A stretch of DNA of 64,000 nt. It comes from Boswellia sacra. Lineage: Eukaryota > Streptophyta > Magnoliopsida > Sapindales > Burseraceae. The stretch is from NCBI GenBank assembly GCA_013180625.2, contig SNVD02013943.1:780690-844689 (forward strand), in the 5' to 3' direction. The stretch's first letter is position 1. Each line of letters starts with the position of its first letter. Under the pieces are notes generated by a model. That model was not told where the DNA came from, made no database searches, and saw nothing but the letters and a program-made list of their open reading frames with translations. The position numbers and the translations under genes are program-made. This document shows, in pieces, positions 1 through 64,000 of the stretch.

Positions 1-2113
1 ACTTCAATAAATGATAAAAAGACACATTGCCAAAGGATAAAATATGCAATCGTTTCTACACAAATATAATTTTTATGCCATAAAGAATAAATTTTTTTTT
101 CTAAGAAACGCGGTAAAGAAAAAGTATGTATCAATGGAATGTATAGAGAAAAATATCCCAAGAAATTTATCAAACAAGTAATTAATAACATTTGAATTAG
201 ATAAGATGTTATTAAAAGATAATTTTCTTGTTAATTTTTAATTAGTTAAAAGTGGGATCATTTTTTAACAACAGTGAGTAGCAAATAGCACCACACTCTA
301 ATGAAAACTAAACCAACTCTTTATAATTAATGGAATTTTTTTTATCAAACAAATATAATATATGGTCAATAAACTTGATAATATATAAAAAAAAATATCC
401 TTAAGTTTTTATCTAATTTGAACCGAAGAACAGGATGAGTTGGCCTTTTTAATTAATTACGCCTATAAAATTATCAAAATCCATCAATCGTTAAAAATTA
501 AAGCGACAAGAATTTCATTCTAAAAATTTTTCATTCCAATTATAAATTCCTAAATTAATTTATCAAATTCAATTAAAAAGGAAAATGAAAAATGACAGAT
601 CTCCCCCCCCAAAAAAAAAAAAAAAGCTGGCCACGAATGCAGCCACCCCCAAACAAGCCACTCAAACCTAGCAACAATAGCTCCACCACCTCCGTCCACG
701 CAAACCCAGTAACGCCAATAGCTTCACCACCACCATCCACGCAAACCAGCCACAACCACTAAAATCCCTCAAAAAAGAAAAAAGGAGGAGAGAGAATACG
801 TCCATCCAATGACATCATCACCACCTCCATAAAAACCCAAACAACATAGATTCTTGAATGTATAAAGATTATAAGGAAGCCAAAACGAGGAGACATTCAC
901 GATGGCATCATCATCGTCACCAACGTCGGAATTTTCCAAGCCGAACTCGGATCCTGGTTATACAGAATTCGCACTCCGAGCGTAGCACAAACATTGAGAG
1001 TCGATCACTAGATGGCAAGGCGAGCCGTTTGGAGTTTCCGGGTTGGTTGGGAAAGGATTTGAGTTCCACAATGTTGTGATAGAGGCTCCGGTTCACTCTG
1101 TCCAGTTGTCGGATTTGGAATTGAGTCGTTTGGTGAGGTTGGTGGGGTAATGCTGATGGGTAAGGAAAGTTAATGCTTCTCTTTCTTTTTCTTTTAAATA
1201 TATGATTAATTTTTTATTTTAAGAATTATGTTATACAAAAGTAAATTTGTCTTTTCGTCAATAGATTTATAATAATTTCAGGATTGACTAAAAAGACGAA
1301 GTGTCCCCCCTTGATTTAAAAAAAAAAAAAAAAAAAACACTCATTCTCCACATAAAATTATGTCAAACCTCAAAAATTGTTTTTTTAAATTTAACAGTTA
1401 ATGAATTTATGATAACTTCATTGATGTAATTAGTTAAAAAAAGAAAAAAAATAATTTTTTTTATATTTAACGGTTGATGAATTTATGATAACTCTAGCGT
1501 CTAATTGATTTCAAAGGCAAATACCTTTTTCGCCTGAAATTAAATTAAGCCAAAACCCATGCACTATCCTGTCAATAAATGATCATATAGACGTCACATT
1601 TTTGGGTAATCTAAAAATTAGACTTGTATATTTTCATAATAACAAATAACCAACCAAAACTCAACTCAGCCGACAATAACAAGAATGCAAAAGAGGAACC
1701 GTTCATCAACAAAGGCAATTTATTTCTAGCTCTTAAATGCAGAAGAGAATAGTATACTTGTATTGATTGATTAATAGAAAGTAAAAAATAATAAAACACG
1801 TATTCATATTCATCAAACAGAATGCGTCAGTTACACGGACCTGCAAACTGGCAGATGACATGAATATAAAGGAACCTACTCAAAAGTGCATTTTCTGATA
1901 CAACTCAGAAAAATAATGAAAGAAGCATCTCCCTAATAGTAGTTTGTTTATCTAATCAAGTAGAAAAAATAGGATAAGGCTACCGACGAAGGACAAGGAA
2001 AAACCAATAAACATAACTAATAAGGTAAAATACTCCATGGCGTATTAGGTAATGCAGAAATGAATAAGGTCAATCACGAAGGCTACGACTGAAAACAGCT
2101 TACTACTACATGC
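1..2113. other. AT-rich intergenic region
   Basis: Upstream flank of the window up to the stop codon of the RHM gene. It is AT-rich with several A or T homopolymers (for example near 610-625 and 1318-1337) and a low-complexity CCACC-rich stretch at about 640-770. The final part (about 1800-2113) lies just downstream of the minus-strand RHM stop codon and probably contains its 3' UTR. No gene is recognised apart from the possible fragment listed separately. Confidence 0.6.
914..1150 (+). pseudogene. possible decayed gene fragment, unrecognised
   Basis: This stretch is less AT-rich than its surroundings. An ATG at about 902 opens a short Ser-rich frame that hits TAG at about 985. Coding-like sequence then seems to continue in other frames to about 1150, giving the appearance of a frameshifted gene relic or first exon. 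No domain is recognised and the call rests only on composition and frame structure. It may be chance open frame. Confidence 0.2.
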
Positions 2114-4218
2114 CTAAGTTCTCTTGTTGGGCTCAAAAACATACTTAATCAGCGATTCCTTGATGGATAGCAACTCGGGGAACTCTTTCTTCAACTTAGA
2201 AGCGTCCATCTCGTTATTGCTTCGAGGGGCAACTATCACCTTGGCTTGCTCTTCCAGTGTGAAATTTTGCCACTTGAACCCAGTGTCAATATAAGTCTTG
2301 TACATCTCCAGGATTTCATTATGGCTCACAACCCCAGGGTTTGTGAAGTTCCATATACCCCTCAAGTTGCGCTTTGCCATCTCAATTGCAAGGGGTAGAA
2401 GTTCATCCAGGACAGTCATGCTGTTTGGAATATTAACCACTTTGTTATAACGAGAGATCTTGGTGATGAAGTTGCGTGGATTGTTTAGGTCAGAAGAAAT
2501 TGGCATTCGGACTCTTAGCGTGCAAACATTGTCATATTCTTTCAACAGCTCTTCAACCTGATTAAAGATAATGAAAAATATTATTTATTTATACTCTAAA
2601 ATTAAAATTTGAAAAATAAAGAAATGCGTAAGACTACAGGTTCAAGTAAACTTACCATTGCTTTGGTTTTCGAATAGAAAGAACCAGTAAAATTGGGTTT
2701 GTCTTCCTCTTTAAACCCAATGCCAGAGCCCTCCGGATGATTAGCATCGTACTCAAATATACACCCAGTAGCAAAGTTCACCATCAAGAGGCCATGCTCT
2801 CTGCAGACGTCTGCTAAGGTCAAGGTTCCAGCAACATTTACGCGAATGGTTTCAGTTTTATGAGATTCACACCAATCGACGTTAGGTCTACCAGTTACAC
2901 CAGCAGCGTTAAGCACATGTGTTGGTTTAACATTTTGAAAATCTCCAATGAGAGATGATCGATCCTCCAAACGCCCTTTTCCATACTCATAAGGAATTCC
3001 CTGTTTCTCACACAACTTCCCAAGTAGACCTCCAATCCACCCTGTCCTACCATAGATCAAGAACTTCAAGGATGGTTTTCGAGGAGAGCTGCATTTGGTA
3101 GTCGGAACTACCATTCGGGTCTGATTAGTATTAATTGAGACGTAAGATGCAGATTTGCTCTCATCAGATCCATCAAAATGTCTCCCACCTGGCATCATCA
3201 ACATTCTTGGATGAGGAAGTAATGCACCAGAGACATCACCCCACCAATCAGGATTTTGAGTGTACCAATCTATGGTCTTCCTCAACCCCTCCTGCCATGT
3301 AGTTCGCTCTAACCACCCCAAATTTTTCAGCTTCTCATCATCAAGGAAGTACCTCTGATCATTAAATGGTCTATTTTCTACAAACTTTATGCTTGAATCC
3401 GGGTCCATTGAGAAGAGCTTGCATATATCTTTAGCCACATCGATTACTCGCCTTTCCTTCTTGGTCCCAATATTGTAAACATGGCCAACTTCTCCCTTGT
3501 GAAGAATGACTTCAAAAGCCTCGGCAACATCCTCACAATATAAATAACTTCTAACATTGGAACCATCACCATGAATTGGAAGAGGCAATCCTCTCATGGC
3601 CAAGAGGATAAACTTTGGAATTAACTTTTCAGGGAATTGATTGGGCCCATATACATTGTTCCCGCGAGTTGTTATCACAGGTAGCCCATACGACCTACCA
3701 TATGCCATAACAAGCATTTCTGCTCCAGCTTTAGTTGCAGAATATGGGTTGGTTGGCAGGAGTTGTGAAGCTTCATGGTTACCCACAACGGCATCCTCAT
3801 CTGTCTCCCCATAGACCTCATCTGTGCTCACATGGATGAACCTCCGGATCTGGCCAGTAACTTTACAGGCTTCAAGAAGGACATGGGTTCCATAGATGTT
3901 GTTCTTGGTAAATTCAAAACTGTTACCAAAAGAGTTATCGACATGAGTCTGGGCTGCAAAGTGCATTATAGTGTCGATGGACTCGGTGATCAGGAGGAAG
4001 TTGACAAGGTCAGCGCTGCCAATGTCCCCCTTAACAAATTTAAAATTGGGGGATGCCTTTGAGGGCAGGAGGTTCTTCAGATTTGAACAGTAATCAAGCT
4101 TGTCAAGCACTACAATTTTGTAGTCCGGGTAGTTACGAATTAGCCGGTTGCAAACATGGGAAGCAATAAACCCAGCTGCCCCAGTAATCAGGATGTTCTT
4201 GGGGGTGTACGTAGCCAT
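2114..4218 (-). CDS. RHM1: trifunctional UDP-L-rhamnose synthase (RHM)
   Basis: The product converts UDP-glucose to UDP-L-rhamnose in the cytosol, supplying rhamnose for pectin and flavonol glycosides. The two coding exons on minus are 4218-2656 (521 codons) and 2557-2114 (147 codons plus stop), joined by a GT..AG intron, giving 668 aa, close to the family's usual size. The N-terminal dehydratase domain shows the NAD-binding GAAGFIAS motif (residues 13-20), STDEVYGE (131-138) and the YxxxK pair Y159/K163. The C-terminal epimerase/reductase domain shows GRTGWIGG (390-397) and YSKTK (Y515/K519). Both halves look intact, so this should be a working enzyme. The start is the first ATG after the 5'-UTR intron and begins MATYTPKNIL as in the family. 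Which RHM paralogue (1, 2 or 3) it is cannot be settled here. Confidence 0.96.
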
Positions 4219-4234
4219 GACAAAACAACTTCTA

Positions 4235-4904
4235 TAAAGAAAATCATAAACTAAAATCAGAACTACCAGCCAAAAAGTTCAAACAAAAATGTTAAAACAA
4301 AAAATTAACAATTTTGCAGCAAGAAACTAGATCTAAACATCTACAAAATACAAACTTATGCCTCAGAAACATGAAATAATAAGACATTGCATCATTAAGA
4401 GAGAACCAAACTTAAAATAGATCTCATAGCAAGCATAACAGTTAACATAAATTAAGATCTGAATGCCATACACAGTGGACGATTATCCATACAAAACAGG
4501 CATATCAAAGCATGACTAAATTGGCAGATCCAAAAGCTAATTACAGGTAAAAGCAGAGATCTTTAACTAAAATAAATGATCCACGAACAATTTCACAAAA
4601 CACGACAACAACAAGTTGTGATCTCAAACTAACACTTTAAATTCATTTCTATTCTCATAAAGAAAAGATCCACCAGATCCAAGTACACAACAACTCAAAA
4701 ATGCAGCGAAGCAAAAGTTCACGCAAAATAAAAAAAAAAAAAAAACGAAAATTCTCAACATTTATCAACAGATCTAACAAAAGTAAGAACTGCTGAAACC
4801 AAATCATCAACAAAACACAAAATCAAAGACGTGTAACATCACGATCATACAGAACGCCCACCAACAAAGCAGTTAAAAAGAACAGATAAAGTTACGAGTT
4901 TTAC
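4235..4904 (-). other. 5'-UTR intron of the RHM gene
   Basis: On the minus strand a donor (..TTGTAG|GTAAAA) at 4904 follows a leader exon of about 130 nt, and an acceptor (..TTTATAG) lies about 15 nt before the ATG at 4218. The interval is AT-rich and non-coding. Leader introns are common in broadly expressed plant genes and often raise expression. The exact acceptor (two nearby AGs) is uncertain. Confidence 0.6.
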
Positions 4905-5053
4905 CTACAATTCCGCTCAGATGAATCAAACCCAGATGAGAAAACACGATTCTCAACCAGAAGAAGATGCGTAGAAAGAGAGAGAGAGAAAGAAGGAGAC
5001 AAGAAAGGAGGAAGAAACCGCCACGATTTTGGGTCATCTCCTCCCCTCTCTTC

Positions 5054-5061
5054 TATTTATA
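5054..5061 (-). promoter_or_regulatory. TATA box of the RHM gene
   Basis: TATAAATA on the minus strand. It lies directly upstream of a GA-rich leader (GAGAGAGA at about 4977-4990) and the 5'-UTR exon. The spacing implies transcription start near 5025-5030. Confidence 0.6.
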
Positions 5062-5069
5062 TTTTTGTC

Positions 5070-7388
5070 TCAGAGACTGTTGAAGCTGAACTTTCCCTAA
5101 ATTACTCAAATGCCCTCCCCGTCCCCACTGCGTTTCATTTCCTCCTCAATGCACGAGTCATAGTTAGTTTAGGCATTATGAAAGTTAGTGCCAGCCAAAA
5201 TGTTTTACAACAAGTGCTAGAGTGTAATAATCTTATGATACGGCTACGTCTGATTGGTTATAAACGTTTTAAGTCAAGTCTCTTCCCCTTAACTTTAATT
5301 TGATAGCCAATGGGGAATTGGAGATTTTTGAGTATTAGTAGATTCGGTTCACCTTGAGAGAATTATGAGCCCAATTATGGGAGAATTCCTACCTACCACC
5401 TTAAAGTAGAGCATGCAAGTTGTTTTTATGGAGGGACAAAGTTGTAAAATAAATTATTTTTGAAATTATAAACTATAAAATTAATTTTCAAATTTTAAAA
5501 GTGATTACATATAGAAGAATAAGGGCGGAGAGTATTATTTTATTGGAATAAAAGCAATTAATCTTCAGCACAAATTTATGGGCAAGAGTGTTTTGACTCA
5601 TTTGGATGAGATTACTCATTATAGACATTAATGTGCATTGTGTAATTAGAGAATTAATGTGGAAGCTTTTGGGATTTTGGAAAGTTAAAAACGCTTGTTG
5701 GCTATTGCCTGGAAAGGTGATAATACTTTCTTCGTCTTAGTTGGACTTGGACAATTAAAAGCTTTTCCAAAACCTTGTTGAATTGGAAATCGAATGTACT
5801 CTAGCTAGCTTTCCCCTTCGCTTTGCGATTTTCTTATGGAAATATTTTCTTTTTGCCAAATTAATAAGGGGATTTAGTGTGTGTGAAATTAATGTATTAT
5901 TGCCATGTTTACTGCATGATACTATATAGTACATTGTATTATATTATATTGTTTACTATTATATGGTATAATAAAAATAGTGTTATGTCAAAATTATATT
6001 ATGTTTAGTGCACTCATTCATGCATTGTATCAATTCGTAGAAAAAAGTAAGAATTCTTTTTCAAAAACAATATATATAATATAAAAATATTTTTATTTTC
6101 CTTACAAAATTAGTTATTTATTAATTTATTACAACAATCAATGAATGCCGAAATTTTTTTCGTCAAATTTTTTGGTCAAGAGACAATATGTAACACCCTT
6201 TCCTCACGCATCGTATCGTGGGTTCTACCAGACTTATGATGGAGGCTTAAGCATGTTATTTGGTACTCGGGGCCAATGCCCTCATTAGAACTATCAGACA
6301 ATTCAAGTTTATAATAGCATGTTGGGTGCTGATGGGTCTAGTGGGGACATTGGATCTCGGGTGTCACCCAGTGGGAGCGATGACGCCCTAAAATAACCCA
6401 TTTTTAATTTTTAGAAAATAAATTTAAAATTAATTTGATTTTATAATTTATATACCCAAATAAATAATTATTTTTAAAATTTAAAAAATTAAAGGGTATT
6501 ATTGGATATATATAATTTTATAGGGACAATTTTGACATTTTAGAATTAGTATTATACAATGTAATGTTAATGTCATGTATTAACTCTATGTAATTTAATA
6601 CAATGTGTATGCATCTATGGGTTATACTTATTATAAATTAATACTATACTAAATTAAAATCAAACACATGTATTACATTATTGAATACAATATAGTAAAA
6701 TAGTACTATATAATTTTGCGTACCAAACATAACCTATATGCCAAATTTCGGTAGTGCTGATTAAGTTCAAAAATCTTTTAAATATACGATCAAGTTCATT
6801 TCATTAGCTAAAAATGCCCGTTAATATATGGCTCATGCAAGTGTCTTGTAAATGTTTCACATGCTTAATAAATCATTATCTAGCGATTGGGTAAAATATT
6901 ATACACATTTGACAAGTTGCTACACAAGGGATTTTTTTAATTAAAATATGTATTATAAAATGCTCAATAAACCATTGTCGACCATGCATAATAAAATATT
7001 TGACGCACCTTGACGAGGAGCTCAACATAACTTGTAGTAAGATTATAATCAAATGAATAGTAACTCTGCTGAGCACATTAGAGTTAACTATTTTAATAAA
7101 ATCTTTTGTAGGCTGGTTAAAACTCATTACAGTACCAATATTTGATATTTTCAATCAAAATAACGTTATTCTTCTAAAATTTTTATCTCAAATTTATAAA
7201 TTAAACTTATAAATTAAATTAAGATCACAACATTTGGTATGCATGATTTAAGATAGAATTTTGTGATGTATAATGTTGCTCTTTTAATCTACCCAAAAAT
7301 CTACTAATTGCAATACAAGTTAAGCATATAGAAAATAAGATAAGGGGTAGCTTATCTTTTCATTGTAACTTAACGTAATTTCAATTAG
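5070..7388. other. intergenic, promoter flank and repeats
   Basis: This is the RHM promoter flank followed by AT-rich intergenic DNA. No coding region is recognised. It contains the putative inverted-repeat element at 5902-6735. A more GC-rich block at about 6188-6395 begins TGTAACACCC, like some LTR ends, but no partner LTR is visible. Confidence 0.5.
5902..6735. mobile_element. putative non-autonomous DNA element with degenerate terminal inverted repeats
   Basis: The left edge (ATGTTTACTGCATGATAC, then ATATAGTA) matches, in inverted orientation, the right edge (reading inward ATGTTTGGTACGCAA, then ATATAGTA). The interior is mostly AT-rich with several ACAATGTA-like repeats and a GC-richer block. 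No transposase ORF is present. The superfamily is not determined and no target duplication is clear. Confidence 0.35.
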
Positions 7389-7393
7389 AGTAG

Positions 7394-8816
7394 TGATGCG
7401 TTCGAAACTAGCAAGTATACTAGTCGCACAAGTAATAAAGTGATAAGTAGATATCGTTCCCACGAGGATTGATTCTAATTGAATTCGTTATTTTCCAGCA
7501 ACGATAAACTAAACAGGGGGGGTTTTGTTGAATGATTAACTAAATGAAATAAGAATGCAAATTAAGAATAACAAAACAGAAGTTAATTTGAATGAAAGAT
7601 CAATGAGAGACACTTGGTTAAGGGTTCTTTCTCTGCCACAAGATATGAATTTGTGAATTAACATAGAATTGTAATCCAATTACAGCATTGAAGTTATCAA
7701 CCGTAGATAACAACAAGCTCTGTTATCCCAATCTTTCCTTACTTTGTTGTTAAATAAAACAAGCTCTTTATTTAATCTCTATCCATTAAACAACCTAGAA
7801 CAAGCTCTCTAAGTTTAATTCAATAGAAGCATTACGATGAGAAAGATAGGTTGATCTAAGCAATAATCACACAAGTTCGGATTATTTAACCTAGGTTGTA
7901 TTTTCCAATTGCAATCTCTGATCACAATTTTGCTACTAATGATTGGAAATTCATGACAATTACGGATCAAGATTTCTAATCTAGCAATAGACAACAACAG
8001 ATTATATTCAGTTGGCCATTCCAAATACAATCAGTAAGCAATCATAAGCATTAGATATGGGAAAATACAAGCAACTTCAATTAGAGAATTGGATAACAAT
8101 TTCTTACACAATCAACTCACAAAATCCATATCAAGGGCTTTGAAATCACCCTCAACCAATTCAGATTTAGTTACACATATTCAATCAGAATAACAAATAC
8201 AATACAGAGAAATTCCAGAATTGAAAAGGAAAGAAAGAACTTAGCAAATTCTTTGAAAATCTTCTTTGTAGATGAATCTTCTTGGAATTGTAGTTCCTCC
8301 TCTTTCAAAATCTTCTTTCTCCTTCAAGAACTCCAAGGGATGAGAGAAATCCAGAAATGCAGCCTCCTCCCACGTTTTCCCCTCTTCAAGTTATGAAAAT
8401 AAAACCCTAAAATGTGTTTAAATACTCTGCTACAGTAACGTGCTACAGTGTCCCCGTATTATACATGCTACAGTGATGTGTGGAATTACATTTCTACACT
8501 TCTCACACTGTTTTGATTACAACTTTTGGTACACTGAATGGATTCATAAACCGTAAATTTCTCCAAAAAGTAGACTTCGAGAGCTTTCAACGGTATATGA
8601 TATGTCATCGGGTTCATTGTATATCAATACAATTAAATCCGAGAAGATGGCTGACTAGCAGAGGTGAAAATGAAGGGTTTTACTCCATTTTTGTGCAAGT
8701 TGCTCCAAAACTCCTACAAACATCAAAACCACACAAAAACATAAAAATACCAAGGAATATAGCAAAGAAACATGGACGAATTGATATAAAAGTAATACAT
8801 AAATAGACACCTATCA
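7394..8816 (-). mobile_element. solo LTR of an Athila-like Ty3/gypsy element
   Basis: This is a 1423-bp sequence bounded by TG..CA and flanked by a perfect 5-bp target duplication AGTAG (7389-7393 and 8817-8821). It aligns end to end, in the same orientation, with the 3' LTR at 55504-56919. No primer-binding site, polypurine tract or internal domain adjoins it, so it is a solo LTR left by LTR-LTR recombination. Read on minus it starts TGATAGGTGTC. A TATTTAAA-type TATA lies at about 8415-8422, with three copies of ACTGTAGCA just upstream (8428-8474). Confidence 0.92.
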
Positions 8817-9102
8817 AGTAGGAATATTTACACCCGTACAATTGTTTTGAACACTCATTTTCTATTTATCTTTAATTTAATTTTAAGATTTTTTTTCATA
8901 AATCCTTCAATATTTTCAAAATAATCTTAATTTAATCGAATTTTTATTTTTTATTAATTATATAATTTAATTTATAATTTAAAACACTTTGTTACTTTCA
9001 ATTGTTTGTTAGATACTTTTTAATACATAATTATCATTCTTTCTCAAGTTTAATAATCACCGTCTCAATTTCTTTCCTCGCTGCACGTTTCTATAACACT
9101 TA

Positions 9103-9651
9103 GGGGCGGATTGTTTTTCATCTGAAGTTTGAATTTTATTGAATCTCAGACTTCAAACTTTTTTATTTTGATTATTTTTGGGACTGAATACTTTTTTTTT
9201 CAAATTAAAACATCTAAATAGAAAAAACTATATTTTTTAGTTTTTATATAAAAGGAAAAATATCTGAATGGATTGCCTTTTTTATATTCTAAAATACCAT
9301 TTAATTCCTATTTTGTTAAATCTTTAAACGATCTTTTCCTATCTTTGAACCTTTGTGGAATCGCAAAATGTACCAACAGCATTTATTAACAATTTTTTTG
9401 TATTATAGTATTTTAATTTTGATTTTGTTGTATTGATTATTTATAAATATTTATATAATATATACAATTTACAATACCAATAATATTAAATAAAGGCATA
9501 TATGTCAAATTAATAGCTTTCAGATGTTTTTAGTTATTAAAAATAATCAACTTAAGACTTATTATCAGATCTTAAAAATAAACAACAATCATATCACTCA
9601 AGCATTTGTATTCAGATTTATTCATATTTCAGACAAAAAAACAATGCCCCC
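9103..9651. mobile_element. MITE-like element, copy A of a two-copy family
   Basis: The ends are inverted repeats: GGGGCGGATTGTTTTTCATC on the left against, read inward on the right, GGGGGCATTGTTTTTTTGTC, with further similarity inside (CTGAA, TGAAT). TA flanks both sides. The interior matches the element at 15145-15840, notably a shared block around TATATGTCAAATTA. There is no transposase. The G-run plus TTGTTTT terminus resembles PIF/Harbinger-type MITEs, but the superfamily is an inference. Confidence 0.5.
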
Positions 9652-10677
9652 TAATATTTGTTTATACAAATCTACAGCGCCACTTCAATTGTATTTATCT
9701 TCCAAGAGAAGCAAAAATTAATCAAGGAAAAAGGTGATCTTTTACATCTTATGTGATTGGGAAATTAAGAAAAAATAACCCAAATTAAGGCAGTCAGTTG
9801 AAAAAGGTTTCACTTCTAAAAAAACTTCGATGCCATGATTTTTTTGTCCTAGAAATTATTTCAATACCATTTTTTAGATGCAAACAACGGATAAAGAATC
9901 TGACACTCAACAATAAATATAAAAAATCTAACAACAAATATTCGATAATGGACAACAAATATTTGAGATCCACCACTCGATAATAGACAATTGACATTCA
10001 GCGACGGATATTTAATACTTGAGAACTGATAAAAAAATTTGACAATTGATAACAGATAATTAACATCCTGCAACAAATTTCAACACTCTATGAAATCTCG
10101 TCTGACAGTCATTTTCTTCAACCTCCATCGTTCTCAATAAAAACCAATCATTTTTCAAGCATTTTCATATTTTTATATTATAAATCAATTTCACACGCCA
10201 TAAACACTTTTAAAGATAATAACAACAACAACAACAATAATAACAAAACATTACAAACTCAAGATTAGCATTTCAAACCCTAAAAATCAAATTGAAAATC
10301 ATAATCAACTAATAAGAATATTTTGCATTTATTTAAGACATTAAGGTAATTTCTCAAGAAAATTTTTTTTTAGAGAGATGCATATTTCAACTCCAATTTT
10401 TGTAATTCTTTCTATTAAATAAATCTAGTGCTTTAATTGGCTGGAACTTCTATTTTTTCTTTTACTGTCCTTAATCATGTAATCTAATCTTGCTATATTG
10501 GAATGTAGGCAAGAAGTTCCCATTGTGTTATATTTGGAGAATGAACTGTATATATTGGTTGAGAATTGCTAAAGAACTCATTGTTGATTGAGAAACTCAA
10601 TAGCACAGTTAATGATTAACCACGATCTCCAACATAGCCAATCAAACTGAATCAAACAGAAGACTTCACAACTACCA

Positions 10678-10712
10678 AATAATAATAATAACAATAATAA
10701 TAATAATAATAA
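10678..10712. repeat. AAT trinucleotide microsatellite
   Basis: An interrupted run of AAT/AAC trinucleotides (AATAATAATAATAACAATAA and onward). Simple-sequence repeat with no inferred function. Confidence 0.8.
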
Positions 10713-12814
10713 GAATTGTGAAAATGGACCCCAACTACGATGCTACTTTTAAAAATTTAGACACCGAGAAGAATTTTTTTTTTTTGTTATATAATGTCTA
10801 ATAGATAATAGATAGTGTTCAATAATATTTAACAATATTAGTTGTTAAACTTCTTTTTTTATTTCTATAATAATAAATAGCACCCTCCTCTCTATATGAG
10901 GACATTCAACAAAATTAAACCCCTTTTTTTATTCTACTTGGATTGAACTAAACTGGATGTAAAAATTAACTGAAAGGTATAAAAACCAGGATTCATGATA
11001 AATAAATACAAATATAAATGAAAAAATATTATTTTCATTTCATGCCTTTTTAAGCAATTTTATTTATGAGTCTTCTATTAATAAACATTTTTAAGGATGA
11101 GGCAATTACCTTGAATGCCTAATTTTTATAAAAATTTATATTCCTGAATTGGTCATAAAGAAATTTTCTATTATGGACAAAAATAATACAATTAAATAAT
11201 AAATCATTGCTTTTCGCACCCTTATTATTTAAAACTAATTTTTGTTTTCTTTTCGATATCATTAAAGTACCAAAAGAAAAAAAAAATAGCAGGAGGATCT
11301 ATACACCAAAATCTTTTAATTACAGTATTTCATGTCCTTTTACGAAATATATTTCCTGTCATGTTATTGTTATTACAGTTTGATGTTCTCTTTTACCAAC
11401 TTTTGTTCATTCAAGATTAATTCTTGAATATACAAAAGCAGTAAATATTAAAAAATAAAAATTGTTTAAGAATTGCCTCAACTTCAGATATATCATTATA
11501 CGATTAATCATTCAACAATAATATGAATATATGATCTAATAAATGAATTCAATAAATAAACTAAATCATGTGATTTGTTCATATCCTGATCCATCGGTGA
11601 ATTATTAAATTTATAAGACAAGTTATTTTTCTCTCTTATCCTTAATTTTGTATATAACTTTTTAATAGAAAGATAGAACGTTAACAATTAATGTTAATTT
11701 TGTATCTAACTTTTAATAGAGAAATAGAACTTTAATCATTATGTTACGTCTATAAAATTTTATAGTCAAAGAGAGAAATCTTATTTCCAATCTAACATTA
11801 ATTCTTGTTGTCCATCAAAATGAGATAACTTCTGCATATAAGTATTTTACTTGACCATAAAGTATAATTAATATAATTACATAAAAATTTATCCAATTTC
11901 ATTATTTATTAAAACTAATAAATAAGTCATCATGTAGACCTAATAGTCATGTAGGCCAAATAAATCTTATATATACTCATAGTCAATGAACAGATAGTGA
12001 TTCATCAGCTCTCAAACGCTTGCATGCAAACGAAACTAACCAACCATTGTAAATTATAAACGCTTGGACATTCCCCCACGACCGATCGAAACTTGGAAAT
12101 TTTACAGATTGAGATAGATTATTTGTTAGAGATTTATATACATAGATCTTGACATGGTAACATGATGATGACCCTATAATCACGAAATCTAAAATAGTTG
12201 GAAACTAAATATATCAAAACATTGTACTTACATCTTGCATAAAGAGCCAACAAACAAGAGGATGCCTAAGGATAGGGAAGGGTACTCCATGTATTAAATG
12301 GGATGTGCATCATGGAGAATGATATATGGAAGGATAATTTTTGTATTATAGGGGTGTACAGAGTAAATTAGCAATTTTTTAAACTTCACTTGACACTTGG
12401 TGATGTAAGAAGTAATGGGATGTTCATAGGCTTTTTTTTTTTTAGTGCAAATAGTCTCACCCTATCTTTATTAATTAATAATGAGTGTTCTAAGCATTTT
12501 TCTAGGTGAAAATAGTCCCACACTTCCAATTATTTAGAAAAAATTTTTATTGTCAATTTTGCTTTCTTATATTGATTACAAAACAATTCATCTAAATTTA
12601 AAAAAAAAAGAGGAAAAAATATTTTTCTTTATTTTAATTCTGTAAAATACTAAAAAAATTCATTATTTCTTATTTTATAAATGCTAGTATTTTATTTAAT
12701 TTTTTATCGTACTCTCTTTGTCTTTAAAGCATTTTGTTGTGACATTTATTTGAGTAATAAATAGTATTTAAAAAGGAGACTTGACTCTATAAATCTTTGA
12801 AATTAAAAAAAAAA

Positions 12815-13826
12815 AGTAGTACTACTCTTACAAACTCTTTATACAAAATTATGTATACAAACTAATGTGGCACCACTGTGTAGGGTAAGGGAGTAAAAAA
12901 TTAGACCCTAAAGGATATGAGTAGGGTAAGGTTATGAGTCTAAATCCTACCCATATCCCACCCATACCTTTTAAACCCTTTAAAGACCTTATTAAATAAA
13001 TTATTATTACTAATTTAAATAAAATATAAAAATTTAATACCTAAAACATAAAACTATATCGTTTTAACATAACTTAAATACTCGACTCATTCATTCTCTT
13101 TCTTTTCTAAGATTGTTTGTTTACTTTGGGATTATTATAATTAGAGCAACAAAGATATATTGATTTCTAATATCAAATTTTTGGTTGACTTGATTTCGTT
13201 GCATAGAAAATATCATATTTTATAAGCTTTATCTTAATATAATATATGTTAGTTTTCTTCTATGTAATATTTCTACTTTTTTTCTTTCATTTAATTTCTA
13301 TGCAGGTTTGATATAGATGAATTGCAAGAAGAAGATCATGAAGGCTTTTATATTTACTTTTTTATAGTATTTTTAGTTTTTTTAAAGTATTTTTTATATG
13401 AATTACAAGAAAAAGATCACAAAAGATTTTGTTAAGTGCTTTTTTAGTTAAAAGTTTTGAGTCGTTATCGGATTTTGTTTAATATAATTAAATTATTAAT
13501 ATTATTTTACAATCGACCCCTATGGATACCTTTTTATAAATGGGTAGGGTATAGTTTTTCATTAATTGTATAGGTAAGGCGTGGGTATGAATCTTAATAT
13601 CGTTCAAGAATATGGATATGGTATAGATGTTATTTTTTTTAATGAGGGTAGATTATGAATACTGCCATACCCTACCCAACCCATTGCCATTCCTAGGCAC
13701 CACTCAAATATTCACACATCATCACTCTTCATTAAACAAATTGATATCCACTACTTCAATCAATTTATGACATTTTAGTTTGTATACAAGAGTTTGCATA
13801 TAAAGTTTATAAAACTAGCATTGCTC
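12815..13826. mobile_element. MITE split by a nested hAT element
   Basis: The left arm (TCTTACAAACTCTTTATACA and on to TATACAAACT) pairs with the inverted right arm (AGTTTGTATACAAGAGTTTG and on to CTAGCATTGCTC). This is the ACAAACTCTTTRTACAAA family; a related shorter copy is at 16762-16945. The element at 12877-13695 lies inside it, flanked by GGCACCAC on both sides. Removing the insert restores one roughly 190-bp foldback element. Confidence 0.6.
12877..13695 (-). mobile_element. non-autonomous hAT-like element, copy 1
   Basis: 819 bp flanked by a perfect 8-bp direct repeat GGCACCAC (12869-12876 and 13696-13703), the target-site size expected for hAT. The right end reads, inward, TAGGAATGGCAATGGGTTGG; the left end is decayed. 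It is the inverse-orientation relative of 23420-24313, sharing the GGGTA-rich ends and the interior (for example the TTTCGTTGCATAGAAAATAT block). No transposase ORF. Confidence 0.8.
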
Positions 13827-14289
13827 AAAAAAAAAAAAAATCATACCATGACTAATATTTGGGACTTTACAAAAAATTTGGAGATGGGGAACCTCAAGTA
13901 ACTAAATTGACTTTTGACCTTTTGAGGCCATATGGAAATTTAGGGCCTTGACTGCCTCTGCTGCCTGTAAATTAGGCCGGCCGTGGGTCAAAAACGCAAA
14001 ATATCAAGAGAAAAAAAAAATATTTTCGGAGTTAAATAGGTTGGAGCAATGAAGAGACAAATTAGTGTTAATTCTTGATTTTACTCCTCTCATTTATATT
14101 CTTTAGATATATCACTGCCCTCTTATTGGTAACTTTTTTGAATTTTTTTCTTTTTTCTTTTTATTAAATTTGGTTGGCGATTAGAGGTTGAGGTGGATGA
14201 CAAACAAATCCTCATCTGATGGGCAACCATTGAGAGAGCATCAGACAATCAAAACTCAACTAACTTGATTTGACTTTGGATTCTATAAG

Positions 14290-14603
14290 GAGTGATACTA
14301 CTGCACCCCATTTTTAAGTTAAAGGAACCCCACCTCCTATTATACCCCAATTAAAAATTAAAAAATAGAATTTTCTCTTGTCGTACCCTTTAGACTCCAT
14401 AAAAGACCTTCCTATATCCTTTTCATAATAGAGACCCCAATTTTGTCCCCATAGTTATCTAGAAAATAAATTAAAAACAAACTCGGTTAATAATATATTG
14501 GTTATTTAAGTAATTTAATTAAGAGATAAATTTGTAAATAAAAAAATTAAAAAAGTGGGATTCCTTTAATTAGCTCAAAGGTGGGAGCAAATAGTATCAA
14601 CTC
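14290..14603. mobile_element. MITE with roughly 45-bp terminal inverted repeats
   Basis: The left end (GAGTGATACTACTGCACCCC, then AAAGGAACCCCAC) matches the inverted right end (GAGTTGATACTATTTGCTCC, then AAAGGAATCCCAC). About 314 bp, AT-rich interior, no ORF. No convincing target duplication, so the superfamily is open. Confidence 0.55.
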
Positions 14604-16761
14604 TCTAATTTATTAGATAAGAGACTTTCATTATAATAGATGAAATGGGCTTCCAAACTCAAGATGGGCTATGTGCTAAACTCACCTTACACAACTTTTT
14701 TCGTCTTCGTCACTTCTAGGTTGGCCCAATCATTAGTGACAGCGAATCCCAATCAATTATGAATTCTTTTAAGTACTATTACATTATGAAGTTTCTTAAT
14801 CAATTATGTCGTAAGGATATTGTAATTAAAACTTCTTATTTATTTCTGTAGTCATTATCTTTTGGAATTGCACAGAAAATCAGATTTTGTTCCATTCAAC
14901 GAAACTTGGAAGTAATAGGCATTCAATTTAAGAGTCTCTCTTTCATGCAAATCTTAGAGGAGAAATATACAAAAATGTGAATTTCTAATTGATATATTTA
15001 GTAATTTAATTTTGATAGTAATGTTTTTTAAATACGATATTGATTTATGCTCTAGATCCCTAAATTAACAATCACGCTCCATTTTTCAAATTTGGTAATG
15101 TTATTGAAAGCATGAAGTTAATGATGTGACATAAGAGATTAAATGGATGCTTGCTTTTCCATCTGAAGACCAAATTTGACTAATAATCAGACTGAATTTG
15201 GGTCTTCTATAAATATGTTTGAATAAAATAAAAAAAAATTTATATTTTACAGCTTTTATCCTAATGGATTCTCTATTGTGCAGGTTTCAAAATACCCTTC
15301 CTTTTTTTAACTATTTCCTATTTTACATATCTTTAATGCCTATTCAATCTCTTATAAAATCCTTTACCTTGGTTTAGATTATGAGATCAATTATTCATGC
15401 AACAAGCATGATATTAATCTGCAAATAAATTATTTCAAGCATCTTATTGATTTTATTTTTAAAATAATTTTTCTAATTCTCATTTGTTATTTTTTAATTA
15501 TATTGTTATTTTTTCACATAATTTCCAAGATACATTAATTAATAATATAATTTTTTTATGGCTCTAAAATCTTTTGATTTTGATTTCGATGAACGGACTA
15601 TTTGCAAATTTTTATATAACAATAAAATATTTAACATATATAATACTTCATAAGGATGTATATGTCAAATTACTAATTTTTAGATGTTTTCGGTTATTAA
15701 AAACAGACAACATTATACTTATTATCATATCCAAAAAAAATAAAATGCAAACATATTATTCAGATAACTATCTTTAGACTTATTCATATTACAATTAAAT
15801 TTAGATATATTTAGATTTTAGACAAAAAAACAAATGTCCCACAAGTCTTTTGGGTTTCTATTGAGAACAAATAGTCTATGTTTATTATATTAATGGGGTG
15901 AAGTCAGGCAAAGAAGAGGATTCCATTACTAAACCCATTTTTTTAAAGTATCCTCATCCCTATCCTATCCCATTTTCACTCTTAGGAATTGTGGTGACCC
16001 TGAAAATTTACATTTACTATCAAGATTTCCTTGCCTTATTCGATTTTCGCTCCATTTGATTCTAAATTTTAATTATAAAACTTTGATCTCATACTACGTC
16101 TACCACTCATTTATAATATTTTATACAATTCAAGTTGGCGCGACATTACTAGATGGATAAAAAAAAAATAAATGAGCTTAAATTGAATAAACATAGTAAT
16201 TATCCATTCAGTAATATCTTGCCAACTCACGTTGTATAATAAATATCGGGTTGTATAAAAAACCATTGCAAATGACTTATAGACATAGTGTTATTCTAAA
16301 ACTTTTAATAGTATAAATTATAATATTTGTATTTGCTAAAGGTTTAAAACAAAGGCAATAATAATAAACATAAAAATCTTTTTAAAAATTACAAGATTCC
16401 AAAAAATAAAGAAAAAAATTGTTAAGAAACTTTGTCCATTCATAAAAGAACAATTTTACGTTAAGAAAAGTATTATAATTTTAATTAAAAATATATGTAA
16501 AATTTTAATTATTATTTATTTTCGTACATAATACCCATATGTGCGGTGTGATGGGTCAAGAGTTAGGATTCTATAGTTGAGAGTGGAGGCATTCAAACTC
16601 AAATCCACTTCATTGGTGGATCACCCCTGTTCTTTTCAATTACTTTTAGAGACTTCGCGTTTTTGGTAAACATTATACAAATCTGTATTATTTCATTACC
16701 TCTAGTTAAAAATAATAATAATAGTAATAATAAAGTTGCCACTATACATTCAATATAACTT
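14604..16761. other. AT-rich intergenic region
   Basis: No gene recognised. Contains the MITE-like copy B (15145-15840). The block around 16540-16620 is less AT-rich but shows no identifiable feature. Confidence 0.5.
15145..15840. mobile_element. MITE-like element, copy B of the 9103-9651 family
   Basis: The left end GGATGCTTGCTTTTCCATCT and the inverted right end GGGACATTTGTTTTTTTGTC correspond to the ends of copy A. The interior shares the TATATGTCAAATTA block and the TTATTAAAAA region. No ORF. Copy B is about 150 bp longer and more decayed at its tips. Confidence 0.45.
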
Positions 16762-16945
16762 AGAATAATTACACTTACAAACTCTTTGTACAAATTTTTG
16801 TTTTACAAAATGAGTAGCATTACAAATAAATTAGTGAATTTAAAACTTTTAACTCAATAATAAAGGCTGGTTTATAGCAATAATGTAATAATATCATATC
16901 AATTTGTATAAGAAATTTTTGTAAATATAACACTACTCATTATAA
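16762..16945. mobile_element. short MITE of the ACAAACTCTTTRTACAAA family
   Basis: The left arm (ACACTTACAAACTCTTTGTA) and inverted right arm (ending TTTGTAAATATAACACTACT) form a foldback related to the outer element at 12815-13826. A further half copy (TTTGTATAAGAAGTTTTTGC) is at about 17708-17740. Confidence 0.45.
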
Positions 16946-16994
16946 TATCTCATCTTAAAAAGAAAGAATTTGGAAAGAGCATCGTTACTCAAAT

Positions 16995-17505
16995 ATTATT
17001 TATAAGTAAAAGTTAAAAATAAATGAATCGATAATAATCTTATCCATAAGATTAAGTCATATAGGTTATATCTGTTTAGTTTTATGTTTAAAACTATTCA
17101 AATTATAAAATTTCTAATGTCTTACTTGATTTTTTTTTTTTGAAAAAAATAAAAAGAGAACAACTTAATTACAAACTGCGCCCAAGTTAGGAGCTTCCAA
17201 ATACTAGAAGTTAACGCATTTGGATTAACTTAATTAAAGTATTAATCAATCCAATTCATTGACAGATGAATTTGAGGAGTTTTGTTTGTTGCGTAAAAGC
17301 AAACCATTGCTTCCTGAATTTTATATATTTAGTTGTCGATTTTAAGTTATAAGTACTCATTTTGGATAAGATTTTTTCTGTTTTTTTGTCAAAATCTCTC
17401 CCATAAGAATAATCAAAGAAACTTTATTGTTATTTTATTGCTTTCATTTAATTCATTATAGTTGTTTGATCACGTAATAATCATTTTTTTAATAGCATAA
17501 TATTC
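16995..17505 (+). repeat. left unit of a roughly 510-bp direct duplication
   Basis: Aligns collinearly with 18728-19240 at an offset of about 1735 bp. Shared landmarks are CAAGTTAGGAGCTTCCAAAT, TTTTGTTTGTTGCGTAAA and AATCAAAGAAACTTTAT. The copies are diverged by substitutions and small indels. The unit is non-coding and does not have the TG..CA ends of an LTR. Confidence 0.75.
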
Positions 17506-18727
17506 CTCGGAAAGTGGATTAAGGTTTGAACGGATTGATACACATGGGACTCCCTTAACTATGAATTCTCTAATGGTTGACGTATGAATTTTATGAGGCT
17601 TACGTCCTTATGAAGTATTATCCACTTTGGATCAAAGCCGCATGATTTTGTCTTGGAAATACCTCTCCTTAGGGAAAGGGAGTAAAAATCATGTAAGAAT
17701 ACTATATAATTTGTATAAGAAGTTTTTGCAAATATAGCACCACTCATTATGACATCTCATCTTAAAAGAAAGAAAGTTATTCTCATATTTTCTCTTTTAA
17801 GACATTTTACATTTTTTTTAAGTTAATAATTAACCATTAATTGAAATAGGTTTAATATATTAAAAACATTTGAGACTTAAGAAGACAATATATATTTAAA
17901 GACAACAATCGACAATATCCAATCATATATTCAATAAGAGTAATAATAGACATAAAAATAAGCTATAACAATATTAATAAGTACCTTCAAATTTTATCTT
18001 ACTCTCACTTAGAGAATAACTATATATTTTTAATCAATTATTTTATTGAATTTGTATTAAAATCATCATTAATTAAATTTAACCCTAGCAAAAATATGAA
18101 AAGACAATTTTATCCTTCTAATATATAAACTAAAAAATTAAAAAAATATTATTTCAAAAATAACTAAACCTTAATAAAAAAAACTTAAAATTCTCAAATT
18201 ATCAAAAAATATCAACCTCTCCGTCTCTTCTTTCCCTCTTCCAATAAATTTATCGCTCAGGCGTGTTGGCAGGTGGGATTGAAAAAGCGTAACTAAGAAT
18301 AAAAATGTTAATATGGAAACATCAAACTGGAGGAATAGAGCCTGCTTTCATAGGCAATGGGTTTCGGATTCTTTTAAGGGCGTTTGTGGTGGCCGCCACT
18401 TTGGAATGGTGAGGGGTGGCTGGGTATATGGGTTTTCAGGGTGTGGTGGCGGCTTTTGGGTTGGGTTATTTAGGGTTTTTTTCTTAATTTATTTTAACAA
18501 AAAAATATGAATTTTGAAATTTGATTTTATTTTTAGATATAAAATTCTTATATTACCCCAACCAGTTAGTTTAAATTTTAACGAAAAACATTAAATGATT
18601 TTAATATAAGTTCAGGAGTGTGATTTATTAAAAATACATAATTATTCTTTGAGTGAGATTAAAGCAAAACTGAATTGTACTTATTAATATTATCCCAAAA
18701 TAAATATATCCTATTGATATGACAAAA

Positions 18728-19240
18728 TATTATTAGATAAGTAAAAGTTAATAATAAATGAATTGATAACAATCTTAGCCAAAAGATAAGGTCATGAGTT
18801 GTATATTTAAAACTACTCAATTTGTAAATTACCTAATGTCTTATTTAATTTTTTTTATTATCTGATGTCTTTTTTTTTGGAAAAAATAAAAAGAGAACAA
18901 TTTAATTACAAATTGCCCAAGTTAGGAGCTTCCAAATATCAGAAGTTAACCAATTTGGATTAAGTTAATTAAAGTATTAAGTAATGCAAATCATTGACAG
19001 ATCAATGTGAGGTGTTTTGTTTGTTGCGTAAAGCAAACCATTTGCTTACTAAATTCTATATATTTAGGTATCGATTTTACGTTATAACTACTCATTTTGG
19101 ATAAGTTTTTTTTTTTGGTCAAATTCTCTTCCATAAGCATAATCAAAGAAACTTTATCGTTATTTTATTGCTTTCGTTTTAATAATTTATTATAGTTTTT
19201 TGATCACATAATAATCATTTTTTATTAACAACATAATATT
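18728..19240 (+). repeat. right unit of a roughly 510-bp direct duplication
   Basis: Partner of 16995-17505. About 1.2 kb of AT-rich DNA separates the copies and contains no recognised gene. Confidence 0.75.
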
Positions 19241-21179
19241 CAAAATATATACTTTGACGTATACGTGGTTTAAAGTTTCTTACTTAATATTTTAATACAA
19301 ATTTTCAATAGTTAAGTTATGTTTCTTTAGATCTTAATTCAAGGAAATGTATATTTAAAATTTTAATATGTATCAAAATTTTTATCAGTTAAAATTCTAA
19401 ACTACAAAAGTCCAGACTAGCAAATAGTTATGTAGATTATTAATATTTTGATATAAATTGGTTCTAATTCAACAAACCCTTATAATGAGTCAAAATATAT
19501 TTTATTAAATTTCAATTAAAGTGATTAAAATATTTCTAAAATGCTAAATATAAAGAAAAATCCTTTAAAATGATATAGATTTAAAAAAATAACATTTTAT
19601 TAAAGAAAAAAATTATATATAATTTAAAAAATTTACCCAGTATATTGTTTTACTGGATAGTAGTGTCGTAATTACCAAGTGCACAATTACGTATTTCATT
19701 TTTTATTATTCATAATTAAATTAAATAATTAACTATTCAATTTAATATTTTTAGTGTATTTTTAACTTTTAAAATTTTTATAATTAACAAGCCCTTGGAT
19801 CTTGGATGTGAGTAAACTATTGACTAGACTGTGATCTGAGAATTATTATTCACCCATATCATTAGTAACTTGGCTGTTTTGATTTAAGAATTTAATCAAT
19901 TTATTCATTTAATTGTTACCTTTAACATAAGCTTATTGGCTATAAGAGAGGTCTGTAGATTGTCAAGACTATGAATTGTCATGTAGATTTCGATCTATGG
20001 AGGTGCAAGGAATCACCCATGTTTTTAAAAACCTTGGGAGTAAAATGATTACAGTAAAGGGTCTTCAAAAATATTTTGTAAACAAAATAGAATCCATTAA
20101 TATTTAGGTATATATATGCAAAATTTAATTTTATGAGGAAATTGGTGTGACCATAAATTTGGAATACATGTAACTGGATTGAGTTAATTAATCACCATGT
20201 GGAAATTGTGGAAGTGTCGATGGTTCCCGCTTAGTCATTTGGGTATGATGTTACCAGATTCAATGGCATAATATCACTCTTCTAGCCCCACTTAGAAGCC
20301 ACTACCCATGCCCACATTATTGATTAATGATTAATCATGTTACTTTTATATTGGATGTGTTTCTTTCGTACGTTTCATATGGCTTTTTTTAGTACCCAAA
20401 AAAATGTTATATTTTGGTGACACGTACTAACATTCAAACCCAACAATCAAACTAGATAATGGTAATTTTGAGTATGCTATCACAATATTGATCAAGCGAA
20501 GTTAAAATGGAAAATTTTGAAAGCATCCAAAATTTAAATGTGGGTTCAAAGAAAATTTGCCCCTAAAAATTCATATAGCATGGCCCAATGTCGATTCTCG
20601 GATATTGTTGGATGCTGACAGACACTTATTGGACATTATTGGATGTTGTCGATATTATTTGATATACATATCGGACATTATCATACATTATGAGACACTA
20701 TCCAATACACAACCGTCAGACAGGGTCATAACATATAAATTTTTAGAGATATGATCATTTATTCAATTTTTTTCAAGTTAAAATGAGAAAAACCGTTCAA
20801 CTAAAGTAAAATTAATTGTAAGGAGTCAAGCTAAATAAATTTAAACTTTTTACAATAATTTATAATCATCTATTTATTCAAATCTAATGGATTTGAATGG
20901 ATAAGTTAACATTTACCATAATTACCTCTTAAATTCTCTTACATTAGTTAGATTGGAATAAAATAATGGTTATGGATTAATAAAAAAAATTTAAGTTTAT
21001 ATTGTCTAATCCAATTATAAATAAGATGGTAATTAAAGTAAAATATTATAAGATATAATAATAATACAAACTCATATATATAAATTAACATAATTCAACA
21101 TATTCATTCCTATATCATCAACTTTTATTAAATAAGTTAATTTTATATATATTATAATTATCTTATGGCAGATTAATTA
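19241..21179. other. AT-rich intergenic region
   Basis: No gene recognised. A loosely repetitive patch with GGACATTATTGGATGTTG-like motifs lies at about 20590-20705. Otherwise nothing identifiable up to the left terminus of the MULE. Confidence 0.5.
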
Positions 21180-21639
21180 AGAAAAAATTTCATAAATGGT
21201 CATGAGGTTTGCTCGTAATGTTATTTGATTTTGAAAAATTGAAAAGGAAAAGTAATTATCGAGTAAAGACACGTGGCGTGACAGATTTTATCTAATAGAA
21301 AATAGGTTGACTCTTTGGCGGTGCTGTAACTTGTTGGGAAAACGAGCGGTTGAGGCGATCGTGGCTGAAAAGCGCAAAGCAGGAGCTAAGGTGACTTTTT
21401 GGTGGTGGAGACGACTCATTCAAATACCAGGCATCGTTCGGTTCTCTCTCTTTGGCGATGTTGTGTAGGGGCGGGAAAACGAAAGGAGGCAAAGTTGGCT
21501 GGAAAGCGAGGAGAAGACGGTCTACGGTGACATTATTTTGGTGGAGCCTACTAGGGGAAGGTAAGTCATTGATTGCTCTGTTAACTTTTGTTTTTGGTTG
21601 TTTTTGGTCATGCCTGGATTGTTTGTTACTGTAGTGGCA

Positions 21640-22270
21640 GTGATCAGTGTGGTTTTCCATTTTTGTAAGAGTAAAATCCACGGGACTGAAAGGTCAGTGG
21701 AGAAAGGAGAAATTTTTTTGTTCGAATATGTCTTTTATTTTTCAAAGGTGGCTTTTTTTTCGGTTTAAACGGGTTGGATGGTCATGCATGTTGCTGTAGT
21801 GACTATGTAGGGCTTAGTTTAAACGTGTGATTGTGGCTTTTTTTTTTTTGAGTAAAACCCACAGGTATGAAATGCTTGTGGTGAAAGATGATTTTTTTTT
21901 TTGGTTGAATGTGGGTATTTTTGTTAAAGATTGTCTTTTTTTGTTTAAAAGGTGTGGATGGTCCTTCATAGAGTGCGACTTGAGTGTAATATGCTATATC
22001 TTTGTCAGTGTTGCATGTTTTTAGAATTTTCATTCCAGTAAAACCCACGGTCTGAAAGATCTATGGAAAAAAAAATTACATTTTGTTCTTCTATATGGGA
22101 GTGTCTATTAAAATTGGCACCTTTTTTATATTAAAGCGGTTTGGATGGTCATGAACTGAGTATTTGTTGCTAAGTTTTGTGTTTTATAATGTTTTTGTTA
22201 TTTGGTTTGAGTATAAGGCACGGTTGAAGAAGCTCTTTGATGGAAGAGTTTTTTTTTTTTTTTTTTTTGG
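21640..22270 (+). repeat. imperfect tandem repeats in the MULE 5' subterminal region
   Basis: Three to four degenerate units of about 180 bp. Each holds a GTAAAACCCAC-type core followed by TGAAAG, a T-rich tract, and TTTGGATGGTC/GTTGGATGGTC. Cores are at about 21670, 21853 and 22039, with a weaker one at about 22210. Confidence 0.6.
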
Positions 22271-22399
22271 TTGTGTGTTACTTTGAAAATCTATTGCTCG
22301 TTAAAGATGATTAATGGTGTTTTGCTTTTATTGTTTACAGGGGTGCTATAGTGCTGTAATGATAATTTTTGTCTTGTTTTCATTGTCGTTGTATTTTTC

Positions 22400-22620
22400 T
22401 ATATGAGCAAGTTCTTGATGAATTAACGTATGGTTATTTTTGAATGAGTTTGTATATGGTATTGTGATATTATTCTTGTTGAACAAGTTAATGATGAATT
22501 TTAATTTTTCTTTTTGAGCAAGTTTATGATGAATTTATTATTGTTGAGAAAGTTTATGATGAATTTTTCTTGTTGACCAAGTAAATGATGAATTATGTAT
22601 ATGAAATATTATGTTGAGCA
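22400..22620 (+). repeat. short tandem motif GAGCAAGTTTATGATGAATT
   Basis: At least five diverged copies of a roughly 20-nt motif (variants GAACAAGTTAATGATGAATT, GAGAAAGTTTATGATGAATT, GACCAAGTAAATGATGAATT), just upstream of the transposase-coding region. Function unknown. Confidence 0.6.
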
Positions 22621-23419
22621 AGTTTAGTTAAATCTGTTGTATAATTATTGTGTGGGAAAGAGATATTTGTATTTTTGTTGGTGAGAAGCCATGTTGATGG
22701 CTTTGCAATCATTGTTTAATGGTGGTATTTTAATGACCAAACACCTTACATTCCAGACCCCATGGGTCCCGCTGTCCATGACACCCAAACCTCTTTAAAT
22801 ATTACGTTTGTGAACATTGACAATATCCCTAGTTTTGAAGCTGATATGCAAACTAAAAATGGCCAGAATGATACTATACATGAAACTGAAACCAGTGACT
22901 CAGATGATGAGTCTAATGAATCAACCCACCCAAATGATAATGCCAATTCTGACCTAGCAGACCACATTAGGTAGTTGCTTGATGAGATCACCATTGGAGT
23001 GATGATGAGGGGATTCAGGATAGGCAAATAGAGTGGGTAAGGGTGGTGAGGGGTATGATAGGGAATGGAATCGTGCGAAAAAGTTTGCTAGTGATGGTTT
23101 AGAAGGGTACCAATCAAGTGATGAAGATTATATAGGTAGTGATAGTGAAGATGAAGGGCCAATAGCAAGGATGCCTAGGAAAATTAGGGGGAAACCATTT
23201 GTTAATCATGGTGATGATAGAGATTTTGATTTCAAAGTTGGGGACATTTTCAAAACAGTAGATGACTTTAGAATTGCGTTGAAAGACTATTCAGTTTTGG
23301 CTGGATGTAACATTAAAAGAGTTAAGAGTGCAACAAATAAAGTGACAGCCAAATGTTTTGCTGAAGGGTGTTCATGGAGAATTCATGCTTCTAAGCTACT
23401 AGATGGACATAGTTTCATG

Positions 23420-24313
23420 TAGGAATGGTAATGGGTAGGGTAGGGTAGGGTATGGAATGGATACTTATTAAAAAATTGATATCTATACCCTAACCATACC
23501 CTTGAAGGGTCTTAAGGTTTATACCCGTGCCTTGCCTATATCCATTAATGAAAAACCATACCCTACCCATTTATAAAAAAATATCCATAGGGGTTGATCG
23601 TAAAACAATATTAATAATTTAACATTAAACGAAGTCCAAACATGACTCAAAACTTCTAACTAAAAAAGCACTTAACAAAAGCCTTTATGATCTTTTTCTT
23701 GTAATTCATCTAAAAAACACTTAACACTTAACCACCAAAAAAAGAAAAAACCTGAAAAGACTATAAAAAAGTAAATATAAAAACTTTCATGGTCTTTTTG
23801 TTGCAATTCATCTATATCAAACTTGCGTAGAAATTAAATGAAGGAAAAAAAATAGAAATATTATATAGAGGAAAACTAAAGTATATTATATTAAGATAAA
23901 GCTTATAAAATATGATATTTTCTATGCAACGAAATCAAGTCAACTGAAAATTTGATATTAGAAATCAATATTTCTTTGTTGCTCTAATTATAATAATCCC
24001 AAAGTAAACAAACAATCTTAGAAAAGAAAAAGAATGAATGAGTCGAGTATTTAAGTTATGTTAAAACGACGTAGTTTTATGTTTTAGGTATTAAATTTTT
24101 GTATTTTATTTAAATTAATAATAATTTATTTACTAGGGTCTTTAAAGGGTATAAAGGTGTGGATAGGGTTTAAACTCATAATCTTACTCTACCCATATCC
24201 TTTAGGGTCTAATTTTTTATATCCTTACCCTACCCATATTCATCAAAGTGATATACATACCCTCTCTATAAGGATATGGGTTTGCAGGTACGTGGATAAA
24301 ATTGCCATTCCTA
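23420..24313 (+). mobile_element. non-autonomous hAT-like element, copy 2, inside the MULE transposase
   Basis: 894 bp with inverted ends TAGGAATGGTAATGGGTAGG (left) and, read inward, TAGGAATGGCAATTTTATCC (right). The flanking octamers GTTTCATG and GTGGTATG are a decayed 8-bp target duplication. It is the inverse-orientation relative of 12877-13695. Its removal rejoins the transposase frame between the WRIHAS and VKNLN segments. Confidence 0.8.
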
Positions 24314-25253
24314 GTGGTATGGTGAAAAATCTTAATACCAAACACTCTTGTGAAAGAACAAACAACACTAATGAAGCAACATCTCCATGGATTCCAGAAA
24401 AATTCCTAGACACCATTAGGGCCATTCTAGATGTCCAGGTCAGGTATCTGGAGACTGAGTTAGAAAAAAAAAAGGGATAAAACTGAATAAGGAAAGACTG
24501 TATAGGGCAAAAAAGATAGCAATCCAACAGTTAGGTGATGATCATGCCAAATGTTTTTCCTTGCTGCATAAATATGCAAACCAGGTGTTAAAAACAAATC
24601 TTGGGGCCATTGCACAGATAATGGCAGAACAAGAGGGTCTCTCACAAGAACCTATTTTCAAAAGATTTTGTTGTCTTTTCTAGCACAAAAACTAGGATTT
24701 TTTACTGGATGTAAACCCTTCATAAGAGTTGATGGCTGTCATTTGAAAGGGGTTTTTGCGGGAATTGTAACTTCTGCAGTGGCTTTAGATGCCAATAGTG
24801 GCATCTTTCCTTTGGCTGTCATGGTGCGCGAGAGTGAAAACATTGATAGTTGGACTTTTTTCCTTCAAAAGCTATGGGACTATGGGGGTGAGGGGCAGAA
24901 GAGGACAGTTACATTCATGAGTGATAGACAGAAGGGTTTGGTTAAAGCTTTGGAGGACACATGGCCTCATTCATACAATAGATTTTGTGCTAGGCAAGTA
25001 TACACTAATTTCAGAAATAGGTGGTCTGGTGTGGATTTTAAAGACCTGTTTTGGATGGCTATTAGAGCCACCAACAGATGGCGCTTTAATTCTGCCATGG
25101 ATGAAGCAGCATACACCTACTTAAACAACATTCCAGCTAGTTATTGGTCTAGGCATGTATTTGACTATGATTTGAAATGTGATCATGTGGCCAACAATTT
25201 GATTGAGTCATTTAATAGCTGGTTAGGTGAGAATAGAAGAAAATCAATACTAA

Positions 25254-26556
25254 GGTGGTGTTTGTTTTAATCACTTAACACTTTTTAGATCTAAATACTT
25301 TTTAGAATTTAATTTACACCATTTAATAGGATGTTTGTTTTTTTATATACCACTTAAAAAAAGTGGTAAGAGAATATTTTATCTTTAATGTGACTTTTTT
25401 ACCCTTATTAAAATATAAAATGTTTATATTTATATTTATACAATCATTTAAAAATTAAATAGTTAATAAAATTAAATAAAAATTCTTTTTCATTTAAATA
25501 ATTAATATTATATTTCTTACAACCTTTAAAAAATAATTATTAACTAAAATTAAATAAAAATTCTTTTTCATTTAAATAGTTAATATTATATTATATAAAC
25601 TCATATGATATTATTGTATAACTACTATATCATTAATATTATCAATTTTTAAAATTCATTTTTTCAATTAGATCAAGTTTAAGCCATATCAATTTCTATA
25701 AAAAAAATTGTAAGAGTAGTATTTTATCCATTACATTTTGAGGGCCATATTTTGAATTATAGAAGAATAATTCTATTAATTAAAGTGTTTTCCATTTCAT
25801 AAACTTAAAAAGAAAAAAAAACTAATATGATCTTTTAACTGATAAAATTAAATTTTAATTTTTTACTTCAAATTTACACTATTAAATAAATAAAATGTCC
25901 TTAGCAATCTAATAAATAACTTTTGAAGTTTCAATAAAACTATCCCTATAATATGTAATAAAATTCTATCAAATATATTATCTATTTTAAAACTCGTTAT
26001 TTATAATGATATCAAAATTTTCAATAGTTATTATTCAACATATTATTAGCTAATTAATTTGAAATATTAATAAAAATAAATGAAAGTTTACCAATTATAA
26101 AAAATATTTATCATATTTTAATATGGTAATTATAAATATAGTAATAAATAATATAACAATTTGATAATAAATATTAAAATAATCACAAATATACCAAAAT
26201 TATACCTTTTAATAAATTAAAATAATATTCATAAATAAAAATTTGATAAAATTTATATTATTTTAATATGTGGGGATATTTATGGAATAAAATTTTTAAC
26301 ACCTCATTTAGATAATAATAATTAGAAAATTGGATAAAATTTATATTATTTTAATATGTAAGGATATTTATGACATAAAATTTTTAACACCTCATTTAGA
26401 CAATAGTGATTAGAAAAAGTGATAAATTTTTTCTTTTTCAATTAAGTGATTTATCACTTAAAATAAGTGCTAAATAGAAAAACAAATAAAAATTTTAAGA
26501 TTTAGATGTAAACACTTTAGGTGTTAAGTGATAAGTGGAAGAAAACAAACATCACC
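25254..26556. mobile_element. PIF/Harbinger-like non-autonomous element inside the MULE transposase
   Basis: 1303 bp with inverted ends GGTGGTGTTTGTTTTAATCA (left) and, read inward, GGTGATGTTTGTTTTCTTCC (right), flanked by a TAA duplication (25251-25253 and 26557-26559), the PIF/Harbinger target preference. Both subterminal regions also share CACTTAACACYT. The interior is very AT-rich with no transposase. It carries a tandem duplication of about 85-90 bp at about 26245-26410 and a second one at about 25440-25600. Confidence 0.75.
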
Positions 26557-27820
26557 TAAACCTTTTAGAACACGAGGAGGAAAGCCATGGTTAGGTTCCA
26601 TGAAAGGGCTCAAGATGCATTGACCTGGGAAACTGATATGCCACTAGTGGTGAGTAAAAAAATTGAAAAGTTAAGACAACAAGGGAGAAACTTGAGGCTT
26701 TTATGTAGTAAGGATGAAGAGTATGAGCTGCTTGATGTAGACAGATCCTTTTTAGCGAAGCTGCATGAGGGGACATGGTAGTGTAGAGCTTGGCAAATTA
26801 GTGGAATACCTTGTAAGCATGTAGTGGCATGCTTGACTAGGAATAGAATGGATCCATTGAATTTCATTCATGCTTTCTTTAGGAGACAGGTCTATCTTGA
26901 CACATATGCAAGTGTGATTCATCCTATACCAGATCAGTGTGTTTGGGAAGAGGTTGTTTGTCAAAATTAAAGCCTCCAAACTTTAAAAGACAACCTGGGA
27001 AGCCAAAGAGTGCTAGGCAAAGAGAACTAAATGAGCAGCACAGGGAGAAAAGTTCTTTTGTTGTGAATTGCACAATCTGTGGCCTCATAGGTCATAACAG
27101 AAGTTGCAAACAGCCTGCCACAATGGTAAATAACTACGTTAATTAACTGCATGAAATTTCAAGTTTTGTTTTCCTGTGATACTTAATTCATAACATATAT
27201 GTTAATAATTGACGGGGAAGAGAAACAACATATGCTGCTGGAATGGGATCTTTTAGAGGAACAACTTCTACTTTTGAGGTAATTTCATTACCATTTGTGC
27301 ATTATTTAAAGTTAACTCAAAAGGCTTAACCTTTTGTTTCTTATCAACTGTCCAAAATGTAGACTGGGAGCACTTCAGGTACAACTACACCTGCAAGAGG
27401 GGCTGCTAGGGGAGCAGTAAGAAGAGCTGCAAGAGGAGGTACAAGAGGAGCTACAAAAGGAGTTGCTAGAGGATCTGCAAGAGGGACTACTAGAGGAGCT
27501 GCCAGGGATGGAACTGCTGCAAATAGAGGTATTACTGCAGGAAGAGGTTATAGGAGAGGTTTTCAATGCTCTGCAACTATTGGCACTGATAATGCAGCTT
27601 GATCCCTTCCATGATCTGTAGATTCATGCAATGTGTATGTTCTTTGGTTCTTTTGGCTTTTTGTTAGTTTCATTTTGCCTTGATCAAGGTTGTTGATCCA
27701 TTTCACTGTTTTGGATGCTATATTTTCTTGTGTTTTGGCCTAAGCACGGTCAGCTTAATGATTGTTGACCTATTTTTTGGCCAAAACATTGACATGCATG
27801 TTAATGCATTGAACAACTTG

Positions 27821-27936
27821 CATGATTGCATTGTGACTTCAATGAAAATGACAGACTTCCTTTCAAGTTACAAATTTACATGATTGCATTGTGACTTCAA
27901 TGAAAATGACAAACTTCCTTTCAAGTTACAAATACG
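27821..27936. repeat. 58-bp tandem duplication
   Basis: Two units (27821-27878, 27879-27936) starting CATGATTGCATTGTGACTTC, nearly identical, in the MULE between the two convergent ORFs. Confidence 0.9.
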
Positions 27937-28064
27937 TATGAATCTTTTTTCTTTTACATTTACTTGGCCTTACTCAAATAGATAGAAAAACATCAAGAAC
28001 AATACATTTAGTAGTAAGATCTTCTTTAACATTGCTTTAATAGCTTTTTTGTCATCCTTCATAC

Positions 28065-28265
28065 CTAGAAACTGTTCTTGCATGGACATGTTGCCCTGGC
28101 ACCTATGAAAAAGTAGTAGTCACATGCCTTTGTCTCACAATAAAAGTAGAACTTCCTAGGATTTGTGTGTGACTCAGAAATATTCAAGCCAGCCTTTTTA
28201 CCACAATAACATCTTATGTTCTTGAACTTGATCCACCCTCCGTTAACCTCACTTGCTTTAGACAT
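28065..28265 (-). CDS. small GRF-type zinc-finger protein of the MULE
   Basis: A 66-aa ORF from an internal ATG; the open frame extends upstream to 28409 without extra recognisable domain. The sequence has the layout of a GRF zinc finger: a CYCGKKA start, a conserved S/T-N-P-R segment, then an aromatic-rich FYFYC..KACDYYFF block. Cysteines fall about where zinc ligands are expected. GRF fingers are often found with plant MULEs. Its convergent orientation relative to the transposase parallels the mudrA/mudrB layout of maize MuDR, although no sequence kinship to mudrB is claimed. A role as accessory nucleic-acid-binding protein is inference. Confidence 0.6.
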   Translation of the reverse strand: MSKASEVNGGWIKFKNIRCYCGKKAGLNISESHTNPRKFYFYCETKACDYYFFIGARATCPCKNSF

Positions 28266-28721
28266 GTTAACTATACCAAAATGCAAACAACAGAATATGT
28301 CTTCATGCAAGGAGAGTGATGCTTTATATGGTGTCATGCTGGGCAACGACTCCTTTTGAAGCATGAGGAAATGATGTGTACAGGGGTGAGCAGCGGTCTG
28401 ATTCAACAACGGTCTTGTTCTTTAGCAAATACTGTTCAATACAGTTGTTGATGATAATTTTAATCTTTTACTAGGGTTATTTCCGATAAATCATGATAAA
28501 TCGATCTACAGGTTTGCTTAAGTTTATAATTCCCCTTTACAGAATTATCAGACTTGACTAAGGCTTGTCAGGAGGGCATTTCAGTCTTTTTGTCATTTAC
28601 CATCCATTATAACAGCAAGGCATAAACGTTAGGGTCACGTGAGGCTAAATCCGAAAACTGGGGATCACATCAATAGTAGGACAAACCTCAAAGTTATTTA
28701 TGAAGTTTTTACTATTAATTT

Positions 28722-30242
28722 ATACGAAAGAATTTGTATATAAAGTTTACATAAATGGGAATGTTTTGAATTTTATGAAGTAATAAAAGGAAAGTAAATG
28801 AGATTCTATCCAAAACGATAACGTAACATCATAAGTTGACATTTGAGAAGGGTAGCTGAACCACGTAGCCAGGTCCGCTAAATCTTCGTTGCATAGATTT
28901 CGTCACGTGATCATCATGCTCAATTCGCTACCTGCTCTCAATTCTTATTATCTCATCTCATGGGGCTTGCCAGCTCATCGTCTCACACAACTTAAATTAA
29001 TTAATTAATTAATATTTGTATTTATAATTTTAATAATATTATATTTATAAAATTTGTATAAAAAACTTATATTTAAATTTGATTTAGCATCAAGTAAATA
29101 GAAAGATTAATACAAGTTTTCAATGTAATATATACTGATGAGTCATATAACATTAAATGAATAGATGTCATGTTAACTTTATATATAAATTTTGTAAGTG
29201 TAGCAATAATCATATAATTTATTATCGGATAATAATGAATAAACTCGATCTTAAAAATTCGAATTCTAAAAATTGTGATTAAATTATGCACAAATTTTTA
29301 TGTAGAAACTCATAAGTGGTTGATTTTCATTTATTATTGATTTATTAAATTAATTTTCTTTTTGTTTATTTTTTAAGAAAGTCAAAAATTTTAATCTTGC
29401 TCTATCTTGATGTAGAAAGCAATCACGTTGTATATATCGAAACCTATTTCGTAATTGTAAATAAATGGAAAACTAAAGGTTTAAATTTAAGTAAAAAATT
29501 TCTAAAAAAAGTTCATATATGTAACAAAATTTTATAATATTTGAGAAGTTTATGATATGGGGGGCAGATTTAAATTATTGTTAAATACAAAAACGAACAC
29601 TTATTTAAAAACTAATCTTATCATTCATTTGGGTTAAATGTTAGATATGGAGCTTTTAATATATACGTACTTTTTTAAAGTCTAACAAACTTATATGATT
29701 GTTAGAATAATTTGTTAAATTTTGATTTGATTGTTGAATTATTTTGCTTTTTTTTTCCTATTATTAATATTTTTAACAAAAAAAATGGAAAATTAGAAGT
29801 TTAGATGCTAAAATCAAGTTGAATACCAAATACCCGATTTCTCGTTGTCCAAACACAAATATAATGCACAAAATCATAAGACATAACCAAGTTTAGATGA
29901 GTTGAAAGAGAGTCGAAGTATATCCTTAGACACAATGGAGAGCGCTAACAGATATGCCTCTCTGTCAGCAACTCCAATAAGTAATAGGTAAATTACTCGT
30001 CAATCAGTAATGACAAATAGTTAAATAAATATGGGCAGTCTTAATCATTTATTATCTTATACGTATAATGAGTGCGAGAAATTTAGCATATTAATCCGTG
30101 ATCTGATTAAATAATAAAGAACTGGAATTCAAGGTTTAGCTGTTTTAGGAAAAGATAGATAACGGGGAGTTAGCAGGTGAAAATTTCTTATTTATTTATT
30201 TACGCGAGAAAAGAGTGAGAGAGATGTTGAGGAAAGATGCAT
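28722..30242. other. intergenic, promoter side of the SWEET gene
   Basis: AT-rich. MITE-like TTTGTATAAA/TTTGTAAGTGTAGCA fragments occur at about 28735 and 29045-29215. No gene recognised. It ends at a long T tract (about 30247-30282) just upstream of the presumed SWEET leader. Confidence 0.45.
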
Positions 30243-30250
30243 TTTTTTCT

Positions 30251-30286
<36 letters not shown>

Positions 30287-30472
30287 GCAGGAGTTGTTGG
30301 TCCATGGTTGGACAGTGTGGAGTGAGTAAACACAAAGAGACAAGAACTTGCAAGTTGCGGGAGCGTGTACTTGTGGCAAACCCAGAAGCAATCAATTATT
30401 AATTCAAAAGCTGCAGCTGGACCTGTGGAGAAACAAAGAGTAAGCTCTATCGCCTCGCTTCGGTGGGGCTTC

Positions 30473-30514
30473 ATGGAAACACTGAGACTTCTGTTTATTG
30501 GCTTAGTAAATTAG
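30473..30514 (+). other. upstream ORF (13 codons plus stop) in the SWEET leader
   Basis: ATG GAA ACA CTG .. TAG, ending about 70 nt before the main start. A further out-of-frame ATG at 30581 overlaps the main ATGs (ATGAATGATG at 30581-30590). If the transcript starts upstream of 30473, both could reduce initiation at the SWEET start. Confidence 0.4.
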
Positions 30515-30584
30515 CTTCTTCATTGTTATTGCTTTTTTCTTCTTTGATTGCTCTGCCTGGACTTTTGGATTCTACCCTTCATGA

Positions 30585-33500
30585 ATGATGTATCAAACCA
30601 ACTTGGTTCTCAAGAATGCTGCTGGGATTGCTGGTATGCTACCTCTTTCTCTCTACTCTATTTATCCATATTGCTTCTGTTCCTTACCGTGTTTTTGGTT
30701 AATAATGGCATCTTCCATTTTTGGAAACAAACTTACTTGTTTTGTTCTTGGAAATATGATTATTTATTGTTATCTTTGCATTTCAATATCTATGTGTCTA
30801 ACTTTGTATATGCTTCTATTCATATATCCGTTTTATTCAAAACAAAATCTTTTTGGTGGTTGAAAAAGAAGAAAACCCATGATTGCTTTTTGGTCAAAGT
30901 TGTGATATCAATACATACTTCTAATTATTGTTCGCTTCATATGCATCTTTATCTTGTTTAAAGAAAGAGCGAAAACCGACTCAGGAATTGAAGTTAGGAA
31001 GCGATTTGTGGTTGTCTCTCTTGAAATGAAATGCCTCATATTAGGACAGGGAAGAAGAGTTGCATTAGATGTCAACAATAAAAGAGAGTGCTTTACAAAA
31101 AGTAGAACAACCGAAAGGAAAGAATGGTAGAATACTGTAGCCAAAACAAAGCCACTAACATCAACCCAAAACCCTTGGGAGGATAAAGAAGTCTTTTGCA
31201 GTAGTTGCCCATCAAATCACACAACAAGAGCAGGAACTGCGCACTGCCGAAGAGTCTTTGGTGATGCCTTCTTTACCCATAAGTAAAGCAGAGCAATCTC
31301 TTGGAGTAACCCACTAAATTTTGACTTCATTGCATTTAGCCCATATAAAAGATGCCATTGGGCAATGGAGAGTAGCCCACAAGTGATTGGATGTGTCTTC
31401 ATTTTTTTAAAGATAACACACCAAGGTGGGGAAAGATTCATGTTAGAGTGCTTGAATTGCATAATGTCTGCTGTCTAGAATTTTTCATGAGCTATTTTCC
31501 AAGCAAAAACTTGAATTTTTTGGGGTACTTTTTCATTCCAAATGATTGTAAATTGTTTGAACTATTTGAGAGGATTATCTGCACACAACCATTCAAAGAA
31601 GATAATTGTAACAACCTAAAGAATGAAGCTTCCTAACTCTCTTATCCTCCCTTAATACATTAACGCTCACATTTTCAAGCAAACTTAAGACGCCTGGTGA
31701 TTCTTGAATCTCCCTGTCATTTTAAATTCCTTGTGAACTTAAGATTCCAACTCCAGTACTCATTTGAGGAGTCATGAATGTGGAATATCTATTAAAGGCA
31801 CAATCTATAAAGGTGATACTCATTTGAGGAGTCATGAATGTGGAATATCTATTAAAGGCACAATCTATAAAGGTGATGAAAACAGTTTTCTGAGTAGTCT
31901 TTCCAAGCCATCTATGTTCCCAAAATGTAACTGTATACCATTTCATATCAGCAATATGGTTGTTAAATACAAAAATAGTCCTTAGAAATGGCCTTCCAAG
32001 GACTTCTATTGGATCCAAAATTTCCTTCTTTGGAGTTTTGCTTATTCGGGCTAAGGCCATATTTGCCCCATATTACCTCATACCAAAGGGAGGTTTTGCC
32101 CTGAGGATTTCTCTGAAGCCACTTTGCCAAAGGTGCTCTATTCTTCTTCTCCACATTCCCAAACCCAAGCCCACCTATCCTTTTAGGCCTACCGACTACT
32201 TTCCACCTAATGAGATGAGAGCTACTACCTCTTAGTTCTCTTGGCAATGCCATGGGGAATCTTGAAAAGCAAAAGAAAATAGGTTTGAGCACAGACAACA
32301 CCATAACCATCGCAAGAGCTCTCTTGAAATGCTTTATTGCTTTTGAAAATATGAATTGAATCAATTAAGCTCTTTCTACGTGGTTGTGCTTAAGAAATGC
32401 TTGACTTATTTTAATCCAAAAGTAATTTGATTGTATTTGCTTTTACACCGCAAATGGAAATTGCCATCTGGATGGCCCCTTCTCAGAAATCTTTTTAGCT
32501 TAGGGTTTAGGCTGGGTCGCCCTCAGGAAATTAGAGAGGGGGAGAAAAATTTTCTCTCAATTAGGGTCGCCGGAGTTACTGTTCACTCCGGTCAATTTGC
32601 GAATCAGCCTTTGAAATCTACATATGTTGTAGATCGGGATATCCTGAGACAAATTTTCTTCTGGGTCGCCCTCAGTTTCCAGCAGCAAAACGGTTAAATT
32701 TGCAAAAAAGGGTTTCGGATTTCACTATTCATCACCGACGGCGATCGAGTGGGACGTCACCTTTACCATCATCGTATTGGTCTTGATTCGATCTACAAGT
32801 TTTCCTTCATCAGCACCACCAGATTCGCGCCGCATCACCTCCGTTCTAGGCCACAAAATTTCGGATTTTTCACTATTCACCGCCGCCCGCCGCTGTCACC
32901 GGCAAGTGGCATCTCACCTCCATCAAATTCTTGTAGATCAGATGACGTTCTACAAGTTTCTCTCCATCAGCACCACCAGATTCGGGCCACAACACCTCCG
33001 TTCAAGACCTCAAAGTTTCGGATTTACTATTCACCACCACCTCTTGTCGGAAAACGGCGAGTTGTATCTTACCTTCGCCACCATCTAGTAGATCGAGCAA
33101 CACTGGCCAACTTTTCCTTCTTGGCCGTCATCTGATTCCAACCAGAAACCCCTCAAATCGCCGCTTCTTCAATTCGAATTTTACTGTTCACCGCGGTGGT
33201 TACTATTCATTTACCGGAGACTCTGTTCATCAGCCCCACCCAGATTGTTCTTCAGGTTATTTCATGCAACTTTGCCTCTTGGTCGATTTCCTGATTCCTT
33301 GCGGATTATCGTTTTTAAAGAGGTGACGACGACTTTGGAAGCCAAGCCGCTTCGGTGCCTGGTTTGCTTTCGTTTTTCCATCTCTTTTTTATGAGTTTGC
33401 ATTGTATTTGATTTGTAATTCACTTGATGGATCCATCCAAGACAACTACTGGCTCTTGTGATAAAATCAAGATGATTCGAGTACCCGATGCAAATTGAGT

Positions 33501-36500
33501 CCGGTTACTCCTAAGAAACCGGGTACAATCCTTGAGATTCCAGATGAGATTGTCGACGAGAATTTAGCCGAATGGCGTAGATGTCTTGTTGGCTTCTTTT
33601 TGGGATATGTGATGCCCTTCCATGCTGCACGTTCGATGGCGATGCGTGCATGGAAATCTAGTGGTCTTGAGGACGTCCGTTCCACGGATAAGAGATTTCT
33701 CATCTTCCGTTTTAGAACTGAGGATGAGGTACATGCAATCATTGCTTGAGGTCCTTGGATGTTTGGAGGTAAATTCATTTACCTGCAGCAATGGCATCTG
33801 CATCTGGATTTCAATCTTACAGCATTCTGGACACTACCAGTTTGGATCCGTTTGTATGGCCTGCCGTTTCCTTTGTGGACAGCCAAAGGCCTTAGCATTA
33901 TCTCCAGCATGGTTGGAGAACCTCAATCTTGTGATAAGGCGACTTCTGATCTATCTAGATTAGAGTATGCGAGGGTTTGTGTTTTTATTGATGCAAGACG
34001 CCCTCGAGTTAAGAACTTTGAGTTCAAGTGCAAACTCTCTCCAGAGCCCATCAAAATTCAAGTTGAATATGAGTGGACTCCAAAACATTGTCCCAAATGT
34101 TGCCAGTTTGGTCATCGTTGTCCAGAACCGGTAAAGACTTCAAGTCCAGATAAGAATGAGGCTAGCACCTCTGATAGTACCCCTTTGAGAAAAGAAAAGG
34201 ATGTGACCAAGGTCATTGATTGCACCAAAATAGTTGCTATCCTAGAAGTTTCTGCAGTCCAAGTTGAGCCTCCGAAGGCTACTACACTTCCGAGTGCAGA
34301 GTCAGTTTCAGATTCTGATTCTCCATCTCCTTTTGCGACCGACGAGGGTAGACTTTTGGGCACTATCAAATGTTCTACAAATCGTGAGGCATCTATTTCC
34401 TCAGGGCGGATACGTACTGAGTCTTCTCCCACTCGTTTTGAGCCTTTGATTGGGCTCAGTGAGGATGATCAACCTGATAGGATTGACCATACCCATTTGG
34501 ACACCCCAGCTACCCCTGTAAAGAAGGGTAAGAAGAAGAAAAACAAGAAGGGTTAAAGCTCTTGTATTTTTATGTTTTAGACCGTTTGTGATCATTTCTC
34601 TTTTATGTTATTAAGGTCGTTTGTGACTTTTTTACTTTGTTTAGGCCGCTTGTGGCCTTCATTTTCTATCTTTTTGTTGGATTGTATGTTTGGACTTTAC
34701 GTCCTTTTGTAATTCTTGGGGTATGCCCCTCGGATTTTTGTACATTATAACTTTTTTGGATTTATATTACTAAGTAACTTTTCCAAAAAAAAAATGGCCC
34801 CCTCTCAATTAAAACACTCTGAATCAAACCAAAGCAGCCATCCTTCACTTAGAAGTGTGTTTGACCTTCTACCACTGTCCTTAGACTTCACTGGGAAAAA
34901 TAAGGTGTCATATGGTCAGCATGCATAATTTTCTATGTTGATTTGTTATTGATTGACAAGACCTACATGTGCTTATTTAAATAGGAAGGAAGGCACCTCT
35001 ATTGTGTTTGTAGCATAATACGCAGTAATTAGTTGTCATTATGCTAGGATTACTCCACATTAGGAGCTAATAAAAAATAACTTAATATGCTGCATTTTAG
35101 ATCTTTAATTGATATGATTTGAGAAAAGATGTGCTTAGGTGCTCTTTACAGGTAAGTTTGGACTCTGGAAATTTCTGTCCAACAAAATCAGAACTTATTT
35201 TAGGAACTCTTTTGAAAATTGACAAGTTTGGTGATAATTATATTCTTATAAGGAAAATAAAAATGGATATGAATTCAATCTATAAATTTTGATAATTTCA
35301 AATCTTCTTTGGTGTTTTTTCTCAATCTTTTGATGAATCATTTTCAAAAACTTTGTCTTGACTTTCATTCTTGCTCATCACAGGGAACATCTTTGCTTTT
35401 GGGCTATTTGTGTCACCTATGTAAGTTTTTGTCCTGAATATTTCATTTCATATAATAAAACCTCAAAATGGAGGTGAATAGAGTGGATATCATATCAATT
35501 ATATCTCTAGTTTAATTTTTTCTCTAAATTTTCAGGCCCACATTTAGGAGAATAGTCAGAAACCGTTCGACAGAAGAGTTCTCAGGATTGCCATATGTAT
35601 ATGCCCTCCTGAACTGCTTGATTACTCTGTGGTATGGGACACCCCTTGTATCTAGTGATAATATCATGGTTATGACAGTCAATTCAATCGGTGCAGCTTT
35701 CCAGTTGGTCTATCTAAGTCTCTTTATCGCATACGCTGAGAAAGAGACAAAGGTCTCACATCTTTTTAAATTTACTTGCAACTTGTTACTTCAGTTGGAT
35801 TCTGGTTCTGGATGGCCATTTGTTAAACAATGCCTTAAATGCTTTGGCAGGTGAGGATACTTGGGTTTGTGCTTGCTGTTCTGGTTTTATTTGGAATTAT
35901 AGTTTTTGGGAGCTTGCAAATAGTTGACACTTTCTTGCGGCGGATCTTTGTTGGCATATTGAGTAGTGCTGCTCTCATATCAATGTTTGCTTCACCATTG
36001 TTTATAATTGTGAGTTTTATTAAAGGCATTGACTTTAGTTTTTCTCTATGTATGGATTGCCTCCTTATGTTGCTGAACATTTAATGTCATCTTATATCTT
36101 TATAACTATTTTCAGAATTTGGTGATTCGAACAAAAAGCGTTGAATTCATGCCATTTAATCTCTCCCTTTCCACATTCTTGATGAGCTCATCCTTTTTCT
36201 TATATGGAATTCTCAACCGGGATGCCTTTGTTTATGTAAGCTTCCTATAGCACTGTCCCAATGCTTCTAACCCTCACTCCTGCCCCTCCTCTTGTTGGAG
36301 TTTTTGTTTTGTTTTTATATTATGTACGTCTTCAATTGTTATTTACAACCCACCATTTGTCTCTTCTTTTGATTATTTGCTCACTTGTAAGTATTACTTT
36401 TCTGTTCAAACTTCAGGTGCCAAATGGGATAGGAACTATTCTGGGCATTGTACAATTGGCTTTGTACTTTTACTATAAGGGGATATCTAGAGAAGAATCC

Positions 36501-36530
36501 AGAGAAGCTTTGATAGTCTCATATGCATAA
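30585..36530 (+). CDS. SWEET2: SWEET2-type bidirectional sugar transporter
   Basis: Six exons: 30585-30633, 35384-35420, 35536-35752, 35851-36009, 36116-36235 and 36417-36530, with GT..AG at every junction. Together they give 231 codons plus stop, the usual SWEET size. The product is a seven-helix uniporter made of two MtN3/saliva triple-helix repeats joined by a linker helix. Visible landmarks include NAAGIAG, PTFRRIVRNRST, the FSGLPYVYALLNCL helix, ASPLFII, SVEFMPF, VPNGIGTILG and the C-terminal EALIVSYA. Membrane prolines and the PNG asparagine are kept. The tail and exon layout point to clade I SWEET2, whose Arabidopsis member is tonoplast-located, so vacuolar glucose transport is the likely role. 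The first intron is about 4.75 kb because of LINE insertions. The start ATG could also be 30588. Confidence 0.93.
31200..32400 (-). pseudogene. antisense LINE ORF2 C-terminal fragment in SWEET intron 1
   Basis: On minus, 32364-31963 reads as the region after the reverse transcriptase of plant LINEs: an HLIRWKVV..PKRIGGLGFGN motif, then LAKWLQR, LWYEVIWGKYG and SPWKAISKDYF. It continues in another frame (about 32060-31900) with a WYTVTFWEHRWLGK block, and ends in a tail like the LINE zf-RVT region (31462-31217). Stops and frame changes make it dead. No catalytic reverse-transcriptase motif lies in the fragment. Confidence 0.75.
31757..31876. repeat. exact 60-bp tandem duplication
   Basis: Two identical units (31757-31816, 31817-31876) beginning TACTCATTTGAGGAGTCATG, inside the antisense LINE fragment. 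Perfect identity suggests a recent event. Confidence 0.95.
32690..33060 (+). repeat. tandem repeats in the LINE 5' region
   Basis: Units of roughly 150-160 bp sharing TTCGGATTT..ACTATTCA and CATCAGCACCACCAGATTCG (second element at about 32809 and 32963). Such 5' repeats can act as promoter monomers in other LINEs; here that is only a suggestion. Confidence 0.6.
33427..34556 (+). pseudogene. LINE ORF1 (DUF4283-zinc knuckle type), disrupted
   Basis: From an ATG at 33427 a short frame is shifted near 33490 into the main frame, which runs to a TAA at 34554-34556. The DUF4283-like domain is visible (LVGFFLGYVMPFHAAR, FRTEDEVHAII, then GPWMFGGKFIYLQQW and LPVWIRLYGLPFPLW), followed by a C-x2-C..H..C-type knuckle CPKCCQFGHRC and a Ser/Lys-rich tail. 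A TGA at 33747-33749 lies in frame between two conserved blocks. The protein would bind element RNA. With a frameshift and a nonsense codon it is probably inactive. Confidence 0.8.
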
Positions 36531-37981
36531 ATTGGTGTACTTGTGACAGAAGGTAAAGCCACATTGTAGAAAAAGTTATTGAGAGATTTAAACACGTATG
36601 TGTAGTTTCCCTTGGCTGGAAGTTTTTGATGTTGAGGGTAGCTACTTAGTGATGGGAAACCATGTTGCAATATTTTACTTTTGTTGTATTCTTTTGAACT
36701 TGAAGAGTAATCATACTCCCTATATAAATAAATGGGCTACTTCCACTGTCAAATTCATGTTGCTTGAAGTAAGCCTTTTCAGTGATTTAGCCCTCTGTGC
36801 ACGCGGTGCCATTTTTTCGTACTGCACTTCCCCATTCTCTCTCTCTACCCCACCCCACCCACCACCCCCCACCGCCCCCCCTCCCCCTCCCCCCCCCCCG
36901 TTGCAACAAGCTTTATCTATGTGTCGCAACAATGCAATCATCTGAATTCAGTCATGAAAGTCTTTTGAGGAGAAGATATATTCTTACAGTTCTAGATGTA
37001 GGCACCAAGGAAAGATCAAATTGTCGCAGATTCTCCTTTCAGTGTCTGGATCTTATTTCTATAATTTGTGCAACGTGGATTTATACTCTTTAACATTTCA
37101 CATCTTTATAGAAGGCCTTGTTATTTTGCCGTGAGCTTCTTGGTTTCTAAACAACAATTTTTTTTTTAATCAAATCTGAATAGGTCTGAATTAAATTAAA
37201 ATATGAAGAAGCCATATTATAAAACTTTGAATGATATTTTTTTTGTTTATTTTAATATCTGAATTAAAATATTTGAAAACTAATATTCTTAAAGATTTGC
37301 ATACTAATATTTATTATGAATTTAATTTACTTAAAATATAAAATTGGGTAAAGAAGTTACTTTTTATAGGATTTTATATATAAATAAACTAAGCAAGCAT
37401 TAAATAATTCGCTTATTCAATTGGTGATAAAATAACTTTTGTGCATATGACTTATTCTCTTTGATCTGAATTTGATTCCAATTCAATTATGTTCTCAATT
37501 TTCTGCATCCTCACGATGCAGACTGCTCTTTTGCTCAAACGAATTCTTATTAGAGTTGCTAAGGAAGTTTAATTTGTGCAGCTGCGGCAAGAATTTTTGC
37601 ATTAAGAGTTTTTCTGCAAGAAGAAAACATGAATACACTCTCAACTGAAGCCAAAAACCCTTATGATACAACTAGTTGGAGGAAAAAAAAAAAACCAAGT
37701 AATTATACAAAATTATAGCAAGTCCTTGAGAGTAGTTCTCACAGCAGCAGCTGGTTTTGCCTACAAAACACAGAAACAAGAACACAAATTATGTTAATTG
37801 GTGAAGTAAAACCGCAGCAACATTGCAACAAACTGTCAATGTATCTAAACTTGGTTGAGAAAAAAGTTTTGAACTCAATTTAGATATCAGAGAAGATTAC
37901 ATTCACCAAGTGACATAAGCTTACTAGAGAAACTGAGAAAGAATGGATTCTAATAAACTAAGTAAAAATAAATGGTAACAG
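36531..37981. other. 3' flank of the SWEET gene and intergenic DNA
   Basis: No gene recognised. It probably includes the SWEET 3' UTR at its start and the 3' UTR of the minus-strand gene at its end. A pyrimidine-rich simple repeat with long C runs occupies 36827-36900. Confidence 0.5.
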
Positions 37982-38515
37982 TTAACTACATGTAACCAGA
38001 ATAGTCACCTGGTGTATGTGAGATGTCCCCTTAAGAGAGAGAGAGTGATTAATGGGCCTACCTCTCTCATCATATAAAATAAGCCCACTAAACCTGGGAA
38101 GCTCACATTTCTCCCCCATAAGTATGGGCCGTTGCCACACTGGAGACGCCGAGTTGTGGCTTGGCCACTCCACACTAGCCTCACAACCCCCCTGCTGGCC
38201 CAGCAGTGGTGGTGTCCTCTCTGTCCAGCCCTCAATACTCCTCTCTTCCCACTTGTTTGCTCCACTCCACCTAACCGAGCCCATCAACTTCCTCTTAATG
38301 GACACCCAATTGCAACTTCGCTTGGTGCATTTCATACATATCGACCCATTTGCACTTTCGTCGTCATCATCCACTATTACCTTCCTTTGGGCCTTTTTCT
38401 TGATAAGTGTCGCTGTGCAAATCCCAATAACCACGATTACGGTGCATACTAAAAGGAGAAGTGCTTCTTGGGTTGTTAGCTTCCATTTGTCTTCCAAATT
38501 CCACAAAGCTTCCAT
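37982..38515 (-). CDS. small single-pass plant membrane protein, uncharacterised family
   Basis: Single-exon gene, 177 aa. I chose the ATG at 38515 because MEALWNLEDKWKLTTQEA is the usual start of the family; an in-frame ATG at 38587 lies above the TATA-like TTATATATGT (38571-38580). Residues 17-38 form one hydrophobic helix, followed by a basic KKKAQRK stretch. The middle has CMKCTKRSCNW and SVRWSGANKWEERS. The C-terminal half carries the conserved SPVWQRPILMGEKCELPRF followed by SGLILYDERGR. I recognise this as a conserved plant-only family, but I know no proven function. The short basic flank suggests an anchored protein with a cytosolic C-terminal domain. Confidence 0.85.
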   Translation of the reverse strand: MEALWNLEDKWKLTTQEALLLLVCTVIVVIGICTATLIKKKAQRKVIVDDDDESANGSICMKCTKRSCNWVSIKRKLMGSVRWSGANKWEERSIEGWTERTPPLLGQQGGCEASVEWPSHNSASPVWQRPILMGEKCELPRFSGLILYDERGRPINHSLSLKGTSHIHQVTILVTCS

Positions 38516-40868
38516 GGCTGCTCTTTGGTGAGTATATGCAAGTAACAAAGAGAGAATTTGGTGACTGTCTACATATATAAGTTGCAACTGAGGATATGCA
38601 GGTGCGAATTAAGAATTGAGATTGGTGAGCTTCCCGTGAGGCTCACCGATTGTTGGGCTTGGGCCCAGGAACTGCACACTAGTGGGGCTTACTTATGATC
38701 TAGCCGTTGGGAATATCTCACCGATGAAACGTAAAGGCAAGTCACGGGCTACATGAAGTTGATATAAATTCAATTTTATTGTTTTTTTTTTAAAAGAAAA
38801 AAAAGAAAAGAAATCCTTTATAACAGATTGATTTGAACAATTTATGAATGAAGAATTTTGTTACCGAAAATTGCATCTACACCTCTGGGCTTAGGTTTAG
38901 AGGTTAAGCGGAACATGATAACAGGTGATGTTCTAAAGTTTAAACTTCCCTTTTATTAAAAAAATGACCTGTTTACGTATCATCTCATATGAGTGTATTA
39001 TTCTTCTTCTATGTATCCTTATTTGTTTATAGGTCATCTCTATGTGAGGGGGGAGTGTTACGGATAGATGGACGTATTTAAATTTAATGGCCCGGGTAGT
39101 ATAGTACAAAAATAGAGGATTTTATTATTATTATTATTTTTTTTTCTAAATCCGTGTTCGGTGCAATTTTAACGAAGGATTGCACTGAAACATGGCGTAC
39201 AAAGAGCTGACAATTTGATGAAAATAATGCCGTGTAAGCCCATGCGCGGGATAGGACTAGCCTCTTTCTCCCTCTATCCATCAAATTTGAATTTACTAAT
39301 ATAAAATAATACCATAATAATTTATTTTATAAATATAATTAAATAATAGTATAAACAAAAATTTTAATTAAATAAATAATTAAAATTAACGTAAAAGATA
39401 AGATAGCTAATTAAATGATAAATTATTTAAAATAGTTAATCACATATACAAAATTATTTATAAGTAATTTTAAAATAATGTTTATTTTTTATTGATATTG
39501 ATTTTTAAAAATAATAGTATAATATTATAATTTATTTGATCAACTCCATCATATCCAATCCAGTCTAGTATAATTAAAAAAATCAATATAATCTTGTATA
39601 ATACACCAAATGAATCCTGCATATTTAAAATTGGGGTCACTCCCCAAGTTTAAACTATCAAGTGAAGTGACTTCTTAACAAATTTTCACTTATTTCTTCT
39701 AGTTTTTCTGGAATTTGAGTGGCAATGAGCATCAAGTAAGAGCCAAAATAAAAGAAAAAGGAAGAGAATGCAGCCAAAACACATGGTCTCAGAGAATTCT
39801 ATGGAAGAAAAAGCTTAAATTGGATAAAATTTTTTAGAATGCCTAAAAATTTTATATTTCTTTCCAGTTTTGGTCATTTATTTACTTAAGGGGAGAAGGC
39901 TTCCGAGTCGCTGTAGCTAACTAGTAAATTATCTTTAGGAAATGCTCTTTATGTTCTTTTATTAGATATCATTTATGGACCTTCCTAAACTTTGGTTTTA
40001 ACTCAAAGTTCTCGACAGATTTTAAAATTCATTACAAAATTTTTAATTATCACTCTTAATTTGCAAAAATTAATGGCTTGATAGGTTTTTTTTTTTTTTG
40101 TGATTCTAAAATGCTATTTGTTATGTTGATAAATTATCATAAAACTTTTGATTATTAATCTTAATGCAAAATGAATTTTGACAAGTAAAATGTTTGATGA
40201 TGATTTATAAACCAAAGATTAGGGGTACATGAAAATTCAAAAATACCCCTTTGTGACAGGGAAAGTGGAACTTTTGATCTACAACGAATGTGGTGAGTAA
40301 TTGATGTTAAACAGTAGTTGTAGTAATTGTTTGTCTATTCTCCGTTGGGGCGAATTTGAGAAGTTCATAAATTTTTAAAATTTATGTTAAAAAGTGTATA
40401 CATAATACAAGTGAGATGAGAAGTAATCACCCTCAACCTTTAAGGCTTGGTCAAATGACAAAGGTATGTTCGTTTTTGTTATCTGAATACTGTTTTTTGA
40501 AAATATATATTTACCAATGTATTTAATATCAATAATATATTATTTTTAAAATTTAAAATCAATTACATATGCTTATTAAAATTTGAAAATAAAAATTTAA
40601 AATACAAAAATAAACACACTAAATAACCCATATATTTTAAAAAATAACAATGAACTCTCTATCTAATGACGGGCCTAACTATGGAAGTAAATTATGAAAG
40701 GGTAGAAGTGTAGATTTGTCACCTTATTGATTAAAAAAGAGAGGGATCACAACCCCGTCATGACGAGGGCATTAATTATGAATTTTGTGATTTTGTTTTT
40801 AAAATAATTCTTTCGAAATAAAAATAAAAATATGAGATGTATACGCGCATTTCATTTATCTAAAAGAT
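38516..40868. other. intergenic region
   Basis: Promoter side of the small membrane-protein gene (TATA-like at 38571-38580 and GGGCTTGGGCCCA at about 38656-38668) followed by AT-rich DNA. No coding region recognised. Confidence 0.5.
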
Positions 40869-40873
40869 TGATT

Positions 40874-40916
40874 GGGCTCAGGCCCAAGCCGGGCCCTAGG
40901 TCTGGTTTTAGGCCCT
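40874..40916 (+). promoter_or_regulatory. site II (GGCCCA-type) promoter cluster of the FLX-like gene
   Basis: Repeated GGGCTC/GGCCCAA/GGGCCC elements about 200 nt upstream of the leader donor. Such GGCCCA/TGGGCY elements are bound by TCP factors and are typical of constitutively expressed plant genes. The assignment is by motif and position only. Confidence 0.4.
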
Positions 40917-41094
40917 GGATGGAAGCGAAGACGGACTCTCTTCTTCCTACCTGAATGCACAAACACAAGTATCTTTCAGTTGCAACGCAGACGAAGGATT
41001 CCATTAATCTGTTTGGCAGGCCGAGAAAATCCCATTTTCACGAGAGAATTCAAAATTTTTTTCTTACCACCATAAGATTCCTTGCTTCTTCAAG

Positions 41095-41353
41095 GTCAGT
41101 AATAACTCTTCTTCCTCTTATTATTATTATTATCATCATTATTATTATTATTTTCGTTATTAATTTTGATGACCAATCTCTTCGCCTGTTGGGCTAAATT
41201 TCAGTTACATGATTAGGGTGAAGAATCTATGAAATGAAATCAGTAGAAGTAGAATTATTTGGCAATTTTGTTTCCCAAAACGCTGTAAATTTTGCATTAC
41301 TTTAATTTTGAGTTGAAGTTGTTCTTTTTGATTGAATATTTCATTTTGTTCAG
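41095..41353 (+). other. 5'-UTR intron of the FLX-like gene
   Basis: Donor CAAG|GTCAGT at 41095 and acceptor TTCAG at 41349-41353. A TTA/ATT microsatellite lies at about 41118-41162. The ATG follows 82 nt after the acceptor. An alternative acceptor (TTTCAG) ends at 41400. Confidence 0.55.
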
Positions 41354-41435
41354 GTTTAGGTTTGTGAATTGGAGACAGCATCTTATTGAGAATTATTTCA
41401 GCTTTGTTAGTATTTAGTTTTCAAAGGAAGGAACA

Positions 41436-43067
41436 ATGGCCGGAAGAAATCGTGGGCCACCTCTTCCAATGAAAGGTGCTCCTCATGTGGGGCTGCCACC
41501 TCCTGTCCACGAACCTCCGTTTGGAAGAGGTCTCGGGCCAATGCCAACCCATCCAGCGTTGCTCGAGGAAATGAGGGAACCCCAGTTTGGGATGGGTCCT
41601 AGAGCTTTACCACCCCATCCAGTAATCATTGAGGAGCGACTTGCGGCTCAACATCAAGATATTCAAGGTCTTTTAGCTGATAACCAGAGGCTGGCTGCCA
41701 CTCATGTTGCACTAAAGCAGGAGTTGGAAGCTGCACAGCATGAATTGCAGAGGATGGTGCACTATGCAGATTCAATGCGAGCAGATAAGGATGTTCAGAT
41801 GAGGGAAATATATGACAAATCAGTTCGCTTGGAGGTTGATCTTCGTGGGGCAGAGGCAATGCGTGGTGAGCTTATTAAGGTGCAAGCTGATGTTAAGGAG
41901 CTTACTGCTGTGAGGCAGGAGCTTACGGGTCAGGTTCAAGCGATGGGTCAAGATTTCGCTAGGCTTACTGCAGATTTGCAACAGGTACCAGCTTTGAAGG
42001 CCGAAATTGAGAACACGAAACAGGAACTGCAACGTGCAAGGTAACTCTTTCAACAAGCTTTATTATTTTGTTAGTGGAATGGAAGTATTTATTTTGGGAA
42101 TTCTGTTCTGATTTCTGGTGGATTGCATGGTTGTGGGGGAATATAGAGCTGCTATTGAGTATGAGAAGAAAGGTTATGCAGAAAATTATGAGCATGGACA
42201 GGTGATGGAGAAAAAATTGATTTCAATGGCTCGGGAGTTGGAGAAGCTCCGTGCAGAGATTGCTAATGCAGAGAAGAGAGCTCGGGCAGCTGCTGCTGTT
42301 GGAAATCCTGGTATGAGCTCATAGTAAGGTCTACTAGCAAAAAATTTTTTCCTCTCAAATTTGTATTCTTTTTATTCCCTTGTTTTTGCACTTTATAATG
42401 GTGAAAACATGTAATATGTAACTTTATAATGGTGAAAACATGTAATATGTATATTAGTAGAAGAAAGGCTGACAATCATAGCTCAAATTATTTCCAAAAG
42501 ATACAGGTAAATATAGACTTTAAGCTGAAAACATCTAAGAACCTTGGAGGTTTATGGATATACTATTAAGATTTTGGAATTAACACATTCATATTCTAAC
42601 CACTGAGATACCTTTTGAAATTTACGTTATGTTCATCACTGTAAGTTAAACTGTATCTTTGAGCTTTCAGTGACACTTGTATTTATAATTATTTTACTTT
42701 TCTTCTACCGACACATATCTGCAGCTGCTAGTTATAATGCTAATTATGGCACTCCTGAAGCTGGATATTCTGGAAATCCTTACCCTGCCAGCTATGGCAT
42801 GAATCCTGTGAGTTCGTCAACTTAATACATGTTTGTGCATGTTTATTTGTCTGTTTACCTTTAATTTATATGTAAAAATGGTCATGGACATCTATTTAAG
42901 TTGTACTGACAGTAATATAATATGCACAAACATTTTCTTTTACTATATGTGTGGATATGTTAATTTTTCTCATTTTTCAGGTCCAAGCTGGTGCAGAACC
43001 TTATCCTCATTATGGACCTGGATCTTGGGGTGCATATGAAATGCAGCGAACTCAGGGACACAGATAG
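41436..43067 (+). CDS. FLX-like coiled-coil protein
   Basis: Four coding exons: 41436-42040, 42147-42310, 42725-42807 and 42981-43067, with GT..AG junctions and split codons that join in frame, total 312 aa. The N-terminus is Pro/Gly-rich ([22 protein letters not shown]). A long coiled coil follows from about residue 68 ([20 protein letters not shown]) to about 245, then a Tyr/Gly/Pro-rich tail ([16 protein letters not shown]). This matches the FLX/FLL family, where FLX works with FRIGIDA to activate FLC in flowering control; FLL members have related or partly unknown roles. The exact paralogue is not settled, so no symbol is given. A 31-bp tandem duplication sits in intron 3. Confidence 0.9.
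42390..42451. repeat. exact 31-bp tandem duplication in FLX-like intron 3
   Basis: Units 42390-42420 and 42421-42451, beginning ACTTTATAATGGTGAAAACA, are identical. Confidence 0.95.
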
Positions 43068-44289
43068 ATTGGTCTTCAACTCATGCTAAAATTGTCTAAA
43101 ATGGTATCTTGGGCTGCAACTTTTCCGAGATAATTTGAGTTTCAATTGTTATATCATGATAGACATTTTGGGAGATGTGCTCTCTATTTGGCTTTTTGAA
43201 GTTGTACCTAATGTTGGGATTTCATGCTATAGCTTTGAGGTGCCATATGCTATTGCTAGTTGGAATTTTCTTATGCAAATGTTTTCACCAATTTCTCTAT
43301 ATTTTAGTGCATTTTGGTGTAATAAATTATATATGCGCCTTTTTATCTTAGTTTCATTTGTGGAAACTTGTTCCATGTACCCTTTAGATTTTATTTCAAT
43401 TGATTGTGCTTTTAGGATGCAAGATCTTTGGTAGGATCAGCCAGTATGCTGCCGTGCACAGCACTTTTAGTTATGTGGTGGAACGTGTGCAGGCTTTGTA
43501 AATTTTATCTATCACTTAAATTTGGTACCGTGCTTGAAAAATACCTTAAGAAAATTTTGAGTGTTGATTCTAGCTTTCTTGTCCTTGCAACGAGTTTTTT
43601 TTTTGGGGTTCCTGCACTCGTAGTTGGTGTCTTAGGTCATGCTGCCGAGCCTGCCTATAAGAGTGTCATGGATTCTTATGTGTTCTGAGTCTTTATTATG
43701 TTTGTACCTTAGAATAGTTCCTTAAATATGAATTTCTAACATGGTGTAGACATCATTTGTAGTTAAATGTTATTATGTCTTTGATTCGTAATTACCTTCA
43801 TATGGAGGTCACTTCTTTCTCTCATTCTTACCATTTCACTGCCTTCAGAGACTAGTCCTCTCATTTTTATTTGAACCATATTATCTATTTGATTCATCAT
43901 TACCTCCTTATGGAGGTCAGTACTCTCCCTTTCATGCTTGAACATACTGTATTTGTTAATTATTACCTTTGAGCATGTTTGCCCACCAGGGCCTACAATG
44001 TGCTCTACCTACTCTCAAAAATTGTTTGCATGGTCAGAGTCATTTGCTGGATTCCGACCCTTTTTTGTCTAATAGTTTCATGGTTTTGGATAGACTATGT
44101 TTCATATGAAAATATAGGCATTGGTCTAACTCTGACCTGTGAGTTAGTTAGGGGTTTCAAAGCAATTTTAAAAATAGGAGAGGATGGGGAATGTTGGCTC
44201 ATAGGAAGTTACTGGATTTGAGGAGGTTTGGACGGAAAGCAAAGCAAATACATATTCCATCTAATATGGTGACTTTTTATACTCTTGTC
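43068..44289. other. 3' UTR and downstream flank of the FLX-like gene
   Basis: T-rich sequence with no further coding exon recognised. Related TACCTYCWTATGGAGGTCA motifs occur at about 43792 and 43900. Otherwise nothing identifiable. Confidence 0.4.
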
Positions 44290-44443
44290 AGCTAATGGCT
44301 GAAGTTGGTGGTCCACTGAGACCAAATCCTTGGGGCCACACCGTGGGCTTTGGCCTGAGATTTACCTGATTCGTGGGGAGGGGGTGCTTTGCAAGGGCCC
44401 CGTGGACTTAAACCATGGTTCTCAAAAAAAAAAAAAAAAAGTC
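44290..44443 (+). mobile_element. candidate tRNA-derived SINE
   Basis: A TGGCTGAAGTTGG block resembles an RNA polymerase III box A, and GACCAAATCC about 20 nt later resembles box B. A GC-richer body follows and the sequence ends in a poly(A) tract (about 44426-44442). No target duplication is convincing, so the call is tentative. Confidence 0.35.
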
Positions 44444-47400
44444 TGAAAGTTTGTCGTAAATTTGTAGAAATAGTTTTGGAAAAGATATGTTGGTAACAGA
44501 TGAAGTAACAGAAAGTGAGAAAAGAAAACCATTATGGATTGATTGGCAGCATTGATATTTGATGGTAATGCAAGGGATTGTATTCTCCACTGAAGATATT
44601 TGACTATAAGCTAGAGATCTACCAGTTAAATTTTGTCCTATTCAACCTTTTAGGTTCCAAATTTAGCAAGTGAACGCTTGTGCTAAACTCTTTGGTGTTA
44701 TCATTGGTAGTTCTTGTCTTCCAAGTTTATGCTTGTTTTGGAAAAATAGGTGGATTTATTAACTATATAGATATATTATAAGTATTTTTTAAATAATAAT
44801 TTTATAGTTTTTTATTTTAAATATTAATGCATAGTACTAGGATTTACATACAATTCAGTTGAAGACCTTCCCTCGATACTGGTAGGAAACCCTGCTACTC
44901 ATTCTGAGATCAAATGTGGATGATATTTTGCTTTCTTATAAAGAGTAGATGAGATCGGCCAACTGTAATATACTGTGTTATATCATATAAAATGTTAAAA
45001 GCCAAACAACCTTAGTTATATTGATTATTTGAAGTCACAAAATATTTCTTTCATGGTACAAATTTATAACCTGAGAGCCAATCTGGAAAAAGATTTTATT
45101 TATATGGTTTTGTATGTTAATTTTAAAGCTAGCAGCCTAATTTTGTCTGTGCTTATAGTGTAAAAGGTGTGAGACTTTAAATTAAAACTATGAATTAAAT
45201 ATGTCTTTCATAGGAAAGCTTACAAATCTATATGCATCTCTGTATTGCTATCTGTGTTAATTCTATGGGTAATGGTATTTATATGCAAGTATATATTAGA
45301 GTTAGTTTCTCTGCTATGAATTTATAGTTGCACAAGCATAGACGTTGATTAAGTGGTTACACTGTAGTTCTATCTTTATGGCTTGGGGGCCCTTAGTTCT
45401 ATTTTTTGGTTTTGGTTTTAGTAATCAATGAACCTTGGTGACATGGGGTTGTTGCAAGTCATCATGCAGTTTCTACCTATTTCTAATGTTCAGGTCAAAA
45501 GTTTACCATAAGAGACAGGGTTAGTATGTTGGCATGGCCGAAAATCTTAGTTTAGAGGGACTTTTCTCACATATTCTATTTATGGTTAGTGTAAGGAGAT
45601 CTCTTCCTTCTCATTTTTTTCCCTCGTTATGACTGATCCAAGTAGAAATTCAGCTGTTATCTTTCCTACTGGAATTAGTTCTCTGTGTTGGTGTTTAATA
45701 CCATGAATACTTGCAAGCCATAAGTAGTGGAAGAACAGAGGTAAGTTTTAGGAATGGACGCTGTCATTGTGGATCAAGGCGCCTTATGTTCTTCTATTTT
45801 GTGAAGTGAGGTAAAGGAGAATTTTTACTTAAAAGGCATAATGACTAATTCCATCTAGAAAAGCTCAAGCCAATTACTGAAGAAGCTTTATCCATTACAT
45901 GAGGTATGCTGGAAGTTGGCAAGACATGCTCAACAAGGAAGCCGCTGGATGAGTTTTCAGGTCAAGTAAGTGATAATTTTCTGAGAATATCCATTCTTTT
46001 AATCATATATCCATTCGTGTTTTCCTTCATTGGTTGTGACCAATGTAAAAATCTCTTTTTGTTTCCCTCGTAGATTGGTGTCCATTCCTCTTGTAACAAT
46101 TAGAAGTTTGGACTCGTGTTCATGATCGAGCTAGTGGCTTAAGTCAATGTATGTCTTATACAATTTTTGTTTTGCAAGGTTTTGATTTTTAATATTAAAA
46201 AAGTAGAGTACTTGAGCTTTTGATTTTAATCTCTAGACATGAGCTGACTTAATGATAAAAATCTTGCTCGGTTGCATGTGTTTATCTTATGTCTTGAGTT
46301 GGTGGCCTTCTTCCTTCCAGCTTTATGGAAAGCTTTAAGTCTGAGTATTGTTTTCCAGTTCATTTACTTCAAGTCATTCCCGTATATTGGTCTGAGTTAT
46401 TTGTCTTCTTGACTGCAAGTCTCAAGGGAGATGTTTGCTGCTGATTCTGAGTGGTAAATTGTGATGGCACAGTAGTTGGAGAAACAATTGAAGCAGATAT
46501 GAATTTTAAAGTCAAAACAGTGAAGGCTTCATATGGAATGGAGGGCTGAATGTAGTGGTGCTATTGAAAAGGAATACTTTTGGAGAGGAATGTAAAGGTG
46601 TTTTATGGAGTTGATCATAGATGTCACATTTGACGACAAAGCTAAACTGTTGACCTCTTTCCTAGTTGGTGGAATACGAGAAGCTGAACTTTATGTTTGG
46701 AGAATTATTTATCATTTGGTTACCGCACCTATGGCACTTTTTCTATCACCTCCTGATTTACTTTCCTTGTGAATTGGATATTTTTATCATTCTCATAGTG
46801 CTTAGCATAATATATGCTAGTTTGCTATTTTCCATTTTATTTTTGGATGTAGTTTATACATTTCCCTGACATCAGAATTTTAATGGTGATGTTGACTTTT
46901 TAATTTTTCTATTTTGGCTCTTGGAGTTATTTGATAGAATATAGGTAAACTGGTGCTTTCATTAGCTTATTTTATAGTTGATGTTATCATTGCATACTCT
47001 GCTGTCTTTAAAGTCTTTTTCTTTATTTTTATTATCATCGCTGAGCTATATTTTGAAGCTGTTTTTATGACAGCTAACAGATTGCTTGATTTTTGTCTAA
47101 AGTTGATTGCTAGAATTGGTGTTTATTTTTATTTTTGTTTTATGCATCAAAGTTTTAGTTTAACCTCTCAGGTTTCAATGAGATATCGTGCTATCACATC
47201 TTGATGTGGTTGTTAATTTATGTTTTGTTGCTTGCTTTTCTTAGCTTCTTTATCAAGCAAAGGAAATCCATCATTTTCCTCATATTTAATGTTATATTAT
47301 TAACATTATTTTGTTTGGTCCATAATATGTTCTCATGTATGTTTATATTTTCTTTTCTAGGTTTACAACTTTGGCGCTTCAGATTCATGCTTCTGCCATT

Positions 47401-48467
47401 GTTTGCTGATATATGAATTTGATGAGGTATGCACAGCTGTTTGTTTATTTTGTATATTTTTTATGTTCTTTTCATGTTTGGATGTAATGCCAAATGAAAA
47501 GGGGAAAGAAATAGGTGGTCACCCTGGTGGTTGAATCATTTTATTGGTCAAAAAATTTTAACCTTCCACATTCAGACTGCACTTCATAAATTGTCAGAAA
47601 AATGAACAACAAAGTTAGTGAGGTTATATCTATTATATTTTCCTTTATTTTTGTAGTTGTCCCTCTATAAATTAACATAGTTTTGCTTCATGGATAACCA
47701 TAACTACATTAGATATATCACTGTTGAGATGGACATTTTCGTTGGCTTTACCTGGTAAAGATAAATATTTTCTCTCATTGACTTTTCATGTATCAAGTCC
47801 AAAATGGTTATTGACTCTTTCAGTAATTGAGATGCTGATTTGGACCGGCTCCATGAGGAACATCATTAACTATTTCTAATAACTGACAGCACCTAATTTA
47901 ATGCTTTGTATTATCTTCAGTTAAAAATAATAATAATAATAATAATTAAACTCTGTGTATCTTTTATTCTTCCTAATGATTACCAGACACTTTAAAGTTA
48001 AAAGGAGCCAATCAGTCAAGCAGGTAGCATATTTTGTGAGCTAATCCTGGAGCATGTTGAAGTATTCAATTGGACATGGAGGTGATTTACATGTACGTGG
48101 AACTGAATATAACTTACACACACATGCTTGTGGATAGAGCACAATTTATTATGATTTTTTTAATGTTATGGGATAATTTGAACATAAGACTAGTTGTTAA
48201 CTTGGCTTTAATACCAAAATCAAGTTATTACTAGACCCCAAAAGCTTAAACTTATTAATAAGAGTTCAACAATAGTACTTTAAGCTCTATCTGTGTCTTC
48301 TATGCTTTTCCAAAAGTGACCTTGAAAAGGAATTGGAATATGTCATGTCTTGAAGGTTGAGAAGCTTTTGACCGTATTTTCTCTTAATTGGGTATCATAT
48401 GAAGTATCTACAGGGTTAATGGTGCAAACACTACAAATGATTGTCGCCCGGCTAATCATTCTCTTAG
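44444..48467. other. long stretch with no recognised gene
   Basis: About 4 kb of T-rich sequence. Short open frames are present but show no domain, conserved motif or splice logic that I can support. It could include non-coding transcript or decayed repeats. Confidence 0.4.
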
Positions 48468-48617
48468 ACTAAGTCTTTGGGTGCAGCTGCTGCACCATGC
48501 AGCGTGCTGCCCTGGCCCAATTGGCAGAAGCAGCTCAGCTGCAGCAGTTGAGTTGGCTTCTGCAGATTGGGCCAGGGTGGCACACAGCATGGTGCAGTGG
48601 CTGTACCGAAGTTCCTC
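48468..48617. mobile_element. 150-bp foldback element with 12-bp flanking direct repeats
   Basis: The GC-rich sequence folds back on itself. The left arm GTGCAGCTGCTGCACCATGC..CTGCCCTGGCCCAA and inner GGCAGAAGC pair with the right arm (GCTTCTGCAG..TTGGGCCAGG..GCATGGTGCAG). A roughly 24-nt loop AGCTCAGCTGCAGCAG.. separates them. It is bracketed by a perfect direct repeat TCATTCTCTTAG (48456-48467 and 48618-48629), as a transposed MITE would leave. A MIRNA-like precursor is an alternative reading of the hairpin. Confidence 0.6.
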
Positions 48618-48629
48618 TCATTCTCTTAG

Positions 48630-50608
48630 TGATCTTGCCCAATTGTGATTGACAGTTATAGCGTGCTAAATGCGACTTCATTGGAGTTGGTCTTCTTGGA
48701 AATTATTAGGAACAATGGTATAGACTGTTACTAGCAAAGCTGTTATCAGATATCTGTTACGCATCTTTCTGACCTCCATACCATCTGGACAAGTTGTACC
48801 AAGGTAACTGGCAGATAGGCTCTTTGTTTTTGTTTGTTTGTTTTTTTTTTTTTTTTTTCCTTTGGTGTGGAGGTGTTCTCCCTCATTTTTCCTTCTAGGG
48901 AAGTCAGATAAGCTGATTTGAGTCAAGGTGGGTGTGCATAAAGACGGCAACAGATGTTATGTAGCGGACAATCTTCTTTCTTTTTAGCTAACATCGTCTG
49001 TTAGTTCCCTTCTATCATGTTTCTGAGAAGCTAGGACAGCTAAGAACAAGTAAGTTCTTTGAAGCTCCGTTTCTAGAATAGAAAGCTAGAAGGTACAAGC
49101 TGATTTGCGGTATTAGCATCAGTAAGCTGCTGATGCTTTATTGCTGCCTGTTCAAATCGACATTGCTCTACGAGTCTCAATCGTGTGGTTATTCTCTTTT
49201 TCTCAGAGAAACGAGCTTTAATGCCATTTCTTTTTCATCTGAAGGCCAGTTCAAGCTATCAGATATAGGATTTCCTTAGTTTTTAAGCCCTTTAGATATG
49301 AGTCCCTTTTTTCCTCCTTAGGAGCGAATCCCTTTTTGATAGCCTTCTTCCGTAAACCTGATACCTAGGGTAGATCAATTGACTGTGGAAGCTCTCCAAG
49401 GTAGCTATCAGTCTTTAACAAGGTTCCTTTTGAGGTCATTAAAATACCAATTTGAGGAAATGGAAAAAAGGTTCCGATTTGTGGAAACCAGAATAGTATC
49501 ATTCGAAATTTCGTTAGGCCTCATTTTCTTCACGGTGTTTACTATTTGTGTAATCGATGAGAGTAATTTTTTATTAATATGTAAATGTTTCACCCTTGTC
49601 TCTTGTCTAGAGCTCCAATGGAATTATAGTCTATTGTAGGGCTTAGTAATTCATTTCCATGGTTGTTTCTTGGTAACACCATAAACCCAACCCGGAATTA
49701 TTATCCACATTTAGTTTGGCACAACTCAGTGTCAAAGCCTGTATGCATTTAATTTTGCCCAATTTAATTTTCAAGTTTAATTTTCACTTCAGTTGATTGA
49801 TGACAATAATAATAATGACAATCATATGTTCATGCTTATTTTCAGGTGATGTGATAGAAGTGACAAGACTAGAACAAGAATTGTTCAATGCTTTTTGCCA
49901 CCCTCGTGGAAAAATAATCAGCGGAAGCATCCAAGTTGGTTGTGCGAAAGGTTTTAATACTTCGCATCAACAGTTCCACAGGTCAAGGATGGTCTGAAGG
50001 TTCATCATCCTTATCAATGTGTCCTTTCTTATGATTTTTCATTTGCACCTCTTGCATAGGCACTGTTTCTGCAATCACCAGAAATATTGTCATCCCAATT
50101 CTTCCCGGGTGAGCCTTGCAGTAACAATTTGCTTTGTACGGGCTCTTTAGGCTTATTTTGGATTGGTCATATTTTAAAAGTGTTAATTTCGTTGGTTGTT
50201 TTTTAATCTTTAAAAAAAAACATCATAATAATTTTAAAGTTCATGGACTTTGAATTTTGGATACGTTAAAATTAAAAATTAAAGTTTATTGCAGTTACCC
50301 TTTTATCTTCTCACATACAAAATTGATTAAAATACATGGAATGTTATTATGTATAAATCAAATAATATTCTTAGGGTTGGTTTGGACCTCTGGATTACGG
50401 TAAAATATCAATAAATGAATCTTCGATAAATAAATAACCTCGTTTAAATAATAAAATTTTCGAAGTTATAATCTCATAAAATGTGTAAGTTAATAGATTT
50501 TTTACGAGTTCTATTAAGCCTCAGTCTATTTATTTATTTTTTAATCTCTTTAGACCTTGTTTTAGAATTAGATGAGGGTAAATGTGTAATAAAAATTGTC
50601 ATCAGTTG
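48630..50608. other. region with no recognised gene
   Basis: One exon-like open segment (49846-49980) lies between TTTTCAG and CAG|GTCAAG. It encodes a stretch including TRLEQELFNAFCHPRGKIIS that I do not recognise. The part at 49060-49400 is less T-rich but also unidentified. Confidence 0.3.
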
Positions 50609-51470
50609 CACAAGCGGACCTACACTTGGATCAGGCGGGGCTCGGGTCTCCACTGAAAATTTAAAATTTCCTGATACCCTTTAAAATTTAAGAGTCACAA
50701 ATATACCTCTATATAAAAATTACTTGATTTTAACAAATATATCTTTATATAAAAATTATCATATTTTAATAAATATATCTCTTACCTTAGAATTCACCCT
50801 TAACTTTGGATGTATATCTCCTATCTTTAAATTCACCATTCATTTTGGGTGTTGTTTCTATCAAACCCTCTCACAGTTTCATAGTTAAATGAATTCATTC
50901 ATGGTGCCTCTATTTTATGTTATTGCATGATTGCAACGTTGTGATATATATATATTCGTATAATTTGTTTGATAGTCATTTAAAATATGCATAATCAAAA
51001 TGGATTTCAAAGATTATTGCAATATATATACTACAATCTAAGTTTTTATAAGTATTCTTTGAACTCAATTTATTATCAATATATTAATTTACATAGAATC
51101 TTAAATTTAGATGATTAAATAGTACAAAAAAATAAATTATCTAGTTATAGAATATCAAAATCCAAATATTAAATACGTTTAGCTCTCATATCAAAATCCA
51201 AATATTATTTAAAACATATTAGTTTAATTATTATCAAAAGACATTAAAACTTATATATAGGTTAGAAAACTTTTTCAAACTATAATATATTACCTAAGTC
51301 TTACATATGTGTGTGTGTATATATATTCAGAAATAAAAAAATAATTTAATTTTAATTTATCTGAAAATTATTTTAAATATAATTAAATCTTAATTATTAA
51401 TTTAGCTGCAAATTTAATTCTAAACCATATGGTGCCCCCTTTAAAGAAAAAATTTCTAGATCCGCCACTG
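50609..51470. mobile_element. hAT-like non-autonomous element
   Basis: The right end reads inward CAGTGGCGGATCTAGAAATT, a typical plant hAT terminus. The left end CACAAGCGGACCTA is a decayed match. The flanking octamers ATCAGTTG (50601-50608) and ATTAGTAT (51471-51478) share five bases, consistent with an old 8-bp target duplication. About 862 bp, AT-rich, no transposase. Confidence 0.6.
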
Positions 51471-51478
51471 ATTAGTAT

Positions 51479-52063
51479 AGCAATTAATGTTGATAGTTCG
51501 CCTTAAGAAAAATTTATATTTTCTCTTTAAATATCCTAATCTTATATTTTTTCTTTAAATATCCTAATCACTTTCCCCTATTTTCTCTCCAACTACTCTT
51601 TCTTTCACATGCCCCTTTCATTCATCTCTTTCTTTCTTGTCTTGTTGTGTTTTCTCTCAAATTAATCAAGATCCATTCTACCTTTGTCTTTCTTTTATCT
51701 TTTAACCAAATTCTTTGTGCATGACTAAGTTATCTATGCTCTTTCAAAGGTTAAAACAAAGAAATAATTTAATTGATTGGAGAATTTAGTAATATAAGAG
51801 GGATAATTTTTTACGTTAAAACCATCGATAATTTTTTTTTCAGCCATGATATATTTTTTAAACTCTAAGAGATGAAAGAATGTAAAAAAATTCAAACACT
51901 AGATCAAATAATAATTTAATTAAAGATTAAATTGAAGAAAAAAAGTCAAATACCATTAAAATCAAATAATAGTAGAATTAAGGTATTTGAAAATTCAAAG
52001 TTTTATTGTGAAGTCTCCTGCTATATATATATAGTATCTATGTATGCATGTATTTGCAGAATA
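51479..52063. other. AT-rich intergenic region
   Basis: A TCTCTTTAAATATCCTAATC-like sequence is repeated in tandem at about 51520-51570, followed by a pyrimidine-rich stretch. No gene recognised up to the FAR1-type pseudogene. Confidence 0.4.
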
Positions 52064-53172
52064 ATGAGTGATGTGTCCAAAGATTATACTGAAGCTACTC
52101 ATATTATTGATCCAAATGATGATTACATTCCATAGTTTGATCATTTACAGAGTCATAGAATGGAAAAAGGTCTGTTTGATGTTTGATTTAATTCAGATGA
52201 ACCAACAGAATCTCAAGATATCTCAACATCTAAATTATTTTTCATTTGATGGTGGCAATAATCAACTTTCAAAATATGATGTGATTGGTATGGAGTTTGA
52301 ATCAATAGACAAGGCATAGTCATTTTATTCTAAATACTTTAAGGTCATGGGGTTTAGCATAGGAAGAGGTACACTTGAAAAGAACAAGCAAGGCCAAATC
52401 ATAGTGAGAAGGTGGGTATGTTCAAAACAAGGGTATAGATTGTCAAAGTGGCTTGATAGATCTGATAGGGTCCATGAACCTAGATCAATAACAACACTAA
52501 GATGTACTATTACTTTCCGAATTTGTTTGGATAGGTCATATATGGAATTTTGTTGTGAAGGATTTTGTTGATAGTCATAACCATGAATTGGTGGCTCTAA
52601 ATCATGTCCAATTTTTGTGATCACATAGATTTGTGCAAGAGTCTGATTTCACAGTAGTAAAATCTCTTCATCACGTTGGAATTAAAACATCTCAGGTAAT
52701 GGATTGTATTGTTGATCAATCTAGTGCCTATGAAGAAATAGGTTTCATTTGTAAGGATTTACAAAATTGACTAGACAATAGTTGTCGTATTGAAATTAAA
52801 GATAATGACTTTGAGACAATCATTTCATACCTATTAACTAAACAAGAGATTGATCTGAGATTGCTTTTTTAGTACACAATTGCTGAAGAAAATAGACTTG
52901 CAAATTTGTTTTCGTGCGACAATAGTTCACAGTATGATTACCCTTGCTTTGGAGATGTTCTTTCTTTTGATTCCACATACAGAAAAAAATGCATACAACA
53001 AGCCTTTAGTTCTCCTGTTGGTTGTATTTATCATTGGAGGATAATAGTTTTTGGTTTTGCATTACTATCTAATGAAATGGTTGATAAATATGTATGGCTC
53101 TTAGAGACCTTTTTGCTGCAATGGATAATAAAAAAACCTAAAGCAGTCATTATAGATGGTAATAAGGCAACG
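52064..53172 (+). pseudogene. FAR1/FHY3-related (FRS) pseudogene, truncated
   Basis: The intact family consists of transposase-derived transcription factors with an N-terminal FAR1 DNA-binding domain and a MULE-type transposase domain. Here an acidic start (52064-52133) is followed by the FAR1 domain (about 52275-52440), showing GMEFESIDKA, FYSKYFKVMGFSI and VRRWVCSKQGYR. The MULE domain (about 52900-53172) shows CFGDVLSFDSTYR, VFGFALLSNE, KYVWLLETFL and AVIIDGNKA. Several stops (52134, 52317, about 52769 and about 52870) and frame changes break it. It ends abruptly at 53172, where an LTR retrotransposon was inserted, so any 3' part lies beyond the retroelement stack and outside the window. 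It could derive from a host FRS gene or from a FAR1-type MULE. Confidence 0.8.
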
Positions 53173-53710
53173 TGACAGGGAACCTGTAACAAATAGAAAA
53201 CCAAATCCAAAAGCTAACAAACAGCAACCTCGAACAAACACTCACTCAACTCTAATCAACAATCTGTCTAAAAAAAATTCTTTCAATATATCAAATAGTC
53301 AAATTTGGATAAAGTCTCATAAAATAATAATGAAAGCCTATATATATACTAATATAACCCTATTAGGAATTTGATGGAGAATCTGTAACAAGAAGAAAAC
53401 CAAATCCAAAAAACAACAAAGAACAAACTCCAACAAGCACTCACTTAACACTAACCAACAATTTTTCTGAATGCTTCTTCAATATATCAAAATAATTAAT
53501 GTTTGTAATCAAGTCTAAAATAATAATAAAAGCTTATATTTATGCTAATCTAACCTTATTGAGAATTTGAGTCAAATTAGGAAAAGTCAAAATCCCTAAT
53601 TGAGTCAAAATTCATAAATATTAGATTCCTAACTCAAATGAACCTTAAAATAAGAAAATGACAAAAATAACCTCAATAATCCTAGACCAAAATATTGCTA
53701 TCCTATATCA
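53173..53710 (-). mobile_element. 3' LTR of an LTR retrotransposon or LARD
   Basis: 538 bp bounded by TG..CA. Read on minus it begins TGATATAGGATAGCAATATT and is preceded by a purine-rich tract (GAATGGAAGAAT) suited to second-strand priming. The LTR contains two diverged tandem copies of a roughly 195-bp unit (starting GAACCTGTAACAAATAG at 53179 and GAGAATCTGTAACAAG at about 53374). It cuts into the FAR1-type pseudogene. The matching 5' LTR is not visible and should lie beyond the Athila insertion. Confidence 0.65.
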
Positions 53711-55503
53711 ATTCTTCCATTCTTGAAAAAACTTGACTTTTAGCGAGTTTCTCAGGGTGAATGTGTCCAAAATATGATGAAGCACCATGCTTTGTCTAGT
53801 ACAAATATAGGAAAGTCGTCGATCTAAGTCATCATTTCACGATATTCCAAAATCATAGATACTAGCAGTTGAAAACTTGGCAATGTTGCAATGACGGACA
53901 TCAATGTTGGCAAAGAAGCAATGAACATCATAAGAGATTTCAAAATAGTGATAAGCATGTCTTAGTTTGAGCATTTACCTTATGAAATTGACATCAATTG
54001 TTTCTTTGGAAAGAATTTCTTCACAAGATGGTTAAACTCCAATCATTGATTTAGAGACTTTTTCTTGAGATGGATGGATGATTTCAATTGGCTTCTCATC
54101 AACCATAGGCACAACTTCATCAACATTCTCTTTAGCATTGACATCACTAACATGTGTGGATTCAAATTCACCTTTTCACCCATAGGCTCTACCTTAATAG
54201 TACTCTCCTCAATCTTGACTTCAATATCTTTAACTTGAACCTCAACCTAATGATAAATGTTGTTATCATCATCCTCACTAAAATTAACTTTATGATTGAT
54301 CTTACTAAGAACATCATCCTCATGCGCACTTGGAACCTCAACAAGTTCATTTTTGATCGGCTATACTTGCTCACAAGGTTGTAGAATATTAGTGAGAATA
54401 ATCTCACAAGTCTCATATGTTAGGTGATAAGGTGTGTTAGGTGAAGGTATTCGATTAAGAGTAGAATTACTTATATCCAATTTACTTTTAAGTTCATCAC
54501 ATATGCTAATCAATCGGTCCATGCTATTATTCAATCTCATGTCACAAGATTCATTAGCTTAAGATCGATAGCTTACCACTCTTTTATGCTCATAGGTGTA
54601 GGGCTTCATTCCGCCAAGCACATATCTAGGCTTAAGATGTGAAGGTAGAAAAGTCTTCATTACTAAGCATTTTATCTCGTGCCATTTTGCAAGTCCTCTC
54701 TCGCTTCCTGCATATTTATGCTTAACCATCCGTCAATTACAAGCAAAATCTCTTAGTTTGGTTGCACCACAATCAACCACCATATCTTCTAGAATATCCA
54801 TATTGTAAAAATATTGCTCCAAGCTTATAAATAATTGAAGAATCTCTTTACCATAAGAATAGAAGTCAAAAAGAATAAATATCCCATAAGGACGAAGGAT
54901 CCTATAAAATTTTAAGTATTTGTTGAAAGCAATCTCATTATTCTCACAGTCATAGTTATTTTGGTAAGCCATAGAGACTAAATTACAAAAATCAGAAGGT
55001 ATAGAGGACTGCACAGGAATGGAACTACAAATTTTAAGACATTAGGGAACTTGGCAAACTTTTCAAAAAGGGGGCTGATTAATATTTTTCACAATAACCT
55101 AAAATTTTGACTTTTATGCCACCTTTTTTATGATTGGATGGTGACGACGAGACTTTTAGGTAGTAGATCGGAGATCGATTAGCACTCTAATGGCTGCAGA
55201 ATTTGACGCTTGAATATGGGAGGTGTAGATTCACAAAGACTTGATCAGTTTGGCGAAGGATTTCCAATTTTTGACAATGGCGTTAAAGGGCAATGGCTGG
55301 ATCTTGTTAGACAGCAACTAAGAAGATGATAGGTAAGGCGGTGATGGTAGATACGCATAGTAGCAAGGTAGTGGTTGTCAGTGAAGCTAGTTTGATTTTT
55401 TATGATTTTGAGAGGTTTCTCGTGTTTGTCTTGGGTTGGTGAGGAAGCGAAATTTGATAAGGGGTGGCCGATCTATAAATTGGTGAAAGCTACGTTGGGT
55501 AAT
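53711..55503 (-). mobile_element. internal region of the LTR element, with degraded gag
   Basis: On minus, an open stretch (55014-54733), then after a stop a block (about 54720-54560) with KWHEIKCLVMKTFLPSHLKP, resembles the W-x-M-K-x-x-M-x-x-x-F-x-P core of Ty3/gypsy gag. An acidic/Lys-rich stretch follows to about 54150. No protease, reverse transcriptase or integrase was recognised before the 3' LTR, so this is a gag-only or LARD-like element. The 55020-55503 part is unassigned. The region is cut at 55503 by the Athila element. Confidence 0.5.
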
Positions 55504-56919
55504 TGATGCGTTCGAAACTAGCAAGAATACTAGTCGCACAAGTAATAAAGTGATGAGTAAGATATCGTTCCCACGAGGATTGATTCTAATTGAATTTGTT
55601 ATTTTCTAGCAACAACAAACTAAATGAGGGGTTTTGTTGATTGATTAACTAAACTCAATACGAAAGCAAATAAAGAATAATACAATACAAAGTTAAATCA
55701 ATTGAGAAATACACAATGAAAGAAATCTGGTTAAGGGATCATTCTCTACCACAAGATATGTATTTGCGAATTAATCATAGAATTATCATCTAATTACACC
55801 ATTGAAATTATCAACCGTAGATAACAACAAGCTCTGTTATCCCAATCTTTCCTTACTTTGTTGTTAAATAAAACAGGCTCTTTATTTAATCTCTATCCAT
55901 TAAACAACCTAGAACAAGCTCTCTAAATTTAATTCAATGGATGCATTACGATAAGAAAGATAGGTTGATCTAAGCAATAAACACACAAGCTCGGATTATT
56001 TAACTTAGGTTGTATTCTCCAATTGCAATCTCTGATCACAATTTTGCTACTAAGGATTAGAAATTCAAGACAATTACGGATCAAGATTTCTACTCTAGCA
56101 ATAGACAACAACCAGATTATATTCAGTTGGCCATTCCAAATACAATCAGCAAGCAATCATAAGCATTAGATATGGGAAAATACAAGCAACTTCAATTAGA
56201 GAATTGGATAACAATTTCTTGCACAATCAACTCACAAAAACCATATCAAGGGCTTTGAAATCACCCTCAACCAATTCAGATTCAGTTACACATGTTTAAA
56301 AACGTCATAAATACAATACAATACATAAAAATTCCAGAAGATGAAAGGAAAATGATAAACTTAGCAAATCTGATGAAATCTCTTAGGATTTGTAGTTCTT
56401 CCTCTTTCCAAGCCTTCAATCTCCTTCAAGAACTCCAAGAGATGAGAGAAATCCAAAGATGCAGCCTCCTCCACGTTCTCCCCTCTTCAAGTTATGAAAA
56501 TAAAACCCTAAAATGTGTTTAAATACTCTGCTACAGTAACTTGCTACAGTGCTGTATTTAATAACATGCTACAGTGATATGTGAATTACAAATATACACT
56601 TCTCATACCATTTTTATCACAACTTTCGGTACACTACATAAATTCGTGAACCATAAATTTCTCCAAAAAATAGACTTCGAGAGCTTTCCAATGGTATATA
56701 GCATGTTATCCGGTTAATTGTTTATCGATACAATCAACTCCGAGAAATTGGTTGATTAGCAGCGGTGAAAATGAAGGGTTTTACTCCAATTTTGTGCAAG
56801 TTCCTCCAAAACTCCTACAAACATAAAAAACCACACAAAAACATAAAAATACCAAGGAATATAGCAAAGAAACATAGACAGAATTGATATGAAAATGATA
56901 TATAAATAGACACCTATCA
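55504..56919 (-). repeat. 3' LTR of the Athila-like element
   Basis: 1416 bp, TG..CA, alignable over its length to the solo LTR at 7394-8816. On minus the U3 promoter area has a TATTTAAA-type TATA (about 56515-56522) with three ACTGTAGCA motifs just upstream (about 56527-56576), matching the layout in the solo LTR. Confidence 0.93.
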
Positions 56920-56934
56920 AATTCCCCCACACTT
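56920..56934 (-). other. polypurine tract
   Basis: AAGTGTGGGGGAATT on minus, directly abutting the 3' LTR, where plus-strand DNA synthesis is primed. A second similar tract lies at 57637-57657, beside a palindromic ACATTGAGGACAATGTG motif. Confidence 0.85.
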
Positions 56935-58895
56935 AGACTTTGCTAGTCCTCGAGCAACTACAACGATATTAGATCGAAACAGAATCAAAGAAAAATTAAA
57001 ACAACACAAATGCTTCAACTTGCAAATAGGCCTCAAAGATTGTACTTAATTTTAACCAAAGGAAAACTTCAAAATTATGCACTTGATCAAAAATTTCATT
57101 TCAAAGATTAGTTTCGCTCTACTTTAATTCCTTGTGTGTGTGTAGAGCCATTTTCACATAATCACTTGTAACTCGGATGAGTTTATGCATAAAAATGAAT
57201 CGTATTTAATAGTAAAGATATGTGTATAAATGAACTCCATAGGCCTGCTTTTCAAGTCACTCTCCACTAATATAGACAAGCACAATACCAAGGATCAAGT
57301 AGGACTTTATTAAGCTTGTAACGTTTGGCTTGGGTGAAGTATGATAAAGGATAATAATTTGGCTCAAATCACCCACAAACACATAAATCATTCAAGATTA
57401 TGTAGAGCTCAACCACATAACATAAAAAAAAAATTCGTTCGAATTCACCAAGTGACTCCCCCAAATTTATTCAGAACACTCAATCTCTCTTTTTATTATT
57501 GTTTTTTTTAACACAAAAGAAATTATACCCCCACACTTTGTTGTTTCATTCTTTTGAATAACACTCAAGGGTATAGATTTTTTTCTTTTTTTTTCCTTTT
57601 TTCTTTTCTTCTTTTTTTTCTTTTTTTTAACTGCTGCAATTCCCCTCCCCCACACTTAAACAACACATTGTCCTCAATGTGTAAGTACGTGAAAGATAAG
57701 TACAGAGTGTTTTTTTCTTTCTTTCTTTTTCTTTTTTTTTACTAACACAATAAAACTCACTTGCATTGCTCATGGCACAATCCAACCTCCTTTAACTTCC
57801 CAAAAATAGAACATAGCTCAAAATGTAATCATGAATGATATACATGCTCATAGGTATTGGAGAGAAAAAAAATTCATTTGAGGTTAGGAAATCTTTTAGT
57901 GAGTTAACAAGAAAAAAAAAAATTTTCAGAGGCTCAAAAGGGTAACTAGGGATCAATTTCAATCAAGGTTGGCTAGTAAAGCTCAAACGGTCTAAAGATG
58001 TCCTAAATCATTTCCCCAATATTGCACAGTCTAAGATTTCGCCTCGAGTGACCATCAAACAGGTTCTAGAATTCATTAAAATCTGAAGAAACACTTAAAT
58101 TGCATAAACCTTCTCTAAGTAAACAAATAACTCAGTGATAATGACTCTGTACTCAATGTTGTGCAAGGAATCAAAGGTAAAGCAAAAACTAATATGCATT
58201 TCAAGCACACAGATCCATGCATCATTTATCATTTTCCAAGAGTTATTCTTAATTCAATCATTGTCTTATCATTGACCCACAAAATGCAAGAAAAGAGGTA
58301 CGTGGCGTTGTTACACCTGAGTCAAGATTGTATATTTCAACAATCCTTAGGACCAGTAGCCCGCAGACTTAAGGTTTCCAGCCTATATACCTTTATTATG
58401 AAAGAACAAAACAAGAAACAAGACGCTTCAAACAACATGAAATAAACAAACTACAGATTTATTTTGAGAGAATGCGTTTCAAGAGTTAAGGAAACCCCAT
58501 ATTCTGCCATTCTCAGGTTTTTCCACAATGTTTTTTTTTTCAAATCGAAACTGATAAAGACAAAAATACATAACAACTCTAGATTACACAAAACTAAACT
58601 TACTCATAAAATAACAAAGTCCAACCAGCCAGCAAACAAAAACAAGTCAGTTAGAATGGATCTAAAAAGTTTAGAAGTTAGCCTCTTTATTCAGCCATTA
58701 TAGATTGAAGAGATCCAGAATGCGTTTCAAGAGGAATTGAACTTTTTAAGCCACCACTCTAAAAGCCATGATTAGAAAACATTACCTGGGGCGAAAGAAA
58801 TAACCTGAAAAACTCAAAAGAAATGACATCAAAAATCTCAAATAAACACACTAAAAAGAAAGTAAACAAAAACGAAACAAACCAATAGATAGAGA
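56935..58895 (-). other. non-coding 3' internal region of the Athila-like element
   Basis: Holds T/C-rich stretches (about 57575-57630 and 57710-57740) and the second polypurine-like tract (57637-57657). No coding region recognised. GAATGCGTTTCAAGAG occurs twice (58470 and about 58718), hinting at a small duplication downstream of the LOG copy. Confidence 0.5.
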
Positions 58896-59545
58896 TTACA
58901 GATGGAGCGATAAATCCAGTCTACGCCTTTTATTGGCTTCTCCAAACCAATCTATCCGAGCCGTTGTTGGATCAGGTGAATAGACGAATTCTTGGAGTTT
59001 ATCAATTAACTCCCCTGCAGTTGAAGCTGTAACCAGGATTTGCCTCGCCGACAATGAGATGAAGTTTTTTTCTACAGCTTGATCAAGAAAGGACAACAAA
59101 CCATCAAAAAAATTATTGACATTTAACAAACCAATGGGTTTCAGATGGATGTTTAGCTGTGCCCAAGAGGTGATTTGAAATATCTCCTCTAATGTACCAT
59201 AACCACCGGGCAAAGCTATAAATGCATCAGATTTAATGACCATATGTGCAATACGCTCATGCATACTCGAAACCTGTAACTCTTCCCCCATGGTGTTGCT
59301 TACGATATCTCGTACAGCTAATGGTTTAGGGATAATGCCGAGAACTTTGCTCCCTCCTAGGGATGCAGCTTTTGACACACACCCCATTAACCTAAGACTA
59401 CCCCTCCATAAATCAAATGAATACCCCTCGCAGCTAATGTCCTACCAAGATCAAGAGCTGCTGTTGTAAACTCTCCATCTTTACCAAATTGCGATCCACA
59501 AAATACGCATATATTTTGGAATCGCCGAATTGGTGTTTTCTCCAT
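58896..59545 (-). pseudogene. LOG: intron-less LOG (cytokinin riboside 5'-monophosphate phosphoribohydrolase) copy with one frameshift
   Basis: LOG enzymes release active cytokinin bases from their nucleotides. On minus, an ATG at 59545 opens a frame with the LOG N-terminus (ICVFCGSQFGKDGEF, then AALDLGRTLAARGIHLIYGG). A one-base deficit in the G run at about 59403-59406 shifts the frame, giving a stop at about 59390. The rest is open from 59387 to 58896 (163 codons plus stop). It contains the MHER segment and the signature PGGYGTLEEIF, then SWAQLNIHLKPIGLLN, so the catalytic Arg and Glu region is kept. Counted across the shift the copy is about 216 residues, the usual LOG size. Plant LOG genes have several introns and this copy has none, so it looks like a captured processed copy. 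A product starting at ATG 59387 would lack the nucleotide-binding N-terminus. Confidence 0.9.
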
Positions 59546-59749
59546 TTCTACAATTGCTCTAAACTTGTGTAAGACAATGATGCACGTTAGGTATTATGCG
59601 ATTCAAGTGCAAGACAGGTTATAAAATGACATTTGAGAATATGCAAAATGGATGTATACACACATAAAACTCTCAAATTTGACACATGGGTACATAATTT
59701 CGGTGGGGGATGCTCGATGCAGATTTATCGCCCCAAAATTTGAAAAAAT

Positions 59750-59950
59750 GAGATATGCTTTCGGCGAGGTTTGACAAAACCTACACACTTGTCTCCCACG
59801 TGAAGAATGGAAAATGGAGATACACTTTCGGTGGGGGTTGACAAAACCGCCACACTTGTCTCCCACGTGAAGCATGAAAAGTAGAGATATACTTTCGATG
59901 GAGGTTGACAAAACCTCCACACTTGTCTCCCACGTGTACTTACGTCATAG
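59750..59950 (-). repeat. three 67-bp tandem repeats, each with a CACGTG G-box
   Basis: Units 59750-59816, 59817-59883 and 59884-59950, with a decayed partial unit before (from about 59699). Each contains CTCCCACGTG; the CACGTG hexamers are at 59797, 59864 and 59931. Each also contains a small inverted repeat around GGTTGACAAAACC. The array lies 0.2-0.4 kb upstream of the LOG copy on the same strand. G-boxes bind plant bZIP and bHLH factors, so an enhancer role is possible but untested. Confidence 0.85.
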
Positions 59951-60207
59951 GGTAGTCATATGGTTTGTCAAAAAGAAAACTTGAAATTAAAACAAACAAA
60001 ATCAACAAAAAACAATAACACAAAAACAACATTGATAATCAGATCAAACGAAACAAGAAAGAAATAAAATTCGACAACAACAACACACATTCAAATATAC
60101 AAGTATTTGTGATTGTGGCTCACATCTTCCTCTGGTTTTACGTCCAGTAACGGCTGAAACGCCTTCTATGAGTCGGAGATTTGCTTCCTATCCAGTTTTC
60201 TTATAAA

Positions 60208-60718
60208 CTAGCAAACAGGGACGTTTTTAGTCAGATTCCCTAGACTATAACACTGCGATTCATCACGAAATTGTGTCCATAGATTAAGCAATTCACGCTG
60301 AACAAGTCCACAAGAATGTGACTCAAGAGTTAATAAAACATTATCCAGCGACTCATTACTCAGACCATTGTTAATAAATAACAGTTTATCTTCTCTATTT
60401 CTGGACACAACCTAATGAACGACAAGTCTTGTTACAATTCCATCTAGCACATTTATAACATACTTGTAACCTTTTTGCTCTTCGCCTCTTGGCGTAGTGG
60501 CTCTTTCCTAGACCAGGCATGTATTTTGCTAGGTTAATATCAGGCTCACCGAACAATCTTACCTTGGCTTCGATAAGACATCGGATATCCGTAGGCACAT
60601 TTAGGAGCATCAACGCCCAAAGTCTAGTCATCCGCACTTTATAAATTTTATACACAGCATTTTGAGGAAGTGAAGGGAAATATTTACGAAGGTTTGACAC
60701 AAAGATATCGGCATCCAT
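60208..60718 (-). pseudogene. ORF resembling flexivirus nucleic-acid-binding protein (basic + zinc finger), frameshifted
   Basis: A 107-codon ORF (60718-60395) starts at an ATG. It ends in an arginine-rich block followed by a Cys cluster: KSHYAKRRRAKRL (residues 72-84), then cysteines at 87, 90, 95, 99 and 104. An overlapping frame (60408-60208) appears to be its continuation after a one-step frameshift, total about 165-170 residues. The GxSxYAxRRRA..C-x2-C layout is that of the small nucleic-acid-binding, silencing-related proteins encoded near the 3' end of carla-, viti-, tricho- and mandarivirus genomes. I see no coat protein or other viral gene beside it. It could instead be an unknown retroelement protein with convergent basic-zinc features. 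It begins directly after a scrap of pol. Confidence 0.55.
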
Positions 60719-60719
60719 T

Positions 60720-60850
60720 GAAGAGAAGAAAAAGAAGAGATATTACCGATAATGCGATTGAGTCTGTTCTTCTCCAAGATGTGCATGTTTCAAACCTTTG
60801 GTCAATGGCTTCAGCTTCCGTTTAGATGTTTCCTCAAGCTGTTGCACAAA
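60720..60850 (-). pseudogene. displaced fragment of the pol region that normally precedes reverse transcriptase
   Basis: On minus, about 35 codons include KLKPLTKGLKHAHLGEE, which resembles the LKPLPxHLKYAxLGE segment found just N-terminal to reverse transcriptase in Athila-type pol. Here it lies downstream of integrase, a position it should not occupy. It breaks off at the virus-like ORF start (60718). It points to template switching or rearrangement during cargo capture. Confidence 0.5.
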
Positions 60851-61288
60851 TGAGCTCAAAGCACAAAAAAATCAAATTAAACAAAAGAAATGAAAAGAAA
60901 ACAAAATAAAATAAAGACGCATAAAAGAAATAAAAACACAATAGCAAACAAAAGTCAAAAATAAACAAAGAAACAAATGAGACAGATGACAAAGAGAGAT
61001 AAAACCTGATCAATTACGTTCGATAAAGCCTACGAGAGGAATCTCCTCGAGACACAAAAATTGATCATCATTACCTTCTTTTCTTCTTCTCTTTTTATTT
61101 ATTTTTCAAAAACATTGGGTTGCCACCCAATAAGCGCTTGGTTTAACGTCCTCAGCCTGACGTTATCTGCCCTCACCCATCAAGATAAGTTGGCTCGTAG
61201 AGAGGTACCTCATCGATGTCCTGCATCACTGAATTCTCATAGTAAGGCTTCAACCTGTGCCCATTCACCTTGAATACTTTATCCGTTT
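60851..61288 (-). other. post-integrase region of the Athila-like element
   Basis: After the frame break near 61316-61325 the end of pol continues in another frame to about 61175. An A-rich (plus strand) non-coding stretch follows to 60851. Confidence 0.5.
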
Positions 61289-64000
61289 TTAAGCTCTTGA
61301 TTTCCACTGCACCATGGGGAAAAAATTAGTAATAACAAAAGGTCCAACCCATCGAGATCGTAATTTACCTGGAAAGAACTTGAGGCGAGAATGAAATAAA
61401 AGAACTTTCTGTCCCACTTCAAAATTCTTCCTGGAGATCATTTTATCATGAAATGCCTTAGTTCTCTCCTTGTAAATTCTGGAATTCTCATAGGTATCAT
61501 TTCTAAGTTCTTCCAATTCTTGCAGTTGAAGCTTCCTTTGTTCTCTAGCAGCATCCATCTCCATGTTACAAAGCTTTACTGCCCACCATGCTTTATGTTT
61601 GAGCTCCACTGGAAGGTGGCGTGGCTTACCATAGACTAACCTATATAGAGACATACCAATAGGTATCTTGTAAGCAGTCCGGTATGCCCAAAGTGCATCA
61701 TTCAATCGTATGCTCCAATCTTTTCGGTTCAGATTCACTGTCTTCTCAAGAATGGACTTGACTTCTCGATTTGAAACTTCAACTTGACCACTAGTTTGTG
61801 GATGATATGCAGTAGACACCTTGTGAGTGATGTTGTATTTCTTGAGCAAGGCTTCAAATAATCGGTTGCAGAAATGTGTCCCTCTGTCGCTAATCATGGC
61901 TCTTGGTGTTCCAAATCTCGCAAAAATGTTAGATTTCACAAAATCTACAACAACTTTAGAATCATTAGTTCTCGTAGCTTTTGCTTCCACCCATTTAGAA
62001 ACATAATCCACAGCAAGTATAATGTAAACATTACCAAAAGATGAAGGAAAAGGACCCATGAAATCAAGACCCCACACATCAAAAATCTCGACAATAAGTA
62101 TAGGGGTTTGTGGCATTTGATTTTTGGCACTTAAATTACCTGTCCTTTGACAACGGTCACAAGCTTTGCAGAACAGATATGCATCTTTGAACAATGATGG
62201 CCAGTAGAATCCACAATCAAGAACTTTAAGGGCTGTTCTTTTTGGTCCGAAATGACCTCCACATGCATAAGAATGACAGAAGGTTAAAATTGAATTAAAT
62301 TTAGATTCAGAAATGCACCTTCTTATCACTTGGTCAGAACAATGCTTCCATAAGTACGGATCATCCCATATGTAATACTGGGCAATGTTCTTGATCTTGT
62401 CTCTTTGAGCTCGAGTCAAGTCATGTGGTAGCTTCTTGGTAACTAAGTAGTTGACAATATCTACATACCAAAGGGCTACTACATTTAGAGACAACAATTG
62501 TTCATCTGAAAAACTTTCTTGTAATGGCAGTGCATTCTTATCATGGATAATGCGACTGAGATGGTCTGCAACTAAGTTTTCACTTCCCTTCTTGTCTTTG
62601 ATTTCCAAGTCAAACTCCTGTAAAAGGAGTATCCACCTAATAAGCCTTGGTTTAGCATCTTTCTTTGTGAGTAAGTACCTCAAAGCTGCATGATCAGAAT
62701 AAACGGTTACTTTAGTACCAATCAAATAAGATCGAAACTTTTCTAGAGCAAAAATAACCGCTAGCAGCTCTTTCTCAGTGGTAGAATAATTAAGTTGAGC
62801 ATTATTTAAAGTTCGAGATGCGTAGTAAATGGCATGTGGAATCTTGTCAATTTGTTGACCCAAAACGGCACCCACAGTATAGTCACTCGCATAGCACATG
62901 ATCTCGAATGGATAATCCCAATTTGGAGATTGGATTATTGGAGTCGAAGTCAAGAGTTCCTTCAGTTTCTCAAATGCCTCTTTGCATTTCTCATCAAATT
63001 CAAAGGCCACATCATTCTGTAATAATCTGCATAGGGGCAATGCTATCTTCGAGAAATCTTTGATGAATCTACGATAAAAACCTGCATGACCAAGAAACGA
63101 ACGAATATCCCGCACACTTGTGGGAGGTGGTAAGGAAAATATAAGATCTATCTTGGATTTATCCACCTCTATACCCTTAGCAGAAATAACATGTCCCAAA
63201 ACTATACCATGATCTACCATAAAATGACATTTCTCCCAATTTAGAACAAGGTTAGTTTCTATACATCTTTGAAGTATGAGGGTAAGGTTGTCAATGTATT
63301 TTTCAAAAGAATCACCAAAAACACTAAAGTCATCCATAAATACTTCAATGATGTTCTCAACATAATCAGAGAAAATACTTACCATACACCTTTGGAAAGT
63401 GGCAGGGGCATTGCAAAGACCGAATGGCATGCGTCGATAGGCAAATGTATCGAATGGGCATGTGAATATAGTTTTCTCTTGATCCTTGGGGGCAATGACA
63501 ATCTGATTATATCCTGAATAGCCATCAAGAAAACAATAGTGAGAATGACCTGCTAACCTTTCCAGCATTTGATCAATGAACGGCAAAGGAAAGTGATCCT
63601 TGCGAGTTGCTGAATTGAGCTTCCGATAATCAATACAAACTCGCCACCCGGTTTGGATACGAGTGGGCACTAGCTCATTATTATCATTCTTAACCATCGT
63701 AACACCAGATTTCTTCGGAACAACTTGGACTGGACTCACCCACTTGCTGTCCGAAATTGGATAAATCACACCCACATATAACAATTTCAGGATTTCTTTC
63801 TTGACAACTTCCATCATCGGAGGATTCAACCTCTGCTTTGCTTCTCTAGTGGGCTTGGATCCCTCTTCTAACAAGATGCGGTGCATGCATACGGCTGGAC
63901 TAATACCTTTGATGTCAGCGATTGTCCACCCAATGGTTGTTTTGTGATCTTGAAGCACTCGGATGAGTTTCTCTTCTTGTAATGGTGTAAGGCCCTTTGC
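61289..64000 (-). CDS. pol: Athila-like pol (reverse transcriptase, RNase H, integrase), 5'-partial
   Basis: An open frame of about 900 codons enters from the right edge and runs to 61289. It starts with the pre-RT segment ([12 protein letters not shown]), then reverse transcriptase with [24 protein letters not shown] and the FMDD active site (63340-63329). RNase H shows [25 protein letters not shown] and [10 protein letters not shown]. The integrase zinc region has an H..H..C-x2-C pattern ([18 protein letters not shown]), and the core shows [15 protein letters not shown] and HPQTSGQVE with the three acidic residues. A GPF motif stands near the end. All expected catalytic residues are present and there is no internal stop, so the copy is young or recently active. 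A one-base shift in a homopolymer run at 61316-61325 ends this frame slightly early. Protease and gag must lie outside the window. Confidence 0.95.

What the first reader, a model, noticed from the sequence alone, without database searches (positions are those of the whole stretch)
58896..59545. A cytokinin-activating LOG gene copy carried inside an Athila-type retrotransposon
The sequence shows a LOG coding region without introns, in the same orientation as pol, between integrase and 3' LTR. The PGGYGTLEE signature is intact and only a one-base shift in a G run breaks the frame. Known LOG genes are multi-exon host genes, so this looks like cellular mRNA captured by a retroelement, as oncogenes are by retroviruses. 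An element that raises active cytokinin in its host cell could gain a transmission benefit; that part is speculation. Other copies of the element may carry an intact LOG.
Basis: partly seen in the sequence, partly recalled or inferred. Interest (0 to 1): 0.88.

Follow-up and report, generated by a model that had tools for sequence, protein, structure and literature searches.

The report
Retrotransposon family carrying a remodelled LOG enzyme
A high-copy plant retrotransposon family carries, between its polymerase gene and its right-hand repeat, an intron-free descendant of the plant LOG enzyme and a second gene that resembles a protein of plant RNA viruses; both show signs of natural selection, which suggests the element uses them, although what they do has not been tested.

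Summary
In detail: an intron-free LOG frame with one frame shift lies at 59545-58896 (minus strand), between integrase and a 3' LTR (56919-55504). It belongs to the element: many copies carry it at the same place, 5 of 7 insertions checked show 5-bp target duplications, and a Rhamnella gene model reads integrase-NABP-LOG in the same order. Between pol and LOG lies a second gene, similar to carlavirus nucleic-acid-binding protein (NABP). In 37 LOG copies sampled by non-coding DNA, variants shared by three or more copies are depleted of amino-acid changes (27:28; neutral 2.36:1); private ones (82:36) and those in two copies (21:9) are not. So source lineages kept LOG under selection and single copies decay; 3 of 37 lack stops and frame shifts. 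Of 120 listed relatives, 105 end in LxLxL (103 after a basic patch), an EAR-repressor-like tail absent from 120 of 120 host LOGs. Catalytic Arg and Glu are kept, but two pocket residues invariant in host LOGs are replaced in nearly all, so 'cytokinin-activating' is unproven. LOG domains in LTR elements of Citrus and Populus are in print; I found no report of NABP, tail, pocket or selection. Host LOG genes of this genome could not be examined.

The parts
58896..59545 (-). LOG-like gene of the retroelement, intron-free, one frame shift near 59405; ends ..NKRRRLDLSLHL (basic patch + LxLxL)
   Evidence: tail compared
60395..60718 (-). NABP-like gene (carlavirus cysteine-rich protein family); the frame stops after 107 aa here, relatives are mostly 182 aa
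   Evidence: PF05515 E 1.2e-6, PF01623 E 9.5e-5; 37 relatives
61289..64000 (-). pol: reverse transcriptase, RNase H, integrase; runs off the contig end
55504..56919 (-). 3' LTR, TGATAGG...CGCATCA, preceded by the purine tract GTGTGGGGGAATT
   Evidence: same sequence at both ends of other copies
59741..59941 (.). three 67-bp tandem repeats between the NABP-like gene and LOG
56920..58895 (-). 3' region of the element between LOG and LTR; its piece 57700-58300 was the bait for the sample not chosen by LOG

Best explanation
An Athila-like (Ty3/gypsy, OTA) retrotransposon lineage captured a plant LOG coding sequence as spliced mRNA, probably once and long ago, next to a gene of the carlavirus NABP family, and has used both since as accessory genes. 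Shown: position, multicopy, the same gene order in another genus, purifying selection in source lineages followed by neutral decay, loss of pol in one subfamily that still carries both genes, conserved catalytic residues, remodelled base pocket, conserved basic + LxLxL tail. Inferred: capture from spliced mRNA (introns of the donor were not examined here). Inferred: the LOG-like protein is a nuclear nucleotide phosphoribohydrolase or nucleotide-binding protein of changed specificity whose tail recruits the plant co-repressor TOPLESS; the NABP-like protein binds nucleic acid and dampens RNA silencing. Together they would make the host cell more permissive for the element. My estimate: 0.9 that both are long-held accessory genes under selection; about 0.35 for this particular mechanism.
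For: Position and family. Rhamnella gene model P0084: integrase 1-41, NABP 41-86, LOG 82-221. NABP and LOG relatives with the same listed contig length, hence probably on one contig: 8723 bases (P0121/P0005) and 2128 (P0155/P0019). Selection on LOG, 37 copies: dN/dS 0.389 (bootstrap over codons, on 150 of the 666 pairs, 0.284-0.579); 0.99 for pairs with dS under 0.05, falling to 0.27 at dS 0.2-0.3 (12 pairs); wrong frames 0.70 and 0.95. Private variants 82 N:36 S, shared in 3 or more copies 27:28, neutral expectation 2.36:1 (Fisher p 0.012 for these two classes; shared against neutral p 0.001). NABP-like gene, 27 copies: private 79:27, shared in 3 or more 2:10 (Fisher p 1.4e-4). Tail: 105 of 120 listed relatives against 0 of 120 host LOGs. 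Pocket. Fold of relative P0005: type-I LOG, TM 0.95 to 2a33 by target length, 0.77 by query length.
Against: Nothing here shows transcription, translation, nuclear entry, TOPLESS binding or silencing suppression. Only 3 of 37 LOG copies are free of stops and frame-breaking indels, and one of these has lost the catalytic Arg. LOG variants in exactly two copies (21 N:9 S, 5 stop-making) look neutral like the private ones, and 2 stop-making variants occur in three or more copies. dN/dS of 0.27-0.39 is weaker than usual for host enzymes (recalled). The LOG contrast is moderate (p about 0.01). Linkage to other retroelement genes was seen directly in one public relative (P0084) and through equal contig lengths in two; for the other listed relatives it is inferred from the shared tail and pocket. 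The NABP model had low confidence (pLDDT 51.5), so its viral kinship rests on sequence profiles alone.
Confidence: 0.6

Rival explanations
1. One reading: an ordinary cytokinin-activating LOG whose product raises active cytokinin in the host cell and so favours transmission of the element.
For: Catalytic Arg and Glu kept in 98 and 104 of 105 tailed LOGs, Trp129 in 104 of 105; LOG fold; purifying selection. The NABP kin of Chrysanthemum virus B induces hyperplasia (PMC12172455, passages), so growth promotion would be a coherent theme.
Against: CgLOG Lys100 (adenine/prenyl site) is I, L or M in 102 of 105 and CgLOG Glu125 (prenyl site) is H or Q in 97 of 105, against K and E in 119 of 119 host LOGs (site roles from PMC4979012, passages). 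In this genome they are I in 37 of 37 and Q in 34 of 37. The NCBIfam equivalog for the cytokinin enzyme scores 87 bits against a cut-off of 300, though the query there was only part of the protein.
Confidence: 0.2
2. Passenger: a captured sequence without function that was amplified by chance with a successful master copy.
For: 34 of 37 copies are broken; private variants and those in two copies look neutral.
Against: Variants shared by three or more copies are depleted of amino-acid changes in both genes; dN/dS falls with age; the tail and the changed pocket recur in relatives 57-73% identical to the window, among them proteins of Rhamnella, Diplodiscus, Reevesia, Melia, Populus and Rehmannia.
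Confidence: 0.08
3. A host LOG gene between two repeats, or a later retroposition of LOG mRNA into this one element.
For: The window alone could not exclude it.
Against: LOG and its noncoding flanks are one repeat in the 10 long loci read and LOG was found, whole or in part, in 38 of 39 places fetched by noncoding DNA (two of the 38 only in part); Rhamnella order integrase-NABP-LOG.
Confidence: 0.01
4. The retroelement LOG no longer serves hormone metabolism but binds or cuts a nucleotide signal of plant immunity (for instance TIR-made ribosylated AMP), with the basic/LxLxL tail as a localisation or degradation signal.
For: Catalytic centre and phosphate loop kept while the base pocket changed in one direction; LOG belongs to the SLOG superfamily, some members of which bind nucleotide signals (recalled).
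Against: No ligand evidence at all.
Confidence: 0.07

Closest known systems
LOG (YgdH) domain in LTR-retrotransposon consensuses of Citrus sinensis, C. clementina and Populus trichocarpa (PMC9289625, section 12 read; it cites Steinbauerova et al. 2011, not held here)
   Same: LOG domain inside Gypsy-type LTR elements; very probably the same kind of element
   Different: There it is one entry in a domain list; nothing in that section on a viral-type partner gene, the tail, the pocket or selection. The host genome here is unnamed
Orchid Gypsy elements with an AlkB-type RNA demethylase (PMC9289625, abstract and section 12)
   Same: Host-like enzyme kept as an extra open reading frame of an LTR element
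   Different: Other enzyme; activity was measured there, not here
Plant type-I LOG (AtLOG3, PDB 2a33) and CgLOG
   Same: Fold, PGGxGTxEE, catalytic Arg and Glu
   Different: Two pocket residues replaced; basic + LxLxL C-terminus added
Carlavirus/allexivirus/mandarivirus cysteine-rich protein (NABP)
   Same: PF05515 and PF01623 profile matches, four invariant cysteines, basic RRAK stretch
   Different: In a retroelement, mostly 182 aa, with a conserved C-terminal stretch beyond the profile match
EAR-motif repressors of plants (LxLxL or DLNxxP; PMC9956375, abstract in listing)
   Same: LxLxL at the very C-terminus
   Different: On a LOG fold; TOPLESS binding untested

Membership tests
Plant LOG (cytokinin riboside 5'-monophosphate phosphoribohydrolase) | PF03641 domain and type-I LOG fold | tested here: met
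   E 1.9e-38; model of relative P0005, pLDDT 86.3, TM 0.95 to 2a33 by target length
Plant LOG (cytokinin riboside 5'-monophosphate phosphoribohydrolase) | Catalytic Arg99 and Glu122 (CgLOG numbers) | tested here: met
   98 and 104 of 105 tailed relatives; 34 and 34 of 37 copies here
Plant LOG (cytokinin riboside 5'-monophosphate phosphoribohydrolase) | Prenyl/adenine pocket residues Lys100 and Glu125 | tested here: not met
   both kept in 1 of 105 tailed relatives, in 119 of 119 host LOGs; so it is filed as LOG-derived, not as a cytokinin-activating LOG
Plant LOG (cytokinin riboside 5'-monophosphate phosphoribohydrolase) | Enzyme activity | not testable with these tools
   needs assay
Athila lineage of Ty3/gypsy elements | RT-RNase H-integrase order without the second RNase H of Tat | tested here: met
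   RNase H models match one stretch (about 336-463) before integrase (566 on); aRH as a mark of Tat from PMC6317226 (passages)
Athila lineage of Ty3/gypsy elements | PBS complementary to tRNA-Asp | tested here: inconclusive
   TGGCGCCGTTGCCGGGGA follows the 5' LTR in L033; that this matches tRNA-Asp is recalled
Athila lineage of Ty3/gypsy elements | Athila ORF-1 domain PF03078 | tested here: not met
   no match in four 5' frames of L033 at E 0.1; not a defining trait, present in 16% of Athila elements (PMC6317226, passages)
Athila lineage of Ty3/gypsy elements | Placement in an RT tree | not tested
   no reference set was fetched
Viral NABP / cysteine-rich protein | Profile match above Pfam cut-off | tested here: met
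   window 29.1 bits against 23 for PF05515; 6 of 6 relatives tested, of 37, at or above 23; PF01623 reached by 4 of these 6
Viral NABP / cysteine-rich protein | Zinc-binding cysteines and basic stretch | tested here: met
   C85, C88, C93, C97 and R77, R78, A79, K80 invariant in 22 of 22 rows aligned
Viral NABP / cysteine-rich protein | RNA silencing suppression | not testable with these tools
   needs assay
EAR-motif protein | LxLxL motif | tested here: met
   105 of 120 listed relatives within 3 residues of the C-terminus; in this genome the three Leu are kept in 34-35 of 37 copies
EAR-motif protein | Binding of TOPLESS and repression | not testable with these tools
   needs assay

The most novel reading that the evidence does not exclude
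A plant LTR retrotransposon lineage spread over rosids and at least one asterid carries a two-gene host-manipulation cassette: a carlavirus-type zinc-finger silencing suppressor and a nuclear, TOPLESS-recruiting LOG-derived enzyme with a new substrate, perhaps a nucleotide signal of silencing or immunity. The cassette travels even in a subfamily that has lost reverse transcriptase and integrase. It would be an effector system of a retrotransposon against its host, built from one cellular and one virus-type gene.
Probability: 0.3. Interest if true: 0.93.

Novelty: new variant of a known kind. Interest (0 to 1): 0.74.

Why it matters
Extra genes of plant LTR retrotransposons are common, but their function is open; the survey in PMC6317226 (passages) looked only at extra frames of 250 codons or more and so would miss both genes described here (216 and 182 codons). 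If two small accessory genes are kept by selection across plant families, plant retrotransposons have effector-like genes as viruses do. One of them links retrotransposons with positive-strand RNA viruses by a shared gene family. It also warns annotators: some genes named LOG or LOGL10 in plant genomes may be retroelement copies with a changed active site, not hormone genes.

Tried and rejected
Shared frame shift: one search seemed to show that nearly all copies share the window's shift. One search showed that the query, which began with 12 out-of-frame residues, had drawn copies with any shift there: 20 of 30 (window included) look like the window at that run, 10 of 30 have other changes (counted by eye). 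In the sample taken by noncoding DNA it is in 2 of 37. The dN/dS of 0.154 from the first sample and the codon-position and indel contrasts are not used, because those copies were chosen by protein similarity.

Structure of the NABP-like protein: pLDDT 51.5, so no fold search was made. Viral contigs: the scan with P0002 found no relative. PHROGs: LOG matches a DprA-like family (E 2e-13), the NABP-like protein none. NABP relative P0144 against solved structures: one match at E 0.33. Viral structure library: two matches at E under 0.001, the best a phage LOG-family protein. Within-class dN/dS: pol-containing 0.42 (12 copies), pol-deleted 0.46 (6 copies), too few to compare.

Host LOG genes and introns in this genome: the search was sent many times and never answered; the question stays open. 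That plant LOG genes have introns is recalled; PMC11593424 (passages) has no mention of introns. Steinbauerova 2011 is not held.

Literature: the pairing of LOG or viral NABP with retrotransposons was sought; of what I saw, only PMC9289625 names LOG in LTR elements, and none of the listings names NABP in one. Papers: PMC9289625 abstract, section 12 and passages; PMC13317346, PMC7264820, PMC6317226, PMC12172455, PMC4979012, PMC11593424 passages (abstract included where the tool printed it); others only as listings.

Full report
What is there. The window is the end piece of contig C6647 of a 638.6-Mb genome in 7431 contigs; its content (plant-type LTR element, LOG, FAR1/MULE) says plant, the species is unknown. 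On the minus strand run pol (64000-61289, cut by the contig end), an NABP-like frame (60718-60395), three 67-bp repeats, LOG (59545-58896), a stretch without a recognised gene, a purine tract and the 3' LTR (56919-55504). LOG is intron-free and has one frame shift; the second piece matches PF03641 over its whole length.

It is part of the element. A search of the genome with the window's LOG scored 150 of 14396 candidates; the 150 are 88-100% identical over 172 or more of 181 residues. Of 30 loci fetched, 27 also gave an NABP match at similar spacing; L015 and L018 are cut by a contig end before the NABP position, and the copy of L017 has lost window-equivalent 60908-59614 (seen in L037). In the 10 long loci read, LOG, its flanks and the LTR are one repeat, and NABP's stretch is part of it except in that one copy. 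For 7 of them I compared both LTRs: K2P 0.0064, 0.0333, 0.0474, 0.0552 (414 bp only), 0.0638, 0.0655 and 0.1206 (1030 bp only); 5-bp target duplications are visible in 5 of 7, absent in one and not testable in one with a truncated LTR (flanks read by eye). At the rice rate of 1.3e-8 per site and year (recalled; the host is unknown) that is roughly 0.25 to 4.6 million years.

Two forms. The 10 long loci, all from the first 30, lack pol: window-equivalent 63809 joins 61164. Of 20 of the 39 copies of the noncoding-DNA sample, 11 have pol next to NABP, 6 have the same deletion and 3 are unresolved. So a pol-less subfamily travels with NABP and LOG but must borrow reverse transcriptase and integrase.

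An artefact avoided. The first sample seemed to share the window's frame shift. The query had begun with 12 out-of-frame residues and drew copies with any shift there: 20 of 30 look like the window, 10 of 30 have other changes. I therefore took a sample by noncoding DNA (window 57700-58300; 40 places scored of 3978 candidates, one being the window; 91-100% identical to the bait, so nearer kin of the window are favoured) and fetched the LOG stretch of the 39 others. One (L057) had no LOG match, two (L071, L083) had only part of it and were dropped, leaving 36 plus the window.

Selection. Of these 37, 3 have neither stop nor frame-breaking indel (4 of 39 by the coarser count), and 2 of the 3 keep the catalytic Arg. 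Of 29 frame-breaking events 23 are private, 4 are in two copies, one in three and one in four; the window's is in two. Mean dN/dS is 0.389 (bootstrap over codons, 150 of 666 pairs, 0.284-0.579); by dS class it is 0.99 (<0.05), 0.47, 0.35, 0.31 and 0.27 (0.2-0.3, 12 pairs); the two wrong frames give 0.70 and 0.95. Variable sites, amino-acid-changing: silent: stop-making: private 82:36:9; in two copies 21:9:5; in three or more 27:28:2; expectation without selection 2.36: 1: 0.12. Private against three-or-more: Fisher p 0.012, permutation p 0.008; three-or-more against neutral p 0.001. The two-copy class is not in these tests and looks neutral, as recent sister copies would. For the NABP-like gene in 27 copies chosen by LOG, not by NABP: private 79:27:15, two copies 5:6:2, three or more 2:10:0, dN/dS 0.372, Fisher p 1.4e-4. 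This is the pattern of genes that matter in the source copies and decay after insertion. A caution: the assembly holds a Nextera mate-pair adapter in L026 (adapter recognised from memory), so it is at least partly short-read, and high-copy repeats may be mosaics. That blurs the history of single copies but does not by itself favour silent over amino-acid changes.

Other plants. The protein search lists 120 of 4259 relatives, 57-73% identical to the window; named hosts are Rhamnella, Diplodiscus, Reevesia, Melia, Populus, Rehmannia and Xanthoceras. 105 of the 120 end in LxLxL, 103 of these after a basic patch. Of the 120 LOGs listed for a search with Arabidopsis LOG3, none does. In a tree of 62 rows, thinned by similarity from 123 and with the tail cut off, the tailed LOGs stand apart from host LOGs with support 100/98; two rows (P0029, P0039) inside the group lack the motif, and P0033 and P0094, without it, fall on the host side (an 89-row quick tree has the same main split). 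The host set holds only LOG3-like proteins, so the donor group is not identified. The Rhamnella gene model P0084 is integrase (1-41, 66% to the window), NABP (41-86, 74% to P0122) and LOG (82-221, 71% to the window) in one protein.

The active site. In CgLOG, Arg99 and Glu122 are the proposed catalytic residues, Met96, Lys100 and Glu121 hold adenine, and Met96, His97, Lys100, Glu125 and Trp129 seem to line the prenyl site; AtLOG3 has the same prenyl-site residues (PMC4979012, passages). In 105 tailed LOGs Arg99 is kept in 98, Glu122 in 104, Trp129 in 104, Met96 in 97, His97 in 31. Lys100 is I, L or M in 102 and K in 2; Glu125 is H or Q in 97 and E in 1. In the 119 host LOGs aligned both are invariant. 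Of the 15 without the tail, 6 keep both (P0033, P0034, P0035, P0040, P0094, P0110), and one tailed protein does (P0038), which suggests tail first, pocket later; whether those six lie in retroelements is not known. In this genome's 37 copies Lys100 is I in 37, Glu125 is Q in 34, Arg99 is kept in 34. The predicted fold of P0005 is that of type-I LOG. So the enzyme centre is kept while the part that reads the cytokinin side chain is altered in a conserved way. A changed substrate is the simplest reading; it is inference.

The partner. The NABP-like protein has 37 relatives, mostly 182 aa or pieces; 6 of 6 tested reach the cut-off of PF05515 and 4 of 6 that of PF01623; 36 columns are invariant in 22 rows, including four cysteines. 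Viral proteins of this family suppress RNA silencing, and one acts as a transcription factor that induces hyperplasia (PMC12172455, passages). Xanthoceras is the one named host (P0144). Which way the gene moved between virus and element is not known.

How it probably works. The element needs its transcript to escape silencing and its host cell to be permissive. A silencing suppressor and a nuclear protein that can recruit a co-repressor would serve that, and both would act in trans, which fits their presence in the pol-less form, though selection on a trans-acting gene in a non-autonomous element is itself unexplained unless the benefit stays within the cell. Shown: presence, order, selection, tail, pocket. 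Inferred: every step of function.

Known or new. LOG domains in LTR elements of Citrus and Populus were reported in a domain screen (PMC9289625, section 12, citing Steinbauerova 2011, which I could not read). I found no report of the NABP partner, the tail, the pocket change or selection in the searches, which cover open-licence PMC papers only. I rate it a new variant of a known kind, accessory genes of plant LTR retrotransposons.

Noticed in passing
window 52320-53172 (+): Remains of a Mutator-like transposase gene: FAR1 DNA-binding domain (PF03101, E 1.4e-8) and MULE domain (PF10551, E 5.5e-9) in separate frames.
   Followed up: partly
L026 about 1460-1500: Nextera mate-pair junction adapter inside the assembly (recognised from memory), so repeats in this genome may be short-read mosaics.
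   Followed up: no
window 57700-58300 and G000:C4897:3995-4595: 100% identity over 601 bp 3' of LOG but only 94% over the LOG stretch next to it: recombination or assembly mosaic.
   Followed up: no
L032 (G000:C5820:33000-42900): Tandem arrangement: 3' part of one copy, LTR, then a second copy, as left by unequal recombination.
   Followed up: no
P0022, P0029, P0030, P0032, P0039, P0086: Relatives whose tail departs from LxLxL by one residue or runs on past it: natural variants for testing the tail.
   Followed up: no
P0125 (contig of 10263 bases, sources ncbi and ena): NABP-like protein on a short public contig; it could show a larger part of an element in another host.
   Followed up: no
window 48477-48610: 55-bp inverted repeat, 82% complementary, with 24 nt between the arms.
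   Followed up: no
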